Shown here piece after piece: positions 1-49,028 of a stretch of DNA of 49,028 nt. The notes beneath the pieces were generated by a model. That model did not search any database. It was not told the origin of the DNA and saw only the letters and a program-made list of their open reading frames with translations. Source of the DNA: an uncultured bacterium (GTDB taxonomy: Bacteria; Cyanobacteriota; Vampirovibrionia; Gastranaerophilales; JAILCC01); assembly GCA_949283935.1 (NCBI GenBank), contig CASDUJ010000001.1, positions 1 to 49,028 of the forward strand. Direction: 5' to 3'. Position 1 is the stretch's first letter. Each line of letters begins with the position of its first letter. The translations under genes and the position numbers were made by a program.

Positions 1-979
1 AGCTTGTTGTAAAATTTGTGATTTTGTTAATTGTGCTGTTTCTAATGCAAAATCTGTGTCAACAATTGTTGAATGTGATGATGATAAATTTTCTACTCTT
101 ATATTTTGTGACTCTAAAATTGAATCAAGACGATTTCTTGTAGCGCCTATTTTGGAACGTGCTTCCAGTAATGTGTCTTTGAAATTATCTATTCTTTCTA
201 ATGTTTTAGTAGCTTTCTCCATCGTTGATAAATCAGCATAAAAAGCATTCATTTTGAATGTCAAATTTATTTCCAACATATTATTTTTTCCAGAATTTGC
301 TCCTACTTGAAAAGTAGTTATTTCTTCTGGATGTTCTTCATAATTTGAATATAATTCAGGAGGATTATAGTAATAATCATATGCATCTCCCAAAAATCTT
401 AAATTATTACTCTCATCAAACCAATTTGCATTTACTCCTGTTACTCCGCTTTGAGTTGTTTGAATATTTCCTGCTTGTTCTATATTTGCATAACAATTTC
501 CGCTCGAAGCAGAATTTCTTTGAGTTCCATAAAATCCTCCAGCATCGCTGCTTCCTTTTACATTGCCTTTTGGATAGGAATTTGATATCTTTGCACTAAT
601 TGTGTTATCTCCAACAAATCCTCCAACCGATTTGTTGTTGGATATTACATCTCCTGTAGCGTATGAACTTTCTATTGTACCATTATTTGTACCTATAAAA
701 CCACCTGAAGCTGTTCCATTGTAATTGTTAATCGAATATCCATTTCCGTTAAATTCCGCACCTGATGCAATATTCTTTGATGTCCAATTTTCTCCTGCAA
801 AGATCTATGTCATTCATCAATATGTATTTGCTTGCCATCTATGCCTCTTAAATCATCTGCTGCACGTTTATCTTAAACCCCGTAGCTAAACGCTCTAATG
901 AAGTTTTTACACTGAATGTTGAATTCGCCAAATTACGCTGCGTAAGAATCGACGTAACATTCGTATTGACTGTTATCAT
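1..979 (-). pseudogene. Flagellin gene remnant with GLUG-repeat insert, frameshifted, runs off left edge
   Basis: On the minus strand an ATG at 979 opens a flagellin N-terminus (MITVNTNVTSILTQRNLANS, then TSLERLATGFKIN). The RAADDLRG motif follows in another frame at about 866, a KYILMNDIDL stretch lies back in the first frame near 826, and from about 800 a third frame runs open to base 1. That last frame has GLUG-type repeats (GGFIGTNNGTIESSYATGDV, then SVGGFVGDN and DAGGFYG) and a good flagellin C-terminal domain (FQVGANSG near 310, SKIGATRNRLDS, QNIRVENLSS, SQILQQA). About 100 residues of the N-terminal coiled-coil expected after RAADD are missing. Frameshifts, stops and this deletion argue for a pseudogene; single-base sequencing errors could explain some breaks but not the deletion. 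The GLUG part replaces the usual variable surface domain. Confidence 0.8.
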
Positions 980-1100
980 TTTTTACTATTTTTTCCAAGT
1001 AACGTTTTGTATCCTTAGAAACAATTTCGGTACACTATTATTATCTTGCCTTCTCTAGCAAGTTTACAGTCTATTTTCGTTTGATTTTTTTATACTTTAA
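940..1100 (-). repeat. Left copy of flagellin leader repeat (inverted relative to 48865-49028)
   Basis: Read on the minus strand, this stretch is nearly identical to 48865-49028 on the plus strand. It covers a TAAAGTAT box, about 115 bases of leader and the first codons of flagellin. Differences are one A in an A-run, a 3-base gap just before the start codon and a few substitutions. Outside these limits the two copies diverge. Confidence 0.9.
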
Positions 1101-1111
1101 TATGGTTTTGG

Positions 1112-3418
1112 TTATGAATTTTCTTCAGTCATTTTGTATTTGCATTCTTTGTTAGAACATTCTATTTTTTCGCCACTTTTTAAAAACTTTTTGACCAACA
1201 ATGAATTGCATTTCGGACATTTTTCTCCTGTTGGAAGATTCCACAATGCAAAATTACAAGTAGGATAATTGTCACATGCGTAAAAAATTTTTCCGTAGCG
1301 AGATTTTTTCTGTATTATTTCTCCGCCACAATTTGGGCATTTTACTCCCGTTTTTATTACTATTTTTTGACGATGCTTACATTCTTCATTTGTACATTGT
1401 AAATATTGTCCGTAGGGACCTACTTTTATAATCATTTCACTTTGACATTTTGGACATTTTTCTGAGCTCTTCGTTTCAGCTGAAATATTTGATGATTCGC
1501 TTGTAAAATTTTCACTGTTTAAAGGTAGCATTGTTTTGCATTCTGGGTATCCACTACATCCTAAAAATTGTGTTCCCCAGCGACTAGTTCTTACCAACAT
1601 CTCCTTCCCACAATTGGGACATTTAACTTCTGAAACTATATTGACCTTCTCCATTTTAGTTTTAGCTTCATTTACTGTCTCCATAAATGGTGTGTAAAAA
1701 TCACAAATTACTTTTTTCCATTCTTTTGAATCTTTTGCTATTTCATCGAGAGTGTTTTCCATTTTTGCTGTAAAATCATAATTTATAATGTTAGCAAAAT
1801 GTTTGGATAATTGCTCATTAACTGTTTTTCCAAGTAATGTGGGTTTTAAAGATTTTTCAATTTTTTCTATGTATGCTTTCGTTTGTATTTTCGAAATAAT
1901 AGGAGCATATGTACTAGGACGTCCTATTCCTTTTTCTTCTAAAACTTTTACTAGACTTGCTTCTGAATATCTGGGAGGAGGTTGGGTAAAATGTTGAGTA
2001 GGCAAAAGCTTTTTCAAATTTAAAATATCATTTTTTTCAAATGTTGGGATGCTTCCTTCTTGTTCATTCTCTTCTCGGTCATCATATACAATCAAAAAAC
2101 CATTAAATAAAATTTTGCTCGCAGACATTCTGAACGTATAATCTTCTGCACTAATTTCTACTCCATTAGTTTCTATCTTTGCAGGAGTCATTTGACTAGC
2201 CATAAATCTGGACCAAATTAATTTATATAATTTGTATTGCTCAGGTGTCAAATATTCTCTTATGGATTCTGGAGTTTTTTCTATATAAGATGGTCTGATA
2301 GCTTCGTGTGCATCTTGAACATTTTTACCTTTTTTTGTGTAAATATTTGCTGAATTTGGATAATAATTTTCTCCGTACTTTTTTACTATAAATTCTTTTG
2401 CCGCATCTTTTGCATCATCAGAAATTCTTGTGCTGTCTGTTCTCATATATGTTATTAGACCTATTGTTCCCTCTGAACCTAAGTCTAAACCTTCGTATAA
2501 TTTCTGAGCAATTTGCATTGTCTTTGATACGCCGTAACCTAAACGATTTGAAGCTTCTCTTTGTAGTGTGCTTGTTATAAATGGTGGTTGGGGTTTTCTT
2601 TGCGTCTCTTTTTTAGTAAGTTTTGAAACTGTAAATTTTACATTTTTCTTCGACAAAATTTCAATAATTTTTTGGGCTTCTTCTGCATTTTTAATTTCAA
2701 CTTTTTTTTCTTTATATTTTACAAGTTCTGCATTAAAAACATGTGTCGATTTTTGCTTGGTAAGTTCTGCAGAAATTTCCCAGTATTCTTTTGGAATAAA
2801 AGCTTCAATTTCAGCTTCTCTTTCACAAATTAATTTTAATGCAACACTTTGTACTCTTCCTGCTGAAAGTCTGTTGTTTCTCAATTTTTCCCATAAAACA
2901 GGACTTATTTTGTATCCTACTATTCGATCCAAAATTTGTCTTGTCTGTTGTGCGTATACTCTATTCATGTCTATATTTCTTGGATTTTCAACCGCATGCA
3001 AAACGGCTTTCTTGGTAATTTCATTAAATTCTATTCGTAAAATTTTATTTTCATTTACTCCTAAAACTTGTGCAACATGCCAAGCTATAGCTTCCCCCTC
3101 TCTATCAGGGTCTGGGGCAAGATAAATTTTGTCAGCTGATTTCGCATTTTTGGACAATTCTGCTACTACTTTTTTCTTTTCAGGAATAATTTCATATATG
3201 GGTTCAAAATTGTTTTTTAAATCTATTCCAAGTACTTTTTTGGGAAAATCTCTTATGTGACCATAGCTGGCTAAAATTTTATAGTTGTTACCTAGCATTT
3301 TAGTTATGGTCTTTGATTTAGCAGGAGATTCTACTATTACTAAGTAATTTTCTCTTCTTACTTCCTTTTTATTACTGTCTTTGGTTTTGGATTTTGATTC
3401 ACTCTTTTTTGTAACCAT
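1112..3418 (-). CDS. topA: DNA topoisomerase I (type IA)
   Basis: The 768-residue product relaxes negatively supercoiled DNA by transient single-strand cleavage. A lysine-rich N-terminal tail of about 24 residues precedes the Toprim domain (YLVIVESPAKSK at 25-36, DPDREGEAIAWH at 103-114). The catalytic tyrosine is Y324 in LITYMRTDSTR. The C-terminus has four successive zinc-ribbon modules, each with a pair of CxxC or CxxxxC sites (CPNCGKEML, CPKCQSEM, CPNCGGEI, CPKCNSLL). The gene starts 2 bases after the dprA stop, so the two are translationally coupled, an arrangement common in other bacteria. Length and motifs are normal for the family. Confidence 0.97.
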   Translation of the reverse strand: MVTKKSESKSKTKDSNKKEVRRENYLVIVESPAKSKTITKMLGNNYKILASYGHIRDFPKKVLGIDLKNNFEPIYEIIPEKKKVVAELSKNAKSADKIYLAPDPDREGEAIAWHVAQVLGVNENKILRIEFNEITKKAVLHAVENPRNIDMNRVYAQQTRQILDRIVGYKISPVLWEKLRNNRLSAGRVQSVALKLICEREAEIEAFIPKEYWEISAELTKQKSTHVFNAELVKYKEKKVEIKNAEEAQKIIEILSKKNVKFTVSKLTKKETQRKPQPPFITSTLQREASNRLGYGVSKTMQIAQKLYEGLDLGSEGTIGLITYMRTDSTRISDDAKDAAKEFIVKKYGENYYPNSANIYTKKGKNVQDAHEAIRPSYIEKTPESIREYLTPEQYKLYKLIWSRFMASQMTPAKIETNGVEISAEDYTFRMSASKILFNGFLIVYDDREENEQEGSIPTFEKNDILNLKKLLPTQHFTQPPPRYSEASLVKVLEEKGIGRPSTYAPIISKIQTKAYIEKIEKSLKPTLLGKTVNEQLSKHFANIINYDFTAKMENTLDEIAKDSKEWKKVICDFYTPFMETVNEAKTKMEKVNIVSEVKCPNCGKEMLVRTSRWGTQFLGCSGYPECKTMLPLNSENFTSESSNISAETKSSEKCPKCQSEMIIKVGPYGQYLQCTNEECKHRQKIVIKTGVKCPNCGGEIIQKKSRYGKIFYACDNYPTCNFALWNLPTGEKCPKCNSLLVKKFLKSGEKIECSNKECKYKMTEENS

Positions 3419-3420
3419 CT

Positions 3421-4512
3421 TTAAACTTTCATGTAAATTTCACCTGCTAACTGTTTGATTATGCCTTTAAGTTCTAGCATTGTCAATATTATCATTAATT
3501 CATTTATATTTATTTTTGCTTTTTGAGCTATTGATTCGATGTTTTGCGCTTCTAGTTCTAAAATTTCACAAATTTTTTTCTCTTGTTCATTTAATTCTGT
3601 ATTACTTTCTTCTGCATTTAATTTAATATCAGATTCCCAGCCTAAATAATCTAGTATGTCTTGACTGTTTGTAACAAGCGATGCCCCTTCTTTTAATAAT
3701 TTATGTGTTCCTTGAGTGTTTGGATTTGTTGGTATGCCTGGCATACACATAAGTTCTTTCCCTTGCTCAAGACATAATTTTGCTGTGATTAATGCTCCAC
3801 TTTTTAAATTTGCTTCAATTACTAATGTCCCTTGAGAAAGACCTGATATAATTCTGTTGCGTTGAGGAAATCTGTAAATGTCAGGCTTGGTACTTGGAAA
3901 ATATTCACTTAACAAAATACCGCCATTCTCTAAAATTTTGTCGAATAATCCTATATTTTGTTTTGGATATAAATAATCAAAACCTCCTCCTAAAACTACA
4001 ATAGTTTCTAATCCAGCTTCTAAAGCTCCAATATGTGCTGCCGTATCAATTCCGTAAGCTCCTCCACTTATTATTATTGCTTTTGATAATTTTAAACCTT
4101 TTATTAGCCCCTTTGTGTTCTCAAATGCCTCAGAACTGCATTTTCTGCTTCCTACAATCGCTATTGTTTTTTCAAAGTTTTTTCCAATAAAGTTTCCTTT
4201 GTAATACAAAATTCCTGGTGTGTTAGCAATATTACGTAAAATATCAGGATAACCTTCATCTTCTATAGTTATTATACCTATGTCTTTACTTAGAAAATCT
4301 TCTTCTAACTTATCTAGGTCTATTTGTTTCTGCTTTTCTTTGAAATCACATATAGTTGTGTAACGTAATTGTTTTATTTCTTGCCAATCTAATACAGATG
4401 CAATCCATGCAGTTTTCATGCTCTGAAAATGTTGATATATATCAAAAAGACTTGCAGATCCAACACCTTCCAGCTTGGAAAAACCTAACCAATATTTTAA
4501 TTCCTTATTCAT
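3421..4512 (-). CDS. dprA: DNA-processing protein DprA/Smf
   Basis: This 363-residue protein is the family that loads RecA on incoming single-stranded DNA during natural transformation. The Rossmann-like core is clear: GSRKCS at 121-126, SGGAYGIDTAAH at 149-160 and FPQRNRIISGLS at 215-226. An N-terminal helical region (SAM-like) lies before it and a winged-helix (DML1-like) segment occupies about 305-363. It lies directly upstream of topA and downstream of umuC and a small Cys protein on the same strand. No competence pilus genes are visible here, so transformation is inferred from family only. Confidence 0.95.
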   Translation of the reverse strand: MNKELKYWLGFSKLEGVGSASLFDIYQHFQSMKTAWIASVLDWQEIKQLRYTTICDFKEKQKQIDLDKLEEDFLSKDIGIITIEDEGYPDILRNIANTPGILYYKGNFIGKNFEKTIAIVGSRKCSSEAFENTKGLIKGLKLSKAIIISGGAYGIDTAAHIGALEAGLETIVVLGGGFDYLYPKQNIGLFDKILENGGILLSEYFPSTKPDIYRFPQRNRIISGLSQGTLVIEANLKSGALITAKLCLEQGKELMCMPGIPTNPNTQGTHKLLKEGASLVTNSQDILDYLGWESDIKLNAEESNTELNEQEKKICEILELEAQNIESIAQKAKININELMIILTMLELKGIIKQLAGEIYMKV

Positions 4513-4543
4513 ATAAATAAGATTAACATAAAATATTTTAAAT

Positions 4544-4807
4544 TTATGCTAGTTTTTTAGGCTTTACTGTAAGTTCAGGTATACCTATTTCTTTTAATAA
4601 ACTTTTCACTACTTTGGGCATTTGGCAAACAAATGAATAATTCCCTGAATTAATTGAACATTCTGCACAATTTTGATTGCTTTTGTAACAACGAATTGCT
4701 TGATCTGTCCAATTTTTACTTATTGATACTGATAAACCTTTTTTCTTTGTTCTGTATTTTCTTTCAGCTTCAGGTTTAGAGAGTTTTGTATTTTTTGTTA
4801 GTGCCAT
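4544..4807 (-). CDS. Small basic four-cysteine protein, unknown function
   Basis: The 87-residue product is not one I recognise. It is lysine-rich at both ends and holds four cysteines at C40, C47, C50 and C61, spaced like a small zinc or Fe-S site. I chose the ATG at 4807 because GGAAG lies 5 bases upstream of it; an ATG at 4819 in the same frame (91 residues) has no good Shine-Dalgarno. It sits 31 bases before dprA and 92 after umuC, all on the minus strand, so it is probably cotranscribed with DNA repair genes. A nucleic-acid-binding role is only a guess. Confidence 0.6.
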   Translation of the reverse strand: MALTKNTKLSKPEAERKYRTKKKGLSVSISKNWTDQAIRCYKSNQNCAECSINSGNYSFVCQMPKVVKSLLKEIGIPELTVKPKKLA

Positions 4808-4899
4808 ATTTTCTTCCATCCAAAAAACTGTTACAAACTAAATCCTACTAGTAATAAAGTCTAAATAAATCATCTTAACAGTTGAATTTGTATAAGTTT

Positions 4900-6054
4900 T
4901 TAGAATCCAATTCGTATTACATCTTTTCCAAATTTGTTCTCTAGCTTGTCTATTGTTTTTGCTAAAGTTTCATTTTCAGTTTGTTTGGTTTCTTCAAATA
5001 AATTTGCTTGAAAATTTCCGTTGCAATTTAAATCACTTAAAAATATTCCTGTGGCTCTGTAGCTAATATCTGAAATAAATATTTTTTCTAGTAATTCCGT
5101 CGCAGTTTTAGATATTTCCAGTTCAAAATTTGTGTAACTATTTATTGTTTTTTTAGCTGTGTATACCTTAAAATCTTTTGTCCTCAGCATTATCCCAATT
5201 GTTTTGCAATAACCATTTTTGTTACGTAATCTTTTACAAGCTGTGTGTATGTGCCTATTTAATTCTTTCTTTATAAATTCCTTGTCGGATGTAAATATAC
5301 CAAATGCTGAGGTGTTTTGAATTGATTTTGGACTTTTTTCTTCTGAGCTTACAATAGAAATACTTTCTCCTAATAATTCATGTTTAATTTCAATGCCTCT
5401 TATGCCTAAAATTTTCTTTAAAGCATTGTCCGGCATATTTACTATATCTTTGCATTTTATTATTCCGTTTTTTTTAAGGGTAATTGTTATGTTCTTTCCT
5501 ATGCCCCAGATATCTTCTATAGATGTGTTTTCCATTTCCTTTTTTATTTTCTTGCTTCCTATTACATAAATTCCTGTCCCGTTTTTAGCTTTGTCACTTG
5601 CTAATTTTGCAAGAGTTTTTGATGTGCTTATCCCTATTGATACAGGAATTCCTGTTTTTTCTAAAATAATATTTCTTATGTCTTTAGCTATTTCTATGTA
5701 ATTTTTGCCATGAAGCTTTTTAGTTCCTGTTAAATCTATAAATGCTTCATCTATTGAATATATTTCTACATCTGGGGAAAATGTTCTTAAATATCCCATT
5801 ATTTGTCTTGAAAATGTTTTGTATACCTTGTGATTCCCTGACAAATATATTCCTTTTGGATATTCTTTTTTAGCTATAAAATAAGGCATACCCATTTTTA
5901 TTCCAAGTTTCTTCGCTTCTTTAGAACGTGATACAATGCAACCATCATTATTACTCAATACGCATACAGGTTTGCCCTTTAAATCAGGGTTCAAAGCTTG
6001 TTCGCAAGAAACAAAAAAAGAATCACAATCTACTAATGCTATTATTCTTTTCAT
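4900..6054 (-). CDS. umuC: Y-family DNA polymerase, UmuC type
   Basis: The 384-residue product is an error-prone translesion polymerase. The palm residues are present: D9 in DCDSFF and D102-E103 in SIDEAFIDLT. VLSNNDGCIVSRS at 32-44 is the UmuC-subfamily signature rather than DinB. A helix-hairpin-helix thumb (IEDIWGIGKN, LKKILGIRGIE) and a little-finger region follow, and the end (LFEETKQTENETLAKTID...) looks like the DUF4113 tail of UmuC. No umuD partner lies beside it. No clear Shine-Dalgarno precedes the ATG, but the protein begins correctly for the family. Confidence 0.92.
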   Translation of the reverse strand: MKRIIALVDCDSFFVSCEQALNPDLKGKPVCVLSNNDGCIVSRSKEAKKLGIKMGMPYFIAKKEYPKGIYLSGNHKVYKTFSRQIMGYLRTFSPDVEIYSIDEAFIDLTGTKKLHGKNYIEIAKDIRNIILEKTGIPVSIGISTSKTLAKLASDKAKNGTGIYVIGSKKIKKEMENTSIEDIWGIGKNITITLKKNGIIKCKDIVNMPDNALKKILGIRGIEIKHELLGESISIVSSEEKSPKSIQNTSAFGIFTSDKEFIKKELNRHIHTACKRLRNKNGYCKTIGIMLRTKDFKVYTAKKTINSYTNFELEISKTATELLEKIFISDISYRATGIFLSDLNCNGNFQANLFEETKQTENETLAKTIDKLENKFGKDVIRIGF

Positions 6055-6080
6055 AATTAATATAATACTATATTTTGCAG

Positions 6081-6115
6081 AAAACCGCAGACAAACAAAT
6101 GTCTGCGGTTTTTTT
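6081..6115 (-). terminator. Hairpin terminator between rubrerythrin gene and umuC
   Basis: A 13-bp perfect stem (AAAACCGCAGACA at 6081-6093 with its complement at 6100-6112) encloses a 6-base loop. On the minus strand it follows the rbr stop and ends in UUUU. The T-run is longer on the plus strand, but no plus-strand gene ends here. Confidence 0.75.
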
Positions 6116-6125
6116 ATGTCATAAA

Positions 6126-6665
6126 TTAATAATTTTTAGTTTCTAATGCGAAAAATGATTGAGGATGAGCGCAAACAGGACATTTATCAAGGGCCTTTTC
6201 ACTTTCTGCTCTATATCCACAATTTAAACATTCCCACATAACAGGTTTATCTTTTGCAAAAACTTTTCCTTCCATAATATTTTGATAAAGAGCTTTGTAC
6301 CTTTCTTCATGTGCTTTTTCTATAGTTGCTACTTTTTCAAATAAAAATGCAATATCGGCAAAACCTTCTTCTTTTGCTTCTTTCGCAAATGTGGAGTACA
6401 TCTCAGTCCATTCATAATTTTCACCAGCCGCTGCGTCTTTTAAATTGTCTAAAGTTTCCCCTATTTTCCCACCATGAAGTAACTTAAACCATATCTTTGC
6501 ATGCTCTTTTTCGTTGTTTGCAGTTTCTTCGAAAATTTTAGAAATTTGTACGTAACCATCTTTTTTAGCTTGTGATGCGTAATAAGTATATTTATTACGG
6601 GCTTGAGATTCACCTGCAAAAGCTTCTTGTAAGTTTTTTTCTGTTTTAGAACCTTTTAATTCCAT
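6126..6665 (-). CDS. rbr: Rubrerythrin
   Basis: The 179-residue protein reduces hydrogen peroxide in the cytoplasm of anaerobes. A ferritin-like four-helix domain carries the di-iron ligands (E19 in [11 protein letters not shown], the EKEHAKIW helix with H55, and EKAHEERY). A C-terminal rubredoxin domain holds the FeCys4 site with C146, C149, C162 and C165 ([16 protein letters not shown]). The ATG follows AAGGAG at good spacing. It lies 14 bases after a PerR-type repressor gene, forming a peroxide-response operon. Confidence 0.97.
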
Positions 6666-6679
6666 ATTTGTTCTCCTTC

Positions 6680-7108
6680 TTATTGAAATTTAATTTTACC
6701 TGCGCATTTTTGACAAATGCCTCTTATTTGTACATTAATGTTTTGAATTTGTCCAATTTTTTTGTCTATTTGAATTTGAATATTATCTTTTATTGGTATG
6801 TCCCAAATATTACCACATTTTGAACAGATAAAATGTGCATGCTCTTTCATTTCTGCATCAAATCGTACCATTGGTATCTGATTATCAACTCTAAAAATTA
6901 AGTTTAAATCTTCTAATGTTTGAAGATTTCTGTATATCGTATCCATTGAAATATCTTTTAAATCTTTCTTTACTGTATCATAAACAGCTCTCACATCAGG
7001 ATGAGTCTTGTTATTGGCTACTGCAAGAAAAACCTTTTCTCTTTGTATTGTGTACCTTAAAGAATTTTTTCTGCAAGCATTTTTAAGCTTTTCTATGTAT
7101 TCGTTCAT
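6680..7108 (-). CDS. perR: Fur-family peroxide-sensing repressor, PerR type
   Basis: The 142-residue protein has an N-terminal winged helix (recognition helix around [12 protein letters not shown], 55-66) and a C-terminal dimer domain with two CxxC zinc sites (C95/C98 and C132/C135). The regulatory metal ligands H36, D84, H90, H92 and D103 match the B. subtilis PerR set (H37, D85, H91, H93, D104) with an offset of one. The aspartate at 84 favours PerR over Fur. The gene is followed by rubrerythrin, a typical PerR target, and preceded by a perfect palindrome overlapping its promoter, so autoregulation is likely. Confidence 0.92.
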
Positions 7109-7115
7109 TGTATCT

Positions 7116-7140
7116 CTTATTAGGAATAATACCTAATAAG
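7116..7140 (-). promoter_or_regulatory. Probable PerR operator
   Basis: Perfect 9-base arms, CTTATTAGG at 7116-7124 and CCTAATAAG at 7132-7140, flank a 7-base A/T centre. The palindrome sits at the predicted transcription start of perR-rbr, between the -10 box and the start codon. Size and A/T richness fit Fur/PerR boxes, although the GG/CC steps depart from the textbook PerR box. Confidence 0.7.
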
Positions 7141-7167
7141 TTTAGCATAATTTATTTCTCTTTGCAA
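7139..7167 (-). promoter_or_regulatory. Promoter of perR-rbr
   Basis: On the minus strand TTGCAA (7167-7162) and TAAACT (7144-7139) are 17 bases apart. The start site would fall inside the 7116-7140 palindrome. The same TTGCAA -35 variant appears before the HU gene. Confidence 0.55.
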
Positions 7168-7174
7168 TAATACT

Positions 7175-8191
7175 CTATATTAAATTTTCTTCTGCAGCTT
7201 TACGTAATTTCTCTATACCTTGAGCTTCCAGTTGTCTTATTCTTTCTCTTGTTAAACCTACTATTTTGGCTATATCTCTTATTGGAACTAAATTGTAATC
7301 TTCAGGATTGCTTTCATTAAGTTTGTATCTTATTGTTAAAACTTCTCTTTCTTTTGGTAAAAGTCTTTTCTGCATTATTTTTTTTAGTGCGCATTTCGTT
7401 TCATCATTTACTTCTTGTAAAATAGGAAATGTTGATCTTTCATCTGCTACAAAATTTGCAACAGTAACATCTGAATCTTCCGAAATAGGACTGTCTAATG
7501 GTATGTGCTTGATATTACATAATTGCTTAAGAATTTCTAAATAAGTTGAGTTCTTCCTCCCTAGAAATTTTTTTATCTCATCTATTGTTGGCTTTCTTCC
7601 TAGTTTTTCTGTTAAATCATTTTCTGCTTTGATTAATTTTTTGTGATTTTGCTGAGTTTGTATAGGTATATAAATTTGTTGATATGTTTTCATGTTTCTA
7701 TTTATTTGCTGTTTTATCCACCATTTTGCATAAGCTACAAATGGTACATTAGGCTGTTTAATAGGATCGAATTTTTCTGCTGCTCTTATTAATCCTATAT
7801 TTGCATCGCTTATGATGTCGTCTTTTTCATTTGGATTATAATAACTGTTATATTTTGATGCAACTTTTAATGCAAAAAAAAGATGTCTGCCGGTTAGTTC
7901 CTTTACTTTTATATCTTTTTGATGCTCTAATATTTGTATCCTTTTGCTTAAATGTTCCTTTTCCAATTCATTTTGAGTATTTTCAATATTCAATTTGAGT
8001 TGAAGAATTTCTTTTTTTAATTTCTGTATTTCTGTTCCAAGTTGTATGTCGTACTTTTGTTCTTCTGGGTTGCTGAAATCTATTTTGTTTTCGTTAATTG
8101 CATCAGCGTATTTCCAAACATTTTTTCCTGAACGATGATTGTTTGGAAATATTCCTGATTTAAATGATATTGTATTAAAATTAATTTTCAT
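7175..8191 (-). CDS. Sigma-70 family RNA polymerase sigma factor with N-terminal ISFKS motif
   Basis: The 338-residue protein has sigma region 2 at about 96-170 (DDIISDANIGLIRAAEKFDP, FVAYAKWWIKQQINR), region 3 at about 180-250 and region 4 at about 265-336 (LLPKEREVLTIRY, GLTRERIRQLEAQGIEKLR). Region 1.1 is missing; instead there is an N-terminal NTISFKSG segment and a charged coiled coil at about 50-95. It therefore looks like an alternative (group 2/3) factor rather than the main RpoD. No good Shine-Dalgarno precedes the ATG. The ISFKS motif resembles the FKG motif on two other proteins in this window. Confidence 0.9.
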   Translation of the reverse strand: MKINFNTISFKSGIFPNNHRSGKNVWKYADAINENKIDFSNPEEQKYDIQLGTEIQKLKKEILQLKLNIENTQNELEKEHLSKRIQILEHQKDIKVKELTGRHLFFALKVASKYNSYYNPNEKDDIISDANIGLIRAAEKFDPIKQPNVPFVAYAKWWIKQQINRNMKTYQQIYIPIQTQQNHKKLIKAENDLTEKLGRKPTIDEIKKFLGRKNSTYLEILKQLCNIKHIPLDSPISEDSDVTVANFVADERSTFPILQEVNDETKCALKKIMQKRLLPKEREVLTIRYKLNESNPEDYNLVPIRDIAKIVGLTRERIRQLEAQGIEKLRKAAEENLI

Positions 8192-8223
8192 ATTCGCATT
8201 AATGATACTAAAAAAATAATTTG

Positions 8224-9420
8224 TTAATAAATTTCAGAAATTGTCTTTCCTGTAATATAACCAGTTGACCAACAATTTTGCAAATTAAATCCTCCGCAAA
8301 ATCCATCAATATCTAGAATCTCTCCACAAAAATATAATCCTTTTACTAATTTTGATTCCATTGTTTTTGGGTTTATTTCTTTTAAGTTTATTCCTCCAGC
8401 TGAAACTATTTCTCCTTCTTTTAATGAATTTGTTATTGTTAAATTGAATGCTTTTAACATATTTTCAATTAAATTTCTTTCCTTTTTGTTAATTTCATGG
8501 CATTTTTTGTCAAAAGAAATAAATTCTTTTTCAAGTAAAATTTTTGCTAAAGATTTTGGTAAAAATGTGCTCAAAATACTAAGTATATTTTTGTGTGGAT
8601 TTTCTTCTAGTAGTTTTTGTAAATTAAATTTTTCATTAGATATAAAATTAAGACTTAGTTTTATCGGGTTGCTTTTATTATAATTCTCTGTGGCAAAAAT
8701 TGATGATATCTTGTATGCAAGTGGTCCGGAAATACCTTTGTGAGTAAACAATAAATCTTCTTTCAAATTTATATTCTTTTTGCCAAAAATTACTTGGGCA
8801 TTTATTTTTTTTAGGCTTACTCCAGAAATTTGTGAAAAATATTTTTCTGCTATTTCTAGTCCGCAAAGAGCAGGACGCTGTTCTATAATTGTGTGTCCAA
8901 AATTTTTTATGTCTTCGTATAAATTGTTCCTTTTCCCTCCTGTAGCTATTACTACAATATCGTAATTATTATCTTTAATTTTAAATTTCATATCTGATTT
9001 TTTTATGTTTTTTATTTCTTCTTTACAGGTCTTTATTTTTAATTTATCTATTTCATTTCTTAATGCACAAACAACATCAGATGATTTGTTTGTCTGAGGA
9101 AATATCCTTTTGTCTTTTTGAGTATAGGTTTCTATACCAATGGTTTCGAAAAACTTAACAGTTTCTAAGACAAAAAATTGAGTGAAAATACTATATAAAA
9201 ATTTTTCCCCTCTAGGATAATTTTCTGCGAATGTCTTTATTTCTGTTTCATTGTAAGAAAGATTACATCTTCCTCCTCCTGTTGGTAACAAAGTTAAACC
9301 AATTTCCTCTTTTTCAAAAATAATTATATTTGCGTTAGGATTATTCCTTTTTGCTGTAATTGCACACATTATTCCCGCAGGACCTGCTCCTATTATTGCA
9401 ATTTTAGTATTCTTTTTCAT
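8224..9420 (-). CDS. HI0933/YhiN-family FAD-dependent oxidoreductase
   Basis: The 398-residue flavoprotein begins with a dinucleotide-binding motif (IGAGPAG, 10-16), continues with the family signature LLPTGGGRCNLS around 45-56 and ends with GLYFCGEILDIDGFCGGFNLQ, the C-terminal FAD contact. The family (BaiN/RdsA-like) has NAD(P)H-dependent reductase members of mostly unproven substrate. It overlaps the end of folK by 17 bases and so is the last gene of a uvrB-folK-flavoprotein operon. Confidence 0.9.
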   Translation of the reverse strand: MKKNTKIAIIGAGPAGIMCAITAKRNNPNANIIIFEKEEIGLTLLPTGGGRCNLSYNETEIKTFAENYPRGEKFLYSIFTQFFVLETVKFFETIGIETYTQKDKRIFPQTNKSSDVVCALRNEIDKLKIKTCKEEIKNIKKSDMKFKIKDNNYDIVVIATGGKRNNLYEDIKNFGHTIIEQRPALCGLEIAEKYFSQISGVSLKKINAQVIFGKKNINLKEDLLFTHKGISGPLAYKISSIFATENYNKSNPIKLSLNFISNEKFNLQKLLEENPHKNILSILSTFLPKSLAKILLEKEFISFDKKCHEINKKERNLIENMLKAFNLTITNSLKEGEIVSAGGINLKEINPKTMESKLVKGLYFCGEILDIDGFCGGFNLQNCWSTGYITGKTISEIY

Positions 9421-9898
9421 ATATTATCCTAGTTGTGTTTTCAATTGATTTTGTTACTTCATCTATTGTTTTTTTACTTGGAAGAATTATCTTTGGGGCA
9501 ATTTCTTTTAGTGGAATTAATACAAAATCTCTGTTCTCTATGTCACTGTGAGGAATTAGCAAATCCTTTTGTGAAATTTTTTGATTTCCATAAAACAATA
9601 TGTCTATGTCTATTGTACGATTTTCATATTTGTCTGAAGTATTTTTTTTTCTACCTAAAATCTTTTCTATATTTTGAGTTCGGCTTAGTAGTTCGTTAGG
9701 CGTTAGAATGGTTTTTATTTTAATTACAGAATTAACAAAATCGTTTAAATCTTCTCCTTTGTAAGCTTTCGAAAAATAAAAATGGGATTTTTTTTCTATA
9801 TGTATATTAGTGGAAAGTTCCAAAAGAATATAGGCTGTTTTTATTAAATTAATTTTATTTCCTATGTTTGACCCAAATGCTAAATATGCTTCAATCAT
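9404..9898 (-). CDS. folK: 6-hydroxymethyl-7,8-dihydropterin pyrophosphokinase
   Basis: The 164-residue enzyme transfers pyrophosphate from ATP to 6-hydroxymethyldihydropterin in folate synthesis. Family motifs are AYLAFGSNIGNK at the N-terminus, GRKKNTSDKYENRTIDIDILFY with the catalytic RxxDxDIL region, and LLIPHSDIENRDFVLIPLKEI. It overlaps uvrB by 4 bases (ATGA) and the next gene by 17. No folP or folB lies nearby. Confidence 0.94.
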   Translation of the reverse strand: MIEAYLAFGSNIGNKINLIKTAYILLELSTNIHIEKKSHFYFSKAYKGEDLNDFVNSVIKIKTILTPNELLSRTQNIEKILGRKKNTSDKYENRTIDIDILFYGNQKISQKDLLIPHSDIENRDFVLIPLKEIAPKIILPSKKTIDEVTKSIENTTRIIYEKEY

Positions 9899-11892
9899 TT
9901 TTCTTTTTCACTTGCTAGTATTCTTAACTCTTTTAATTTATCACGAATTTGGGCTGCTTGCTCAAAATCTAAAGATTTTGCTGCCATATGCATATCTCTT
10001 TCAAGTTTGTTTATTAATTTTGGTAAATCTTTGGTCTCAATTTTTGAATTTGCCATTTCTTGCGCAACGTAATCTTCTATGTTTTTCTTCATAGAAATTA
10101 TTTCTAAAAGTGTGTTTTGGGTGTTCTTTGTTATTGTTTTCGGAATTATTCCGTGTTTTACATTAAATTCACGTTGAATTTTCCTTCTTCTGTTAGTTTC
10201 TTGAACTGCTTTGGTTATGCTTTCTGTCATTCTGTCTGCGTACATAATTACTTTGCCTGTAGAATTTCTTGCCGCCCTACCTATTGTTTGAATAAGACTT
10301 GTCTCTGAACGAAGAAATCCTTCTTTGTCTGCGTCCATTATTGCTACTAGAGTTACTTCAGGTAAATCAAGTCCTTCTCTTAATAAATTTACTCCTACTA
10401 AAACGTCAAATTCACCTAGTCTTAAATCCCTTAGAATTTCTACTCTTTCCAAAGAAGTTATTTCACTATGTAAATATCTTACCCTTACCCCAAGTTGTGC
10501 AAAATAATCTGTTAAATCTTCTGCCATTTTTTTTGTTAAAGTGGTTATTAAAACTCTTTCTTTTTTGTCTGCCCTGTAAACAATTTCTTTGTGCAAATTG
10601 TCTACTTGGTTGGCTATAGGTCTTACTTCTACTTCTGGATCAAGCAGTCCTGTCGGGCGAATAATTTGTTCTACAATTTGTTCACTTGTCTCTCTTTCAA
10701 ATTCCCCTGGTGTTGCAGATATGTAAATCTTTTGTCCTACTCTCTCCCAAAATTCTTCAATCTTTAATGGTCTGTTGTCTCTTGCGCATGGTAACCTGAA
10801 ACCATATTCTATAAGAGTATTTTTTCTCGATCTGTCTCCATTGAACATTGCTTTTAGTTGGGGTAATGTTGCATGAGATTCGTCTATTATTACCAAAAAA
10901 TCTTTTGGAAAATATTCTAAAAGTGTTGCAGGTGCTGAACCCTCTGCCCTTCTTTCTATAATTCTTGAGTAGTTTTCTATTCCATTGCAGTAGCCCATCT
11001 CTTTTATCATTTCTATATCATGACGTGTTCTCTGTTGTAAACGTTGGGCTTCAAGAATTTTGTTTTGACTTTCAAAAAATCGAGTTTGTTCATTTAATTG
11101 CTTTTCTATTTCGTTAACTACGTATTCTGTATCATCTTCATCTTGTAAATAATGTACAGCAGGAAATATTACAGTTTGCTCTAAATCTGCTTTGATTTCT
11201 CCTGTTAGTTGGTCAATTTGTATTATTTTTTCAATTTCATCATCGTAAAAATAAATTCGCGTAATAAGATTTTCATAAGCCGGCATTATTTCAACTATGT
11301 CACCCCTTGCTCTAAATGTTCCATTTTTGAGTTCAATATCATTTCTTTCGTAATGAATTTTTACTAATTTACGCAAGAGAGTGTCTCTGTCTATTATTTC
11401 TCCTTCTAATAAACCAAAAGAATTTTTAAAATAATTTTCTGGTAAACCTAACCCATATATGCAACTAACACTTGCTACTACTATGACATCACGCCTTGAG
11501 TAAAGACTCCTTGTCGCACTATGCCTTAGCCTGTCTATTTCTTCGTTAATTGTAGCGGATTTTTCAATGTAAACATCACTTCTGGGTATGTATGCTTCCG
11601 GTTGGTAATAATCATAATAACTTATAAAATATTCCACTGCGTTGTTCGGAAAAAATTCTTTTAATTCTCCGTATAATTGCGCAGCTAAAGTTTTGTTATG
11701 CGCTATAACTAATGTGGGACGTTGAACTTTTTCAATAACATTTGCTACAGTAAAAGTTTTGCCTGAACCTGTTACACCTAGTAAAGTTTGAGAATCAAAT
11801 CCTTGATTTAACCCTTCTGTAAGTTTTTCTATTGCCTTGGGTTGATCTCCAGCAGGTTCGTAATTAGATTTTATTTCAAATAATTTTTCCAT
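9895..11892 (-). CDS. uvrB: Excinuclease ABC subunit B
   Basis: The 665-residue helicase-like subunit verifies DNA damage in nucleotide excision repair. It has Walker A GVTGSGKT at 39-46, the beta-hairpin YYDYYQPEAYIPRSDVYIEK that is inserted between strands, DESHATLP, the C-terminal helicase motifs (LLREGLDLPEV, QTIGRAARN) and a terminal UVR motif (AAKSLDFEQAAQIRDKLKEL) that contacts UvrA/UvrC. Length is normal. No strong Shine-Dalgarno is visible. It heads the uvrB-folK-flavoprotein operon and a palindrome lies 44-67 bases upstream. Confidence 0.98.
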   Translation of the reverse strand: MEKLFEIKSNYEPAGDQPKAIEKLTEGLNQGFDSQTLLGVTGSGKTFTVANVIEKVQRPTLVIAHNKTLAAQLYGELKEFFPNNAVEYFISYYDYYQPEAYIPRSDVYIEKSATINEEIDRLRHSATRSLYSRRDVIVVASVSCIYGLGLPENYFKNSFGLLEGEIIDRDTLLRKLVKIHYERNDIELKNGTFRARGDIVEIMPAYENLITRIYFYDDEIEKIIQIDQLTGEIKADLEQTVIFPAVHYLQDEDDTEYVVNEIEKQLNEQTRFFESQNKILEAQRLQQRTRHDIEMIKEMGYCNGIENYSRIIERRAEGSAPATLLEYFPKDFLVIIDESHATLPQLKAMFNGDRSRKNTLIEYGFRLPCARDNRPLKIEEFWERVGQKIYISATPGEFERETSEQIVEQIIRPTGLLDPEVEVRPIANQVDNLHKEIVYRADKKERVLITTLTKKMAEDLTDYFAQLGVRVRYLHSEITSLERVEILRDLRLGEFDVLVGVNLLREGLDLPEVTLVAIMDADKEGFLRSETSLIQTIGRAARNSTGKVIMYADRMTESITKAVQETNRRRKIQREFNVKHGIIPKTITKNTQNTLLEIISMKKNIEDYVAQEMANSKIETKDLPKLINKLERDMHMAAKSLDFEQAAQIRDKLKELRILASEKEK

Positions 11893-11935
11893 AATGATAT
11901 TTTATAACTTATATTCTAAATTTTGAATACTTTTT

Positions 11936-11959
11936 TATATTTTGATATAGCAAAATATA
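11936..11959. promoter_or_regulatory. Palindrome upstream of uvrB
   Basis: TATATTTTG at 11936-11944 and its exact complement at 11951-11959 surround a 6-base centre. It lies between the cobO stop and the uvrB start on the minus strand. It has no T-run for a terminator, so an operator is possible. The sequence does not match the classical LexA boxes known to me. Confidence 0.35.
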
Positions 11960-12011
11960 AATATAATTAAGCCTTTAATGATAATCTTTTGAGTTATACT
12001 AAATATGAATT

Positions 12012-12581
12012 TTAATATTCAATTCCTTTTCTTGCTTGAACTCCAATATCCCAATAGTGCTTTATGGGCTCAATATTTGATACAAGGTGAGCAAGTTCAA
12101 TTATTTCAGGATTTGCTCTTCTCCCTGTAAGTACTATTTCTAGCTCTTTGGGTTTGTTTATTAAAAAATTTTTCATTTCTTCAACAGAAATAAGATTTAA
12201 ATCTATTGCTATGTTTGCTTCATCTAAAATAATTAGCTGATATTCATGCGAAGCTGCAGCTTTTTGCGCTTCTTCCCAACCTTTTCTTACAACTTCTTTG
12301 TCTTTAGTGTTTATGTTATTCGAATATACAATTCTATCTAAGCCAGCTTGAATAATTTTTATGTGTTTTTTGATTTTTGGAGAAAATTCTCTAAACGCAA
12401 AAAGTTCTCCATAATCACTGCCGCCTTTTGTAAACAAAACAATTAAAACTTTCCAGCCTCTTCCCAAAGCCCGTAGAGCTAGACCTAGAGAAGCAGTAGT
12501 TTTGCCTTTGCCATTACCTGTGTATATTTGAATATAACCAAGTTTGTCAAAATTTGGATTTACAAGCTCATCTTTTTTCAT
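12012..12581 (-). CDS. cobO: Cob(I)yrinic acid a,c-diamide adenosyltransferase
   Basis: The 189-residue enzyme (CobO/BtuR/CobA type) adenosylates corrinoids using ATP. A P-loop GNGKGKTT at 22-29 follows YIQIYT; AGLDRIVYS, ILDEANIAIDLNLI and VLTGRRANPEI are family motifs. No other cobalamin synthesis gene is in the window, so salvage is as likely as synthesis. It follows a small secreted-protein gene by 59 bases. Confidence 0.94.
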   Translation of the reverse strand: MKKDELVNPNFDKLGYIQIYTGNGKGKTTASLGLALRALGRGWKVLIVLFTKGGSDYGELFAFREFSPKIKKHIKIIQAGLDRIVYSNNINTKDKEVVRKGWEEAQKAAASHEYQLIILDEANIAIDLNLISVEEMKNFLINKPKELEIVLTGRRANPEIIELAHLVSNIEPIKHYWDIGVQARKGIEY

Positions 12582-12640
12582 AAACTAAGTATGAAAGATT
12601 TTGTGAAAATTTTCAACCCTTTAACAATAAATAATATGTA

Positions 12641-12955
12641 CTATTTGCCTTTTGTTACACTTTCGCAAAAATTTTTTACTAATTGTCCGCTTTTTCTCGC
12701 AAGTTTTATTGTATCGAAACAACTTGATCTTGCTTCACCTTTTGAAGTATAAGGTCCACTGCTAACTTGTATTTTTTTGCCAAAATCTGTCGTTGTTGGA
12801 GCTGTTTCGGTTTCTGTTTGAATGACTCTAAAATTTAAATATATTCCATCTAAAGTTTTATCTACTGTAGTCCAATAATAATTTGCAGCATCAACTTTAC
12901 CAGAAAACATCGTGAAAATAAATAGTGCAAATAAAAATAATGAAACTTTTCTCAT
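12641..12955 (-). CDS. Small secreted protein, unknown
   Basis: The 104-residue product begins with a clear signal peptide (MRKVSLFLFALFIFTMFSG) with a likely cut after VDA near residue 23. The mature part of about 80 residues has two cysteines that could form a disulfide (SSCFDT and KNFCES) and a GPYTSKGEAR segment. I do not recognise the family. The ATG follows GGAGT. It lies upstream of cobO and divergent from ribE. Confidence 0.7.
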   Translation of the reverse strand: MRKVSLFLFALFIFTMFSGKVDAANYYWTTVDKTLDGIYLNFRVIQTETETAPTTTDFGKKIQVSSGPYTSKGEARSSCFDTIKLARKSGQLVKNFCESVTKGK

Positions 12956-13058
12956 GTTTACTCCGCAAAAATCTCTGTGCTATCAAGTATAACTTATTTT
13001 TGTTACTTTTTGCAATATAAAATTTTGTGCTAAAATTCTACATTAGAAAGGTTTTGTT

Positions 13059-13700
13059 ATGTTTACAGGTATAATTGAAGAAATTGGGGAAATTAAATCT
13101 ATTAATAAAAACGACTTGGGCATAGATATTTCCATAATTGCAATTAAGATTTTCAACGATTTAAAAATAGGAGATAGTATTGCAGTTAATGGATGCTGTC
13201 AAACAATTACCAAGATTAGTAATAACGAATTTTTTATTCAAGCAGTTTGGGAAACATTACAGCTTTCAAATTTGCAAAATTTGAAAATAGGAGAAAAAGT
13301 TAATCTGGAAAGAGCTTTAATGATTAATTCCAGATTAGGCGGGCATATTGTATCGGGACATATAGAAGGTTTAGGTAAAATATTAAACATTAAAAATAAA
13401 GGCAATTCTACTATTTTCGAAATACAAGCGCCTCAAAATATTATGAAATATCTTGTTTACAAAGGTTCTGTCACAGTTAACGGCGTAAGTTTAACTATTA
13501 GCGAACTTTTAAATGATAGTTTTAAAGTTTCTGTTGTTCCACATACATTAAATAATACTACTTTTTGCAATTTAAAAACAGGTGATTGCGTAAATTTAGA
13601 ACCTGATTTAATTGCTAAATATATTGAAAAATTAACTAATAAAGAGGATAATACAAATAAAAGAATTACTTTGGAATTTTTGAAAGAGAACGGTTTTTAG
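13059..13700 (+). CDS. ribE: Riboflavin synthase (alpha chain)
   Basis: The 213-residue enzyme dismutates two lumazines to riboflavin. It starts with the family's MFTGIIEEIG and shows two lumazine-binding barrels: the first contains NGCCQTI, the second RLGGHIVSGHIEG, GSVTVNGVSLTI and VSVVPHTLNNTT. Its stop codon is followed directly by the ribBA start. The leader is only about 100 bases and shows no FMN riboswitch. ribD and ribH are not nearby. Confidence 0.96.
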   Translation: MFTGIIEEIGEIKSINKNDLGIDISIIAIKIFNDLKIGDSIAVNGCCQTITKISNNEFFIQAVWETLQLSNLQNLKIGEKVNLERALMINSRLGGHIVSGHIEGLGKILNIKNKGNSTIFEIQAPQNIMKYLVYKGSVTVNGVSLTISELLNDSFKVSVVPHTLNNTTFCNLKTGDCVNLEPDLIAKYIEKLTNKEDNTNKRITLEFLKENGF

Positions 13701-14909
13701 ATGGATAATTTTTTTGATACTGTTGAAGGTGCAATAGAAGATATAAAAAATGGCAAAATGGTAATAGTTGCTGATGATGAATCGCGAGAAAATGAAGGTG
13801 ATTTAATGTGCGCCGCAGAACTTGTGACTCCTGAAATTATAAATTTTATGGTAACTAATGCCAGAGGTTTAATATGTCTTACTGTTGACAAAAAAATAGC
13901 CAAAAAAATGAAACTTCATCAAATGGTTGAAGAAAATACAGAAAGCCATGGGTGTGCTTTTACAATTAGTATTGATGCCCAAAGTAAATTTGGCACAACA
14001 ACAGGCATTAGTGCAAGTGATAGAGCTGTTACTATAAAGGTTGCGGTTGATGACAATTCCTGCCCCGATGATTTAAGAAGACCAGGGCATGTTTTCCCTA
14101 TTCAAGCAAGAAAAGGTGGAGTTTTAGAAAGAGTGGGACAAACAGAAGCAAGCGTAGATTTAGCAAAATTAGCTGGCTTAAAACCTGCTGGTGTTATTTG
14201 TGAAATTTTAAATCCTGATGGTACTATGGCTCGAAGAAATGACTTGAGAAAATTTGCCGACGAAAATGGGATAAAATTTATAACAGTTGCACAAATTATA
14301 GCTTACCGATTAACTCATGAAAGATTTGTAAAACGTATAGCGCAAGCACATTTGCCTACAGCACATGGAACATTTGAAATAATTGGCTACAAAAACGAAT
14401 TGGATGGAATTGAACATGTTGCTTTAGTTAAAAATCTGGAAGACAAAACAAAGATTCCTGCAGTTAGAATGCATAGTGAATGTCTTACTGGCGATGTTTT
14501 CCATAGTTTAAAATGTGATTGTGGTGACCAATTAGCTAATTCCATGGAATATATTGAAAACTATGGGTGCGGAGCAATCGTTTATTTAAGACATCACGAA
14601 GGTAGAGGTATAGGTCTTGTAAATAAAATTAAGGCCTATCATTTGCAAGAAAAAGGCCGCGACACAGTTGAAGCCAATGTGGATTTAGGGTTTGCTCCAG
14701 ATTTAAGAGATTATGGTGTTGGGGCACAAATATTATTGGATTTAGGTTTGAAAAGATTTAATTTAATTACTAATAATCCTAAAAAGATTATTGCTCTCAA
14801 AGGTTATGACATAGAAATTGTAGACAGAATAGCTATACCTTGTCCAGTTAACAAGTATAATGAGTTTTATATGCGAACCAAAAAAGAAAAAATGGAGCAT
14901 TTACTGTAA
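13701..14909 (+). CDS. ribBA: Bifunctional 3,4-dihydroxy-2-butanone-4-phosphate synthase / GTP cyclohydrolase II
   Basis: This 402-residue fusion makes both precursors of riboflavin. The N-terminal RibB half (about 1-200) has DDESRENEGDLM and RPGHVFPIQA, with acidic metal ligands. The C-terminal RibA half has the zinc-binding HSECLTGDVFHSLKCDCGDQL region and RHHEGRGIGLVNKIKAY. It starts on the base after the ribE stop, so the two genes form a tight operon. Both halves look intact. Confidence 0.97.
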   Translation: MDNFFDTVEGAIEDIKNGKMVIVADDESRENEGDLMCAAELVTPEIINFMVTNARGLICLTVDKKIAKKMKLHQMVEENTESHGCAFTISIDAQSKFGTTTGISASDRAVTIKVAVDDNSCPDDLRRPGHVFPIQARKGGVLERVGQTEASVDLAKLAGLKPAGVICEILNPDGTMARRNDLRKFADENGIKFITVAQIIAYRLTHERFVKRIAQAHLPTAHGTFEIIGYKNELDGIEHVALVKNLEDKTKIPAVRMHSECLTGDVFHSLKCDCGDQLANSMEYIENYGCGAIVYLRHHEGRGIGLVNKIKAYHLQEKGRDTVEANVDLGFAPDLRDYGVGAQILLDLGLKRFNLITNNPKKIIALKGYDIEIVDRIAIPCPVNKYNEFYMRTKKEKMEHLL

Positions 14910-14960
14910 AATTTATTTTTGAATTAATAAATGCCAAATTGTTTGAATTTTATCTGAGAA

Positions 14961-16424
14961 TTAACATTTGATTTTTATTTCAAATGTCCTGTCCCAAGGA
15001 AATTCATATTTAACATCATTTTTGTAGCTCAAATAATTTGAAATTTTTTCCAAATAATTTTGCATTTCTTCAGAAACTAAATCCGGTGAACCATTTTGGC
15101 GTAGAATTTTTCTTACATTGGCTTGATATGCCCAATCATCAAGAAATCTAATAAATTGTATCTTTTTAAATGACTGTTCATTAAATCTTCCAAATTTCTC
15201 GGCAAGATATTTTATTAAACCAATTGAAATAACTGTCCCTAACGTATTACCTGTTGTGTTCCAAGCACTAAAACCGTAAAATTTCTTGTTATCATAACTA
15301 ATCCCAAGAATATTTTCTACTAAAAAATTATCAGCCCCATTTGCATTTTTAATATCAGCTATCAAGTATTTGTTTGTATTTGGGATGCTTTCTATTAAAT
15401 TTTGAGCTTGTTTATTTGAATTTTCATCTTCATAAATTTCAAGGCATAAATCATTTTGAATTTTGTTCGGAGCATTAACAAGTAGTTTTAATGTATCACT
15501 ATTTTTAGATTCTTTTGCTCCGCATAATTCTATGGTTTCTTTTATTGAAGTTTCAATATTTTTGTCTTCATATCTTGGAATTATTTTTTTTACATCATCT
15601 TTAAAATAAATCGGTTGAATTTCTGGCTTTTCATTGAAATATTCCATTAACGAACGACAAAGAAGTGATAAAATCATTTCGTCAGCACCTGTTTTTATTA
15701 TAACTTTATCAACTATTTGTTCTTTTATTGCTTGAATTTGAAGTAATTCTTTTTCTTCTACATTAAAGCCAAATTCTGCTGTGTCATCTTGAGAAAAAAT
15801 GAGTTTGTCAAACAAACCTTTTTGGGTTAAATCAATATAATATGAATTTATATCAAAATTTCTTTTTCTTGTATCAAGATAATCATCAATAATTTCAAAT
15901 GGTATTTCTCTTGCAAGTTTAATAAGTTCAGCTTCAATTTCTACGTCATAATTTTTTAGCAATTTGTGAGAAAGATAAGAATATCTAAATAAATCTCTTC
16001 CATATGTTTCCCAGTAACTTTTTTCTTCTTCATTACAATTGTTGTCGGAAATACGCATAATACTTGAAATTGCATATATTTTAACTTTCTTTTCAAGAGT
16101 ATTTATTATTTGTACAAAATTATCTATGTTTTCTTTAATTTGCTCAAAAGATTCTTGTGTTTTCCTAGAAGGGACTAACCCGCCATATGCAATAGTATCA
16201 AGAGAAATTATTGCTATATCTATGTTTTTAGATAATAAAATATGTTTGGCCCAACCTAAAATTTTTTCTGTATCTGCTTTACTTTTTAATCCACCTAAAA
16301 GTGTAATATCCGGAACAAAAATTTCTGTTCCATCAAAAATTTTTGCTGCCTCTATTGGCAAATCGTAACAAACAGGTCTGTTATCAATCGGTATAATTAG
16401 TATTTGTGGGAATTTCTCTAACAT
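14961..16424 (-). CDS. DUF4127 family protein
   Basis: The product of 487 residues begins LIIPIDNRPVCYDLP and continues with VPDITLLGGLKSKAD and ISLDTIAYGGLVPSRK, which I recognise as the DUF4127 signature; the function of that family is unknown. GADEMILSLLCR and the late GFSAWNTTGNTLGTVIS stretch are also typical. I place the start at the ATG at 16424; an ATG at 16436 is possible. Either way it overlaps the end of the secreted-protein gene by about 40-50 bases, which suggests coupling. No signal peptide is seen. Confidence 0.8.
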   Translation of the reverse strand: MLEKFPQILIIPIDNRPVCYDLPIEAAKIFDGTEIFVPDITLLGGLKSKADTEKILGWAKHILLSKNIDIAIISLDTIAYGGLVPSRKTQESFEQIKENIDNFVQIINTLEKKVKIYAISSIMRISDNNCNEEEKSYWETYGRDLFRYSYLSHKLLKNYDVEIEAELIKLAREIPFEIIDDYLDTRKRNFDINSYYIDLTQKGLFDKLIFSQDDTAEFGFNVEEKELLQIQAIKEQIVDKVIIKTGADEMILSLLCRSLMEYFNEKPEIQPIYFKDDVKKIIPRYEDKNIETSIKETIELCGAKESKNSDTLKLLVNAPNKIQNDLCLEIYEDENSNKQAQNLIESIPNTNKYLIADIKNANGADNFLVENILGISYDNKKFYGFSAWNTTGNTLGTVISIGLIKYLAEKFGRFNEQSFKKIQFIRFLDDWAYQANVRKILRQNGSPDLVSEEMQNYLEKISNYLSYKNDVKYEFPWDRTFEIKIKC

Positions 16425-17022
16425 TGTCTTGTGCATCTCTCATATTTCTAACATAAATCGGTGTTGTTTCATCATAAATTTGATCATTGATTGGATCATA
16501 GCCGCTTCTTTCTTCATAATTAACATTCATAATAAATTGATTAAGACATTTCCAAGGTGTGAACAAAAATCCTTTGGCTGCATTTTTGTCAGCTATGTAA
16601 ATTCTGTTATAAGAAGAAGCTGATCCGGATTCATTTTGTAAAATTGCTTTACGTATTTTGTTTGCTTTATCTTGAATAAAAGCATCTACTTGGACACTTT
16701 TTCCGACAAGTTCTTCATTATCAAGAATTGGTACCGAAAATGTTGCTATCCCCATTTTGTTTGTATTTTGTTCAAAAGTTTGTTGAGAAATGTTACTTCC
16801 GTAATTTAGTGTAAGTTTTACTTTTTCATTAGGTTTGGAGTAAACTTTGAAAACAGCATTCTCTCCAATTAAAACAAAATTAGGAGCGTAAAGTTTTGCA
16901 TTGCTTCTATAATTTTGTAGTTCATCCAACTGAGAACTCGAAGCAGATGAAATTTCTACTGCATTAACTGTAATTGAAAAATTTAATAATATAATAAATG
17001 TAAAAAAGACTAAGACTCTCAT
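16384..17022 (-). CDS. Secreted protein of unknown function, coupled to DUF4127 gene
   Basis: The 212-residue product has a signal peptide (MRVLVFFTFIILLNFSITVNA) with likely cleavage near residue 21. The mature protein has a beta-rich middle (GENAVFKVYSKPNEKVKLTL, GIATFSVPIL) like an Ig-type fold, then an extended tail. I do not recognise the family. The overlap with the DUF4127 gene suggests a functional pair. Confidence 0.65.
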   Translation of the reverse strand: MRVLVFFTFIILLNFSITVNAVEISSASSSQLDELQNYRSNAKLYAPNFVLIGENAVFKVYSKPNEKVKLTLNYGSNISQQTFEQNTNKMGIATFSVPILDNEELVGKSVQVDAFIQDKANKIRKAILQNESGSASSYNRIYIADKNAAKGFLFTPWKCLNQFIMNVNYEERSGYDPINDQIYDETTPIYVRNMRDAQDNVREIPTNTNYTD

Positions 17023-17072
17023 AAGCCTATTTTATCGTAATTAAAAAAAAAATCAAAATAGTATATTTTTAG

Positions 17073-17231
17073 TTATACTTTTGCAGTTTCTTTTAGGTCT
17101 CCAGACCCTACCAATGTTATCTTTTTTTCATCTAAACCGTTAGAAAAATTCAAAACAAAACTTTTAGAATCGTTATAGCCTTCATTGATGATTTGCTTTG
17201 TTATTTTATTTAGTTCAAAATTTGTTTCCAT
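17073..17231 (-). CDS. Small protein of 52 residues, unknown
   Basis: On the minus strand an ATG at 17231 opens a 52-codon frame ending at TAA 17073-17075. AAAGGAG stands just upstream at good spacing, one of the better ribosome sites in the region. The product begins METNFELNKITKQIINEGYN, continues with a FVLNFSNGLDEKKITLVGSG stretch and ends KETAKV. It has no cysteine, signal peptide or membrane segment. It fills most of the 300-base gap between the secreted-protein and zinc-ribbon genes. Confidence 0.6.
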   Translation of the reverse strand: METNFELNKITKQIINEGYNDSKSFVLNFSNGLDEKKITLVGSGDLKETAKV

Positions 17232-17277
17232 AACAGAATACTCCTTTTGCTCATATTATAAGGATAACGTATCTATT

Positions 17278-17322
17278 AAAAAAAAACAACCCTAAAATTG
17301 TTATTAATTAATTATTTTGGTA
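17278..17322 (-). terminator. Possible terminator after the zinc-ribbon gene
   Basis: On the minus strand CCAAAAT and ATTTTAGG can pair with one bulge around an A/T loop, and a run of nine T follows after a short gap. It comes just after the stop at 17324. The stem is weak. Confidence 0.35.
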
Positions 17323-17323
17323 A

Positions 17324-17710
17324 CTATTGCTTAACAATTTTTTTCAAAAGATTTATTGAAGGCTTTTTTAAAGTTATTAAATTGTTTCTTACATATTCTT
17401 CTAATTCTTTTGCGTCAAACCAATATCCATGATTATTAGGACAACAATCAAACATAGGCGGTTTGTTGTTCATTGTTACTTTATACATTTTGGCTGAACA
17501 TCTTGGGCATTTTTTGTCTTTTTCAATTGTTTCTTGTATTTTTAAATATTCTAAACGTGGCGCGACAAAATCAAATTCTTTTACATTGTTTGATAAGTCT
17601 TCTAATTCATTCAAATCAAACCATACACCTTTGCAATTTTCGCAATAATCTACTTCTATGCCTTTTTTCTCAATAGTTTTTAGTTCATTACTGCATTTTG
17701 GACATTTCAT
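17324..17710 (-). CDS. TFIIB-type zinc-ribbon protein with two ribbons
   Basis: The 128-residue product repeats a short module. The first is CPKC (3-6), then YCENCKGVWFDLNELEDL; the second is CPRCSAKM, then DCCPNNHGYWFDAKELEEYV, where one CxxC is replaced by a C/H arrangement. The CxxCxGxWFDxxEL signature is that of the zf-TFIIB family of small bacterial proteins, whose function is not known. A strong AAAGGAG precedes the ATG. Confidence 0.85.
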   Translation of the reverse strand: MKCPKCSNELKTIEKKGIEVDYCENCKGVWFDLNELEDLSNNVKEFDFVAPRLEYLKIQETIEKDKKCPRCSAKMYKVTMNNKPPMFDCCPNNHGYWFDAKELEEYVRNNLITLKKPSINLLKKIVKQ

Positions 17711-17782
17711 ATATCATCTCCTTTTTTACATTTTTACATATTATAGTATATGTATTTTTCATAATTGTCTATTCCTAAAAAC

Positions 17783-17812
17783 TTGACCTCTTCAAATTTT
17801 GTGTGTTATTAT
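17783..17812 (+). promoter_or_regulatory. Promoter for the 17911 membrane-protein operon
   Basis: TTGACC (17783-17788) and TATTAT (17807-17812) each match 5 of 6 sigma-70 consensus bases and are 18 apart. The start site would be near 17819, just before a palindromic leader. Confidence 0.6.
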
Positions 17813-17818
17813 GGCTAC

Positions 17819-17910
17819 AAAAGGGAGACTAAACACTGGAAGAGCTTAGCAATTTTGGAATTAAAAATGTTTTTATTAATGTGTAAGGTCGTGTTTAGTA
17901 GGTTTTTGAA
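17819..17910 (+). promoter_or_regulatory. Structured 5' leader of unknown class
   Basis: ACTAAACAC (17828-17836) and its perfect complement GTGTTTAGT (17891-17899) would close a 54-base multiloop. Inside, ATTAAAAA and TTTTTATTAAT can form a second A/U hairpin. The 3' arm runs into AGTAGG, the only Shine-Dalgarno candidate for the GTG at 17911, so folding could hide it. I cannot match it to a known riboswitch class. Confidence 0.45.
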
Positions 17911-19077
17911 GTGCATGTTTCTGTATCAAAAATAGAAAATAGTCAGCTCCTGCAAAATATGGAGAAAAACAAGCTTTCTTTTAAAGGTGGGTACAAGGTT
18001 AGCCGAGATTTGACCCGCAAAATTATTGCAGAAAGTAATCCTGGCGTGCGATTTTTAATGAATTTAGGCAAAAACAATGGAGAAATATTAAATTCAATAG
18101 TTACTGCTGTAGGAACGGCTTTTGTTGCTCCTATATTTATTGCTTTTAATCCTTTTGCAAAAGAAGATAAAGAAACTAAAATGTATTCAGCTTGGCGTCA
18201 GCCTATTTCAGCAGTTATTGCTTTGGCTACGCAAATAGGTATTAATTTAAAATTTAATCATTGGTTAGATAAACTTGCTAGTGCAGGTAAATTGGACAGA
18301 GCTAATTTAGTTGCTAAGCCTCAAGTTTCTTATTTGAAAAAAATTATAAAAACCCAAAAAGTTGATATTCCCAAACAAGATTTACTTGCAGAAATTGAAT
18401 ATATGCAAGATGAAGCTTTCTGGAAGAAAGTAAATCAAGAAAGAGTTAGTAGAAAAAATATACCAATTTCTACAGAAGATTTAATAGACAACAATGCCTT
18501 AAATGAAGCAAAAGCGCAAATCAAAAAAAATTACGAAAAACAAATTTCTTCTATGAGTAAAAAAGAGGCTAATAAATTTATAAATTCAAAAACAATGGAA
18601 TTAGCAAAAAGCAATGTTGATGAAGCTATGAAAATTGAAGCTGCGAACAAATGGCACATAATAAGGTTATCAAAATCAGGTAAATCTGTTAAAGAAGTTG
18701 TTGCAAATTTGCAAGCAAAAGTTGATAAACTTAAAAAAAGAAACGGTTCTTCAAAAGCTATAGCAAGATTTGAATATATGATTGAAAAATTAAACAATTT
18801 AGGAGATTTCAAATACGTTAAAAAACTTGGGAACAATTTTCAAGAGGTATTACAAAGTGTAAAAATCAAAAAAATGGTAAAAGCTGGTATTAATAATGCA
18901 GAAGCAGTATTGAGTTCTTACAAAAAATGGGGAGGAATAATAATTTCTCTCGTAACTTTACCTTTTTCTTGCGGTTTGTTAAATTGGGCATACCCTAGGT
19001 TAATGGAAATTATAATGCCAAATGCTTGTAAAAATAAAATGGAACGTAAACTTGCTAAATCCGGAGGAAAATTCTAA
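17911..19077 (+). CDS. Unknown protein with FKG motif and membrane segments
   Basis: The 388-residue product starts at a GTG after AGTAGG; an ATG at 17959 (MEKNKLSFKGG) is an alternative. KLSFKGG lies at 21-27. A hydrophobic stretch (LNSIVTAVGTAFVAPIFIAF) is followed by a long charged helical region (about 130-330, rich in K and E), and a last hydrophobic segment (IIISLVTLPFSCGLLNWAY) lies near 350-370. I do not recognise a family. The next gene overlaps its stop by one base (TAATG) and also encodes a hydrophobic protein, so the two probably form one membrane complex. Confidence 0.7.
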   Translation: MHVSVSKIENSQLLQNMEKNKLSFKGGYKVSRDLTRKIIAESNPGVRFLMNLGKNNGEILNSIVTAVGTAFVAPIFIAFNPFAKEDKETKMYSAWRQPISAVIALATQIGINLKFNHWLDKLASAGKLDRANLVAKPQVSYLKKIIKTQKVDIPKQDLLAEIEYMQDEAFWKKVNQERVSRKNIPISTEDLIDNNALNEAKAQIKKNYEKQISSMSKKEANKFINSKTMELAKSNVDEAMKIEAANKWHIIRLSKSGKSVKEVVANLQAKVDKLKKRNGSSKAIARFEYMIEKLNNLGDFKYVKKLGNNFQEVLQSVKIKKMVKAGINNAEAVLSSYKKWGGIIISLVTLPFSCGLLNWAYPRLMEIIMPNACKNKMERKLAKSGGKF

Positions 19078-19727
19078 TGAGCATCACTGCTGGAGTCGCA
19101 AACAAAATATTGAATACAAAAGCTGTTACGTATTTGACAAAGCCAAATGCTCCAGCTGCAGCTGCTACAATTGCTCTTATTTCAAATTTAACAAAAGATG
19201 CGGTAAATTGTTATTATTATGTTGCTCAGTCTTTAAACAATGAAAGAATACCTGAAGAAAAAAGAAAATTTGTAGCAGGTCTAGATTTAGCAAATGGTAT
19301 ACTAAATGTATTGGTTCAAACCATTGTAGGTGTTACTTTACCTGTGTTGACAAACAAAGTATTTGAGAAAAATATAGTTCCTAAATTTTTCTCAAAAGAT
19401 GCAATAAGTAAAATGTACACTAAATTAAAGCCCAATGTGCCTTTAGCTGGTTTTGAAGATAAAATGCTTAAAAATAAGGCATTTGCCAAAATAGGTTTGA
19501 GCGTAATTGCTACTTTGGTGGGAACGCAAATTATTGCTAAAAGAATTATAGTTCCATTAATTGCTACACCATTAGCTTCTTATTTTAAAGACAAATTTAA
19601 AAACAATAAAAAATGTGAATGTAGTGATTACGATGGTGATAAAATAAGTTTTGAAAATAATATAAAAAACGATAATCATTCCAAAATAGAAAATATTCCT
19701 AAGTGTTTTGAGGCATTTATGAGATAA
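19077..19727 (+). CDS. Unknown membrane protein paired with the 17911 gene
   Basis: The 216-residue product has several hydrophobic segments (AAAATIALISNL, GILNVLVQTIVGVTLPVL, IGLSVIATLVGTQIIA, IIVPLIATPLASY) and a short hydrophilic C-terminal tail with a CEC pair. GGAGG precedes the ATG, which overlaps the previous stop. Repeated phrases shared with its partner (an N-terminal membrane part, then a PRL/PLI-like end) suggest related folds, but I cannot name a family. Confidence 0.65.
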   Translation: MSITAGVANKILNTKAVTYLTKPNAPAAAATIALISNLTKDAVNCYYYVAQSLNNERIPEEKRKFVAGLDLANGILNVLVQTIVGVTLPVLTNKVFEKNIVPKFFSKDAISKMYTKLKPNVPLAGFEDKMLKNKAFAKIGLSVIATLVGTQIIAKRIIVPLIATPLASYFKDKFKNNKKCECSDYDGDKISFENNIKNDNHSKIENIPKCFEAFMR

Positions 19728-19759
19728 TATCTAAAAGAAGAGAGTTGTTGGGAGTAAGC

Positions 19760-21148
19760 ATGGATATAATAAACAAGTTGAAAAATTTTTATGCAGAACC
19801 AGCTAAAGCTGAACCGCTGAAAAATTCTGAGCAGATTGATAAAACATACGCCAAGTGGCGTATGCGAATTTTTCTTGCAATGTTTTTTGGATATATTGTT
19901 TTTTATATGTGCAGAAAAAACATTTCTGTTGCGTTGCCTGCCATGCAAGATTCTTTAGGATTTAGCAATACAGAATTGGGTTTGTTAGGTAGTTCTTTGT
20001 ATTTGACGTATGCAGCAGGAAAGTTTATTAATGGCATTATAGCTGATAATACAAATGCTAAAAGAGTTTTGCCAACTGCTTTATTTATTTCAGCTTTAGC
20101 AAATATTCTTTTTGTTTTGTTTGCGCATTTTGTTACTCCTGGAAAAATATCCATATTTGGGCTTCCGCCTGTTTCTTTGTTGCTTTGGCTTTTAGCTTTT
20201 TTCTGGGGAATTAATGGTTGGTTTCAGTCAATGGGATTCCCTCCTATTGCTAAAAATCTTTCTTATTGGTTTTCTAACAAAGAAAGAGGATTCAAGTGGT
20301 CTTTGTGGTCTTCTTCTCACGAAATAGGAACATATTTAAGTGTTGTTTTGTCAGGATATTTAATTACTCGTTATGGTTGGGAGTCAGTATTTTATGTCCC
20401 TGCTATTTTTGCCATTATTTTTTGTTACTTTTTTTACAAGAATCTTCAAGATAAGCCATCTTCTCTCGGTTTACCAGATATTGAAAAATACAAAGATCCT
20501 TCTTTTGTAGAAGCTGAAGATAAAAAACAAGATGAAGATGTACTTTCTTATTCCGATATCTTTAGAAAATATATCATAAAAAATCCTGTAGTGTGGCTTT
20601 TGGCTTTTGCTTACATTTTTGTTTATGTTGTAAGATATGGGACTATAGATTGGCTTATTATGTATTTAGTAGAAATAAAACATTATTCGATATCTTCTTC
20701 TGCTTATAGATTAAGTTTTTTACCTTTAGTTGGAGTTTTAGGAACTGTTGGTGCAGGATATGTTTCTGACAAATTTTTTAATGGAAAAAGGGCACCTGTT
20801 AATATTATTTGTTTATCATTATTAGCTTTTTGTATTTATATGTTTAAAATTAACACCATATCAATCTTGGATTATGTTTATATATCCGCTATAGGAGTTT
20901 TTACTTGTGGACCTCAAGTGTTAATTGGCGGATTATCTGCTGTAGAATCAAGTTCCAAAAAAGTAGCTTCTGCTGTTACAGGCTTTTGCGGAATGTTTGG
21001 ATATGTGGGAGCAATTCTTTCTGGTGTAGGAACTGGTTTTATGATTGATAAATTTTCTTGGAATGGTGCTATTGCATTCTGGATTGTTTCTGCTCTTATT
21101 TCTTTAGGGATTTGTGTTATTCTTTTAAAGAAAGAATTAAGAAAATAA
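19760..21148 (+). CDS. Organophosphate:phosphate antiporter (GlpT/UhpT/UhpC type MFS)
   Basis: The 462-residue inner-membrane protein belongs to the OPA branch of the major facilitator superfamily, which imports glycerol-3-phosphate or hexose phosphates in exchange for phosphate. Typical stretches are FGYIVFYMCRKNISVALPAM, GLLGSSLYLTYAAGKF, NGWFQSMGFPPIAKNLSYWF and WSSSHEIGTYLS. I chose the ATG at 19760 because GGGAG stands 5 bases upstream; a longer frame from TTG 19745 has no support. Substrate cannot be read from the sequence. The next gene overlaps its stop by one base. Confidence 0.88.
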   Translation: MDIINKLKNFYAEPAKAEPLKNSEQIDKTYAKWRMRIFLAMFFGYIVFYMCRKNISVALPAMQDSLGFSNTELGLLGSSLYLTYAAGKFINGIIADNTNAKRVLPTALFISALANILFVLFAHFVTPGKISIFGLPPVSLLLWLLAFFWGINGWFQSMGFPPIAKNLSYWFSNKERGFKWSLWSSSHEIGTYLSVVLSGYLITRYGWESVFYVPAIFAIIFCYFFYKNLQDKPSSLGLPDIEKYKDPSFVEAEDKKQDEDVLSYSDIFRKYIIKNPVVWLLAFAYIFVYVVRYGTIDWLIMYLVEIKHYSISSSAYRLSFLPLVGVLGTVGAGYVSDKFFNGKRAPVNIICLSLLAFCIYMFKINTISILDYVYISAIGVFTCGPQVLIGGLSAVESSSKKVASAVTGFCGMFGYVGAILSGVGTGFMIDKFSWNGAIAFWIVSALISLGICVILLKKELRK

Positions 21149-22011
21149 TGCGCAAACAAGAAGTAAAATTAAAATACGAAAGATTTTGGTATTATATTAA
21201 GAATTTTTTTGTAAAAATTATTCTTGCTTTTATTCCTGTGAAAATTTGGAGAATCAAAACAAGGGAATTTATTTTTGCCTTAAGTTTAGAAAGTATATTT
21301 GATCCATATAAACGTCCTCATTTTATAAGAAGCGAAATAATTCCTGACAAAGAAAAATGGGTAAATTTAAAAAACAAATTTGAAGGTAAAAGATGTTTTG
21401 TTATTGGTACAGCCCCATCTGTAAAATCTTTAGATTTAAGTTTTTTGAATGATGAATATACTTTTACTTGTAATAAAGGTTATGAATTAAAAAAAATTGG
21501 TTTAGAACATTCAAATTTTTATTGCGTTGCAGACAGATCTTTTTATGGAGAATTTGGAGATAGCATTGATTTAAATTTTGCTGATTATTATTTTATTTCT
21601 AATAAAATTCCTTGGAAACTTAATGTAAACAATTTGTATGTATATGAAACAAGTGGGGCCAGTATGTCTGATGGTTTTTTTCAGACTGATATGACAAAAC
21701 CTGCTGCTTGCGGCGGGACGGTTGTATCTAAAATGTTTCAAATAGCTTTTTATATGGGATTTAAAGAAATATATCTTTTAGGAATTGATATGGATTATGC
21801 TAATAATGCTTATTTTTACAATCCTACCCAAAATGAATTAAAGCGAACTCCTGATAATTATTCTTTGTTTGTTCAAATGAAAACAATATACAATGCTACA
21901 AAATTTTTGGATAATCAAGGGGTAAAAGTTTTTAATGCTTCTCCCGCAGGAATTGTTGATTGTGTTCCACGTGTAATTTACAGTGAATTGTTTGCTAATA
22001 AAGATAAATAG
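21148..22011 (+). CDS. DUF115/MptE-like protein, possible surface-glycan or flagellin-modifying enzyme
   Basis: The 287-residue product has a nucleotide-binding-like motif FVIGTAPSVKSLD at 84-96, followed by FTCNKGYEL, YCVADRSFYGEF, GASMSDGFFQTDMTKPAACGGTV and EIYLLGIDMDYAN. This pattern resembles the DUF115 (MAF_flag10/MptE-like) and GT42-like folds, which include flagellin-modifying Maf proteins. The ATG at 21148 overlaps the antiporter stop (TAATG); an upstream frame is unlikely. The family assignment is by motif and is moderately sure. Confidence 0.6.
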   Translation: MRKQEVKLKYERFWYYIKNFFVKIILAFIPVKIWRIKTREFIFALSLESIFDPYKRPHFIRSEIIPDKEKWVNLKNKFEGKRCFVIGTAPSVKSLDLSFLNDEYTFTCNKGYELKKIGLEHSNFYCVADRSFYGEFGDSIDLNFADYYFISNKIPWKLNVNNLYVYETSGASMSDGFFQTDMTKPAACGGTVVSKMFQIAFYMGFKEIYLLGIDMDYANNAYFYNPTQNELKRTPDNYSLFVQMKTIYNATKFLDNQGVKVFNASPAGIVDCVPRVIYSELFANKDK

Positions 22012-22042
22012 CCTAATTGGGGGGTAGCGTAAAATAATTGTG

Positions 22043-22063
22043 TGTTGTTATATATTAACAGCA
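22043..22063 (+). other. Hairpin in the trpS upstream region
   Basis: TGTTGTTA and TAACAGCA pair over 8 bp (one G-U) around a TATAT loop. GGGTA (22022-22026) and TACCC (22077-22081) could form an outer stem. A terminator follows at 22093. No T-box motif is seen. Confidence 0.35.
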
Positions 22064-22092
22064 TATATTCGACTCTTACCCAGATATTATTT

Positions 22093-22120
22093 ACGACAAG
22101 CTTTACTTGTCGTTTTTTAT
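22093..22120 (+). terminator. Intrinsic terminator before trpS
   Basis: ACGACAAG and CTTGTCGT form a perfect 8-bp stem around CTTTA, followed by TTTTT. It ends the upstream 17911-22011 operon or, less likely, acts as a trpS attenuator. Confidence 0.85.
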
Positions 22121-22178
22121 TTTGTAATCTATTTATATGGTAAAATAAAGCTGTTAAATATAGTAATTGAGGATAAAA

Positions 22179-23195
22179 ATGGAAAAAAGTCTTATTGTAT
22201 CCGGCATGCGTTCTACAGGGCAGTTGCACCTAGGACATTATTTAGGTGTTTTGCAAAATTGGGTTAAACTTCAAAATGAATTTGAATGTTATTATTTTGT
22301 AGCAGATTTGCATGCTCTTACAACTAAATTTGATAAGACAGAAGATTTAAAACAAAATGTGGAAGATGTAGTTCTTGATTGGGTTGCATCTGGTATAAAT
22401 CCGGAAATATCCACAATTTATTTGCAATCTTTGGTTCCTGAAACTGCAGAATTACATATTTATTTAAGCATGATTACACCTCAAAATTGGGTTGAACGTG
22501 ATCCAACACTAAAAGATATGGTTAAAATATTAAGAGGCGATTTGCAAAATGAAGAGAAAACTTCTAATATATGCAGTTATGGCCTTTTAGGATATCCTGT
22601 TTTAATGACTGCAGATATTTTGACTTTTAACGCAGATTATGTACCTGTAGGCAGTGATCAAATTGCTCATTTAGAGATTTCAAGAGATATAGCAAGAAGA
22701 TTTAACAACATATACAAAGTCGAATTATTTAAAGAACCCAAGCCAAAACTTACCCAAATTCCATTATTCAAAGGGATTGATGGTCAAAAAATGGGAAAAT
22801 CATTTCACAATGATATAAAAATATCTGATAGTGAAGAAGAAACTTCCCAAAAAATAATGAAAGCTATAACTGATCGTTCTCGCCTTCGTAAAAATGATGT
22901 TGGTCACCCAAATGAATGTGAAGTAGTTTTTGATTATTACAAAATTTTTGCGCCACAAAAAATTGATGAAGTTAAATATGAATGTGAAAATGCAAAAAGA
23001 GGTTGCGCTGATTGTAAAAGAGAACTGTGCAAATATGTAAATGAATACTTTAAAGAAATTCGTGAAAATCGTAAGAATCTTCAAGCTAATCCAAAGCTTG
23101 TTAGAGAAATTATATTAAACGGATCACAAAAAGCTAGAATTAAGGCAAAAGAAGTTTTAGCCCAGGTAAAAGATGCAGTAAAAATGTATTATTAG
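22179..23195 (+). CDS. trpS: Tryptophanyl-tRNA synthetase
   Basis: The 338-residue class I synthetase charges tRNA-Trp. HIGH-like HLGH lies at 17-20 and KMSKS-like KMGKS at 204-208; MTADILTFNADYVPVGSDQ is the tryptophan-pocket region. I chose the ATG at 22179 because GAGGA lies 5 bases upstream, rather than the in-frame TTG at 22167. The next gene starts 5 bases after its stop. Confidence 0.97.
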   Translation: MEKSLIVSGMRSTGQLHLGHYLGVLQNWVKLQNEFECYYFVADLHALTTKFDKTEDLKQNVEDVVLDWVASGINPEISTIYLQSLVPETAELHIYLSMITPQNWVERDPTLKDMVKILRGDLQNEEKTSNICSYGLLGYPVLMTADILTFNADYVPVGSDQIAHLEISRDIARRFNNIYKVELFKEPKPKLTQIPLFKGIDGQKMGKSFHNDIKISDSEEETSQKIMKAITDRSRLRKNDVGHPNECEVVFDYYKIFAPQKIDEVKYECENAKRGCADCKRELCKYVNEYFKEIRENRKNLQANPKLVREIILNGSQKARIKAKEVLAQVKDAVKMYY

Positions 23196-23199
23196 AAAA

Positions 23200-23928
23200 A
23201 TGAGTAGAAGAAAAATAGGTTTTTGGGGTGTTCCAAAAAATAAAATAATAACCGAATATCAACAAAAATATCCTGAAAGTGATTTTTTGGATTTATGTAT
23301 GTTTTATGGTGCCAAAAAAACAACAATTTTGCCTGACACAACTTGTAAAATTATTTCTAATATAATGGATAATGCTATTTATTTTAAAAATGATTTAGAT
23401 TGCATAATAGCATCAGTAGGTAAAGAAAAATGTGATTCCGGACGTTTTGTCGCTAAAATTTTAAAAGATATGGGTTACAATATAATATTTTCCCAAAATG
23501 AAACTTATAACGGTAACGAAGAAATAAAAACACCAATATGTACGAGTAATTTGCCACTAGCTGAAAAAATTACCAGAATTACAGCTAATATAATAAAAAA
23601 AGACGAAACTATTTATGAATATTGCGAACCTAAAATGGGTTTTTGGGGAGTTCCTCCTAATGATTTTGGGTTTCTTGAGCTTTTTCCAAATGAAACTCAT
23701 GTTTTTGGCTGGACTCGTTGTGTCGAAGCAAAAAGACCTGCTGATGATGAATTGGAAATTTATGTACAAGAAAATTTACCTACTGTATTTTTCGCTCAAA
23801 CTTTTTGCAATAAAATGCAATTAGCAAAATATTTAGCAAAAAAATATGGTGGCCTTTTTATTGATGTTGACGATTTAGCTACTAATTCAACAAAAGCTAA
23901 AATTCAAGCCTATATGGAGCTCGGTTGA
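23200..23928 (+). CDS. Unknown cysteine-rich protein with duplicated FWGVP motif
   Basis: The 242-residue product shows the same ten-residue pattern twice: KIGFWGVPKN at 5-14 and KMGFWGVPPN at 145-154, so two related halves are likely. It has eight cysteines (including C33, C49, C68, C78, C114, C142, C174 and C203). The end FAQTFCNKMQLAKYLAKKYGG recalls, distantly, the FCNPM-like regions of 2-hydroxyacyl-CoA dehydratase subunits, but I cannot assign it. The next gene, an HgdC-like ATPase, overlaps its stop (TGATG), so it may be that enzyme's partner. Confidence 0.7.
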   Translation: MSRRKIGFWGVPKNKIITEYQQKYPESDFLDLCMFYGAKKTTILPDTTCKIISNIMDNAIYFKNDLDCIIASVGKEKCDSGRFVAKILKDMGYNIIFSQNETYNGNEEIKTPICTSNLPLAEKITRITANIIKKDETIYEYCEPKMGFWGVPPNDFGFLELFPNETHVFGWTRCVEAKRPADDELEIYVQENLPTVFFAQTFCNKMQLAKYLAKKYGGLFIDVDDLATNSTKAKIQAYMELG

Positions 23929-24620
23929 TGTTATATATTGATGCTGGAACTAGTTTTAGTAAAATTATGACAACAAATGGAGAAATGCTAGATAAAATTG
24001 CTCCGATAAAAATTAATGAAGGTAAATATTTTTACATAATTCCATCTCAAAACCTTTCTGAATTGGGAGTTTTATTTGACGCAGGAACAGGTCATATGTC
24101 CAAAGATTACCTAAAAAATGGTGCGAAATTGGAAAATGAAATTTTAGCTTTGGCTTATGGAATAAAAAAAATACAATCTAAACAAGAAAATTTGACTGTA
24201 CTTGATATAGGAAGCAGAGATACTAAATGGGTTCGTTTTGAAAATGGAAAATACAAAGAACTTGATTGGAATACAGCTTGTGCTAGTGCTACAGGTGCTA
24301 CTATTGAAATGATTTGTAGATTTTATAACATAGATGTAAAAATTTTGCCTCCAAATGATGAAAAATATCCGGTAACTTGTGGAGTATTTGGAATGGAAAA
24401 AATTATGGATGAAATTGCGAAAACAAAAAATGTCAATTCTGCTGTAGCAAAATATATTCACGGTATAGCTTTTAATGCTTGGAATTTTGCCCAAAAACCT
24501 AGTAAAATTTTTCTTTCCGGAGGTTTTTGCGAAAATAATTGTTTTGTCAAATCTTTGGAAAAATATTGCGCAGTCGAAAAACTTGGAAGATTTGTTTTAG
24601 TTGAAGGACTTTTTTCTTAA
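23928..24620 (+). CDS. BcrAD/BadFG/HgdC-like ASKHA ATPase (dehydratase-activator family)
   Basis: The 230-residue product has the ASKHA phosphate-1 motif MLYIDAGTSFSK, phosphate-2 VLDIGSRDTKWV at 91-102 and a late LSGGFCENN adenosine motif. C118 (TACASATG) and C151 (VTCGVFGME) correspond to the two cysteines that bridge the single [4Fe-4S] cluster in HgdC dimers. Such proteins inject electrons at low potential into a partner Fe-S enzyme using ATP. No classical dehydratase subunits are adjacent; the FWGVP protein is. I use the ATG at 23928 with GGAG 8 bases upstream. Confidence 0.8.
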   Translation: MLYIDAGTSFSKIMTTNGEMLDKIAPIKINEGKYFYIIPSQNLSELGVLFDAGTGHMSKDYLKNGAKLENEILALAYGIKKIQSKQENLTVLDIGSRDTKWVRFENGKYKELDWNTACASATGATIEMICRFYNIDVKILPPNDEKYPVTCGVFGMEKIMDEIAKTKNVNSAVAKYIHGIAFNAWNFAQKPSKIFLSGGFCENNCFVKSLEKYCAVEKLGRFVLVEGLFS

Positions 24621-24624
24621 AAAC

Positions 24625-24649
24625 AAAAAGAACCTATCTAATAGGTTCT
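24625..24649 (-). terminator. Terminator of tRNA-Cys
   Basis: AGAACCTAT and its exact complement form a 9-bp stem around a 3-base loop; on the minus strand a T-run follows. It stands 4 bases after the tRNA 3' end. Confidence 0.85.
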
Positions 24650-24652
24650 AAA

Positions 24653-24723
24653 AGGCGGCACCCAGATTCGAACTGGGGGTAAAAGCTTTGCAGGCTCCTG
24701 CCTTACCACTTGGCCATGCCGCC
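24653..24723 (-). tRNA. tRNA-Cys (GCA)
   Basis: The 71-base minus-strand sequence folds as a cloverleaf: acceptor GGCGGCA/TGCCGCC, anticodon loop CTGCAAA giving GCA, T-arm CCCAG-TTCGAAT-CTGGG, discriminator U. The anticodon stem includes two G-U pairs. CCA is not encoded. Confidence 0.95.
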
Positions 24724-24792
24724 GTATTTTTAGAATATCATAAACCTTAAAAAAAATGAAGTAGCATATCCTTAAATACCCTGTAATACCGC

Positions 24793-25176
24793 TTAATTTA
24801 TAAATCTGAACAAAGACTTTATTGTTCCCCAAAAATCATAGCGTTTTGGCATAACTGTATCAATATATAATTTTTCATAATCTTCTAGCATATTTTGAGG
24901 TAATGCCTTTCCTTGAGAAAGTATTTTGGCTAATAGTTCCATATATATAATTTGTTCTTGAGCATAATCAGGATTCTTTATTCTTATTTCTTCATCGGCA
25001 TCGTAATGTAAAAGTGCATGCCAAGCTATTTTTAATGATATGTCTTCTACGTTTTTGGGGAAATATTTTATTGCTTCAAATGGCGTGATTACTCCTGAAA
25101 TTATTGAATAAAATAAACTTCCAGTAGCTTCCCTAGCGTTAATTTTTATAATTTCTTGTTTTTTATCTGTAGACAT
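24793..25176 (-). CDS. Unknown protein downstream of the BlaI-type regulator
   Basis: The 127-residue product (from the ATG at 25176) overlaps the end of the BlaI-type gene by 14 bases and so is coupled to it. It is largely helical, with GSLFYSIISGVITPFEAIKYF and IAWHALLHYDADEEIRIK stretches and no signal peptide. I do not recognise the family. A longer frame from 25233 lies almost wholly inside the regulator gene and is unlikely. Confidence 0.6.
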   Translation of the reverse strand: MSTDKKQEIIKINAREATGSLFYSIISGVITPFEAIKYFPKNVEDISLKIAWHALLHYDADEEIRIKNPDYAQEQIIYMELLAKILSQGKALPQNMLEDYEKLYIDTVMPKRYDFWGTIKSLFRFIN

Positions 25177-25534
25177 GAACCAGATTTTTTTCTTCTTTGT
25201 ATTCCATAGCTTTAACAACTTTAGCCATAGCAATTACATCATTTCCAAAATAGTCTAAAGCTACTTTTTTTAAAGCTTTTTCTGCCATTTCTTCTCTTGG
25301 CATTATTGTTTGGTAATTGTATTTTTTACCGCATTTTATTTTGTCTAGCATTCCCTTTTCACTTAATCTGTCTAACACTGTTTTGACTGTTGTGTAAGCC
25401 CATTTTTTACGCGTATTTAAATTGTTCAAACATTCCCAAACTTGATTAACACTCATAAATCCTTCAAATTTGCTTGAATTGTCCCAAATTACATTCATTA
25501 TGAGATTTTCTAATCCGCCATGATTTAAATCCAT
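25163..25534 (-). CDS. BlaI/MecI/CopY-family transcriptional regulator
   Basis: The 123-residue protein has the winged-helix fold of the family: LENLIMNVIWDNSS, MSVNQVWECLN, WAYTTVKTVLDRLSEKGML (recognition helix) and YNYQTIMPREEM (wing and linker), then a dimer helix. Family members repress beta-lactamase or copper genes and are often paired with a BlaR1-type sensor protease; none is here. GGAG lies 7 bases before the ATG. A palindrome lies in its promoter region. Confidence 0.88.
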   Translation of the reverse strand: MDLNHGGLENLIMNVIWDNSSKFEGFMSVNQVWECLNNLNTRKKWAYTTVKTVLDRLSEKGMLDKIKCGKKYNYQTIMPREEMAEKALKKVALDYFGNDVIAMAKVVKAMEYKEEKNLVHVYR

Positions 25535-25552
25535 AGTTTACTCCATAAATTC

Positions 25553-25572
25553 TTATATTAAGTATAATATAA
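25553..25572 (-). promoter_or_regulatory. Candidate operator/promoter of the BlaI-type gene
   Basis: TTATATTA (25553-25560) and TAATATAA (25565-25572) are a perfect 8-base inverted repeat with a 4-base centre. On the minus strand it includes a -10-like TATACT. A position just upstream of the regulator gene fits autoregulation. Confidence 0.45.
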
Positions 25573-25591
25573 AATGAAAAATTGCAATCAC

Positions 25592-25831
25592 TTAATTGTT
25601 TATAATTTCATTGTTTATTCCATATAAATTATTGCTGTTTTCTGATTTTGGCATATCTGTGTATATATAAACTCCATTAGAAGCTCTTTTTATCGTGTAT
25701 CCATTATTATTTATATCTTTAGTTAGTATTGAATTTACCTTGCTTTCTCTTTTTACTAAATTGTCAGTATGACCGTTACAGCCGGCCGTAAAAATTATTA
25801 TAAGAAGTAATATTTTTATCAGCTTTTCCAT
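25592..25831 (-). CDS. Small lipoprotein, unknown
   Basis: The 79-residue product (ATG at 25831) starts MEKLIKILLLIIIFTAGCNG, a lipoprotein signal with lipobox FTAGC and the acylated cysteine at 18. The rest is short and polar (GYTIKRASNGVYIYTDMP). GGAAAAG lies upstream. A start at 25861 would hide the signal behind ten residues and has no better ribosome site. No family is recognised. Confidence 0.6.
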   Translation of the reverse strand: MEKLIKILLLIIIFTAGCNGHTDNLVKRESKVNSILTKDINNNGYTIKRASNGVYIYTDMPKSENSNNLYGINNEIINN

Positions 25832-25954
25832 GTCTTTTCCGGTTTTTGCTACAATTGTCATACTATATATGTAACAGTTTTTTTGAGTTTAAACCTTTTT
25901 TTTGTAACAAATTGTAAAGTCACCTCCTTGAGCTATTTTTAAGCTTTATATTTT

Positions 25955-25993
25955 TTAATAAAAAAAGAGGTGACCTCACAGCCGACCTCTTTT
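25955..25993 (-). terminator. Terminator of the HU gene
   Basis: AAAAGAGGT (25963-25971) pairs with ACCTCTTTT (25985-25993) over 9 bp around a 13-base loop; on the minus strand a T-run follows. The loop itself contains GAGGTC. Confidence 0.8.
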
Positions 25994-26013
25994 CCAAAAT
26001 TATTAATTAATAA

Positions 26014-26289
26014 TTATTTATTAACCAATTCTTTGAATTTTTTACCAGCAGAAAATGCAGGAACTGTTTTTGCAGCAATTTTAATTTCTTTACCTGTTTG
26101 AGGATTTCTGCCATTTCTTGCAGCTCTTTTACGTGCTTCAAAAGTTCCAAATCCTACCAATGTTACTTTTTTTCCTTTAGCTACAGTTTTTTGTACTGTA
26201 TCAACAAAAGCGCTTAATACTTCAGCAGCTTCTTTTTGTGTGCATTTTGCTTTTTTTGATACTTCTTGTACTAATTCTTCTTTGTTCAT
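26014..26289 (-). CDS. hup: HU-family DNA-binding protein
   Basis: The 91-residue histone-like protein begins MNKEELVQEVSKKAKCTQKE and has the beta-arm motif VGFGTFEARKRAARNGRNPQTG. I chose the ATG at 26289, which follows AAGGAG; a longer frame from 26388 covers the promoter. A consensus -10 box lies 34-39 bases upstream and its own terminator follows, so it is monocistronic and probably highly expressed. Confidence 0.96.
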   Translation of the reverse strand: MNKEELVQEVSKKAKCTQKEAAEVLSAFVDTVQKTVAKGKKVTLVGFGTFEARKRAARNGRNPQTGKEIKIAAKTVPAFSAGKKFKELVNK

Positions 26290-26322
26290 GGAAAACTCCT
26301 TCCTAGTAAATGTAACATGCCT

Positions 26323-26350
26323 ATTATACCTAAAAATCGCACTTTTGCAA
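26323..26350 (-). promoter_or_regulatory. Promoter of the HU gene
   Basis: On the minus strand TTGCAA (26350-26345) and a perfect TATAAT (26328-26323) are 16 bases apart. Confidence 0.7.
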
Positions 26351-26410
26351 GTTTTTTTTTTAAAAAACATTGTCTTTTCTGAATTCAAGACTAATATAAA
26401 TTGTAAAATG

Positions 26411-26428
26411 CAATAATTGCTATTATTG
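26411..26428. promoter_or_regulatory. 18-base palindrome upstream of HU
   Basis: CAATAAT and ATTATTG are perfect 7-base arms around TGCT. It lies 9 bases from the larger palindrome at 26438. Confidence 0.4.
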
Positions 26429-26437
26429 TAGCAGTTT

Positions 26438-26462
26438 TTATAATAGTTATTAACTATTATAA
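26438..26462. promoter_or_regulatory. 25-base perfect palindrome between transglycosylase and HU genes
   Basis: TTATAATAGTTA and its exact complement TAACTATTATAA meet at a single central T. Neither strand has a following T-run, and the hairpin loop would be too tight, so a protein-binding site is more likely than a terminator. The ends resemble the TTATAAT half of Fur/PerR boxes. Confidence 0.5.
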
Positions 26463-26498
26463 GTAAGATAACAAAGATTTTTTTTATAAAATTTTGAA

Positions 26499-28523
26499 CT
26501 ATTCTCCATAAATTCTAACGTAGTTCCAGTAGCTTCTGAAAACTTTTTTTACGTAATTTTTTGTTTCTGGGTATGGTATATTCTCTATAAATTCGTCTAA
26601 ATCAGAATGATTTGATTTCCTTAACCAACTGGAAACCGCTCCTGCTCCACCATTGTAAGAGGCTACGGCGTATACATTATTGTTTTCTAATTGTTTTTTT
26701 ATTTGAGCAAAATATGCCGTACCATATTTGATGTTTGTTTCAGGATTAAATAGCAAAAATTCATTAATTCTTCCGTAACCTCTTCTCTCAGAAACTTCTC
26801 TGGCTGTAGATGGTAGTATTTGAGTTAATCCTACTGCGTTAGAGGTACTTAAGGCAAGAGGATTAAAATAACTTTCTTCTCTTACAAGAGCTATAATTAA
26901 ATACGGGCTAATTTTGTTTCTTAAGCTGTATTTGTTAATACTAGACATAAAATAACATGGGTAAACAAAACGCCACTTTTTATCTGTTCTGTCAGGTTTT
27001 TCTGAATATTCTTCCATTGCATTTCTTGCTGTTGTTGTCGAAGTAGAGCGAAGTCCTTTTTTGTAAAATATCCAGCTTTCAATGAATGGTTCTTTAAAAC
27101 CTTCAAAATATTCTATTGTCGTGAAATCTTCTACTAATAAAAGTTCTGCTAAAGTAGATCCAAATTTAGTTTTTATTTCTGAATAACTGTATGGTAAGCT
27201 AAGTTCAAAATTTTCTTCATCTATGGCTCCTTTAGGATTGATATTCCAACCATAGTCTTTTCCTTTTGTTAAATACGCAATTCTTCCAAAAGCTCTTAGG
27301 GCGTAATAATCATCGGGGTATTTTGTCAAAATTTTGTTGTATATTTTTATTGCTAAGTCTTTATTCTGCTCAATTTCGTAAATTTTTCCAAGCCAGTAAT
27401 GCATTTCAGTTGCAGCTTTTGTGTCAGTAAAATTATTTATGTGTTTTAATGCTATATCTTTTGCATTTTTGTAATTTCCTGAATTGTATTCATACCAAAA
27501 AAGATTTTTTAATGCTTCAGATGCATAATATCCTTTTAAATGATTGTCTATTATTTTTTTGTACAAAATTATTGCTCTATCTTTTGGAAGATATTTGGCT
27601 TTATTAAACAAAGCTATGTCTTCTATCTTTTCTTTTGCAAGAGATATGTCACTTAGCTCATCCCAAGATTGTATTTTGTTTGTGCTTATGTCTGCGTATG
27701 CGTACATAATGTCAGCTAATTCTTCTTGGGAAAAATTAGCTGTGTATTGCTCTAGTCCTTGTTTTATGTATTCTTTCGCTTGAGGGTACTTCTTTTGTGC
27801 AATGTATGCTTTGGACAAATTATACCAGCTTTTTTCTATAGGGGCTTCTTGTAAGAATTTAATAGCTTCTTCGTATTTTTTTGCGTTGTAATATACAAGT
27901 CCAATGTAATATTTATCAATATTTGATAACGTTGCTTGAGATTTAACAATATTGTTGACACATTCTAATGAAAATCTACCGTCTTGACTTCGTGAAATGT
28001 ATTCTTTCCAATATTTTATTGCAATAGGCTGGGATTTTTTTGAATGTATTTCTCCTAAATAATAATAACTGCCTGTTTCGTAGTCGGTGTTAGAATGGTT
28101 GTTTATTATATTTTGAAATGTATCTGCAGCTAAGTCGTTATTGTTAGATCTTAGGTATGATTTGGCTAAATCGTATTTGGACGGAATGTATAAATAACTT
28201 TGTGGGTATTTACTTATTAATGATTTTAGACTTTTCTGTACGGAGAGTTCATCACCTATTTTGGCTGCACATTGAGCTTGTTGAAATAAGACTGCATCGT
28301 AGGCCTCGTACCTTGGAGATATTCCTTCAAGTGTAGAATAAGCTTGAGTATAATCTTCATCGTTTTTTAGCTCTAAAGCATCTTTGTATATCTTTCTGTA
28401 GTGTTCAGAATTGTTAAAAATACTTCCGTACTGAATATATTCGTATCCTGCTATGCCTGCAAAAAACAAAACGAAAAAAATTATTAAAACCTTTATAATA
28501 CCGTTGTTTGATTGCTTCGCCAA
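26499..28523 (-). CDS. Soluble-type lytic transglycosylase with TPR-like repeats
   Basis: The 674-residue protein has one N-terminal membrane helix (about 9-26), then about 450 residues of TPR-like helical repeats (for example AIKFLQEAPIEKSWYNLSKAYIA), and a C-terminal SLT domain with the catalytic glutamate in LIIALVREESYFNPLA, SNAVGLTQILPSTA and VASYNGGAGAVSSW. It cleaves peptidoglycan in the periplasm as in Slt70. The start is TTG with GAGG at good spacing. It is the last of four genes closely spaced on the minus strand. Confidence 0.92.
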   Translation of the reverse strand: MAKQSNNGIIKVLIIFFVLFFAGIAGYEYIQYGSIFNNSEHYRKIYKDALELKNDEDYTQAYSTLEGISPRYEAYDAVLFQQAQCAAKIGDELSVQKSLKSLISKYPQSYLYIPSKYDLAKSYLRSNNNDLAADTFQNIINNHSNTDYETGSYYYLGEIHSKKSQPIAIKYWKEYISRSQDGRFSLECVNNIVKSQATLSNIDKYYIGLVYYNAKKYEEAIKFLQEAPIEKSWYNLSKAYIAQKKYPQAKEYIKQGLEQYTANFSQEELADIMYAYADISTNKIQSWDELSDISLAKEKIEDIALFNKAKYLPKDRAIILYKKIIDNHLKGYYASEALKNLFWYEYNSGNYKNAKDIALKHINNFTDTKAATEMHYWLGKIYEIEQNKDLAIKIYNKILTKYPDDYYALRAFGRIAYLTKGKDYGWNINPKGAIDEENFELSLPYSYSEIKTKFGSTLAELLLVEDFTTIEYFEGFKEPFIESWIFYKKGLRSTSTTTARNAMEEYSEKPDRTDKKWRFVYPCYFMSSINKYSLRNKISPYLIIALVREESYFNPLALSTSNAVGLTQILPSTAREVSERRGYGRINEFLLFNPETNIKYGTAYFAQIKKQLENNNVYAVASYNGGAGAVSSWLRKSNHSDLDEFIENIPYPETKNYVKKVFRSYWNYVRIYGE

Positions 28524-28538
28524 AATTACCTCTTTAGT

Positions 28539-30083
28539 TTATTTATAATATATTTTATCTTTTATCTTTACTTCTACAGGAGAATTATTTTTTAAATATT
28601 CTATTAACATTTTATCAAGAAAAAAATATGTATGTTTAGCATTCTTGTATTTTTTTAGTTCTATGTATCCATCTCCTCCAAAATATAAAAAATTGTCAGT
28701 AGCTACTTTGTAGTATTTATTAGAATCTAGTGGTAACTCATTTATTTTTACTTCTGTTATTCTTGAGCCACTTTTTATAATTTTATCCAATTTTTTATTT
28801 AGTATTTTGCCAGGTGCGTTTAAATTTATTGTATAAGAAATACCTGAGGTTTGTAAAAAAGAACTCGACGGGCTTGGGAGAAAACGTGCACTCGTTTCTA
28901 ATATTTCTTTTATATCAGAGCCTTTTACTTCAACTAATACAATGTATGAATCAAATGGAAATAATTCTGATATGTCCTTGTTTGTTATTGTTTTTGGAAG
29001 AATGCCTCCATATCTGTAACCACCGCTTGTGTTCATTGAAATGTCTATTTCAGGATAGTAAAATTTTATTGCTTGGTGTAAGAGGGCGCCTGCTGTAGTT
29101 AAATTTGTCTGAATTTCTTCTCTTGTTGCATTAATTGAGGTAGTCGTACACCCTGCTTTGCTTTTGGCATATGTATTTATTTGAGTATCATATTTTTCTA
29201 TTATATTTTGAGTTTCTTGATCCGGTAAAATATTCGGATCTACAGCTATCTGCTTAAATTGATATTCTTGAATTTTTCCATTTTCGACTTTTAAATCCCA
29301 TTTTCCAACTGTTGCTCCAAATTCTCCGTTTTGAGATATCAAAACTTTTTTGCCTGATTTTTGTTCTATTTCAATAGGACTTTCTAGCATCGTATGTGAA
29401 TGTCCACCTATTATTAAATCAATTCCTTCTAATTGTTTTGCCATAATTTTATCTTTTTCTAATCCACTATGAGATAAAATTATTATTAAATCTGTTTTGG
29501 AAGCTATTTTTTTTATTTGCTTTCTTATTGATTTAATTTCATCATAAACAAAATATTCGTTTGGATTGGCTGAGCTTGTTGCTTTTACTGATGAGTCAAG
29601 AACACCTATTATTCCAATTTTAATTCCATTTATTTCTTTTATTATGTAATTTTTGATTAATTCATTCAGTTCTTTGTCTTTAAATTTTATATTGCAATTT
29701 AAAAATGGAATTTTGCTAAATTTTGCTGATTTTTTTATATAATCTGTTCCTTTGTCAAACTCGTGATTTCCTAATGTTATTGCATCATATGATTGCTGCT
29801 CTAGTATTTCTAGGTTAACATTTTGCGGAATAACTTTAAAATACAATGTGCCTTGAGCATAATCTCCTGCATCTAATATCAATGCATTGGGCTCTGTTTT
29901 ATATATTGTTGTTCTTCTTGCGGCTCCACCTACTTCTGTTTGGTTTTGATAGCTAAATGGTTTTATTCTTCCGTGTAAATCATTTGTAGTAAATATTATC
30001 AAATTTTGTGCTAATACAGATTCAATGCATAGCAACATAAAAACAAATAAAAATATTATCTTTTTTAATATATTCTTCAACAA
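28539..30083 (-). CDS. Secreted 5'-nucleotidase / cyclic phosphodiesterase family protein
   Basis: The 514-residue product has a signal peptide (IIFLFVFMLLCIESVLA, cut near 25), then a metallophosphatase domain with NDLHGR (34-39), LDAGDYAQG, LGNHEFDKG, ILSHSG and GGHSHTM supplying the two-metal site. The C-terminal 5'-nucleotidase domain carries MNTSGGYR and the FPFDSYIVLVEVKGSDI and NFLYFGGDGY stretches that bind the nucleobase. It is likely periplasmic, for nucleotide scavenging. It starts at TTG inside the end of the FkbM gene (7-base overlap). Confidence 0.93.
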   Translation of the reverse strand: MLKNILKKIIFLFVFMLLCIESVLAQNLIIFTTNDLHGRIKPFSYQNQTEVGGAARRTTIYKTEPNALILDAGDYAQGTLYFKVIPQNVNLEILEQQSYDAITLGNHEFDKGTDYIKKSAKFSKIPFLNCNIKFKDKELNELIKNYIIKEINGIKIGIIGVLDSSVKATSSANPNEYFVYDEIKSIRKQIKKIASKTDLIIILSHSGLEKDKIMAKQLEGIDLIIGGHSHTMLESPIEIEQKSGKKVLISQNGEFGATVGKWDLKVENGKIQEYQFKQIAVDPNILPDQETQNIIEKYDTQINTYAKSKAGCTTTSINATREEIQTNLTTAGALLHQAIKFYYPEIDISMNTSGGYRYGGILPKTITNKDISELFPFDSYIVLVEVKGSDIKEILETSARFLPSPSSSFLQTSGISYTINLNAPGKILNKKLDKIIKSGSRITEVKINELPLDSNKYYKVATDNFLYFGGDGYIELKKYKNAKHTYFFLDKMLIEYLKNNSPVEVKIKDKIYYK

Positions 30084-31210
30084 TTTTTATTTTGTTCCAA
30101 TTCTTTTGGTATTGCGTACAAAACTGTCTCTAAATGTAATGGACTGTAATGTCCTATGTGAAAATTATAGTCCTTATCTTTTAGTATTTCATAAAGATAT
30201 AAAGGAATTTCAAAATAATCAGTTGGATTGTGGTACAAGGAAACTGCTAGTTGAGGTCTGTCAGAAAGTATAGTTTCTTTCGCTCCTTTTAGTGCAGAAA
30301 GCTCAGCTCCTTCTATGTCCATTTTTATAAAGTCTACTTTTTCCACATTTTTTTCTTTTTTGAATTTGTCTATAGTTGTTGTCTTTATTGTTGTAATTTT
30401 ATCGTTTTCAGTAAGTTTTTTATTCATTTTTGCATTTTGTACGTGTGAGCCAGCTTGTACTTGCGTTTCTACAAAACTCAGTTCTGTTGCTTCATTCCAC
30501 AAGCCAAATTCAATAATTTCAATTTCTGGTATGTTTTTTAAAAAAGTATCGTAAATATCATTTTTGAATTTATCGTACATTGGTTCAAAACCATATATTT
30601 TTTGTAAATTTTTGAAATTTTTCTTATATACAAAAAACTGTATTCCATTGCAAACTCCGGCGTCTAAAACTGTTTTTATTTCATTTTTATTAATAAATTC
30701 TTGGTATTGTGCCTGGTAGTTTCTTGTTGGACCAGTTAATTTTATTCCATGTTTTTCTTTTACATAATTCTGGATTTCGTATGGTTCATTTCCTGTTACT
30801 AAATCCCAAATCATTTTGAATAAATCTTTATCTTCTTGAGTAGATAAAATATTTGAAACTTTTTGAATGTTTTCTTCGTATTGGTTTAATCTAAAAAATT
30901 TTTCTAATTTATTGGGAACTATTAAATAATTAAGTCCCAAATAATCAAATATAATTGTTTGTTCAAACAATCTGTTTCTTGTGGCCACAATAAGTAAATC
31001 AATTTCTTGAGTGTGTTTAGGTAAATCAATAAGTTTTACAATTTCTAATCCATCTTGGTTTCCTTCTTTAAAAGAATCAACATAATACAAAACTTTTATG
31101 TCTCTTCGGTTTACTTCTATATATTCTTTTAAATTGGTTCCACTTAATCCAGCTCCAAAAATTGCAATTTTGGAATTTTGTGGGATTTTTTCAACAAATT
31201 CTTTAATCAT
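30077..31210 (-). CDS. FkbM-family methyltransferase with N-terminal Rossmann domain
   Basis: The 377-residue product joins a nucleotide-binding-like N-terminus (KIAIFGAGLSGTNLKEY near 14-30, LLIVATRN near 73) to a C-terminal FkbM SAM-dependent methyltransferase (VLDAGVCNGIQ, IYGFEPM, KVDFIKMDIEGAELSALKGA). FkbM proteins O-methylate sugars or polyketides, and this two-domain form often belongs to surface polysaccharide pathways. AAAGGAG precedes the ATG. It is followed by overlap with the nucleotidase gene. Confidence 0.88.
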   Translation of the reverse strand: MIKEFVEKIPQNSKIAIFGAGLSGTNLKEYIEVNRRDIKVLYYVDSFKEGNQDGLEIVKLIDLPKHTQEIDLLIVATRNRLFEQTIIFDYLGLNYLIVPNKLEKFFRLNQYEENIQKVSNILSTQEDKDLFKMIWDLVTGNEPYEIQNYVKEKHGIKLTGPTRNYQAQYQEFINKNEIKTVLDAGVCNGIQFFVYKKNFKNLQKIYGFEPMYDKFKNDIYDTFLKNIPEIEIIEFGLWNEATELSFVETQVQAGSHVQNAKMNKKLTENDKITTIKTTTIDKFKKEKNVEKVDFIKMDIEGAELSALKGAKETILSDRPQLAVSLYHNPTDYFEIPLYLYEILKDKDYNFHIGHYSPLHLETVLYAIPKELEQNKNC

Positions 31211-31277
31211 ATGGAGCTCTCCTTTTTTGTTAGCTTAGCACAAATTTATTACTTATCAAATTTATTAAAAAATTTTT

Positions 31278-32513
31278 TTATGAGTCAGGAAGTTGCTTTA
31301 TCTTTTTGGCAAAAACAAAAATAGCTGTTGCCATTAATAAACCAAATACTAAAAATGTATTTAACACTCCTATTTTTTCTGCTACTATTCCTGCAAAAAG
31401 GTTACTTACAGGGACTGTTCCTATAAAAGCAATTGTGTATAAACTCATAATTCTGCCCCTTTTATCATTATCCACGTAATGTTGAAGCAGTGTATTTGAA
31501 GTTATCATTATTGATACCATTCCATAACCAATTACAAATAATAACATAGAAGACATATAAATATTGTGTAAAAATTTTAAGCCCAATAAACCTGATGCTA
31601 GTAACACCGATCCTGTTAATAAATTTTGGGGAAGTCCTAATACGGATTTTTTTGAAGCAAGATATAAAGAAGCTCCAAGCGCTCCTATACCTGCAGCACT
31701 CATTAAAAAACCCAACATTTTTGCATCTCCATTTAATACTTCCTTTGCAAAAATAGGCATTAGTAAAGGATATGACATTCCTAAAAAACTTGCTATAGAA
31801 AGGTAAATTAGAATGCATCTTATGGGAAAATATTCTGCAGCATATTTAAGCCCTTCTTTCATTTCGTACAAAAAATTATTAATTTGTTCTTTTCTTTTGT
31901 TAATACTAGGAAGTTTTATTAATAAGAGGGCATATATAACTGCAATATAGCTTATTGCATTAATTAAAAAGCATATTCCTTCGTTAAAACTTGCTATTAA
32001 AACTCCGGCAAAAGCAGGGCCAATAAGTCTTGCAAGATTAAAACTTGAAGAATTTAATGAAATTGCATTACTTAGATCTTTTTTGTTTTCTACAAGTTGA
32101 ATTACTAAAGATTGGCGCATAGGCATATCAAAAGCTGCAACTATGCCTATAAAAAATCCCATTATTACTATATGCCAAATTTGTATTAATTCTGATAAAG
32201 TTAAAATTGCAATTAATAAAGCTTGTATGCCAAATAATGCCTGTATTATAATTAATGCTTTGTATTTATTTACTCTATCAACTATTACACCTGCGAATGG
32301 GGAAATTATTAAAGAGGGAATAGCATTTACAAATGTTATTAAGCCCATTAAAAATGCTGATTTTGTTAAAGTGTAAACTAGCCAGCTCATTGCAATATTT
32401 TGAACCCAAGTTCCAATTAAAGATATACATTGTCCTGCAAAAAAAAGCCTGTAATTTCTGCTTTTTAAGGCTCGGAATGTATTATATATTTTTTCTTGTA
32501 AATTTTCTTTCAT
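31278..32513 (-). CDS. MFS transporter (EntS/MFS_3-like exporter)
   Basis: The 411-residue inner-membrane protein has the pattern FRALKSRNYRLFFAGQCISLIGTWVQNIAMSWLVY, then PFAGVIVDRVNKYKAL and DMPMRQSLVIQLVE, typical of the EntS-like MFS branch with about 12 helices. Members export siderophores, drugs or other small molecules. The ATG at 32513 is more likely than an in-frame TTG at 32531. It heads the chain MFS-FkbM-nucleotidase-transglycosylase. Confidence 0.88.
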   Translation of the reverse strand: MKENLQEKIYNTFRALKSRNYRLFFAGQCISLIGTWVQNIAMSWLVYTLTKSAFLMGLITFVNAIPSLIISPFAGVIVDRVNKYKALIIIQALFGIQALLIAILTLSELIQIWHIVIMGFFIGIVAAFDMPMRQSLVIQLVENKKDLSNAISLNSSSFNLARLIGPAFAGVLIASFNEGICFLINAISYIAVIYALLLIKLPSINKRKEQINNFLYEMKEGLKYAAEYFPIRCILIYLSIASFLGMSYPLLMPIFAKEVLNGDAKMLGFLMSAAGIGALGASLYLASKKSVLGLPQNLLTGSVLLASGLLGLKFLHNIYMSSMLLFVIGYGMVSIMITSNTLLQHYVDNDKRGRIMSLYTIAFIGTVPVSNLFAGIVAEKIGVLNTFLVFGLLMATAIFVFAKKIKQLPDS

Positions 32514-32713
32514 ATTCTTATATTTACTCAAAAAAAAGTCACAAACAAGTACGAAAAACGTAGCTTCCTAATTGTTCTGTGGAGATACGTATTGTTATTT
32601 ATATGAATCGAATAAAAAATTGCAAAAATATTTTTTTAGTTCAATGGGGAATGTATTCTAAAAAAAATTTATTTAAATTTATCTTTATGTTTTCTAATAC
32701 AAAAAAACATAAT

Positions 32714-33946
32714 ATGCTAAATTTTTTACAAATTCCTTTTGAAGAAGAAGTTAATGTTAATAAAAGCAGAATTTTTTTTCAAAACGGGCAAAAATTTTTT
32801 AACAAAAAAATTGCTTACTTGGTAACTAGAGAATTTAGATTGCACGATAATTTTGCTTATAATTTTGCTCGTGAAAATTCTACTCATTTAACAATGTTAA
32901 TATTAGTCCCCTTTTATATGAATAAAACTAAAAATGAATTTTTTCAAAAACAATTCTATTTTTATGAACAAGAACTTAAAAGGCATAAAATTAGTTACAT
33001 AATTTTTGATAACATTAAAAAATTAAAATTTTTTTTGAGAAAGCAGAACATAGAACTTCTAGTAGTAGATTTTAACCCTATTTTAAATGAAAAATTTGTT
33101 AATTTTAACTTTTCAATTGTAGAAATAGATGGCCATAACATTTGTCCAGCAAGAGTAATATCTGAAAAACAAGAATACAATGCGGCTACATTTCGGCCCA
33201 AAGTATACAAAATGATTTCAGAATTTTTAACGGAATATCCTTTTGTTGAACATAAACTTACTCCAGCTGAACAAAAGCTCCAATTTTTTGTGAAAAATAT
33301 TCTAAAAGATTATGCAGACAAAAAAAATAATCCTTTGTTTAATGCAACATCTAATTTGTCACCATATTTAAATTTAGGATTTATTTCTGCTCAAAGAGTA
33401 GCATTGGAAATAATAAAATCTGAGGTGTCTGATTATAACAAAGAAAACTTTTTAGAAGAACTTATTGTCAGAAAAGAACTTAGCGACAATTTTTGTTTTT
33501 ACAATAAAAAATACAAGACCCTTGAAGGAATACCTCAATGGGCAAAAACTACGCTAAATTCTCACATTTTTGATCCCAGACCTATTATTTATTCAATAGA
33601 ACAACTTGAACAAGGTAATACACAAGATGGATTATGGAATGCTGCACAAAAACAACTTTTAAGAGAAGGAACAATACATGGATACATGAGAATGTATTGG
33701 GCAAAAAAATTTCTGGAATGGACAAAAACCCCAAAAGATGCATTAAATTATGCAATATACTTAAATGACAAATACGCATATGATGCTCCGTCAACTAATG
33801 GATATGTAGGAATTTTATGGACCATAGGAGGACTTCACGACAGAGCTTTTCAAGAACGTCCTATAATAGGTAAAATTCGCCCAATGACTTATAATGGTAC
33901 AAAATCTAAATTCAACATAACAGAATACATAAAAAAATATAACTGA
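32714..33946 (+). CDS. phr: Class II CPD photolyase
   Basis: The enzyme of about 410 residues uses FAD and light to split cyclobutane pyrimidine dimers. Class II signatures are VTREFRLHDNFAYNFA, EYNAATFRPKVY, LVVRKEL-like LIVRKELSDNFCFYN, GTIHGYMRMYWAKKFLEW, and the end TNGYVGILWTIGGLHDRAFQERPIIGKIR. The start is unclear: the ATG at 32714 gives a normal N-terminus but no Shine-Dalgarno is seen, and the open frame continues upstream to a GTG at 32579. A bidirectional terminator follows. Confidence 0.92.
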   Translation: MLNFLQIPFEEEVNVNKSRIFFQNGQKFFNKKIAYLVTREFRLHDNFAYNFARENSTHLTMLILVPFYMNKTKNEFFQKQFYFYEQELKRHKISYIIFDNIKKLKFFLRKQNIELLVVDFNPILNEKFVNFNFSIVEIDGHNICPARVISEKQEYNAATFRPKVYKMISEFLTEYPFVEHKLTPAEQKLQFFVKNILKDYADKKNNPLFNATSNLSPYLNLGFISAQRVALEIIKSEVSDYNKENFLEELIVRKELSDNFCFYNKKYKTLEGIPQWAKTTLNSHIFDPRPIIYSIEQLEQGNTQDGLWNAAQKQLLREGTIHGYMRMYWAKKFLEWTKTPKDALNYAIYLNDKYAYDAPSTNGYVGILWTIGGLHDRAFQERPIIGKIRPMTYNGTKSKFNITEYIKKYN

Positions 33947-33952
33947 ATGAAC

Positions 33953-33981
33953 AAAAAAAGAAGTCTTAATGACTTCTTTTT
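33953..33981. terminator. Bidirectional terminator between photolyase and tRNA-Ala genes
   Basis: AAGAAGTC and GACTTCTT form an 8-bp stem, extended by A/T pairs, around TTAAT, with a T-run on each strand. It serves the photolyase on the plus strand and tRNA-Ala on the minus strand. Confidence 0.85.
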
Positions 33982-33984
33982 AAA

Positions 33985-34060
33985 TGGTGGAGCGTACGAG
34001 ACTCGAACTCGTGACCCCAACACTGCCAGTGTTGTGCGCTACCAACTGCGCTAACGCCCC
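33985..34060 (-). tRNA. tRNA-Ala (GGC)
   Basis: The 76-base minus-strand sequence folds with acceptor GGGGCGT/ACGCTCC, anticodon stem CAACA/TGTTG with loop CTGGCAG (anticodon GGC), and T-arm ACGAG/CTCGT. CCA is encoded. Confidence 0.96.
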
Positions 34061-34222
34061 ATTAAAATTGAGAAGAATTTTAATTAATACGCTACAAATT
34101 ACTGGTTTTAGTCTAACAAAAATTCTTTTTTTTTACAAATATTTTTATTTGCAAAATTTTTTATTTCTTTTTTTTTGTTTGTGTTATTATTATTCACACA
34201 TGGCAAGTAAAGGAGCAGAAAA

Positions 34223-34525
34223 TTGAAAAAATACGAATTATTATCGATAATTAAACCAAATTTTGACGCAGAAGAAGTAGATAAAATTATTGCGCAGTTA
34301 GAAGAATATGTTAAAACTTTGGGTGGTAACATTTTAGACAATGATAAAATTGGTCGCAAGAAATTAGCATATGATATAGACAATTACCGTGATGGTTTTT
34401 ATGTAGTTACAAAACTTGAACTTGCACCTGAAAATGTAAAGGCTCTTAAAAGAAATTTGAAATTAAACGATAATTTTTTAAGAGATATGATAATAGAAGA
34501 TCAGCAAGTTAAAACAGAAGTTTAA
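34223..34525 (+). CDS. rpsF: 30S ribosomal protein S6
   Basis: The 100-residue protein starts at TTG with AAAGGAG 7 bases upstream. MKKYELLSIIKPNFDAEEVDKI and GRKKLAYDIDNYRDGFYVV are S6 signatures. It leads the standard rpsF-ssb-rpsR operon and binds 16S rRNA with S18. Confidence 0.97.
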   Translation: MKKYELLSIIKPNFDAEEVDKIIAQLEEYVKTLGGNILDNDKIGRKKLAYDIDNYRDGFYVVTKLELAPENVKALKRNLKLNDNFLRDMIIEDQQVKTEV

Positions 34526-34536
34526 AGGAATATTGT

Positions 34537-34929
34537 ATGTCAGTTAGTAAAGCGGTTATATCGGGAATTGCAATAAGAGATGCTGAAAAGCGTTTTACTA
34601 GCAATGATTTGGCTGTTTTAAATTTTACTATGAATATTAACGAAGCAGAAGAAACATTGCTAAGAGTTGTAATGATGGGTAAATTAGCTGAAAATGCCGA
34701 AGGATTAATAAAAAAAGGCTCTAAAGTAACAGTAGAAGGGCGTTTGCAAACTAATACATTTAAAGATGCAAATGGAGAAGACAAAAAAATTGTTGAATTG
34801 CATGCGCAAAGTTTTGATGTAGCAGGGCAAAGTGAAATTTCTATTACTTCTTCAAGTTCTTTAGACGAAGATTATTTACCTGATGAAGTTCCTGACGAAC
34901 TTATTGGAGATGAAGAAATACCATTTTAG
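34537..34929 (+). CDS. ssb: Single-stranded DNA-binding protein
   Basis: The 130-residue protein has one OB fold (SKAVISGIAIRDAEKRFTSND, LLRVVMMGKLAENAE, KGSKVTVEGRLQTNTFKD) and an acidic tail ending DEEIPF, the tip that recruits partner repair proteins. It lies 11 bases after rpsF and is followed by rpsR. Confidence 0.95.
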   Translation: MSVSKAVISGIAIRDAEKRFTSNDLAVLNFTMNINEAEETLLRVVMMGKLAENAEGLIKKGSKVTVEGRLQTNTFKDANGEDKKIVELHAQSFDVAGQSEISITSSSSLDEDYLPDEVPDELIGDEEIPF

Positions 34930-34955
34930 AAAAATAATTAGGAAGGATAAATAAA

Positions 34956-35195
34956 ATGATTACAAACAACAAAGACCAAGCAAAGAAAAAGAAAAAAAAT
35001 TGTAGTTTTTGTGCAGACAAAATAGATTATGTTGATTACAAAGATGCACATAAATTAAAAAGATATTTAAGCGAAAGGGGTAAAATATTACCCAGACGTA
35101 TTACCGGTACTTGCGCTGAACATCAAAGACAAGTTGCCCTTGCAATAAAAAGAGCAAGAGAGGCTGCATTGATTGATTATGTTTTTGAAGGCTAA
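34956..35195 (+). CDS. rpsR: 30S ribosomal protein S18
   Basis: The 79-residue protein shows [36 protein letters not shown] in its S18 core (key run [11 protein letters not shown]). An N-terminal CSFC with a further cysteine in the core marks the zinc-binding form of S18. GGAAGGA precedes the ATG. The usual rplI is not next; a membrane protein gene follows. Confidence 0.97.
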
Positions 35196-35221
35196 TTCAT
35201 TTTAAATTTATTTAGGTAATT

Positions 35222-35665
35222 ATGGGCAGCAACGTATATAATTTTTCAAAGATTCCAAGTATGCCGGAGAGAGTTCTGTCTGCTCTGGCATATTTTAGTT
35301 GTGGTGTCGTGGGAATTATTTTAATAATTATTGCTGCGTTTATAAAAACTAATTTGAAACCTTTTGTGAAATTTAATGTTTATCAATCTATTTTTATTGC
35401 ATTTCTTTTTTGGGCACTTCAAGTAACTTTTGATTTAATTGTTGGAATTTTACAGTTTCTAAATATTATTCCTTTTGTTGGAACTTTGTTGAATAGTTTT
35501 TTTCATTTTTTGTTTTATTATTTGATGGGTTTCCCTTTATTGTTTAGTTTATCTTTGTTGTCTTTGCTTATAATTTTATTGATTTTATATCTTACGATTA
35601 TGTCTCTTTTAGGCAAAGAGCCGTATGTTCCATTTATTTCTTCTAACATAAAAAGGTTCATATAA
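35222..35665 (+). CDS. Small membrane protein, possibly Tic20/DUF4870-like
   Basis: The 147-residue product has about four hydrophobic helices. MPERVLSALAYFSCG near the start and FVKFNVYQSIFIAFLFW, then IIPFVGTLLNSFF, recall the cyanobacterial Tic20 (Ycf60) family pattern of RxLSALxY and FxRFNxxQA. DUF4870-type proteins look similar. It lies between rpsR and pth with 1 base before pth, so it is cotranscribed. Confidence 0.6.
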   Translation: MGSNVYNFSKIPSMPERVLSALAYFSCGVVGIILIIIAAFIKTNLKPFVKFNVYQSIFIAFLFWALQVTFDLIVGILQFLNIIPFVGTLLNSFFHFLFYYLMGFPLLFSLSLLSLLIILLILYLTIMSLLGKEPYVPFISSNIKRFI

Positions 35666-35666
35666 A

Positions 35667-36245
35667 ATGTATCTTGTTGTTGGATTGGGAAATTATCCAA
35701 AAGAATATGAGCTTACGCGACACAACGTAGGGTTTATGTGTTTGGATAATTTGGCCCAAAAATATAATGTAAATTTTAAAACTGAAGTCAAATTCAAAAG
35801 TGATTTTGCTTCAATTAATTTAAATGACAAAAAAATTATTTTACTGAAACCTTTAACTTTTATGAATTTATCAGGAGAAGCTGTTCAAAAAATTGTTTCA
35901 TTTTATAAAATCAAACCAGAAAATGTTCTTATTGTTTTTGATGATATTTCTTTAGATTTAGGAAAATTTCGATTTCGTTCGCTGGGAACTGATGGTGGTC
36001 ATAATGGAATAAAATCAATAATTAATTTGTTAGGTACTCAAAAATTTGACAGATTGAAAATTGGTATCGGTCCTCAACCTAAGTTTGTTAAGTCGGAAAC
36101 TTTTGTTTTGCAACATTTTTCTAATGAACAAATTTTGCTTTTAAACAAAGTTATTTGTAAATCAATTGATGCTATAGAAGATTATTTTAACTTAGGTATT
36201 TATGCTGCTCAAAACAAATATAATGGTTTAAATTTAAATGTTTAA
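35667..36245 (+). CDS. pth: Peptidyl-tRNA hydrolase
   Basis: The 192-residue enzyme frees stalled peptidyl-tRNA. The catalytic histidine is H19 in RHNVGF, with N20; FDDISLDLGKFR holds the conserved aspartates near 92-93; GGHNGIKSII is also invariant. Length and start are normal. It is the last gene of the rpsF operon and converges with the next gene. Confidence 0.97.
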   Translation: MYLVVGLGNYPKEYELTRHNVGFMCLDNLAQKYNVNFKTEVKFKSDFASINLNDKKIILLKPLTFMNLSGEAVQKIVSFYKIKPENVLIVFDDISLDLGKFRFRSLGTDGGHNGIKSIINLLGTQKFDRLKIGIGPQPKFVKSETFVLQHFSNEQILLLNKVICKSIDAIEDYFNLGIYAAQNKYNGLNLNV

Positions 36246-36247
36246 TA

Positions 36248-36472
36248 TCAATCTTCTGGTGGAATGTCATCTGTTATTGGAAGAACAAGTTTTAAATGTC
36301 GTTCAAATTTTTTATAAAAGCCACAATTTGTAACGTTTAGGCTGTCTTCTAAAAATACAACACCTAAAGAAAGGGCGTGAATTAATGGACAAGCTATGCC
36401 TTTTTGCAAATTTGCGCATGTAATACATTCATCGTCTTCTTCAATTGTTACGCAGCCATTTTCTAAGTACAT
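36248..36472 (-). CDS. Small acidic five-cysteine protein, unknown
   Basis: The 74-residue product has cysteines at 7, 16, 19, 28 and 50, with ECITCANLQKGIACPL giving a CxxC-x8-C run that may bind zinc or Fe-S. The end is acidic and proline-rich (DDIPPED). Its Cys spacing is loosely like the small protein at 4544-4807. No family is recognised. Confidence 0.6.
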   Translation of the reverse strand: MYLENGCVTIEEDDECITCANLQKGIACPLIHALSLGVVFLEDSLNVTNCGFYKKFERHLKLVLPITDDIPPED

Positions 36473-36532
36473 ATTTTTTCCTACATTTTATAATTATTAA
36501 TTTTACAACTTTTCAACTAAAACACAAAATGA

Positions 36533-38968
36533 CTATAATCTAATTATTAACTTTGCATTGTATTCAGGTTTACTTAGATTTAATGCAGGCATTTTGACGT
36601 AATTAAAAGTATCTTTTATTGATTTTAGTATGATGTCATCAATTTGTTTGGAACCACTTGAACTTTCTATTGTTGTTTTTGATACTGTTCCATCTTTTTT
36701 GTAATTTATAACAACTACTACGTTATCTTTAAAGCTTGGTTCTGTAGCTGCCATAAGATCTTGTGATAGAGCATTTTTAATAGATTTTCCTGCAATTGTA
36801 AAATATCTTTTCACTTCAGGATTTTCTACTAAAGTTTCTGATACTTCCCAAGATATTTTAGATATTCTTACCCCATTAAAATCTTTTGCTAATGCATTTG
36901 CTATTACATCATTTATGTTTTTAGGTTTGGGAGGTTTCACTGTTGTAGGAATGTTTGGTAGTTCCGGTGTATTTGGTGCAGGCGGAATCTTGATTTTATC
37001 TGAGTTTGTATTATTTGTAATTTTTTCAGCAGTAGTTGTAGATTTAGCAGGCTGATTTGAATCAGTAACTGTAGGTGGTGGTGCTATATTGTTTTCAGAT
37101 GGAGCTTGTTCTTCTGCTTTTTGAGCTTCGTCAATGTTTTCGGAAGTTGGGGCAGGAGGAAGAAGCAAATCTTCTTCCGATAAACCGTTTATTTCTTGAG
37201 ATGTGCCAAGTTTTGATAATATTGTATCTTTGTACATATATGTTCCATATGCACCTAATGCTATAACTATAAAACTTGCTAGCAATATTTTACTTGCTGG
37301 AGAGGAAGAAGATTTTGTTAAATTTTGATTTTCTTGTATCGCATTAGAATATGGCTGTTCAGTTTGATTAGAAAAAGCGTTGTTCATATCTACATTTGCT
37401 TCAATAATTGGTGATTCTTCTGATTGATCTGCCAATATTTCTTCTTTTGTTTCAGAAATGTCTGTATTTGTGTTTTCTTGTATTTCATTAATATTCGCTT
37501 CTTCTTGCGATATTGGATTTTGTTCATCTAAAGATGATTGTTCTTCAATTTGTTGGTTCTCATCTGCAATTTCTGACAAAAATGAAAACAAATCTTCTTC
37601 ATCTTCTGTGGAAATTTCTTCTTGTTCTTCTTGAGAACTTGTTGTTTCAGGAGAAAGTGATTGAATTTCTGATGATTCTGCAGGTAAATCAGAAACTTCT
37701 TCTATTGTTTCTGTTTCATTTTCTTCTTCTAATAAATCAAATGATGTATCTTCTGCTATATCTAAAAAATCATCATCGGAGTCTTCTTCAAGTGATAGAA
37801 TTTCTGAATCTTCTTGAGAAAATTCATCTAAGTTTTGTTCTTCTCCTAGTTCCAAAATATCTTCTTGTTCATCTGTATCTTCGAGAGATAATTCTTCTTC
37901 ATTTTCTACTAAATTCTTATCATCTAAGTTTCCTTCAGGTTCATTTTCCGAAAGATCAATAATTTCATCTTGTGCTTCAGCTTCTAAGTTTAATTCTATA
38001 TTTTCTGCTAGTTGTTCGGATGATGTTTCTTCTGCAATATTTTCTGCTGCTTCATTGCTTTCGTAAAATTTATGTTCAACGGCTGTTTCGGGATATACTT
38101 GTTCTTCTTGATTAGATTCCTGTACGATTTCAGATTCTTCTTTGTTTGTTTCAGAAATAGCATCAATAATAAAATTGCTTCTGTTAAATGTTTCAATTTT
38201 TGTTTGTGGTTCATCAGATTTTGATTCTTCTGACATTGTTTCTTCTAGTATTTCTACGGGGTGTTCTTCTTGTGGGGCATCTTGCAAAAGTGTTTTTTCT
38301 ATTTCTGAGTTTCCTGCTATAGATATAAAATTACAATTCAAAGCGTAAAAAAGTTTGTAATTCTTTCTTACTTCCTTGCTCAACAATAAATATTTTAAAA
38401 AGAAACGCTTGCCTTCTTCAGATAAATCATTATCTATGTAAGCAAGAATTAATTGTTGTGTTGTTTCAAGTATATTGTCTGCAAAAATTGCTTTGTTAGT
38501 TTTTTTAGTTTGAATAATTTCTGTAAGATTATCTGCAGAATTCAATAAAATTTTTGGTATTGACAAATTATTTAGATCTATTTCTTGGATATAACCAATT
38601 ATCTCCATTTTTGTAAGATTTTTATTAAAATTAACAAATATAAACAAATCAGGTTTGTAGTTAAATTGTTTGTATATTTGGGGAATATAAACGTTTGTGT
38701 TTTTCGATTTATCAATTGTAGGAATAATATGTACAGATAATGAATTAATCTCAAAATCAATAACAGCAAGATCTTCATTTGCTATGGGTAAAGTGTATAT
38801 GGAATATGTGTTGTCTGCAATTAAATCATCAAAATCCATATACCTATTTAATGCTGTTTTTATAAGTTCTGCTATGTAGTATCTTTTCTGAGTGTCCTTG
38901 TCTATTATTAATTTTTGAGTTTCTATCTCTATTGTTCTGTCTTGTTTTTTTATATCCAATATAGGCAT
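36533..38968 (-). CDS. Large TonB-like protein with acidic central region
   Basis: The 811-residue product has a folded N-terminal part of about 230 residues, then a long Glu/Ser-rich low-complexity stretch (about 230-530), one membrane helix near 558-582 (ILLASFIVIALGAYGTYMY), a Pro-rich spacer (PPAPNTPELPNIP, VKPPKPK) and a C-terminal TonB-like domain (about 700-811: NVVVVINYKKDGTVSKTTIESSSG). Most of the protein is therefore predicted on the cytoplasmic side. ExbB/ExbD genes are not in the window. GAGGGAG precedes the ATG. Similarity to TonB is by pattern at the end only. Confidence 0.7.
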   Translation of the reverse strand: MPILDIKKQDRTIEIETQKLIIDKDTQKRYYIAELIKTALNRYMDFDDLIADNTYSIYTLPIANEDLAVIDFEINSLSVHIIPTIDKSKNTNVYIPQIYKQFNYKPDLFIFVNFNKNLTKMEIIGYIQEIDLNNLSIPKILLNSADNLTEIIQTKKTNKAIFADNILETTQQLILAYIDNDLSEEGKRFFLKYLLLSKEVRKNYKLFYALNCNFISIAGNSEIEKTLLQDAPQEEHPVEILEETMSEESKSDEPQTKIETFNRSNFIIDAISETNKEESEIVQESNQEEQVYPETAVEHKFYESNEAAENIAEETSSEQLAENIELNLEAEAQDEIIDLSENEPEGNLDDKNLVENEEELSLEDTDEQEDILELGEEQNLDEFSQEDSEILSLEEDSDDDFLDIAEDTSFDLLEEENETETIEEVSDLPAESSEIQSLSPETTSSQEEQEEISTEDEEDLFSFLSEIADENQQIEEQSSLDEQNPISQEEANINEIQENTNTDISETKEEILADQSEESPIIEANVDMNNAFSNQTEQPYSNAIQENQNLTKSSSSPASKILLASFIVIALGAYGTYMYKDTILSKLGTSQEINGLSEEDLLLPPAPTSENIDEAQKAEEQAPSENNIAPPPTVTDSNQPAKSTTTAEKITNNTNSDKIKIPPAPNTPELPNIPTTVKPPKPKNINDVIANALAKDFNGVRISKISWEVSETLVENPEVKRYFTIAGKSIKNALSQDLMAATEPSFKDNVVVVINYKKDGTVSKTTIESSSGSKQIDDIILKSIKDTFNYVKMPALNLSKPEYNAKLIIRL

Positions 38969-39061
38969 GAAATTCTCCCTCGTATATTATTCCTAATTAC
39001 TTAGAGAGCAAAAAAAAAAAAATATTCCAAAAATATAAAAAATCCAACAAATAAATTAGGT

Positions 39062-39295
39062 CTATTTTGTTTGCCAGTATGAAATCAAATGTCTGTTTAA
39101 AAAATTAATGATAATATTATCTTTTTTGTCATCAATCTTAAAAATTACTCGATGTCTTTGGATATCAACTGTGGCAAGACCATTATTTTTCATTACAGCT
39201 TCATGCAATCTTGCAAGTTTTTGTATTTTATCTCTTTCAAGATTGTTCAAATCTATGTTAAAAGTTCCCTTAAAATTAATTTTATTTATTCTCAA
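39062..39295 (-). CDS. Small protein with N-terminal NFKG motif
   Basis: The 77-residue product starts at TTG with AAAGG upstream. MRINKINFKGTFNIDLNN carries the FKG motif at 8-10 and is followed by a helix (ERDKIQKLARLHEAVMKN) and a short strand-rich part (TVDIQRHRVIFKIDDKK). Function is unknown. It lies 63 bases after the end of carB, on the same strand. Confidence 0.6.
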   Translation of the reverse strand: MRINKINFKGTFNIDLNNLERDKIQKLARLHEAVMKNNGLATVDIQRHRVIFKIDDKKDNIIINFLNRHLISYWQTK

Positions 39296-39358
39296 AATAA
39301 AATACCTTTTTTCTTTTACTTATGTATAAAAACATATAAAGTAATATTTTGTCAATTC

Positions 39359-42300
39359 TTACACATCTAATGGAATTTTTTTATATTCTTTAATTTCATT
39401 ATATGTTAGCCCATGATTTTCTAGATAATAAAACATAGCTTTTAAATAAGCTCTAGCTGTGTCAACACTTGTAAAACAAGGAGTAGAATACATTTCTGCA
39501 ATGGTTCTTATCAAAAAACCTCTGTTTTGAGAACCTACTCTTGCTCCATGTCCACTTGTTGTTGGAGTATTTATTACAAAACTAAGACGTTTAAGTTTCA
39601 TGTCTTCTTGAATTTTTCGTAAATCAAAATTTTCAATTTCTTTCGATTCAATACCATTTTCTTTTAAATATTTATGTGTTCCGGTTGTCGCAACAATTCT
39701 AAAACCTAAGTCATATAATGTTTTTGCTATATCTAAAGATTGCGTTTTAAAATGATCATTTAAAGATAATAAAACATCACCTCTGTGGGATGGAAATTTA
39801 TATCCGGCAGCTAAGAAACCTTTGATAAGCGCTTTTTCATAAATAGTATCTATTCCGAGAACTTCTCCTGTTGATTTCATTTCTGGAGCTAAGGCAGGGT
39901 CAATTCTGTTCAGCTTTTGAAATGAAAATACCGGCACTTTTACGCAAACAAGTTTTGTTTTTTCTGCTAGTCCAGGTTTTAGACCTTGTTCTTTTAAATT
40001 CTTTCCAAATGCAATGTTCATGGCTATATCTACCATGTTAATCCCTGTAACTTTACTCATAATGGGAACAGTTCTAGAAGCTCTAGGATTAACTTCAATT
40101 ACATAAGCTACATCATCTTTCAAAACAAATTGAATATTCATTAATCCTCTAACATTTAAGGCTTTTGCAATTTTTTCTGTGTATTCTGTAAGTTTTTGTA
40201 TAATTTCCGGCTTAACCTTTTGGGTAGGATATATAGCCATACTGTCTCCACTATGTACGCCTGCCCTTTCTATGTGTTCGGTTATCCCAGGAATCAAAAT
40301 GTTTTCTCCATCTGAAATTGCATCTATTTCAACTTCTTTTCCTTCTATGTATTGATCAATTAATATAGGATGTTCATCAGAAAATTTAAGCGCAGACTGA
40401 AAATATGCTGTTAATTCTTCTGTGTCATAAACAACTTGCATTCCCCTCCCTCCTATTACATAAGAAGGTCTTACTAAAAGAGGAAAACCTAATTCTTCTG
40501 CAGCTTTTAGCATTTCTTCTTCTGTTCTTACTGCTTTACCTTTAGGTTGAGGAATATCTAAATCATTAAGTAATTTTTCAAATAATTTACGGTCTTCTGC
40601 CTTGTTTATTGCTTCTAAACTTGTTCCTATTATTTTTACTCCTCTTTCTGCAAGTTGTGAAGCTAAATTTATTGCAGTTTGTCCTCCAAATTGCACAACT
40701 ACTCCTATTGGTTTTTCGTTTTCTATCACGTTCATTATTGTTTCAATATGCATAGGTTCAAAAAATAATTTGTCTGCTACATCAAAATCTGTCGAAAGAG
40801 TTTCCGGATTAGAGTTTATCATTATTGATTTGTAACCGTTATTTTTTACGCTCCATGCACAATGAACTGAACAATAATCAAATTCTATACCTTGACCTAT
40901 TCTTATTGGACCTGAGCCTAAAATTACTATGCTTTTTTCTTTTGTGTTGGGTTCAGCTTCATTAAATTCATTGTAAGTTGAATAGTAATAAGGAGTATAT
41001 GCTTCAAATTCTCCAGCGCAAGTGTCAACCATTTTGAAAGAAGCTTTAATGTTATTTTCCTTTCTTAGCTTTTCTACGTCAATCAATTTTTTTCTAGAAA
41101 ATACTGCAATTTCTGTATCTAAAAATCCTAATTCTTTCCCCTTCAAATATAGTTCTTTTGTTAGTGGTTCAGATTTTAATTTTTGTTCAAAATTTACTAA
41201 ATTAAATATTTTCGAAATAAACCATTTGTCTATTTTGGTAATGTCACTAATTTCTTCAATTTCTATTCCTCTGTTTAATGCTTCTGCTACCCTAAAAATT
41301 CTCCTGTCATCTTGTACGTGCAATAAAGCTAAAAGTTCATCTGTTGAAAGTTCATTGAATCTTCTGCGAAATAATCCTGCGTTTTTATCTTCTAAAGAAT
41401 TAATTGCTTTTTTGAAAGAACTTTCAAAAGTTCTTCCTATTGCCATAATTTCCCCTGTAGCTTTCATTTTTGTACCCAAAAGTCTGTCTCCTGATTCAAA
41501 TTTATCAAAAGGCCATTTGGGAATTTTTGTTACTACATAATCTATTGCAGGTTCAAATGCCGCAACTGTTTTGTGGGTAATTGCATTCTTTAGTTCATGT
41601 AAATAATAACCTATGGCAATTTTTGTTGTTATTCTTGCTATTGGGTATCCTGTCGCTTTCGAAGCGAGAGCTGAGGAGCGGCTTACTCTTGGATTTACTT
41701 CAATTACGTAATATTGATTGCTCGTGGGATCAAGTGCAAATTGAACGTTACAACCTCCTTCTATTTTTAATGCTCGGATTATTTTTATGGCTGAGCTTCT
41801 TAGCATTTGACATTCTTTGTTTGTTAATGTTTGTGTCGGGGCTACAACTATACTGTCTCCTGTGTGTATTCCTATTGGGTCAACATTTTCCATATTGCAT
41901 ATTATTATGCAAGTATCATTTGCATCTCGCATAACTTCGTATTCAATTTCTTTATAACCTGCTATGCTTTTTTCAATAAGTATTTGGTTAATTGGACTGC
42001 GAAGTAAACCTGTGTGCACAATTGCTTGAAATTCTTTTTTGTTTGTCGCTATACCTCCACCAGAACCTCCTAAAGTAAAAGCTGGTCTGATAATTAATGG
42101 AAACCCTATTTTATCCGCAAAATCTTGTGCATCATCAAAATTTGAAACTGTTATGCTTTCAGGTACAGGTTCGTTGATTTCAACCATAAGTTGTTTAAAT
42201 AATTCTCTGTCTTCAGCGTTTTTAATTGCTTCTATACTTGTTCCAAGAAGTTTTACTTTAAATTTTTCAAGTATTCCTTTTTGATAAAGTTTTACTGCCA

Positions 42301-42592
42301 TATTTAAACCCGTTTGCCCGCCTAATGATGCTATAAGTCCATCAGGCTTTTCTTTGGCAATTATTTCCTCTAAAGCTTCAATCGTAATAGGTTCTATATA
42401 AACTTTGTCAGCAATTTCTTCATCTGTCATTATTGTAGCAGGATTTGAATTTACTAAAACTACTTCTATTTTTTCTTCTTTTAAAGCTCTGCAAGCTTGT
42501 ACACCTGCGTAATCAAATTCTGCTGCTTGCCCAATCACTATAGGACCTGAGCCTATTACTAATACTTTTTTTATTTTTAAATTTTTTGGCAT
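39359..42592 (-). CDS. carB: Carbamoyl-phosphate synthase large subunit
   Basis: The 1077-residue protein makes carbamoyl phosphate from bicarbonate, ammonia and two ATP. Its two homologous halves each begin with the same ATP-grasp pattern (VLVIGSGPIVIGQAAEFDYA and IVILGSGPIRIGQGIEFDYC). GGSGGGIA and VIEVNPRVSRSSALASKATG lie in the first half, with VIEVNPRASRTVPIMSK in the second; an MGS-like allosteric domain ends the protein. It overlaps carA by 16 bases. Confidence 0.98.
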   Translation of the reverse strand: MPKNLKIKKVLVIGSGPIVIGQAAEFDYAGVQACRALKEEKIEVVLVNSNPATIMTDEEIADKVYIEPITIEALEEIIAKEKPDGLIASLGGQTGLNMAVKLYQKGILEKFKVKLLGTSIEAIKNAEDRELFKQLMVEINEPVPESITVSNFDDAQDFADKIGFPLIIRPAFTLGGSGGGIATNKKEFQAIVHTGLLRSPINQILIEKSIAGYKEIEYEVMRDANDTCIIICNMENVDPIGIHTGDSIVVAPTQTLTNKECQMLRSSAIKIIRALKIEGGCNVQFALDPTSNQYYVIEVNPRVSRSSALASKATGYPIARITTKIAIGYYLHELKNAITHKTVAAFEPAIDYVVTKIPKWPFDKFESGDRLLGTKMKATGEIMAIGRTFESSFKKAINSLEDKNAGLFRRRFNELSTDELLALLHVQDDRRIFRVAEALNRGIEIEEISDITKIDKWFISKIFNLVNFEQKLKSEPLTKELYLKGKELGFLDTEIAVFSRKKLIDVEKLRKENNIKASFKMVDTCAGEFEAYTPYYYSTYNEFNEAEPNTKEKSIVILGSGPIRIGQGIEFDYCSVHCAWSVKNNGYKSIMINSNPETLSTDFDVADKLFFEPMHIETIMNVIENEKPIGVVVQFGGQTAINLASQLAERGVKIIGTSLEAINKAEDRKLFEKLLNDLDIPQPKGKAVRTEEEMLKAAEELGFPLLVRPSYVIGGRGMQVVYDTEELTAYFQSALKFSDEHPILIDQYIEGKEVEIDAISDGENILIPGITEHIERAGVHSGDSMAIYPTQKVKPEIIQKLTEYTEKIAKALNVRGLMNIQFVLKDDVAYVIEVNPRASRTVPIMSKVTGINMVDIAMNIAFGKNLKEQGLKPGLAEKTKLVCVKVPVFSFQKLNRIDPALAPEMKSTGEVLGIDTIYEKALIKGFLAAGYKFPSHRGDVLLSLNDHFKTQSLDIAKTLYDLGFRIVATTGTHKYLKENGIESKEIENFDLRKIQEDMKLKRLSFVINTPTTSGHGARVGSQNRGFLIRTIAEMYSTPCFTSVDTARAYLKAMFYYLENHGLTYNEIKEYKKIPLDV

Positions 42593-43656
42593 TTCTTGAA
42601 TCCTTCTATTTGTTTAATCCAGCTTCTAAATATTCCTTCTGCATCAGTTGGACCTGGAGAAGCTTCGGGATGAAATTGTACCGCTTCTATTTTTAATTCC
42701 GGACAGCTAAATCCTTCTGTTGTTCCATCATTTAAATTTTCATATGTCACATTTATATTTGCGGGAAGTGATTTTTTTTCAACTGCATATCCATGGTTTT
42801 GTGATGTAAGTAAAACTTTTTGGCTTTTGAGATTTATTACAGGGTGATTCCCACCCCTGTGACCATATTTTAATTTATAAGTAGTGCCTCCTAATGCTAT
42901 GCAAAGAATTTGATATCCTAAACATATTCCATACAATGGAATTTTTCCTATTAGTTCTTTTGTCATTTCTATAGCTTGTTTCGCATCTTGAGGATCTCCA
43001 GGGCCGTTTGAAAGTAAAATTGCATCAGGCATTTCTTTTAATAACTCTTCTGAATTTACTGTTGGCGGGTAAACTTTTATATCACAATCTAAATTAATAA
43101 GATTTTTTAATATACTGTTTTTTATTCCGAAATCTACAACTGTAATTTGCGGTCCTGTACCTGAAATGTGATAATATTCTCCTTTTGATGCAAATTTTGC
43201 AATGTCTTTGCTCATTTTCCAATTAGATAGTTTTTCTTTCATTTCTTCTGTTATTTCTTCTGTTGTAATTAAACAAGACATTGTACCTTTTTCTCTTATA
43301 ATCGTTGTGATTTTTCTTGTGTCAACATTGGATATTCCAATAATGTTATTTTCTTTTAAATAGTTAGAAAGCGTTTGAGTGCTTTTATAGTGACTTTCTT
43401 GCTTGCAATAATTCTTTACAACAAAACCTTTTGCAAAAACTCTTTCGTTTTCAAAATCTGTTTGGTTTATTCCGTAATTTCCTATCTCCGGGTATGTCAT
43501 TACTATTATTTGTTCAGCGTAAGATGGATCTGTTAAAATTTCTTGGTAACCTGCCATTGAAGTATTAAAACATATTTCTCCATATGCAGTTCCTTGAGCT
43601 CCTATAGAAATTCCTTCAAAAATATATTTGTTGTCTAAAAGTAGTTTAGCATTCAT
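42577..43656 (-). CDS. carA: Carbamoyl-phosphate synthase small subunit
   Basis: The 359-residue glutaminase feeds ammonia to CarB. The N-terminal domain has the YGEICFNTSMAGYQEILTDPS signature; the class I amidotransferase nucleophile is C245 in YGICLGYQ and the His-Glu pair lies in VQFHPEASPGP. It starts 11 bases inside the end of pyrF and AGAGG precedes its ATG. Confidence 0.98.
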   Translation of the reverse strand: MNAKLLLDNKYIFEGISIGAQGTAYGEICFNTSMAGYQEILTDPSYAEQIIVMTYPEIGNYGINQTDFENERVFAKGFVVKNYCKQESHYKSTQTLSNYLKENNIIGISNVDTRKITTIIREKGTMSCLITTEEITEEMKEKLSNWKMSKDIAKFASKGEYYHISGTGPQITVVDFGIKNSILKNLINLDCDIKVYPPTVNSEELLKEMPDAILLSNGPGDPQDAKQAIEMTKELIGKIPLYGICLGYQILCIALGGTTYKLKYGHRGGNHPVINLKSQKVLLTSQNHGYAVEKKSLPANINVTYENLNDGTTEGFSCPELKIEAVQFHPEASPGPTDAEGIFRSWIKQIEGFKKCQKI

Positions 43657-44386
43657 TACATACCTCTATTTCTTCGTAAATCTTTTTCATAGCCCCTATT
43701 TTGTCTTTTGCTTCTGTTACGGCTCTTCCAATTACAATATAATCTGCTCCCTGTTTAATTGCTAAAGTTGGTGTGGCTAAACGTTTTTGATCATTTTGAG
43801 CTGCCCATTGGGGTCTGATTCCAGGACATAAAACTTTGAAGTCTTTTCCACAAGCTTGTTTTATGATTTGAACTTCAAAAACACTTGCTACAACACCTGT
43901 TAGTCCAGATTCTTTTGCTAGTTTGGCAAGCTTTAGAGCATAATCATTTACGTCGTAATTTATTGCTAGTTCTTCGTTTAATTTTTCATTATTAATACTG
44001 GTTAAAACAGTTACGGCTAAAACAATAGGATTAGGTCTGCCTAAATTTTGAGCTGTTAAATTAGCACTTTCTACGCATTTTTTCATCATTTCACTGCCAC
44101 CTAGTGCATGTACATTAAAAAAATCAGCACCATTGTTAATTATATTCTCCGCAGCTTTGGCTACTGTGTTTGGAATATCCATTAGTTTTACGTCTAAAAA
44201 ATATTTTAGGTTTAGTTTTTTCATAAAAGAAAAAAGTTCATTACCGTTACTTGTGTAAAATTGAAGCCCTACTTTGAATATTCCAACGTAGTCTTTAAGC
44301 TCATTTATTAATATTTTTGCTTCTTCAATTGTATTGACATCTAATGCTAATACTATTTTTTCTTTGATTTTAGGATTTATTATCAT
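43646..44386 (-). CDS. pyrF: Orotidine-5'-phosphate decarboxylase
   Basis: The 246-residue TIM-barrel enzyme makes UMP from OMP. LALDVNTIEEA, the catalytic DVKLMDIPNTVAKA with its K/D set, and CPGIRPQ and YIVIGRAV bind the substrate. I use the ATG at 44386, which has GGAGAG upstream, rather than the ATG at 44398. It overlaps the end of pyrC. Confidence 0.96.
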   Translation of the reverse strand: MIINPKIKEKIVLALDVNTIEEAKILINELKDYVGIFKVGLQFYTSNGNELFSFMKKLNLKYFLDVKLMDIPNTVAKAAENIINNGADFFNVHALGGSEMMKKCVESANLTAQNLGRPNPIVLAVTVLTSINNEKLNEELAINYDVNDYALKLAKLAKESGLTGVVASVFEVQIIKQACGKDFKVLCPGIRPQWAAQNDQKRLATPTLAIKQGADYIVIGRAVTEAKDKIGAMKKIYEEIEVCNEC

Positions 44387-45548
44387 ATATCTCTCCATTT
44401 ACAATTGTCATTATTGATTTTCCGGTTAATTGTATTCCCTCAAAAGGAGTAAATTTACATTTGGATTTGAAATTTTTTCCTTGAATTGTCCACTTATAAT
44501 TAGGATCAATTATTGTTAAATTAGCTTTATTTCCTATTTCTATTTTCCCAAAATTGCTGATTCCTAGTATTTTAGTTGGATTTGTTGTGAATTTTTTTAA
44601 AATTTCACTAATTGACATAAAATTTCCTAAATAAGTTAGAGCAATTCCTAAAGCTGTTTCAAATCCAACTATTCCCATTGGTGCATCTGAGTAAGATTTC
44701 TTTTTTTCTACCAAAGTATGAGGAGCATGGTCTGTGGCTATTACATCTATTGTTCCGTCTTTTAATCCTTCTATTATTGCTAGACGGTCTTCTTCTGTCC
44801 TTAAAGGCGGGTTAACCTTATATATTGAATTTCTGGAATTTTCTGTTGTTTGTTTCAAAACAAAATAATGTGGTGCAGTTTCACAAGTTATATTTAGCCC
44901 TTCTTGTTTGGCTTTTCTAATTAAGTTAGTACTTTCTTTTGTTGATATATGAGCAAAATGGTATTTTCCTCCATTTTTTCTTATAATTTCAATTTCTTCT
45001 TTAATTGCTTCATATTCGCTTTGAGCATTCCCTCGAAGAGATATTATTTCTGCATGTGAAATAATTAAATTACCTCTTTTTAAAGCTTCAATTAAGGTTT
45101 GATGATTTTCAATTGGTTTGCCGTCATTTGAAAAAGCTATTGCTCCCGATTTTTTCAATGTGTCAAAATCAGTTAATTGGTTTGATGTAAGATTTTTTGT
45201 TACTGCGCAAATCGGAAACAAATTGTAGTTTTTGGCTTTGCTCAAAATAAAATTTAGAGTTTCTAAATTATCGTTTGCGGGATTCGTGTTTGCCATTGGA
45301 CATATGGCACAATAACCTCCGTTTATAGCAGATTCGATACCTGTTTTTATTGTTTCTTTGTACTCAAATCCAGGTTCTCTAAGGTGACAGTGCATATCTA
45401 GTAAGCCTTTGGATAATATTTTTCCTGCTAAATCTATTCCATTCGCCTTAATATGCTTGGATAGCTCTGTGATTATACCATTTTCTATTCTTACATCACA
45501 TAATTCGTTTTTTTCAATTATGTGTGCATTTTTCAAAATAAACTTCAA
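44370..45548 (-). CDS. pyrC: Dihydroorotase (class I)
   Basis: The 392-residue zinc enzyme cyclises carbamoyl aspartate. Metal-binding DMHCHLREPG lies at 51-60; later HAEIISLRG, HFAHIST and IDVIATDHAPH complete the site. GNKANLTIIDP closes the amidohydrolase core. The start is TTG after GGAGG and overlaps the pyrB stop by 4 bases. Confidence 0.96.
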   Translation of the reverse strand: MKFILKNAHIIEKNELCDVRIENGIITELSKHIKANGIDLAGKILSKGLLDMHCHLREPGFEYKETIKTGIESAINGGYCAICPMANTNPANDNLETLNFILSKAKNYNLFPICAVTKNLTSNQLTDFDTLKKSGAIAFSNDGKPIENHQTLIEALKRGNLIISHAEIISLRGNAQSEYEAIKEEIEIIRKNGGKYHFAHISTKESTNLIRKAKQEGLNITCETAPHYFVLKQTTENSRNSIYKVNPPLRTEEDRLAIIEGLKDGTIDVIATDHAPHTLVEKKKSYSDAPMGIVGFETALGIALTYLGNFMSISEILKKFTTNPTKILGISNFGKIEIGNKANLTIIDPNYKWTIQGKNFKSKCKFTPFEGIQLTGKSIMTIVNGEIYDNKS

Positions 45549-46441
45549 CTTTCGCCTCCAAGCATTTTGTTTAAAATTGCCATTCTAACAAAAACTCCAT
45601 TTTGGACTTGTTCAAGTATTGTTTGCCCTTTTTCACTGTCAATTAATTCTGATGTCATTTCTATTTCTCTGTTAACTGGGCCAGGATGCATTATTATTGC
45701 TTCTGGGGCATATTTTTCTATTATTTTTGTGTCAAGTCTGTAGTTGTTTATGTATTCTTTTTCGTCGTAATATTCTTCTATTCTTTCTTTTTGAATGCGA
45801 AGCCCCATAATTACTTTTGCATCTTCTAAGGCTTCTTTTAGTATTGGTGTGTATGTTACTTCTAAATCTTCTTTGGGCTTAAAATATTCAGGGGCACATA
45901 TTGTTATATTTGCGGCAAATTTTTTTAAAAGATTTATATTTGACTTCGCTACTCTTGAATGTTCTATATCTCCTACTATAACTACCTTTTTCCCTTCAAT
46001 TTCTTCTAAATGTTCTGTCATTGTGAAATAATCCAATAAAGCTTGAGTTGGATGTGATGCTTTTCCAGAACCGGCGTTTATAAATTTCATTGGATAATTG
46101 ATTGAATCTATCAAATTGTCAATTAAATTGTCTTCTGCGGTTCTTATTATAACCGAACTAATTCCCATAAAATATAAATTTTCTAGAGTATCCCTTATTG
46201 TTTCTCCTTTGTTTATTGAAGATATTTTTTCATTAAAATTTATTACTTCCATTCCCAATTTTTTAGCTGCAATTTCAAAAGATATTTTTGTTCTTGTTGA
46301 ATTTTCAAAAAACATTAATGCTGTCATTTTCCCCATAACTTTGGAGGATTTTATGTCAGATTTGAATTCTTTTGCGTCATCAATAATTTCATTAATTTCT
46401 TTTGGGGTAAGATTTAATATTTTTACCAAATTTTTAATCAT
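45545..46441 (-). CDS. pyrB: Aspartate carbamoyltransferase catalytic subunit
   Basis: The 298-residue enzyme condenses carbamoyl phosphate and aspartate. STRTK at 48-52 binds carbamoyl phosphate; NAGSGKASHPTQALLDY and MHPGPVNREIEM are active-site signatures. No pyrI regulatory gene is present. GGAGGG precedes the ATG; it overlaps pyrE by 8 bases. Confidence 0.97.
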   Translation of the reverse strand: MIKNLVKILNLTPKEINEIIDDAKEFKSDIKSSKVMGKMTALMFFENSTRTKISFEIAAKKLGMEVINFNEKISSINKGETIRDTLENLYFMGISSVIIRTAEDNLIDNLIDSINYPMKFINAGSGKASHPTQALLDYFTMTEHLEEIEGKKVVIVGDIEHSRVAKSNINLLKKFAANITICAPEYFKPKEDLEVTYTPILKEALEDAKVIMGLRIQKERIEEYYDEKEYINNYRLDTKIIEKYAPEAIIMHPGPVNREIEMTSELIDSEKGQTILEQVQNGVFVRMAILNKMLGGES

Positions 46442-47012
46442 TAATTTTACCCTCCTGTCTACTGCCAGGTTTTTCTATTGGAATTTTTGCTTTGCATAAA
46501 GGACAATTTTCTGGCTCGTATGTTTGGGGAGTTACTTGAGCTAGAGATATAATATTCAATCCTGTCTTTCCGCAGCTCCTGTCTACTATACAACCTATTG
46601 CTTGAATTTGTGGTTCAAATTCTTTAATTGCCTCAATTGTTTCTTTTATTGTTTTGGCTGTAGTTATAACATCTTCTACAATTACAACTTTTTCTCCTTT
46701 TGTTAGTTTGTATCCCCTTCTAAGTTGCATAACATTGTCTTTTCTTTCAACAAATAAATTCCTTTTTTGCGCTTGTTTGGCTGTTTCGTATCCAATTATT
46801 ACTGCTCCTACTGCAGGAGCTATTATTGTGTCAAAATCAATTTCTTTTAATTTTTTTGCAAGAAGCTTACCTATTTTTTCTGTTTGCTCAGGGTATTGAT
46901 ATAGTTTTGCACATTGAAAATATTCATCAGAGTGTAGCCCTGATGTAAGACAAAAATGTCCTTTTAAAAGTCCTTCAGTTTTTTCTAATATTTCTAAAAT
47001 ATCATTATCCAT
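46434..47012 (-). CDS. pyrE: Orotate phosphoribosyltransferase
   Basis: The 192-residue enzyme joins orotate to PRPP. The PRPP loop is VVIVEDVITTAKT at 109-121; GLHSDEYFQCAKLY is at the N-terminus. A Cys-containing tail (NCPLCKAKIPIEKPGSRQ) gives the longer subtype of the family. It overlaps pyrB and pyrD by 8 bases each. Confidence 0.96.
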   Translation of the reverse strand: MDNDILEILEKTEGLLKGHFCLTSGLHSDEYFQCAKLYQYPEQTEKIGKLLAKKLKEIDFDTIIAPAVGAVIIGYETAKQAQKRNLFVERKDNVMQLRRGYKLTKGEKVVIVEDVITTAKTIKETIEAIKEFEPQIQAIGCIVDRSCGKTGLNIISLAQVTPQTYEPENCPLCKAKIPIEKPGSRQEGKIND

Positions 47013-47949
47013 TATTGAAATCCTCTCTTATTTTTGCTTTTAATTCTTCGAATGATTTGAAACCATTTGTTTTAATAAATTTCGATAATTCGTCGGCTAT
47101 ATCTTCGCATATTGTAGGAATTGTAAAATTAGCTGTGCCAATTTGTACGGCATCTGCACCTATTGCAATAAATTCTATAAAATCATTAAAATTAGAAATC
47201 CCTCCCATTCCTATGATGGGAATTTCTGTGACTTCCTTTATTTGACTTATTGCTTTTAAAGCAATAGGTTTTATAGCTTTGCCTGATAGGCCTCCATTTA
47301 TCTTGGTAAAATTAAATTTACCTTCTGAAAAGTTTAATTTAATTCCCATGGCACGAACTGTATTTATTGCTGATATTATGTCTGCTCCGGCATTTTGAGC
47401 TGCTTGAGCAATTTCGCCTATCGATGTTACATTTGGGGTAAGTTTTGTAATCAGTACACCTGAAAAAATTTTTCTTGTTTCTCTTACAAGTTCGTACAAC
47501 GAAGATTTTTTTGTTCCAAATTCAATACATCCTGTCTTTACGTTTGGACAAGAAAGATTTAGCTCAATAGCTGGTATATTGTTTTCTTCACATATTTGAG
47601 CAAGTTGTAAATATTCTTCAGTAGTTGAACCTGCAATGTTTACTATGAAATTGATTTTTTCATTATGTAAAATTGGAACAATTTTACTTAAAAATTCTTG
47701 AATTCCCATATTTTCTAAACCAATGGAGTTTATCATACCAGAAGTTGTTTCCATTATTCGTTTGCCAATGTTGCCTCTGCGAGGTTGGAGTGTAATAGCT
47801 TTTGTAACAATCGCTCCAGTATTTTTGATGTTTATAAAGTCATCAAATTCATTCGCATAACCAAATGTTCCAGAAGCAGCAATAATTGGAGTATTTAGCT
47901 CTAAACGGTTTAATTTTGTTTTGAGATTGCTCTTTGCATCTAATTCCAT
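47005..47949 (-). CDS. pyrD: Dihydroorotate dehydrogenase, class 1B catalytic subunit
   Basis: The 314-residue FMN protein oxidises dihydroorotate. The class 1 base is C134 in NLSCPNVKTG; GLSGKAIKPIALKAI and GMGGISNFNDFIEFIAIGADAVQIGTA (phosphate site) follow. Presence of pyrK upstream shows it is the NAD-linked 1B type, usual in anaerobes. AAGGAG precedes the ATG. Confidence 0.97.
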   Translation of the reverse strand: MELDAKSNLKTKLNRLELNTPIIAASGTFGYANEFDDFINIKNTGAIVTKAITLQPRRGNIGKRIMETTSGMINSIGLENMGIQEFLSKIVPILHNEKINFIVNIAGSTTEEYLQLAQICEENNIPAIELNLSCPNVKTGCIEFGTKKSSLYELVRETRKIFSGVLITKLTPNVTSIGEIAQAAQNAGADIISAINTVRAMGIKLNFSEGKFNFTKINGGLSGKAIKPIALKAISQIKEVTEIPIIGMGGISNFNDFIEFIAIGADAVQIGTANFTIPTICEDIADELSKFIKTNGFKSFEELKAKIREDFNNG

Positions 47950-48689
47950 TTAATTTCATCTCCTTTAAATATAGGACCATCTTTACAAACGGTTGCGTTT
48001 TTTCCATTTTTAAGTTCAATAACACAACCTCTGCAAACCCCTATTGAACAAGCCATTTCTTTTTCCATAGCAATTTCCGTTTCAATTTTTAAATTTAATG
48101 TTTTTTCACAAATATTTTTTAAAACTATCAAAGGACCACAAGCGTAAATTTTTTGCGGGTTAAATTTTATTATCTCTTCTGATATACAATCTATAACGCT
48201 TCCTTTTTTCCCAAAACTACCATCGTCTGTTGTAATTAAATCAATATCAAGATTTTTAGGAATGCAAAATTTATTTAAAAAACCTGCAATTAGTTTGTTT
48301 TCAATAAATCTGATTTGTAGTTCTTTTCTTAGAAAATAAATTGGAGCAATTCCAACTCCTGCAGCAATAAGTAAAGATTTTTTATTCTCAATATTAAAAC
48401 CATTTCCAAATGGACCTGTAAAATTGATTTTATCATCAGATTTAAGATTACTAATGTAACGAGTACCTTCTCCCTTAGTTTTGAAAAGAATAGTAAAAGT
48501 ATTTTTGTCAATGTCCATAACACTAAAAGGTCTTCTTAAAGTTAAATCTCCGCATAATATTGAAACAAATTGACCTGGAACAATTTCAAAATTTTTTGCA
48601 TATATCTTTATGTAAAATAAATTATCTGCAGCCTGCGTAAGCTCTACAACTTTTCCTGTGTGTATTTTCCTAAATATTTTTACTGACAT
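47940..48689 (-). CDS. pyrK: Dihydroorotate dehydrogenase electron-transfer subunit
   Basis: The 249-residue subunit carries FAD and a [2Fe-2S] cluster that pass electrons from PyrD to NAD+. RRPFSV at 52-57 is the FAD motif, LIAAGVGIAPIYF the nucleotide motif, and the last part has the four cluster cysteines in MACSIGVCRGCV and VCKDGP. I use the ATG at 48689 with GGGGGAA just upstream; a longer frame has no support. It is the first gene of the pyr operon. Confidence 0.95.
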   Translation of the reverse strand: MSVKIFRKIHTGKVVELTQAADNLFYIKIYAKNFEIVPGQFVSILCGDLTLRRPFSVMDIDKNTFTILFKTKGEGTRYISNLKSDDKINFTGPFGNGFNIENKKSLLIAAGVGIAPIYFLRKELQIRFIENKLIAGFLNKFCIPKNLDIDLITTDDGSFGKKGSVIDCISEEIIKFNPQKIYACGPLIVLKNICEKTLNLKIETEIAMEKEMACSIGVCRGCVIELKNGKNATVCKDGPIFKGDEIKWN

Positions 48690-48703
48690 ATTCCCCCTGA
48701 AAC

Positions 48704-48732
48704 AAAAAAAGAAAAGCAATTGCTTTTCTTTT
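48704..48732 (-). terminator. Leader terminator (candidate attenuator) of the pyr operon
   Basis: On the minus strand AAAAGAAAAGC and GCTTTTCTTTT form an 11-bp stem around AATT, and the run of seven T follows. It lies between the predicted promoter (48800-48827) and the pyrK ribosome site (48691-48697), the position of an attenuator. Confidence 0.7.
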
Positions 48733-48769
48733 ACGATAAAATATTAAATTTTAATATTAAGTAATTCAT
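48731..48769 (-). other. Candidate pyr leader peptide
   Basis: On the minus strand an ATG at 48769 opens 12 codons (MNYLILKFNILS) rich in U/A, with the stop at 48731-48733 touching the terminator stem. A second frame from ATG 48788 gives 14 codons ending at 48744. Ribosome sites are weak for both. A 9-bp A/U hairpin (AATATTAAA/TTTAATATT) lies at about 48740-48758. Confidence 0.35.
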
Positions 48770-48799
48770 TTCTGTTTACCAAGTCCATTTTCTACTATT

Positions 48800-48827
48800 A
48801 TTATCAAAACATGGTTGCTTCAGTCAA
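48800..48827 (-). promoter_or_regulatory. Promoter of the pyr operon
   Basis: On the minus strand TTGACT (48827-48822) and GATAAT (48805-48800), each 5 of 6 to consensus, are 16 bases apart. The start would be near 48793, giving a leader of about 100 bases before pyrK. Confidence 0.65.
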
Positions 48828-48864
48828 GATAATTTACAATATCTTTACACATTAAGGATAATAC

Positions 48865-48891
48865 TAAAGTATAAAAAAAATCAAACGAAAA
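48865..48891 (+). promoter_or_regulatory. Sigma-28-like promoter of right flagellin gene
   Basis: TAAAGTAT (48865-48872) matches the sigma-28 -35 TAAAGTTT at 7 of 8, and AACGAAAA (48884-48891) matches GCCGATAA at 5 of 8, with the canonical 11-base spacer. The left copy has one A fewer, a 10-base spacer. Confidence 0.5.
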
Positions 48892-48988
48892 TAGACTGTA
48901 AACTTGCTAGAAAAGGCAAGATAATAATAGTGTACCGAAATTGTTTCTAAGGGTACAAAACGTTACTTGGAAAAAAGAATAGCAAAAA

Positions 48989-49028
48989 ATGATAACAGTC
49001 AATACGAATGTTACGTCGATTCTTACGC
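48989..49028 (+). CDS. Flagellin, N-terminal fragment cut by the window end
   Basis: The ATG at 48989 opens MITVNTNVTSILT, identical to the start of the left remnant and typical of flagellin N-termini. Only 13 codons lie in the window, so whether this copy is intact cannot be judged. The leader and promoter are less damaged than in the left copy. Confidence 0.75.
   Translation, partial: MITVNTNVTSILT

Follow-up and report, generated by a model that had tools for sequence, protein, structure and literature searches.

The window (the whole 49,028-nucleotide stretch of DNA that was analysed) comes from a genome of 1.73 Mb, which is 97% complete. Three genes follow each other closely on the forward strand:

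22167 to 23195, + strand: tryptophanyl-tRNA synthetase-like gene (name from sequence alone), ending 4 bp upstream of the FWGVP gene
23200 to 23928, + strand: FWGVP protein, 242 aa, ATG start; predicted Fe-S acceptor or reductase subunit (ORF, family alignment, AF2 model, Foldseek search of the PDB)
23928 to 24620, + strand: HgdC-like (BcrAD_BadFG) ATPase, 230 aa from ATG; predicted electron injector (PF01869, TIGR00241, Foldseek)

The stop codon of the FWGVP gene and the ATG of the ATPase gene overlap by one base (TGATG). If the in-frame TTG at 23925 were used as an alternative ATPase start, the overlap would be four bases. Neither of the two genes is a chance ORF, since a further 22 genomes of the order have FWGVP orthologues with 50-80% identity. 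The synthetase-like gene probably shares a transcript with FWGVP at the present locus; in a survey of 81 neighbourhoods it was not a conserved FWGVP neighbour. The pair is immediately followed by a tRNA-Cys (GCA) gene on the opposite strand (24653-24723, - strand), and a terminator-like hairpin (24629-24649) is placed between the end of the ATPase gene and this tRNA gene. Beyond it come a gene for a BlaI-like repressor (PF03965) and a 146-aa ORF without Pfam match, whose reading frames overlap (24793-25534, - strand).

The initial annotation had described the FWGVP gene as overlapping and paired with the ATPase gene, and the gene-neighbour analysis upheld this. Among 60 order-level relatives FWGVP was found in 23 genomes, the orthologous ATPase in 23, and both in 22. 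The single-gene exceptions (G025 and G008) are genomes of 88% and 78% completeness, respectively. In 386 genomes of the phylum the corresponding numbers were 74, 74 and 73, with one genome (G373) carrying only FWGVP and one (G327) only the ATPase; co-occurrence of 73/74 in each direction refuted the notion that the two genes never co-occur. Comparison of coordinates revealed that 54 of these 73 pairs are adjacent, and in 19 genomes the two genes are on different contigs and both are kept. All 19 unlinked pairs belong to genera g21 and g29. The pair is also separated in G019, a genome of another family. In 52 of 80 named loci the ATPase gene is located immediately downstream of FWGVP on the same strand. 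The retention of both genes in spite of their separation points to a common function and not to an accident of operon structure, and because the genes are kept or lost jointly across species, they probably form a reducing enzyme system. No third gene was conserved across clades in the 81 neighbourhoods, where only the ATPase recurs beside FWGVP; the IspF-like, NUDIX-like, ExbB/TolR-like and PyrG-like neighbours are each clade-specific. A search for a shared partner of the unlinked copies in the two genera did not find any.

Pattern matching against GTDB r220 contigs identified 271 stretches that encode a relative, the best 80 of which were inspected. These 80 came from Gastranaerophilales/Melainabacteria or from unnamed bacteria, with the exception of one record titled Acinetobacter, in all probability a rumen bin with a wrong label. 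The distribution of the pair in the order is patchy; for example, all genus g4 genomes among the 60 order-level relatives lack it. In another class of the phylum one of 18 genomes (G068) has the FWGVP and ATPase genes, adjacent to each other. Among the pair-bearing genomes it is the most distant and the only one found in a different class. Apart from this single genome, the FWGVP family is essentially restricted to Gastranaerophilales. In G068 the pair is adjoined by NifU/IscU-like and NifS-like genes (L187:4265-5384, - strand).

The ATPase matched PF01869 (BcrAD_BadFG) with 41.2 bits, above the Pfam gathering score of 31.5, and scored 59.4 bits with the TIGR00241 activase model, below the cutoff of 125.4. 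The AF2 model of the ATPase (pLDDT 79.8; the cluster loop, residues 115-120, is poorly predicted) was closest in Foldseek to MbdQ, DCCP-R, HadI and HgdC (E 9e-11 to 5e-9), and the top ten matches were all activases of the ASKHA fold. In a profile alignment two of its cysteines fell on the cluster cysteines of HgdC (1hux), HadI (4eht) and DCCP-R (7yyl):

24279 to 24281, + strand: codon of ATPase C118, cluster cysteine, aligned to 1hux and 4eht; conserved in 70/70 members
24378 to 24380, + strand: codon of ATPase C151, cluster cysteine, aligned to 1hux and 4eht; conserved in 69/70 members, the sole exception being a gap

The description of the ATPase as HgdC-like, with both cluster cysteines kept, was thus borne out by the family alignment and by the register with 1hux and 4eht. 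The family has a signature of its own: GSRD, with K100 and W101 after it, stands in place of the usual GGQD, and a GGFCxNxC motif contains the near-invariant C201 and C205. The paired ATPase is a divergent activase relative, present in one copy per genome. A second, longer HgdC-like activase (approximately 340 aa; L001:1471-2490, + strand) is encoded between gatA-like and rplS-like genes. It appeared as a weak match in the ATPase search and is carried by most genomes of the order that were checked; the paired ATPase is therefore distinct from the general activase.

Sequence searches with FWGVP gave no credible match in Pfam or NCBIfam. None of the 23 aligned members gave a credible Pfam match, and none matched PF06050 (HGD-D) or DUF523; phmmer/hmmsearch comparison with the PDB sequences returned noise only. 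The AF2 model built from the 23-sequence alignment (pLDDT 88.4, pTM 0.83) consists of two four-stranded alpha/beta domains (residues 5-9, 28-31, 66-72 and 95-98 in domain 1; 146-149, 166-169, 195-199 and 219-222 in domain 2), connected by a linker with one short helix (120-129). In a Foldseek comparison with the PDB the top six matches, all with probability 1.00 and E values between 1.9e-7 and 3.3e-5, were the only credible ones: HadC (3o3m/3o3n; the best, E 1.9e-7), DCCP in complex with DCCP-R (7yyl) and MbdN (9g87/9gai). The next match had an E value of 6e-4 and a probability of 0.77. In BzdNO two four-strand alpha/beta domains are separated by a helical bundle, which helps to shape the CoA channel (PMC11971306); such an intermediate bundle is missing from the FWGVP model. 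The superposition of full-length FWGVP was loose (TM 0.51-0.61, rmsd 8-10 A), which is expected if its domains sit at a different angle and is not proof of an identical cluster site. The profile likeness to HGD-D was weak (E 0.005 in a single comparison). The overall hhalign score was modest at 28.2 but higher than in the controls, where 60 column shuffles reached 24.2 at most and the reversed profile 14.7. According to the model, FWGVP is best matched as a 242-residue member of the dehydratase/benzoyl-CoA reductase/DCCP superfamily, which has both domains and no bundle. The earlier remark that no dehydratase lies beside the ATPase holds only at the sequence level (no PF06050 match), but the acceptor itself has the dehydratase fold as judged by Foldseek. 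The genome's own COG3581-like proteins (L025 and L026 families) gave no meaningful match with the FWGVP profile; as a positive control, the HGD-D core found the L025 profile with E 7e-7. COG3581-like proteins with weak PF06050 matches are encoded in 40/40 genomes of the order that were checked (L025:1444-2487, - strand; L026, ORF from 874, + strand).

The name-giving motif of FWGVP occurs twice, at exactly the residues given in the initial annotation (5-14 and 145-154):

23212 to 23241, + strand: motif copy 1, KIGFWGVPKN, residues 5-14; first strand plus loop, alpha/beta domain 1
23632 to 23661, + strand: motif copy 2, KMGFWGVPPN, residues 145-154; first strand plus loop, alpha/beta domain 2

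The copies are identical at 8/10 residues, and the profiles of the two halves of the protein find each other through the motif (hhalign E 3e-4). The repeat mirrors the construction of the fold from two similar domains and is not a binding site in its own right. The tryptophans of the motif, which are near-invariant, may form part of the cleft wall.

All eight cysteines counted earlier are present (residues 33, 49, 68, 78, 114, 142, 174 and 203), but only four of them are conserved. C49, C78, C174 and C203 were found in 103/103 FWGVP proteins, and the distant copy in G068 also keeps them. C33, C68, C114 and C142 occur in 4, 2, 18 and 55 of the 103 proteins, respectively, and the assumption that all eight cysteines are important was rejected on this basis. 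The codons of the invariant cysteines are the following:

23344 to 23346, + strand: C49, predicted cluster ligand; BzdN C73/YjiM C78 position (hhalign register); 103/103
23431 to 23433, + strand: C78, predicted cluster ligand; BzdN C100 position (alignment register); 103/103
23719 to 23721, + strand: C174, fourth invariant cysteine; probably BzdN C263 position (local motif and place after strand 2 of domain 2)
23806 to 23808, + strand: C203, predicted cluster ligand; BzdN C327 position (hhalign register); 103/103

The two halves of the protein were aligned separately. In the N-terminal half C49 fell on the cysteine of YjiM LPRNLC and C78 on that of YjiM TTC; in the other half C203 took the position of the YjiM QAC cysteine. 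C174 was placed by eye, by the similarity of its context (VFGWTRC) to YjiM VVGYENC and DCCP VVGEETC. Clusters of the superfamily are either [4Fe-4S] with three cysteine ligands, as in BzdO, or [8Fe-9S] with six, as in the double cubane of BzdN, which is held by C36, C73, C100, C263, C293 and C327 (PMC11971306). In our reference alignment the positions of BzdN C73, C100 and C327 were occupied by cysteine in 9/9 proteins compared, and those of C36 and C263 only in members of the double-cubane type. FWGVP has no invariant cysteine at the positions of BzdN C36 and C293. Judged by this register, C49, C78 and C203 appear to occupy the three universal cluster-ligand positions of HGD-D. With a three-cysteine site and one additional cysteine of the distal type, the protein could not ligate an ordinary six-cysteine [8Fe-9S] cluster.

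The pair was compared with four known systems. It most resembles DCCP:DCCP-R (E. coli YjiM:YjiL; PDB 6eno, 7yyl), which is likewise encoded by one acceptor gene and one activase gene (yjiM/yjiL). FWGVP has the same acceptor fold as DCCP, and the ATPase belongs to the same family as DCCP-R. As for DCCP, the dedicated activase is encoded next to the acceptor (54 of 73 pairs), and FWGVP shares with DCCP/YjiM the three proximal cluster cysteines and a cysteine of the YjiM C273 type. Unlike DCCP, FWGVP is composed of 242 residues rather than about 383-420, lacks the intermediate helical bundle and any PF06050 match, and has four ligand cysteines instead of six, so that the ordinary double cubane is ruled out. 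The 2-hydroxyacyl-CoA dehydratases (HadBC and HgdAB with activators HadI/HgdC) have in common with the pair the fold (HadC being the best Foldseek match), the three-cysteine pattern and an HgdC-like ATPase. FWGVP differs from them in being a single small subunit without CoA-channel helices, without acyl-CoA genes nearby and without a match to the sequence family. FWGVP has the MbdN/BzdN fold of class I benzoyl-CoA reductases (BzdNOPQ, MbdNOPQ), and the ATPase is structurally nearest to MbdQ, but the pair comprises two genes rather than four, lacks a ligand set for a double cubane and is not found in a context of aromatic degradation. The TudS/RudS desulfidases (DUF523) are, like FWGVP, shrunken relatives of the superfamily with one [4Fe-4S] cluster (predicted in the case of FWGVP), whereas they have one domain instead of two, no sequence match to FWGVP and no activase partner.

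The likeliest interpretation, to which we assign a probability of roughly two thirds, is that the pair is a minimal ATP-dependent low-potential reductase of two components, similar to DCCP:DCCP-R (YjiM:YjiL). By analogy with DCCP:DCCP-R and HgdC/HadI, the ATPase would be a homodimer with one bridging [4Fe-4S] cluster, to which each subunit would contribute C118 and C151 as ligands. Its predicted ATP binding and hydrolysis would drive single electrons from the ATPase into FWGVP. The latter would be a single-chain remnant of the dehydratase fold, in which two similar alpha/beta domains face each other and C49, C78 and C203 bind one cluster, presumably of the [4Fe-4S] type, in the cleft. C174 could be the fourth ligand or it could lie beside an open iron. 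The reduced cluster would then pass its electrons to a small substrate. Known substrates of DCCP are acetylene, azide and hydrazine. For FWGVP a CoA thioester is improbable, because FWGVP is devoid of the helical bundle that helps to form the CoA channel in its relatives; acyl-CoA genes are missing from the vicinity of FWGVP. The proposal that FWGVP is the Fe-S acceptor of the ATPase appears likely.

The same conserved cysteines could be read differently, with C174 completing a Cys4 [4Fe-4S] site and FWGVP acting as an electron relay or activator for a separate enzyme encoded elsewhere. The four invariant cysteines are arranged pseudo-symmetrically, each domain having one after strand 2 and one after strand 3, and the usual open site would need three cysteines only. 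The lack of a conserved neighbour and the unlinked genes in two genera are also as would be seen with a general-purpose reductant. However, the position of C174 ligates the distal cubane in DCCP, not the proximal one, and neither of the two candidate client families that were tested, FeFe-hydrogenase and the corrinoid adenosyltransferase, co-varied with the pair; we regard a relay as unlikely. A link to corrinoid or FeFe-hydrogenase was rejected by phylogenetic profile: both families are near-universal in genomes with or without the pair, and two genomes (G041 and G046) carry the pair in the absence of both. Both families are also missing from genomes of genus g12. The window has a corrinoid adenosyltransferase gene at 12012-12581 (- strand), and most genomes of the order have two copies.

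Two further interpretations were considered. TudS, a single-domain relative in the superfamily with a [4Fe-4S]/[4Fe-5S] cluster (PMC11971306), is an example of shrunken members with non-redox chemistry, and NifU/NifS-like genes stand beside the most distant pair (G068). FWGVP could accordingly be a TudS-like desulfidase or sulfur-transfer enzyme with a [4Fe-5S] intermediate, the cluster of which is reset or regulated by the ATPase. This is quite improbable: no FWGVP member matched DUF523, TudS structures were not among the significant Foldseek matches, and non-redox TudS chemistry leaves a fully coupled ATPase unexplained. It is still less probable that the pair has no redox function, the ATPase being an ASKHA kinase or regulator and FWGVP its substrate-binding partner with structural or zinc-binding cysteines. 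The score of the ATPase under the TIGR00241 cutoff (59.4 versus 125.4), the change of GGQD to GSRD and the two extra near-invariant cysteines (C201 and C205) would fit such a role. Against it, the ATPase keeps both cluster cysteines in the HgdC register and its best structural matches are all activases, and FWGVP independently matches the fold of the natural acceptor of activases, including three ligand cysteines.

A low-potential reductase similar to DCCP:DCCP-R is thus the preferred interpretation. The initial annotation had suggested that the pair could be an undescribed two-component low-potential reductase; as regards function this is the likeliest reading, but with the dehydratase/BCR/DCCP fold of the acceptor the pair is a reduced variant of the known DCCP:DCCP-R (YjiM:YjiL) scheme and not wholly new. 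A literature search, in which subscription journals were thinly covered, found no published description of the FWGVP/ATPase pair. Tentatively, and with somewhat less than even odds, we suggest that the pair represents an undescribed minimal branch of the superfamily, which would have one cluster with an unusual ligand set, three proximal cysteines and the distal-type C174, and in Gastranaerophilales would use ATP to drive the reduction of a small molecule other than a CoA compound. If so, the pair would stand either for an ancestral-like state of the superfamily or for its extreme reduction. The potentials attained by ATP-driven Fe-S reductases of this superfamily are among the most negative in biology, and even for DCCP, the archetype, no physiological substrate is known (PMC11971306). 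With 242 residues, four putative ligand cysteines and no CoA-binding bundle, FWGVP is the smallest two-domain version seen in this analysis, and could be a simpler test object for the working of ATP-driven electron injection. With this interpretation a function could also be assigned to two genes that a large share of the uncultured Gastranaerophilales in animal guts and groundwater possess.

Two other regions of the window deserve mention. Two overlapping ORFs of 388 and 216 aa (17911-19727, + strand) are without any Pfam match and are probably lineage-specific. A photolyase-like protein is encoded at 32579-33946 (+ strand; 24.8 bits versus the Pfam cutoff of 26.6) in a genome that looks otherwise anaerobic.
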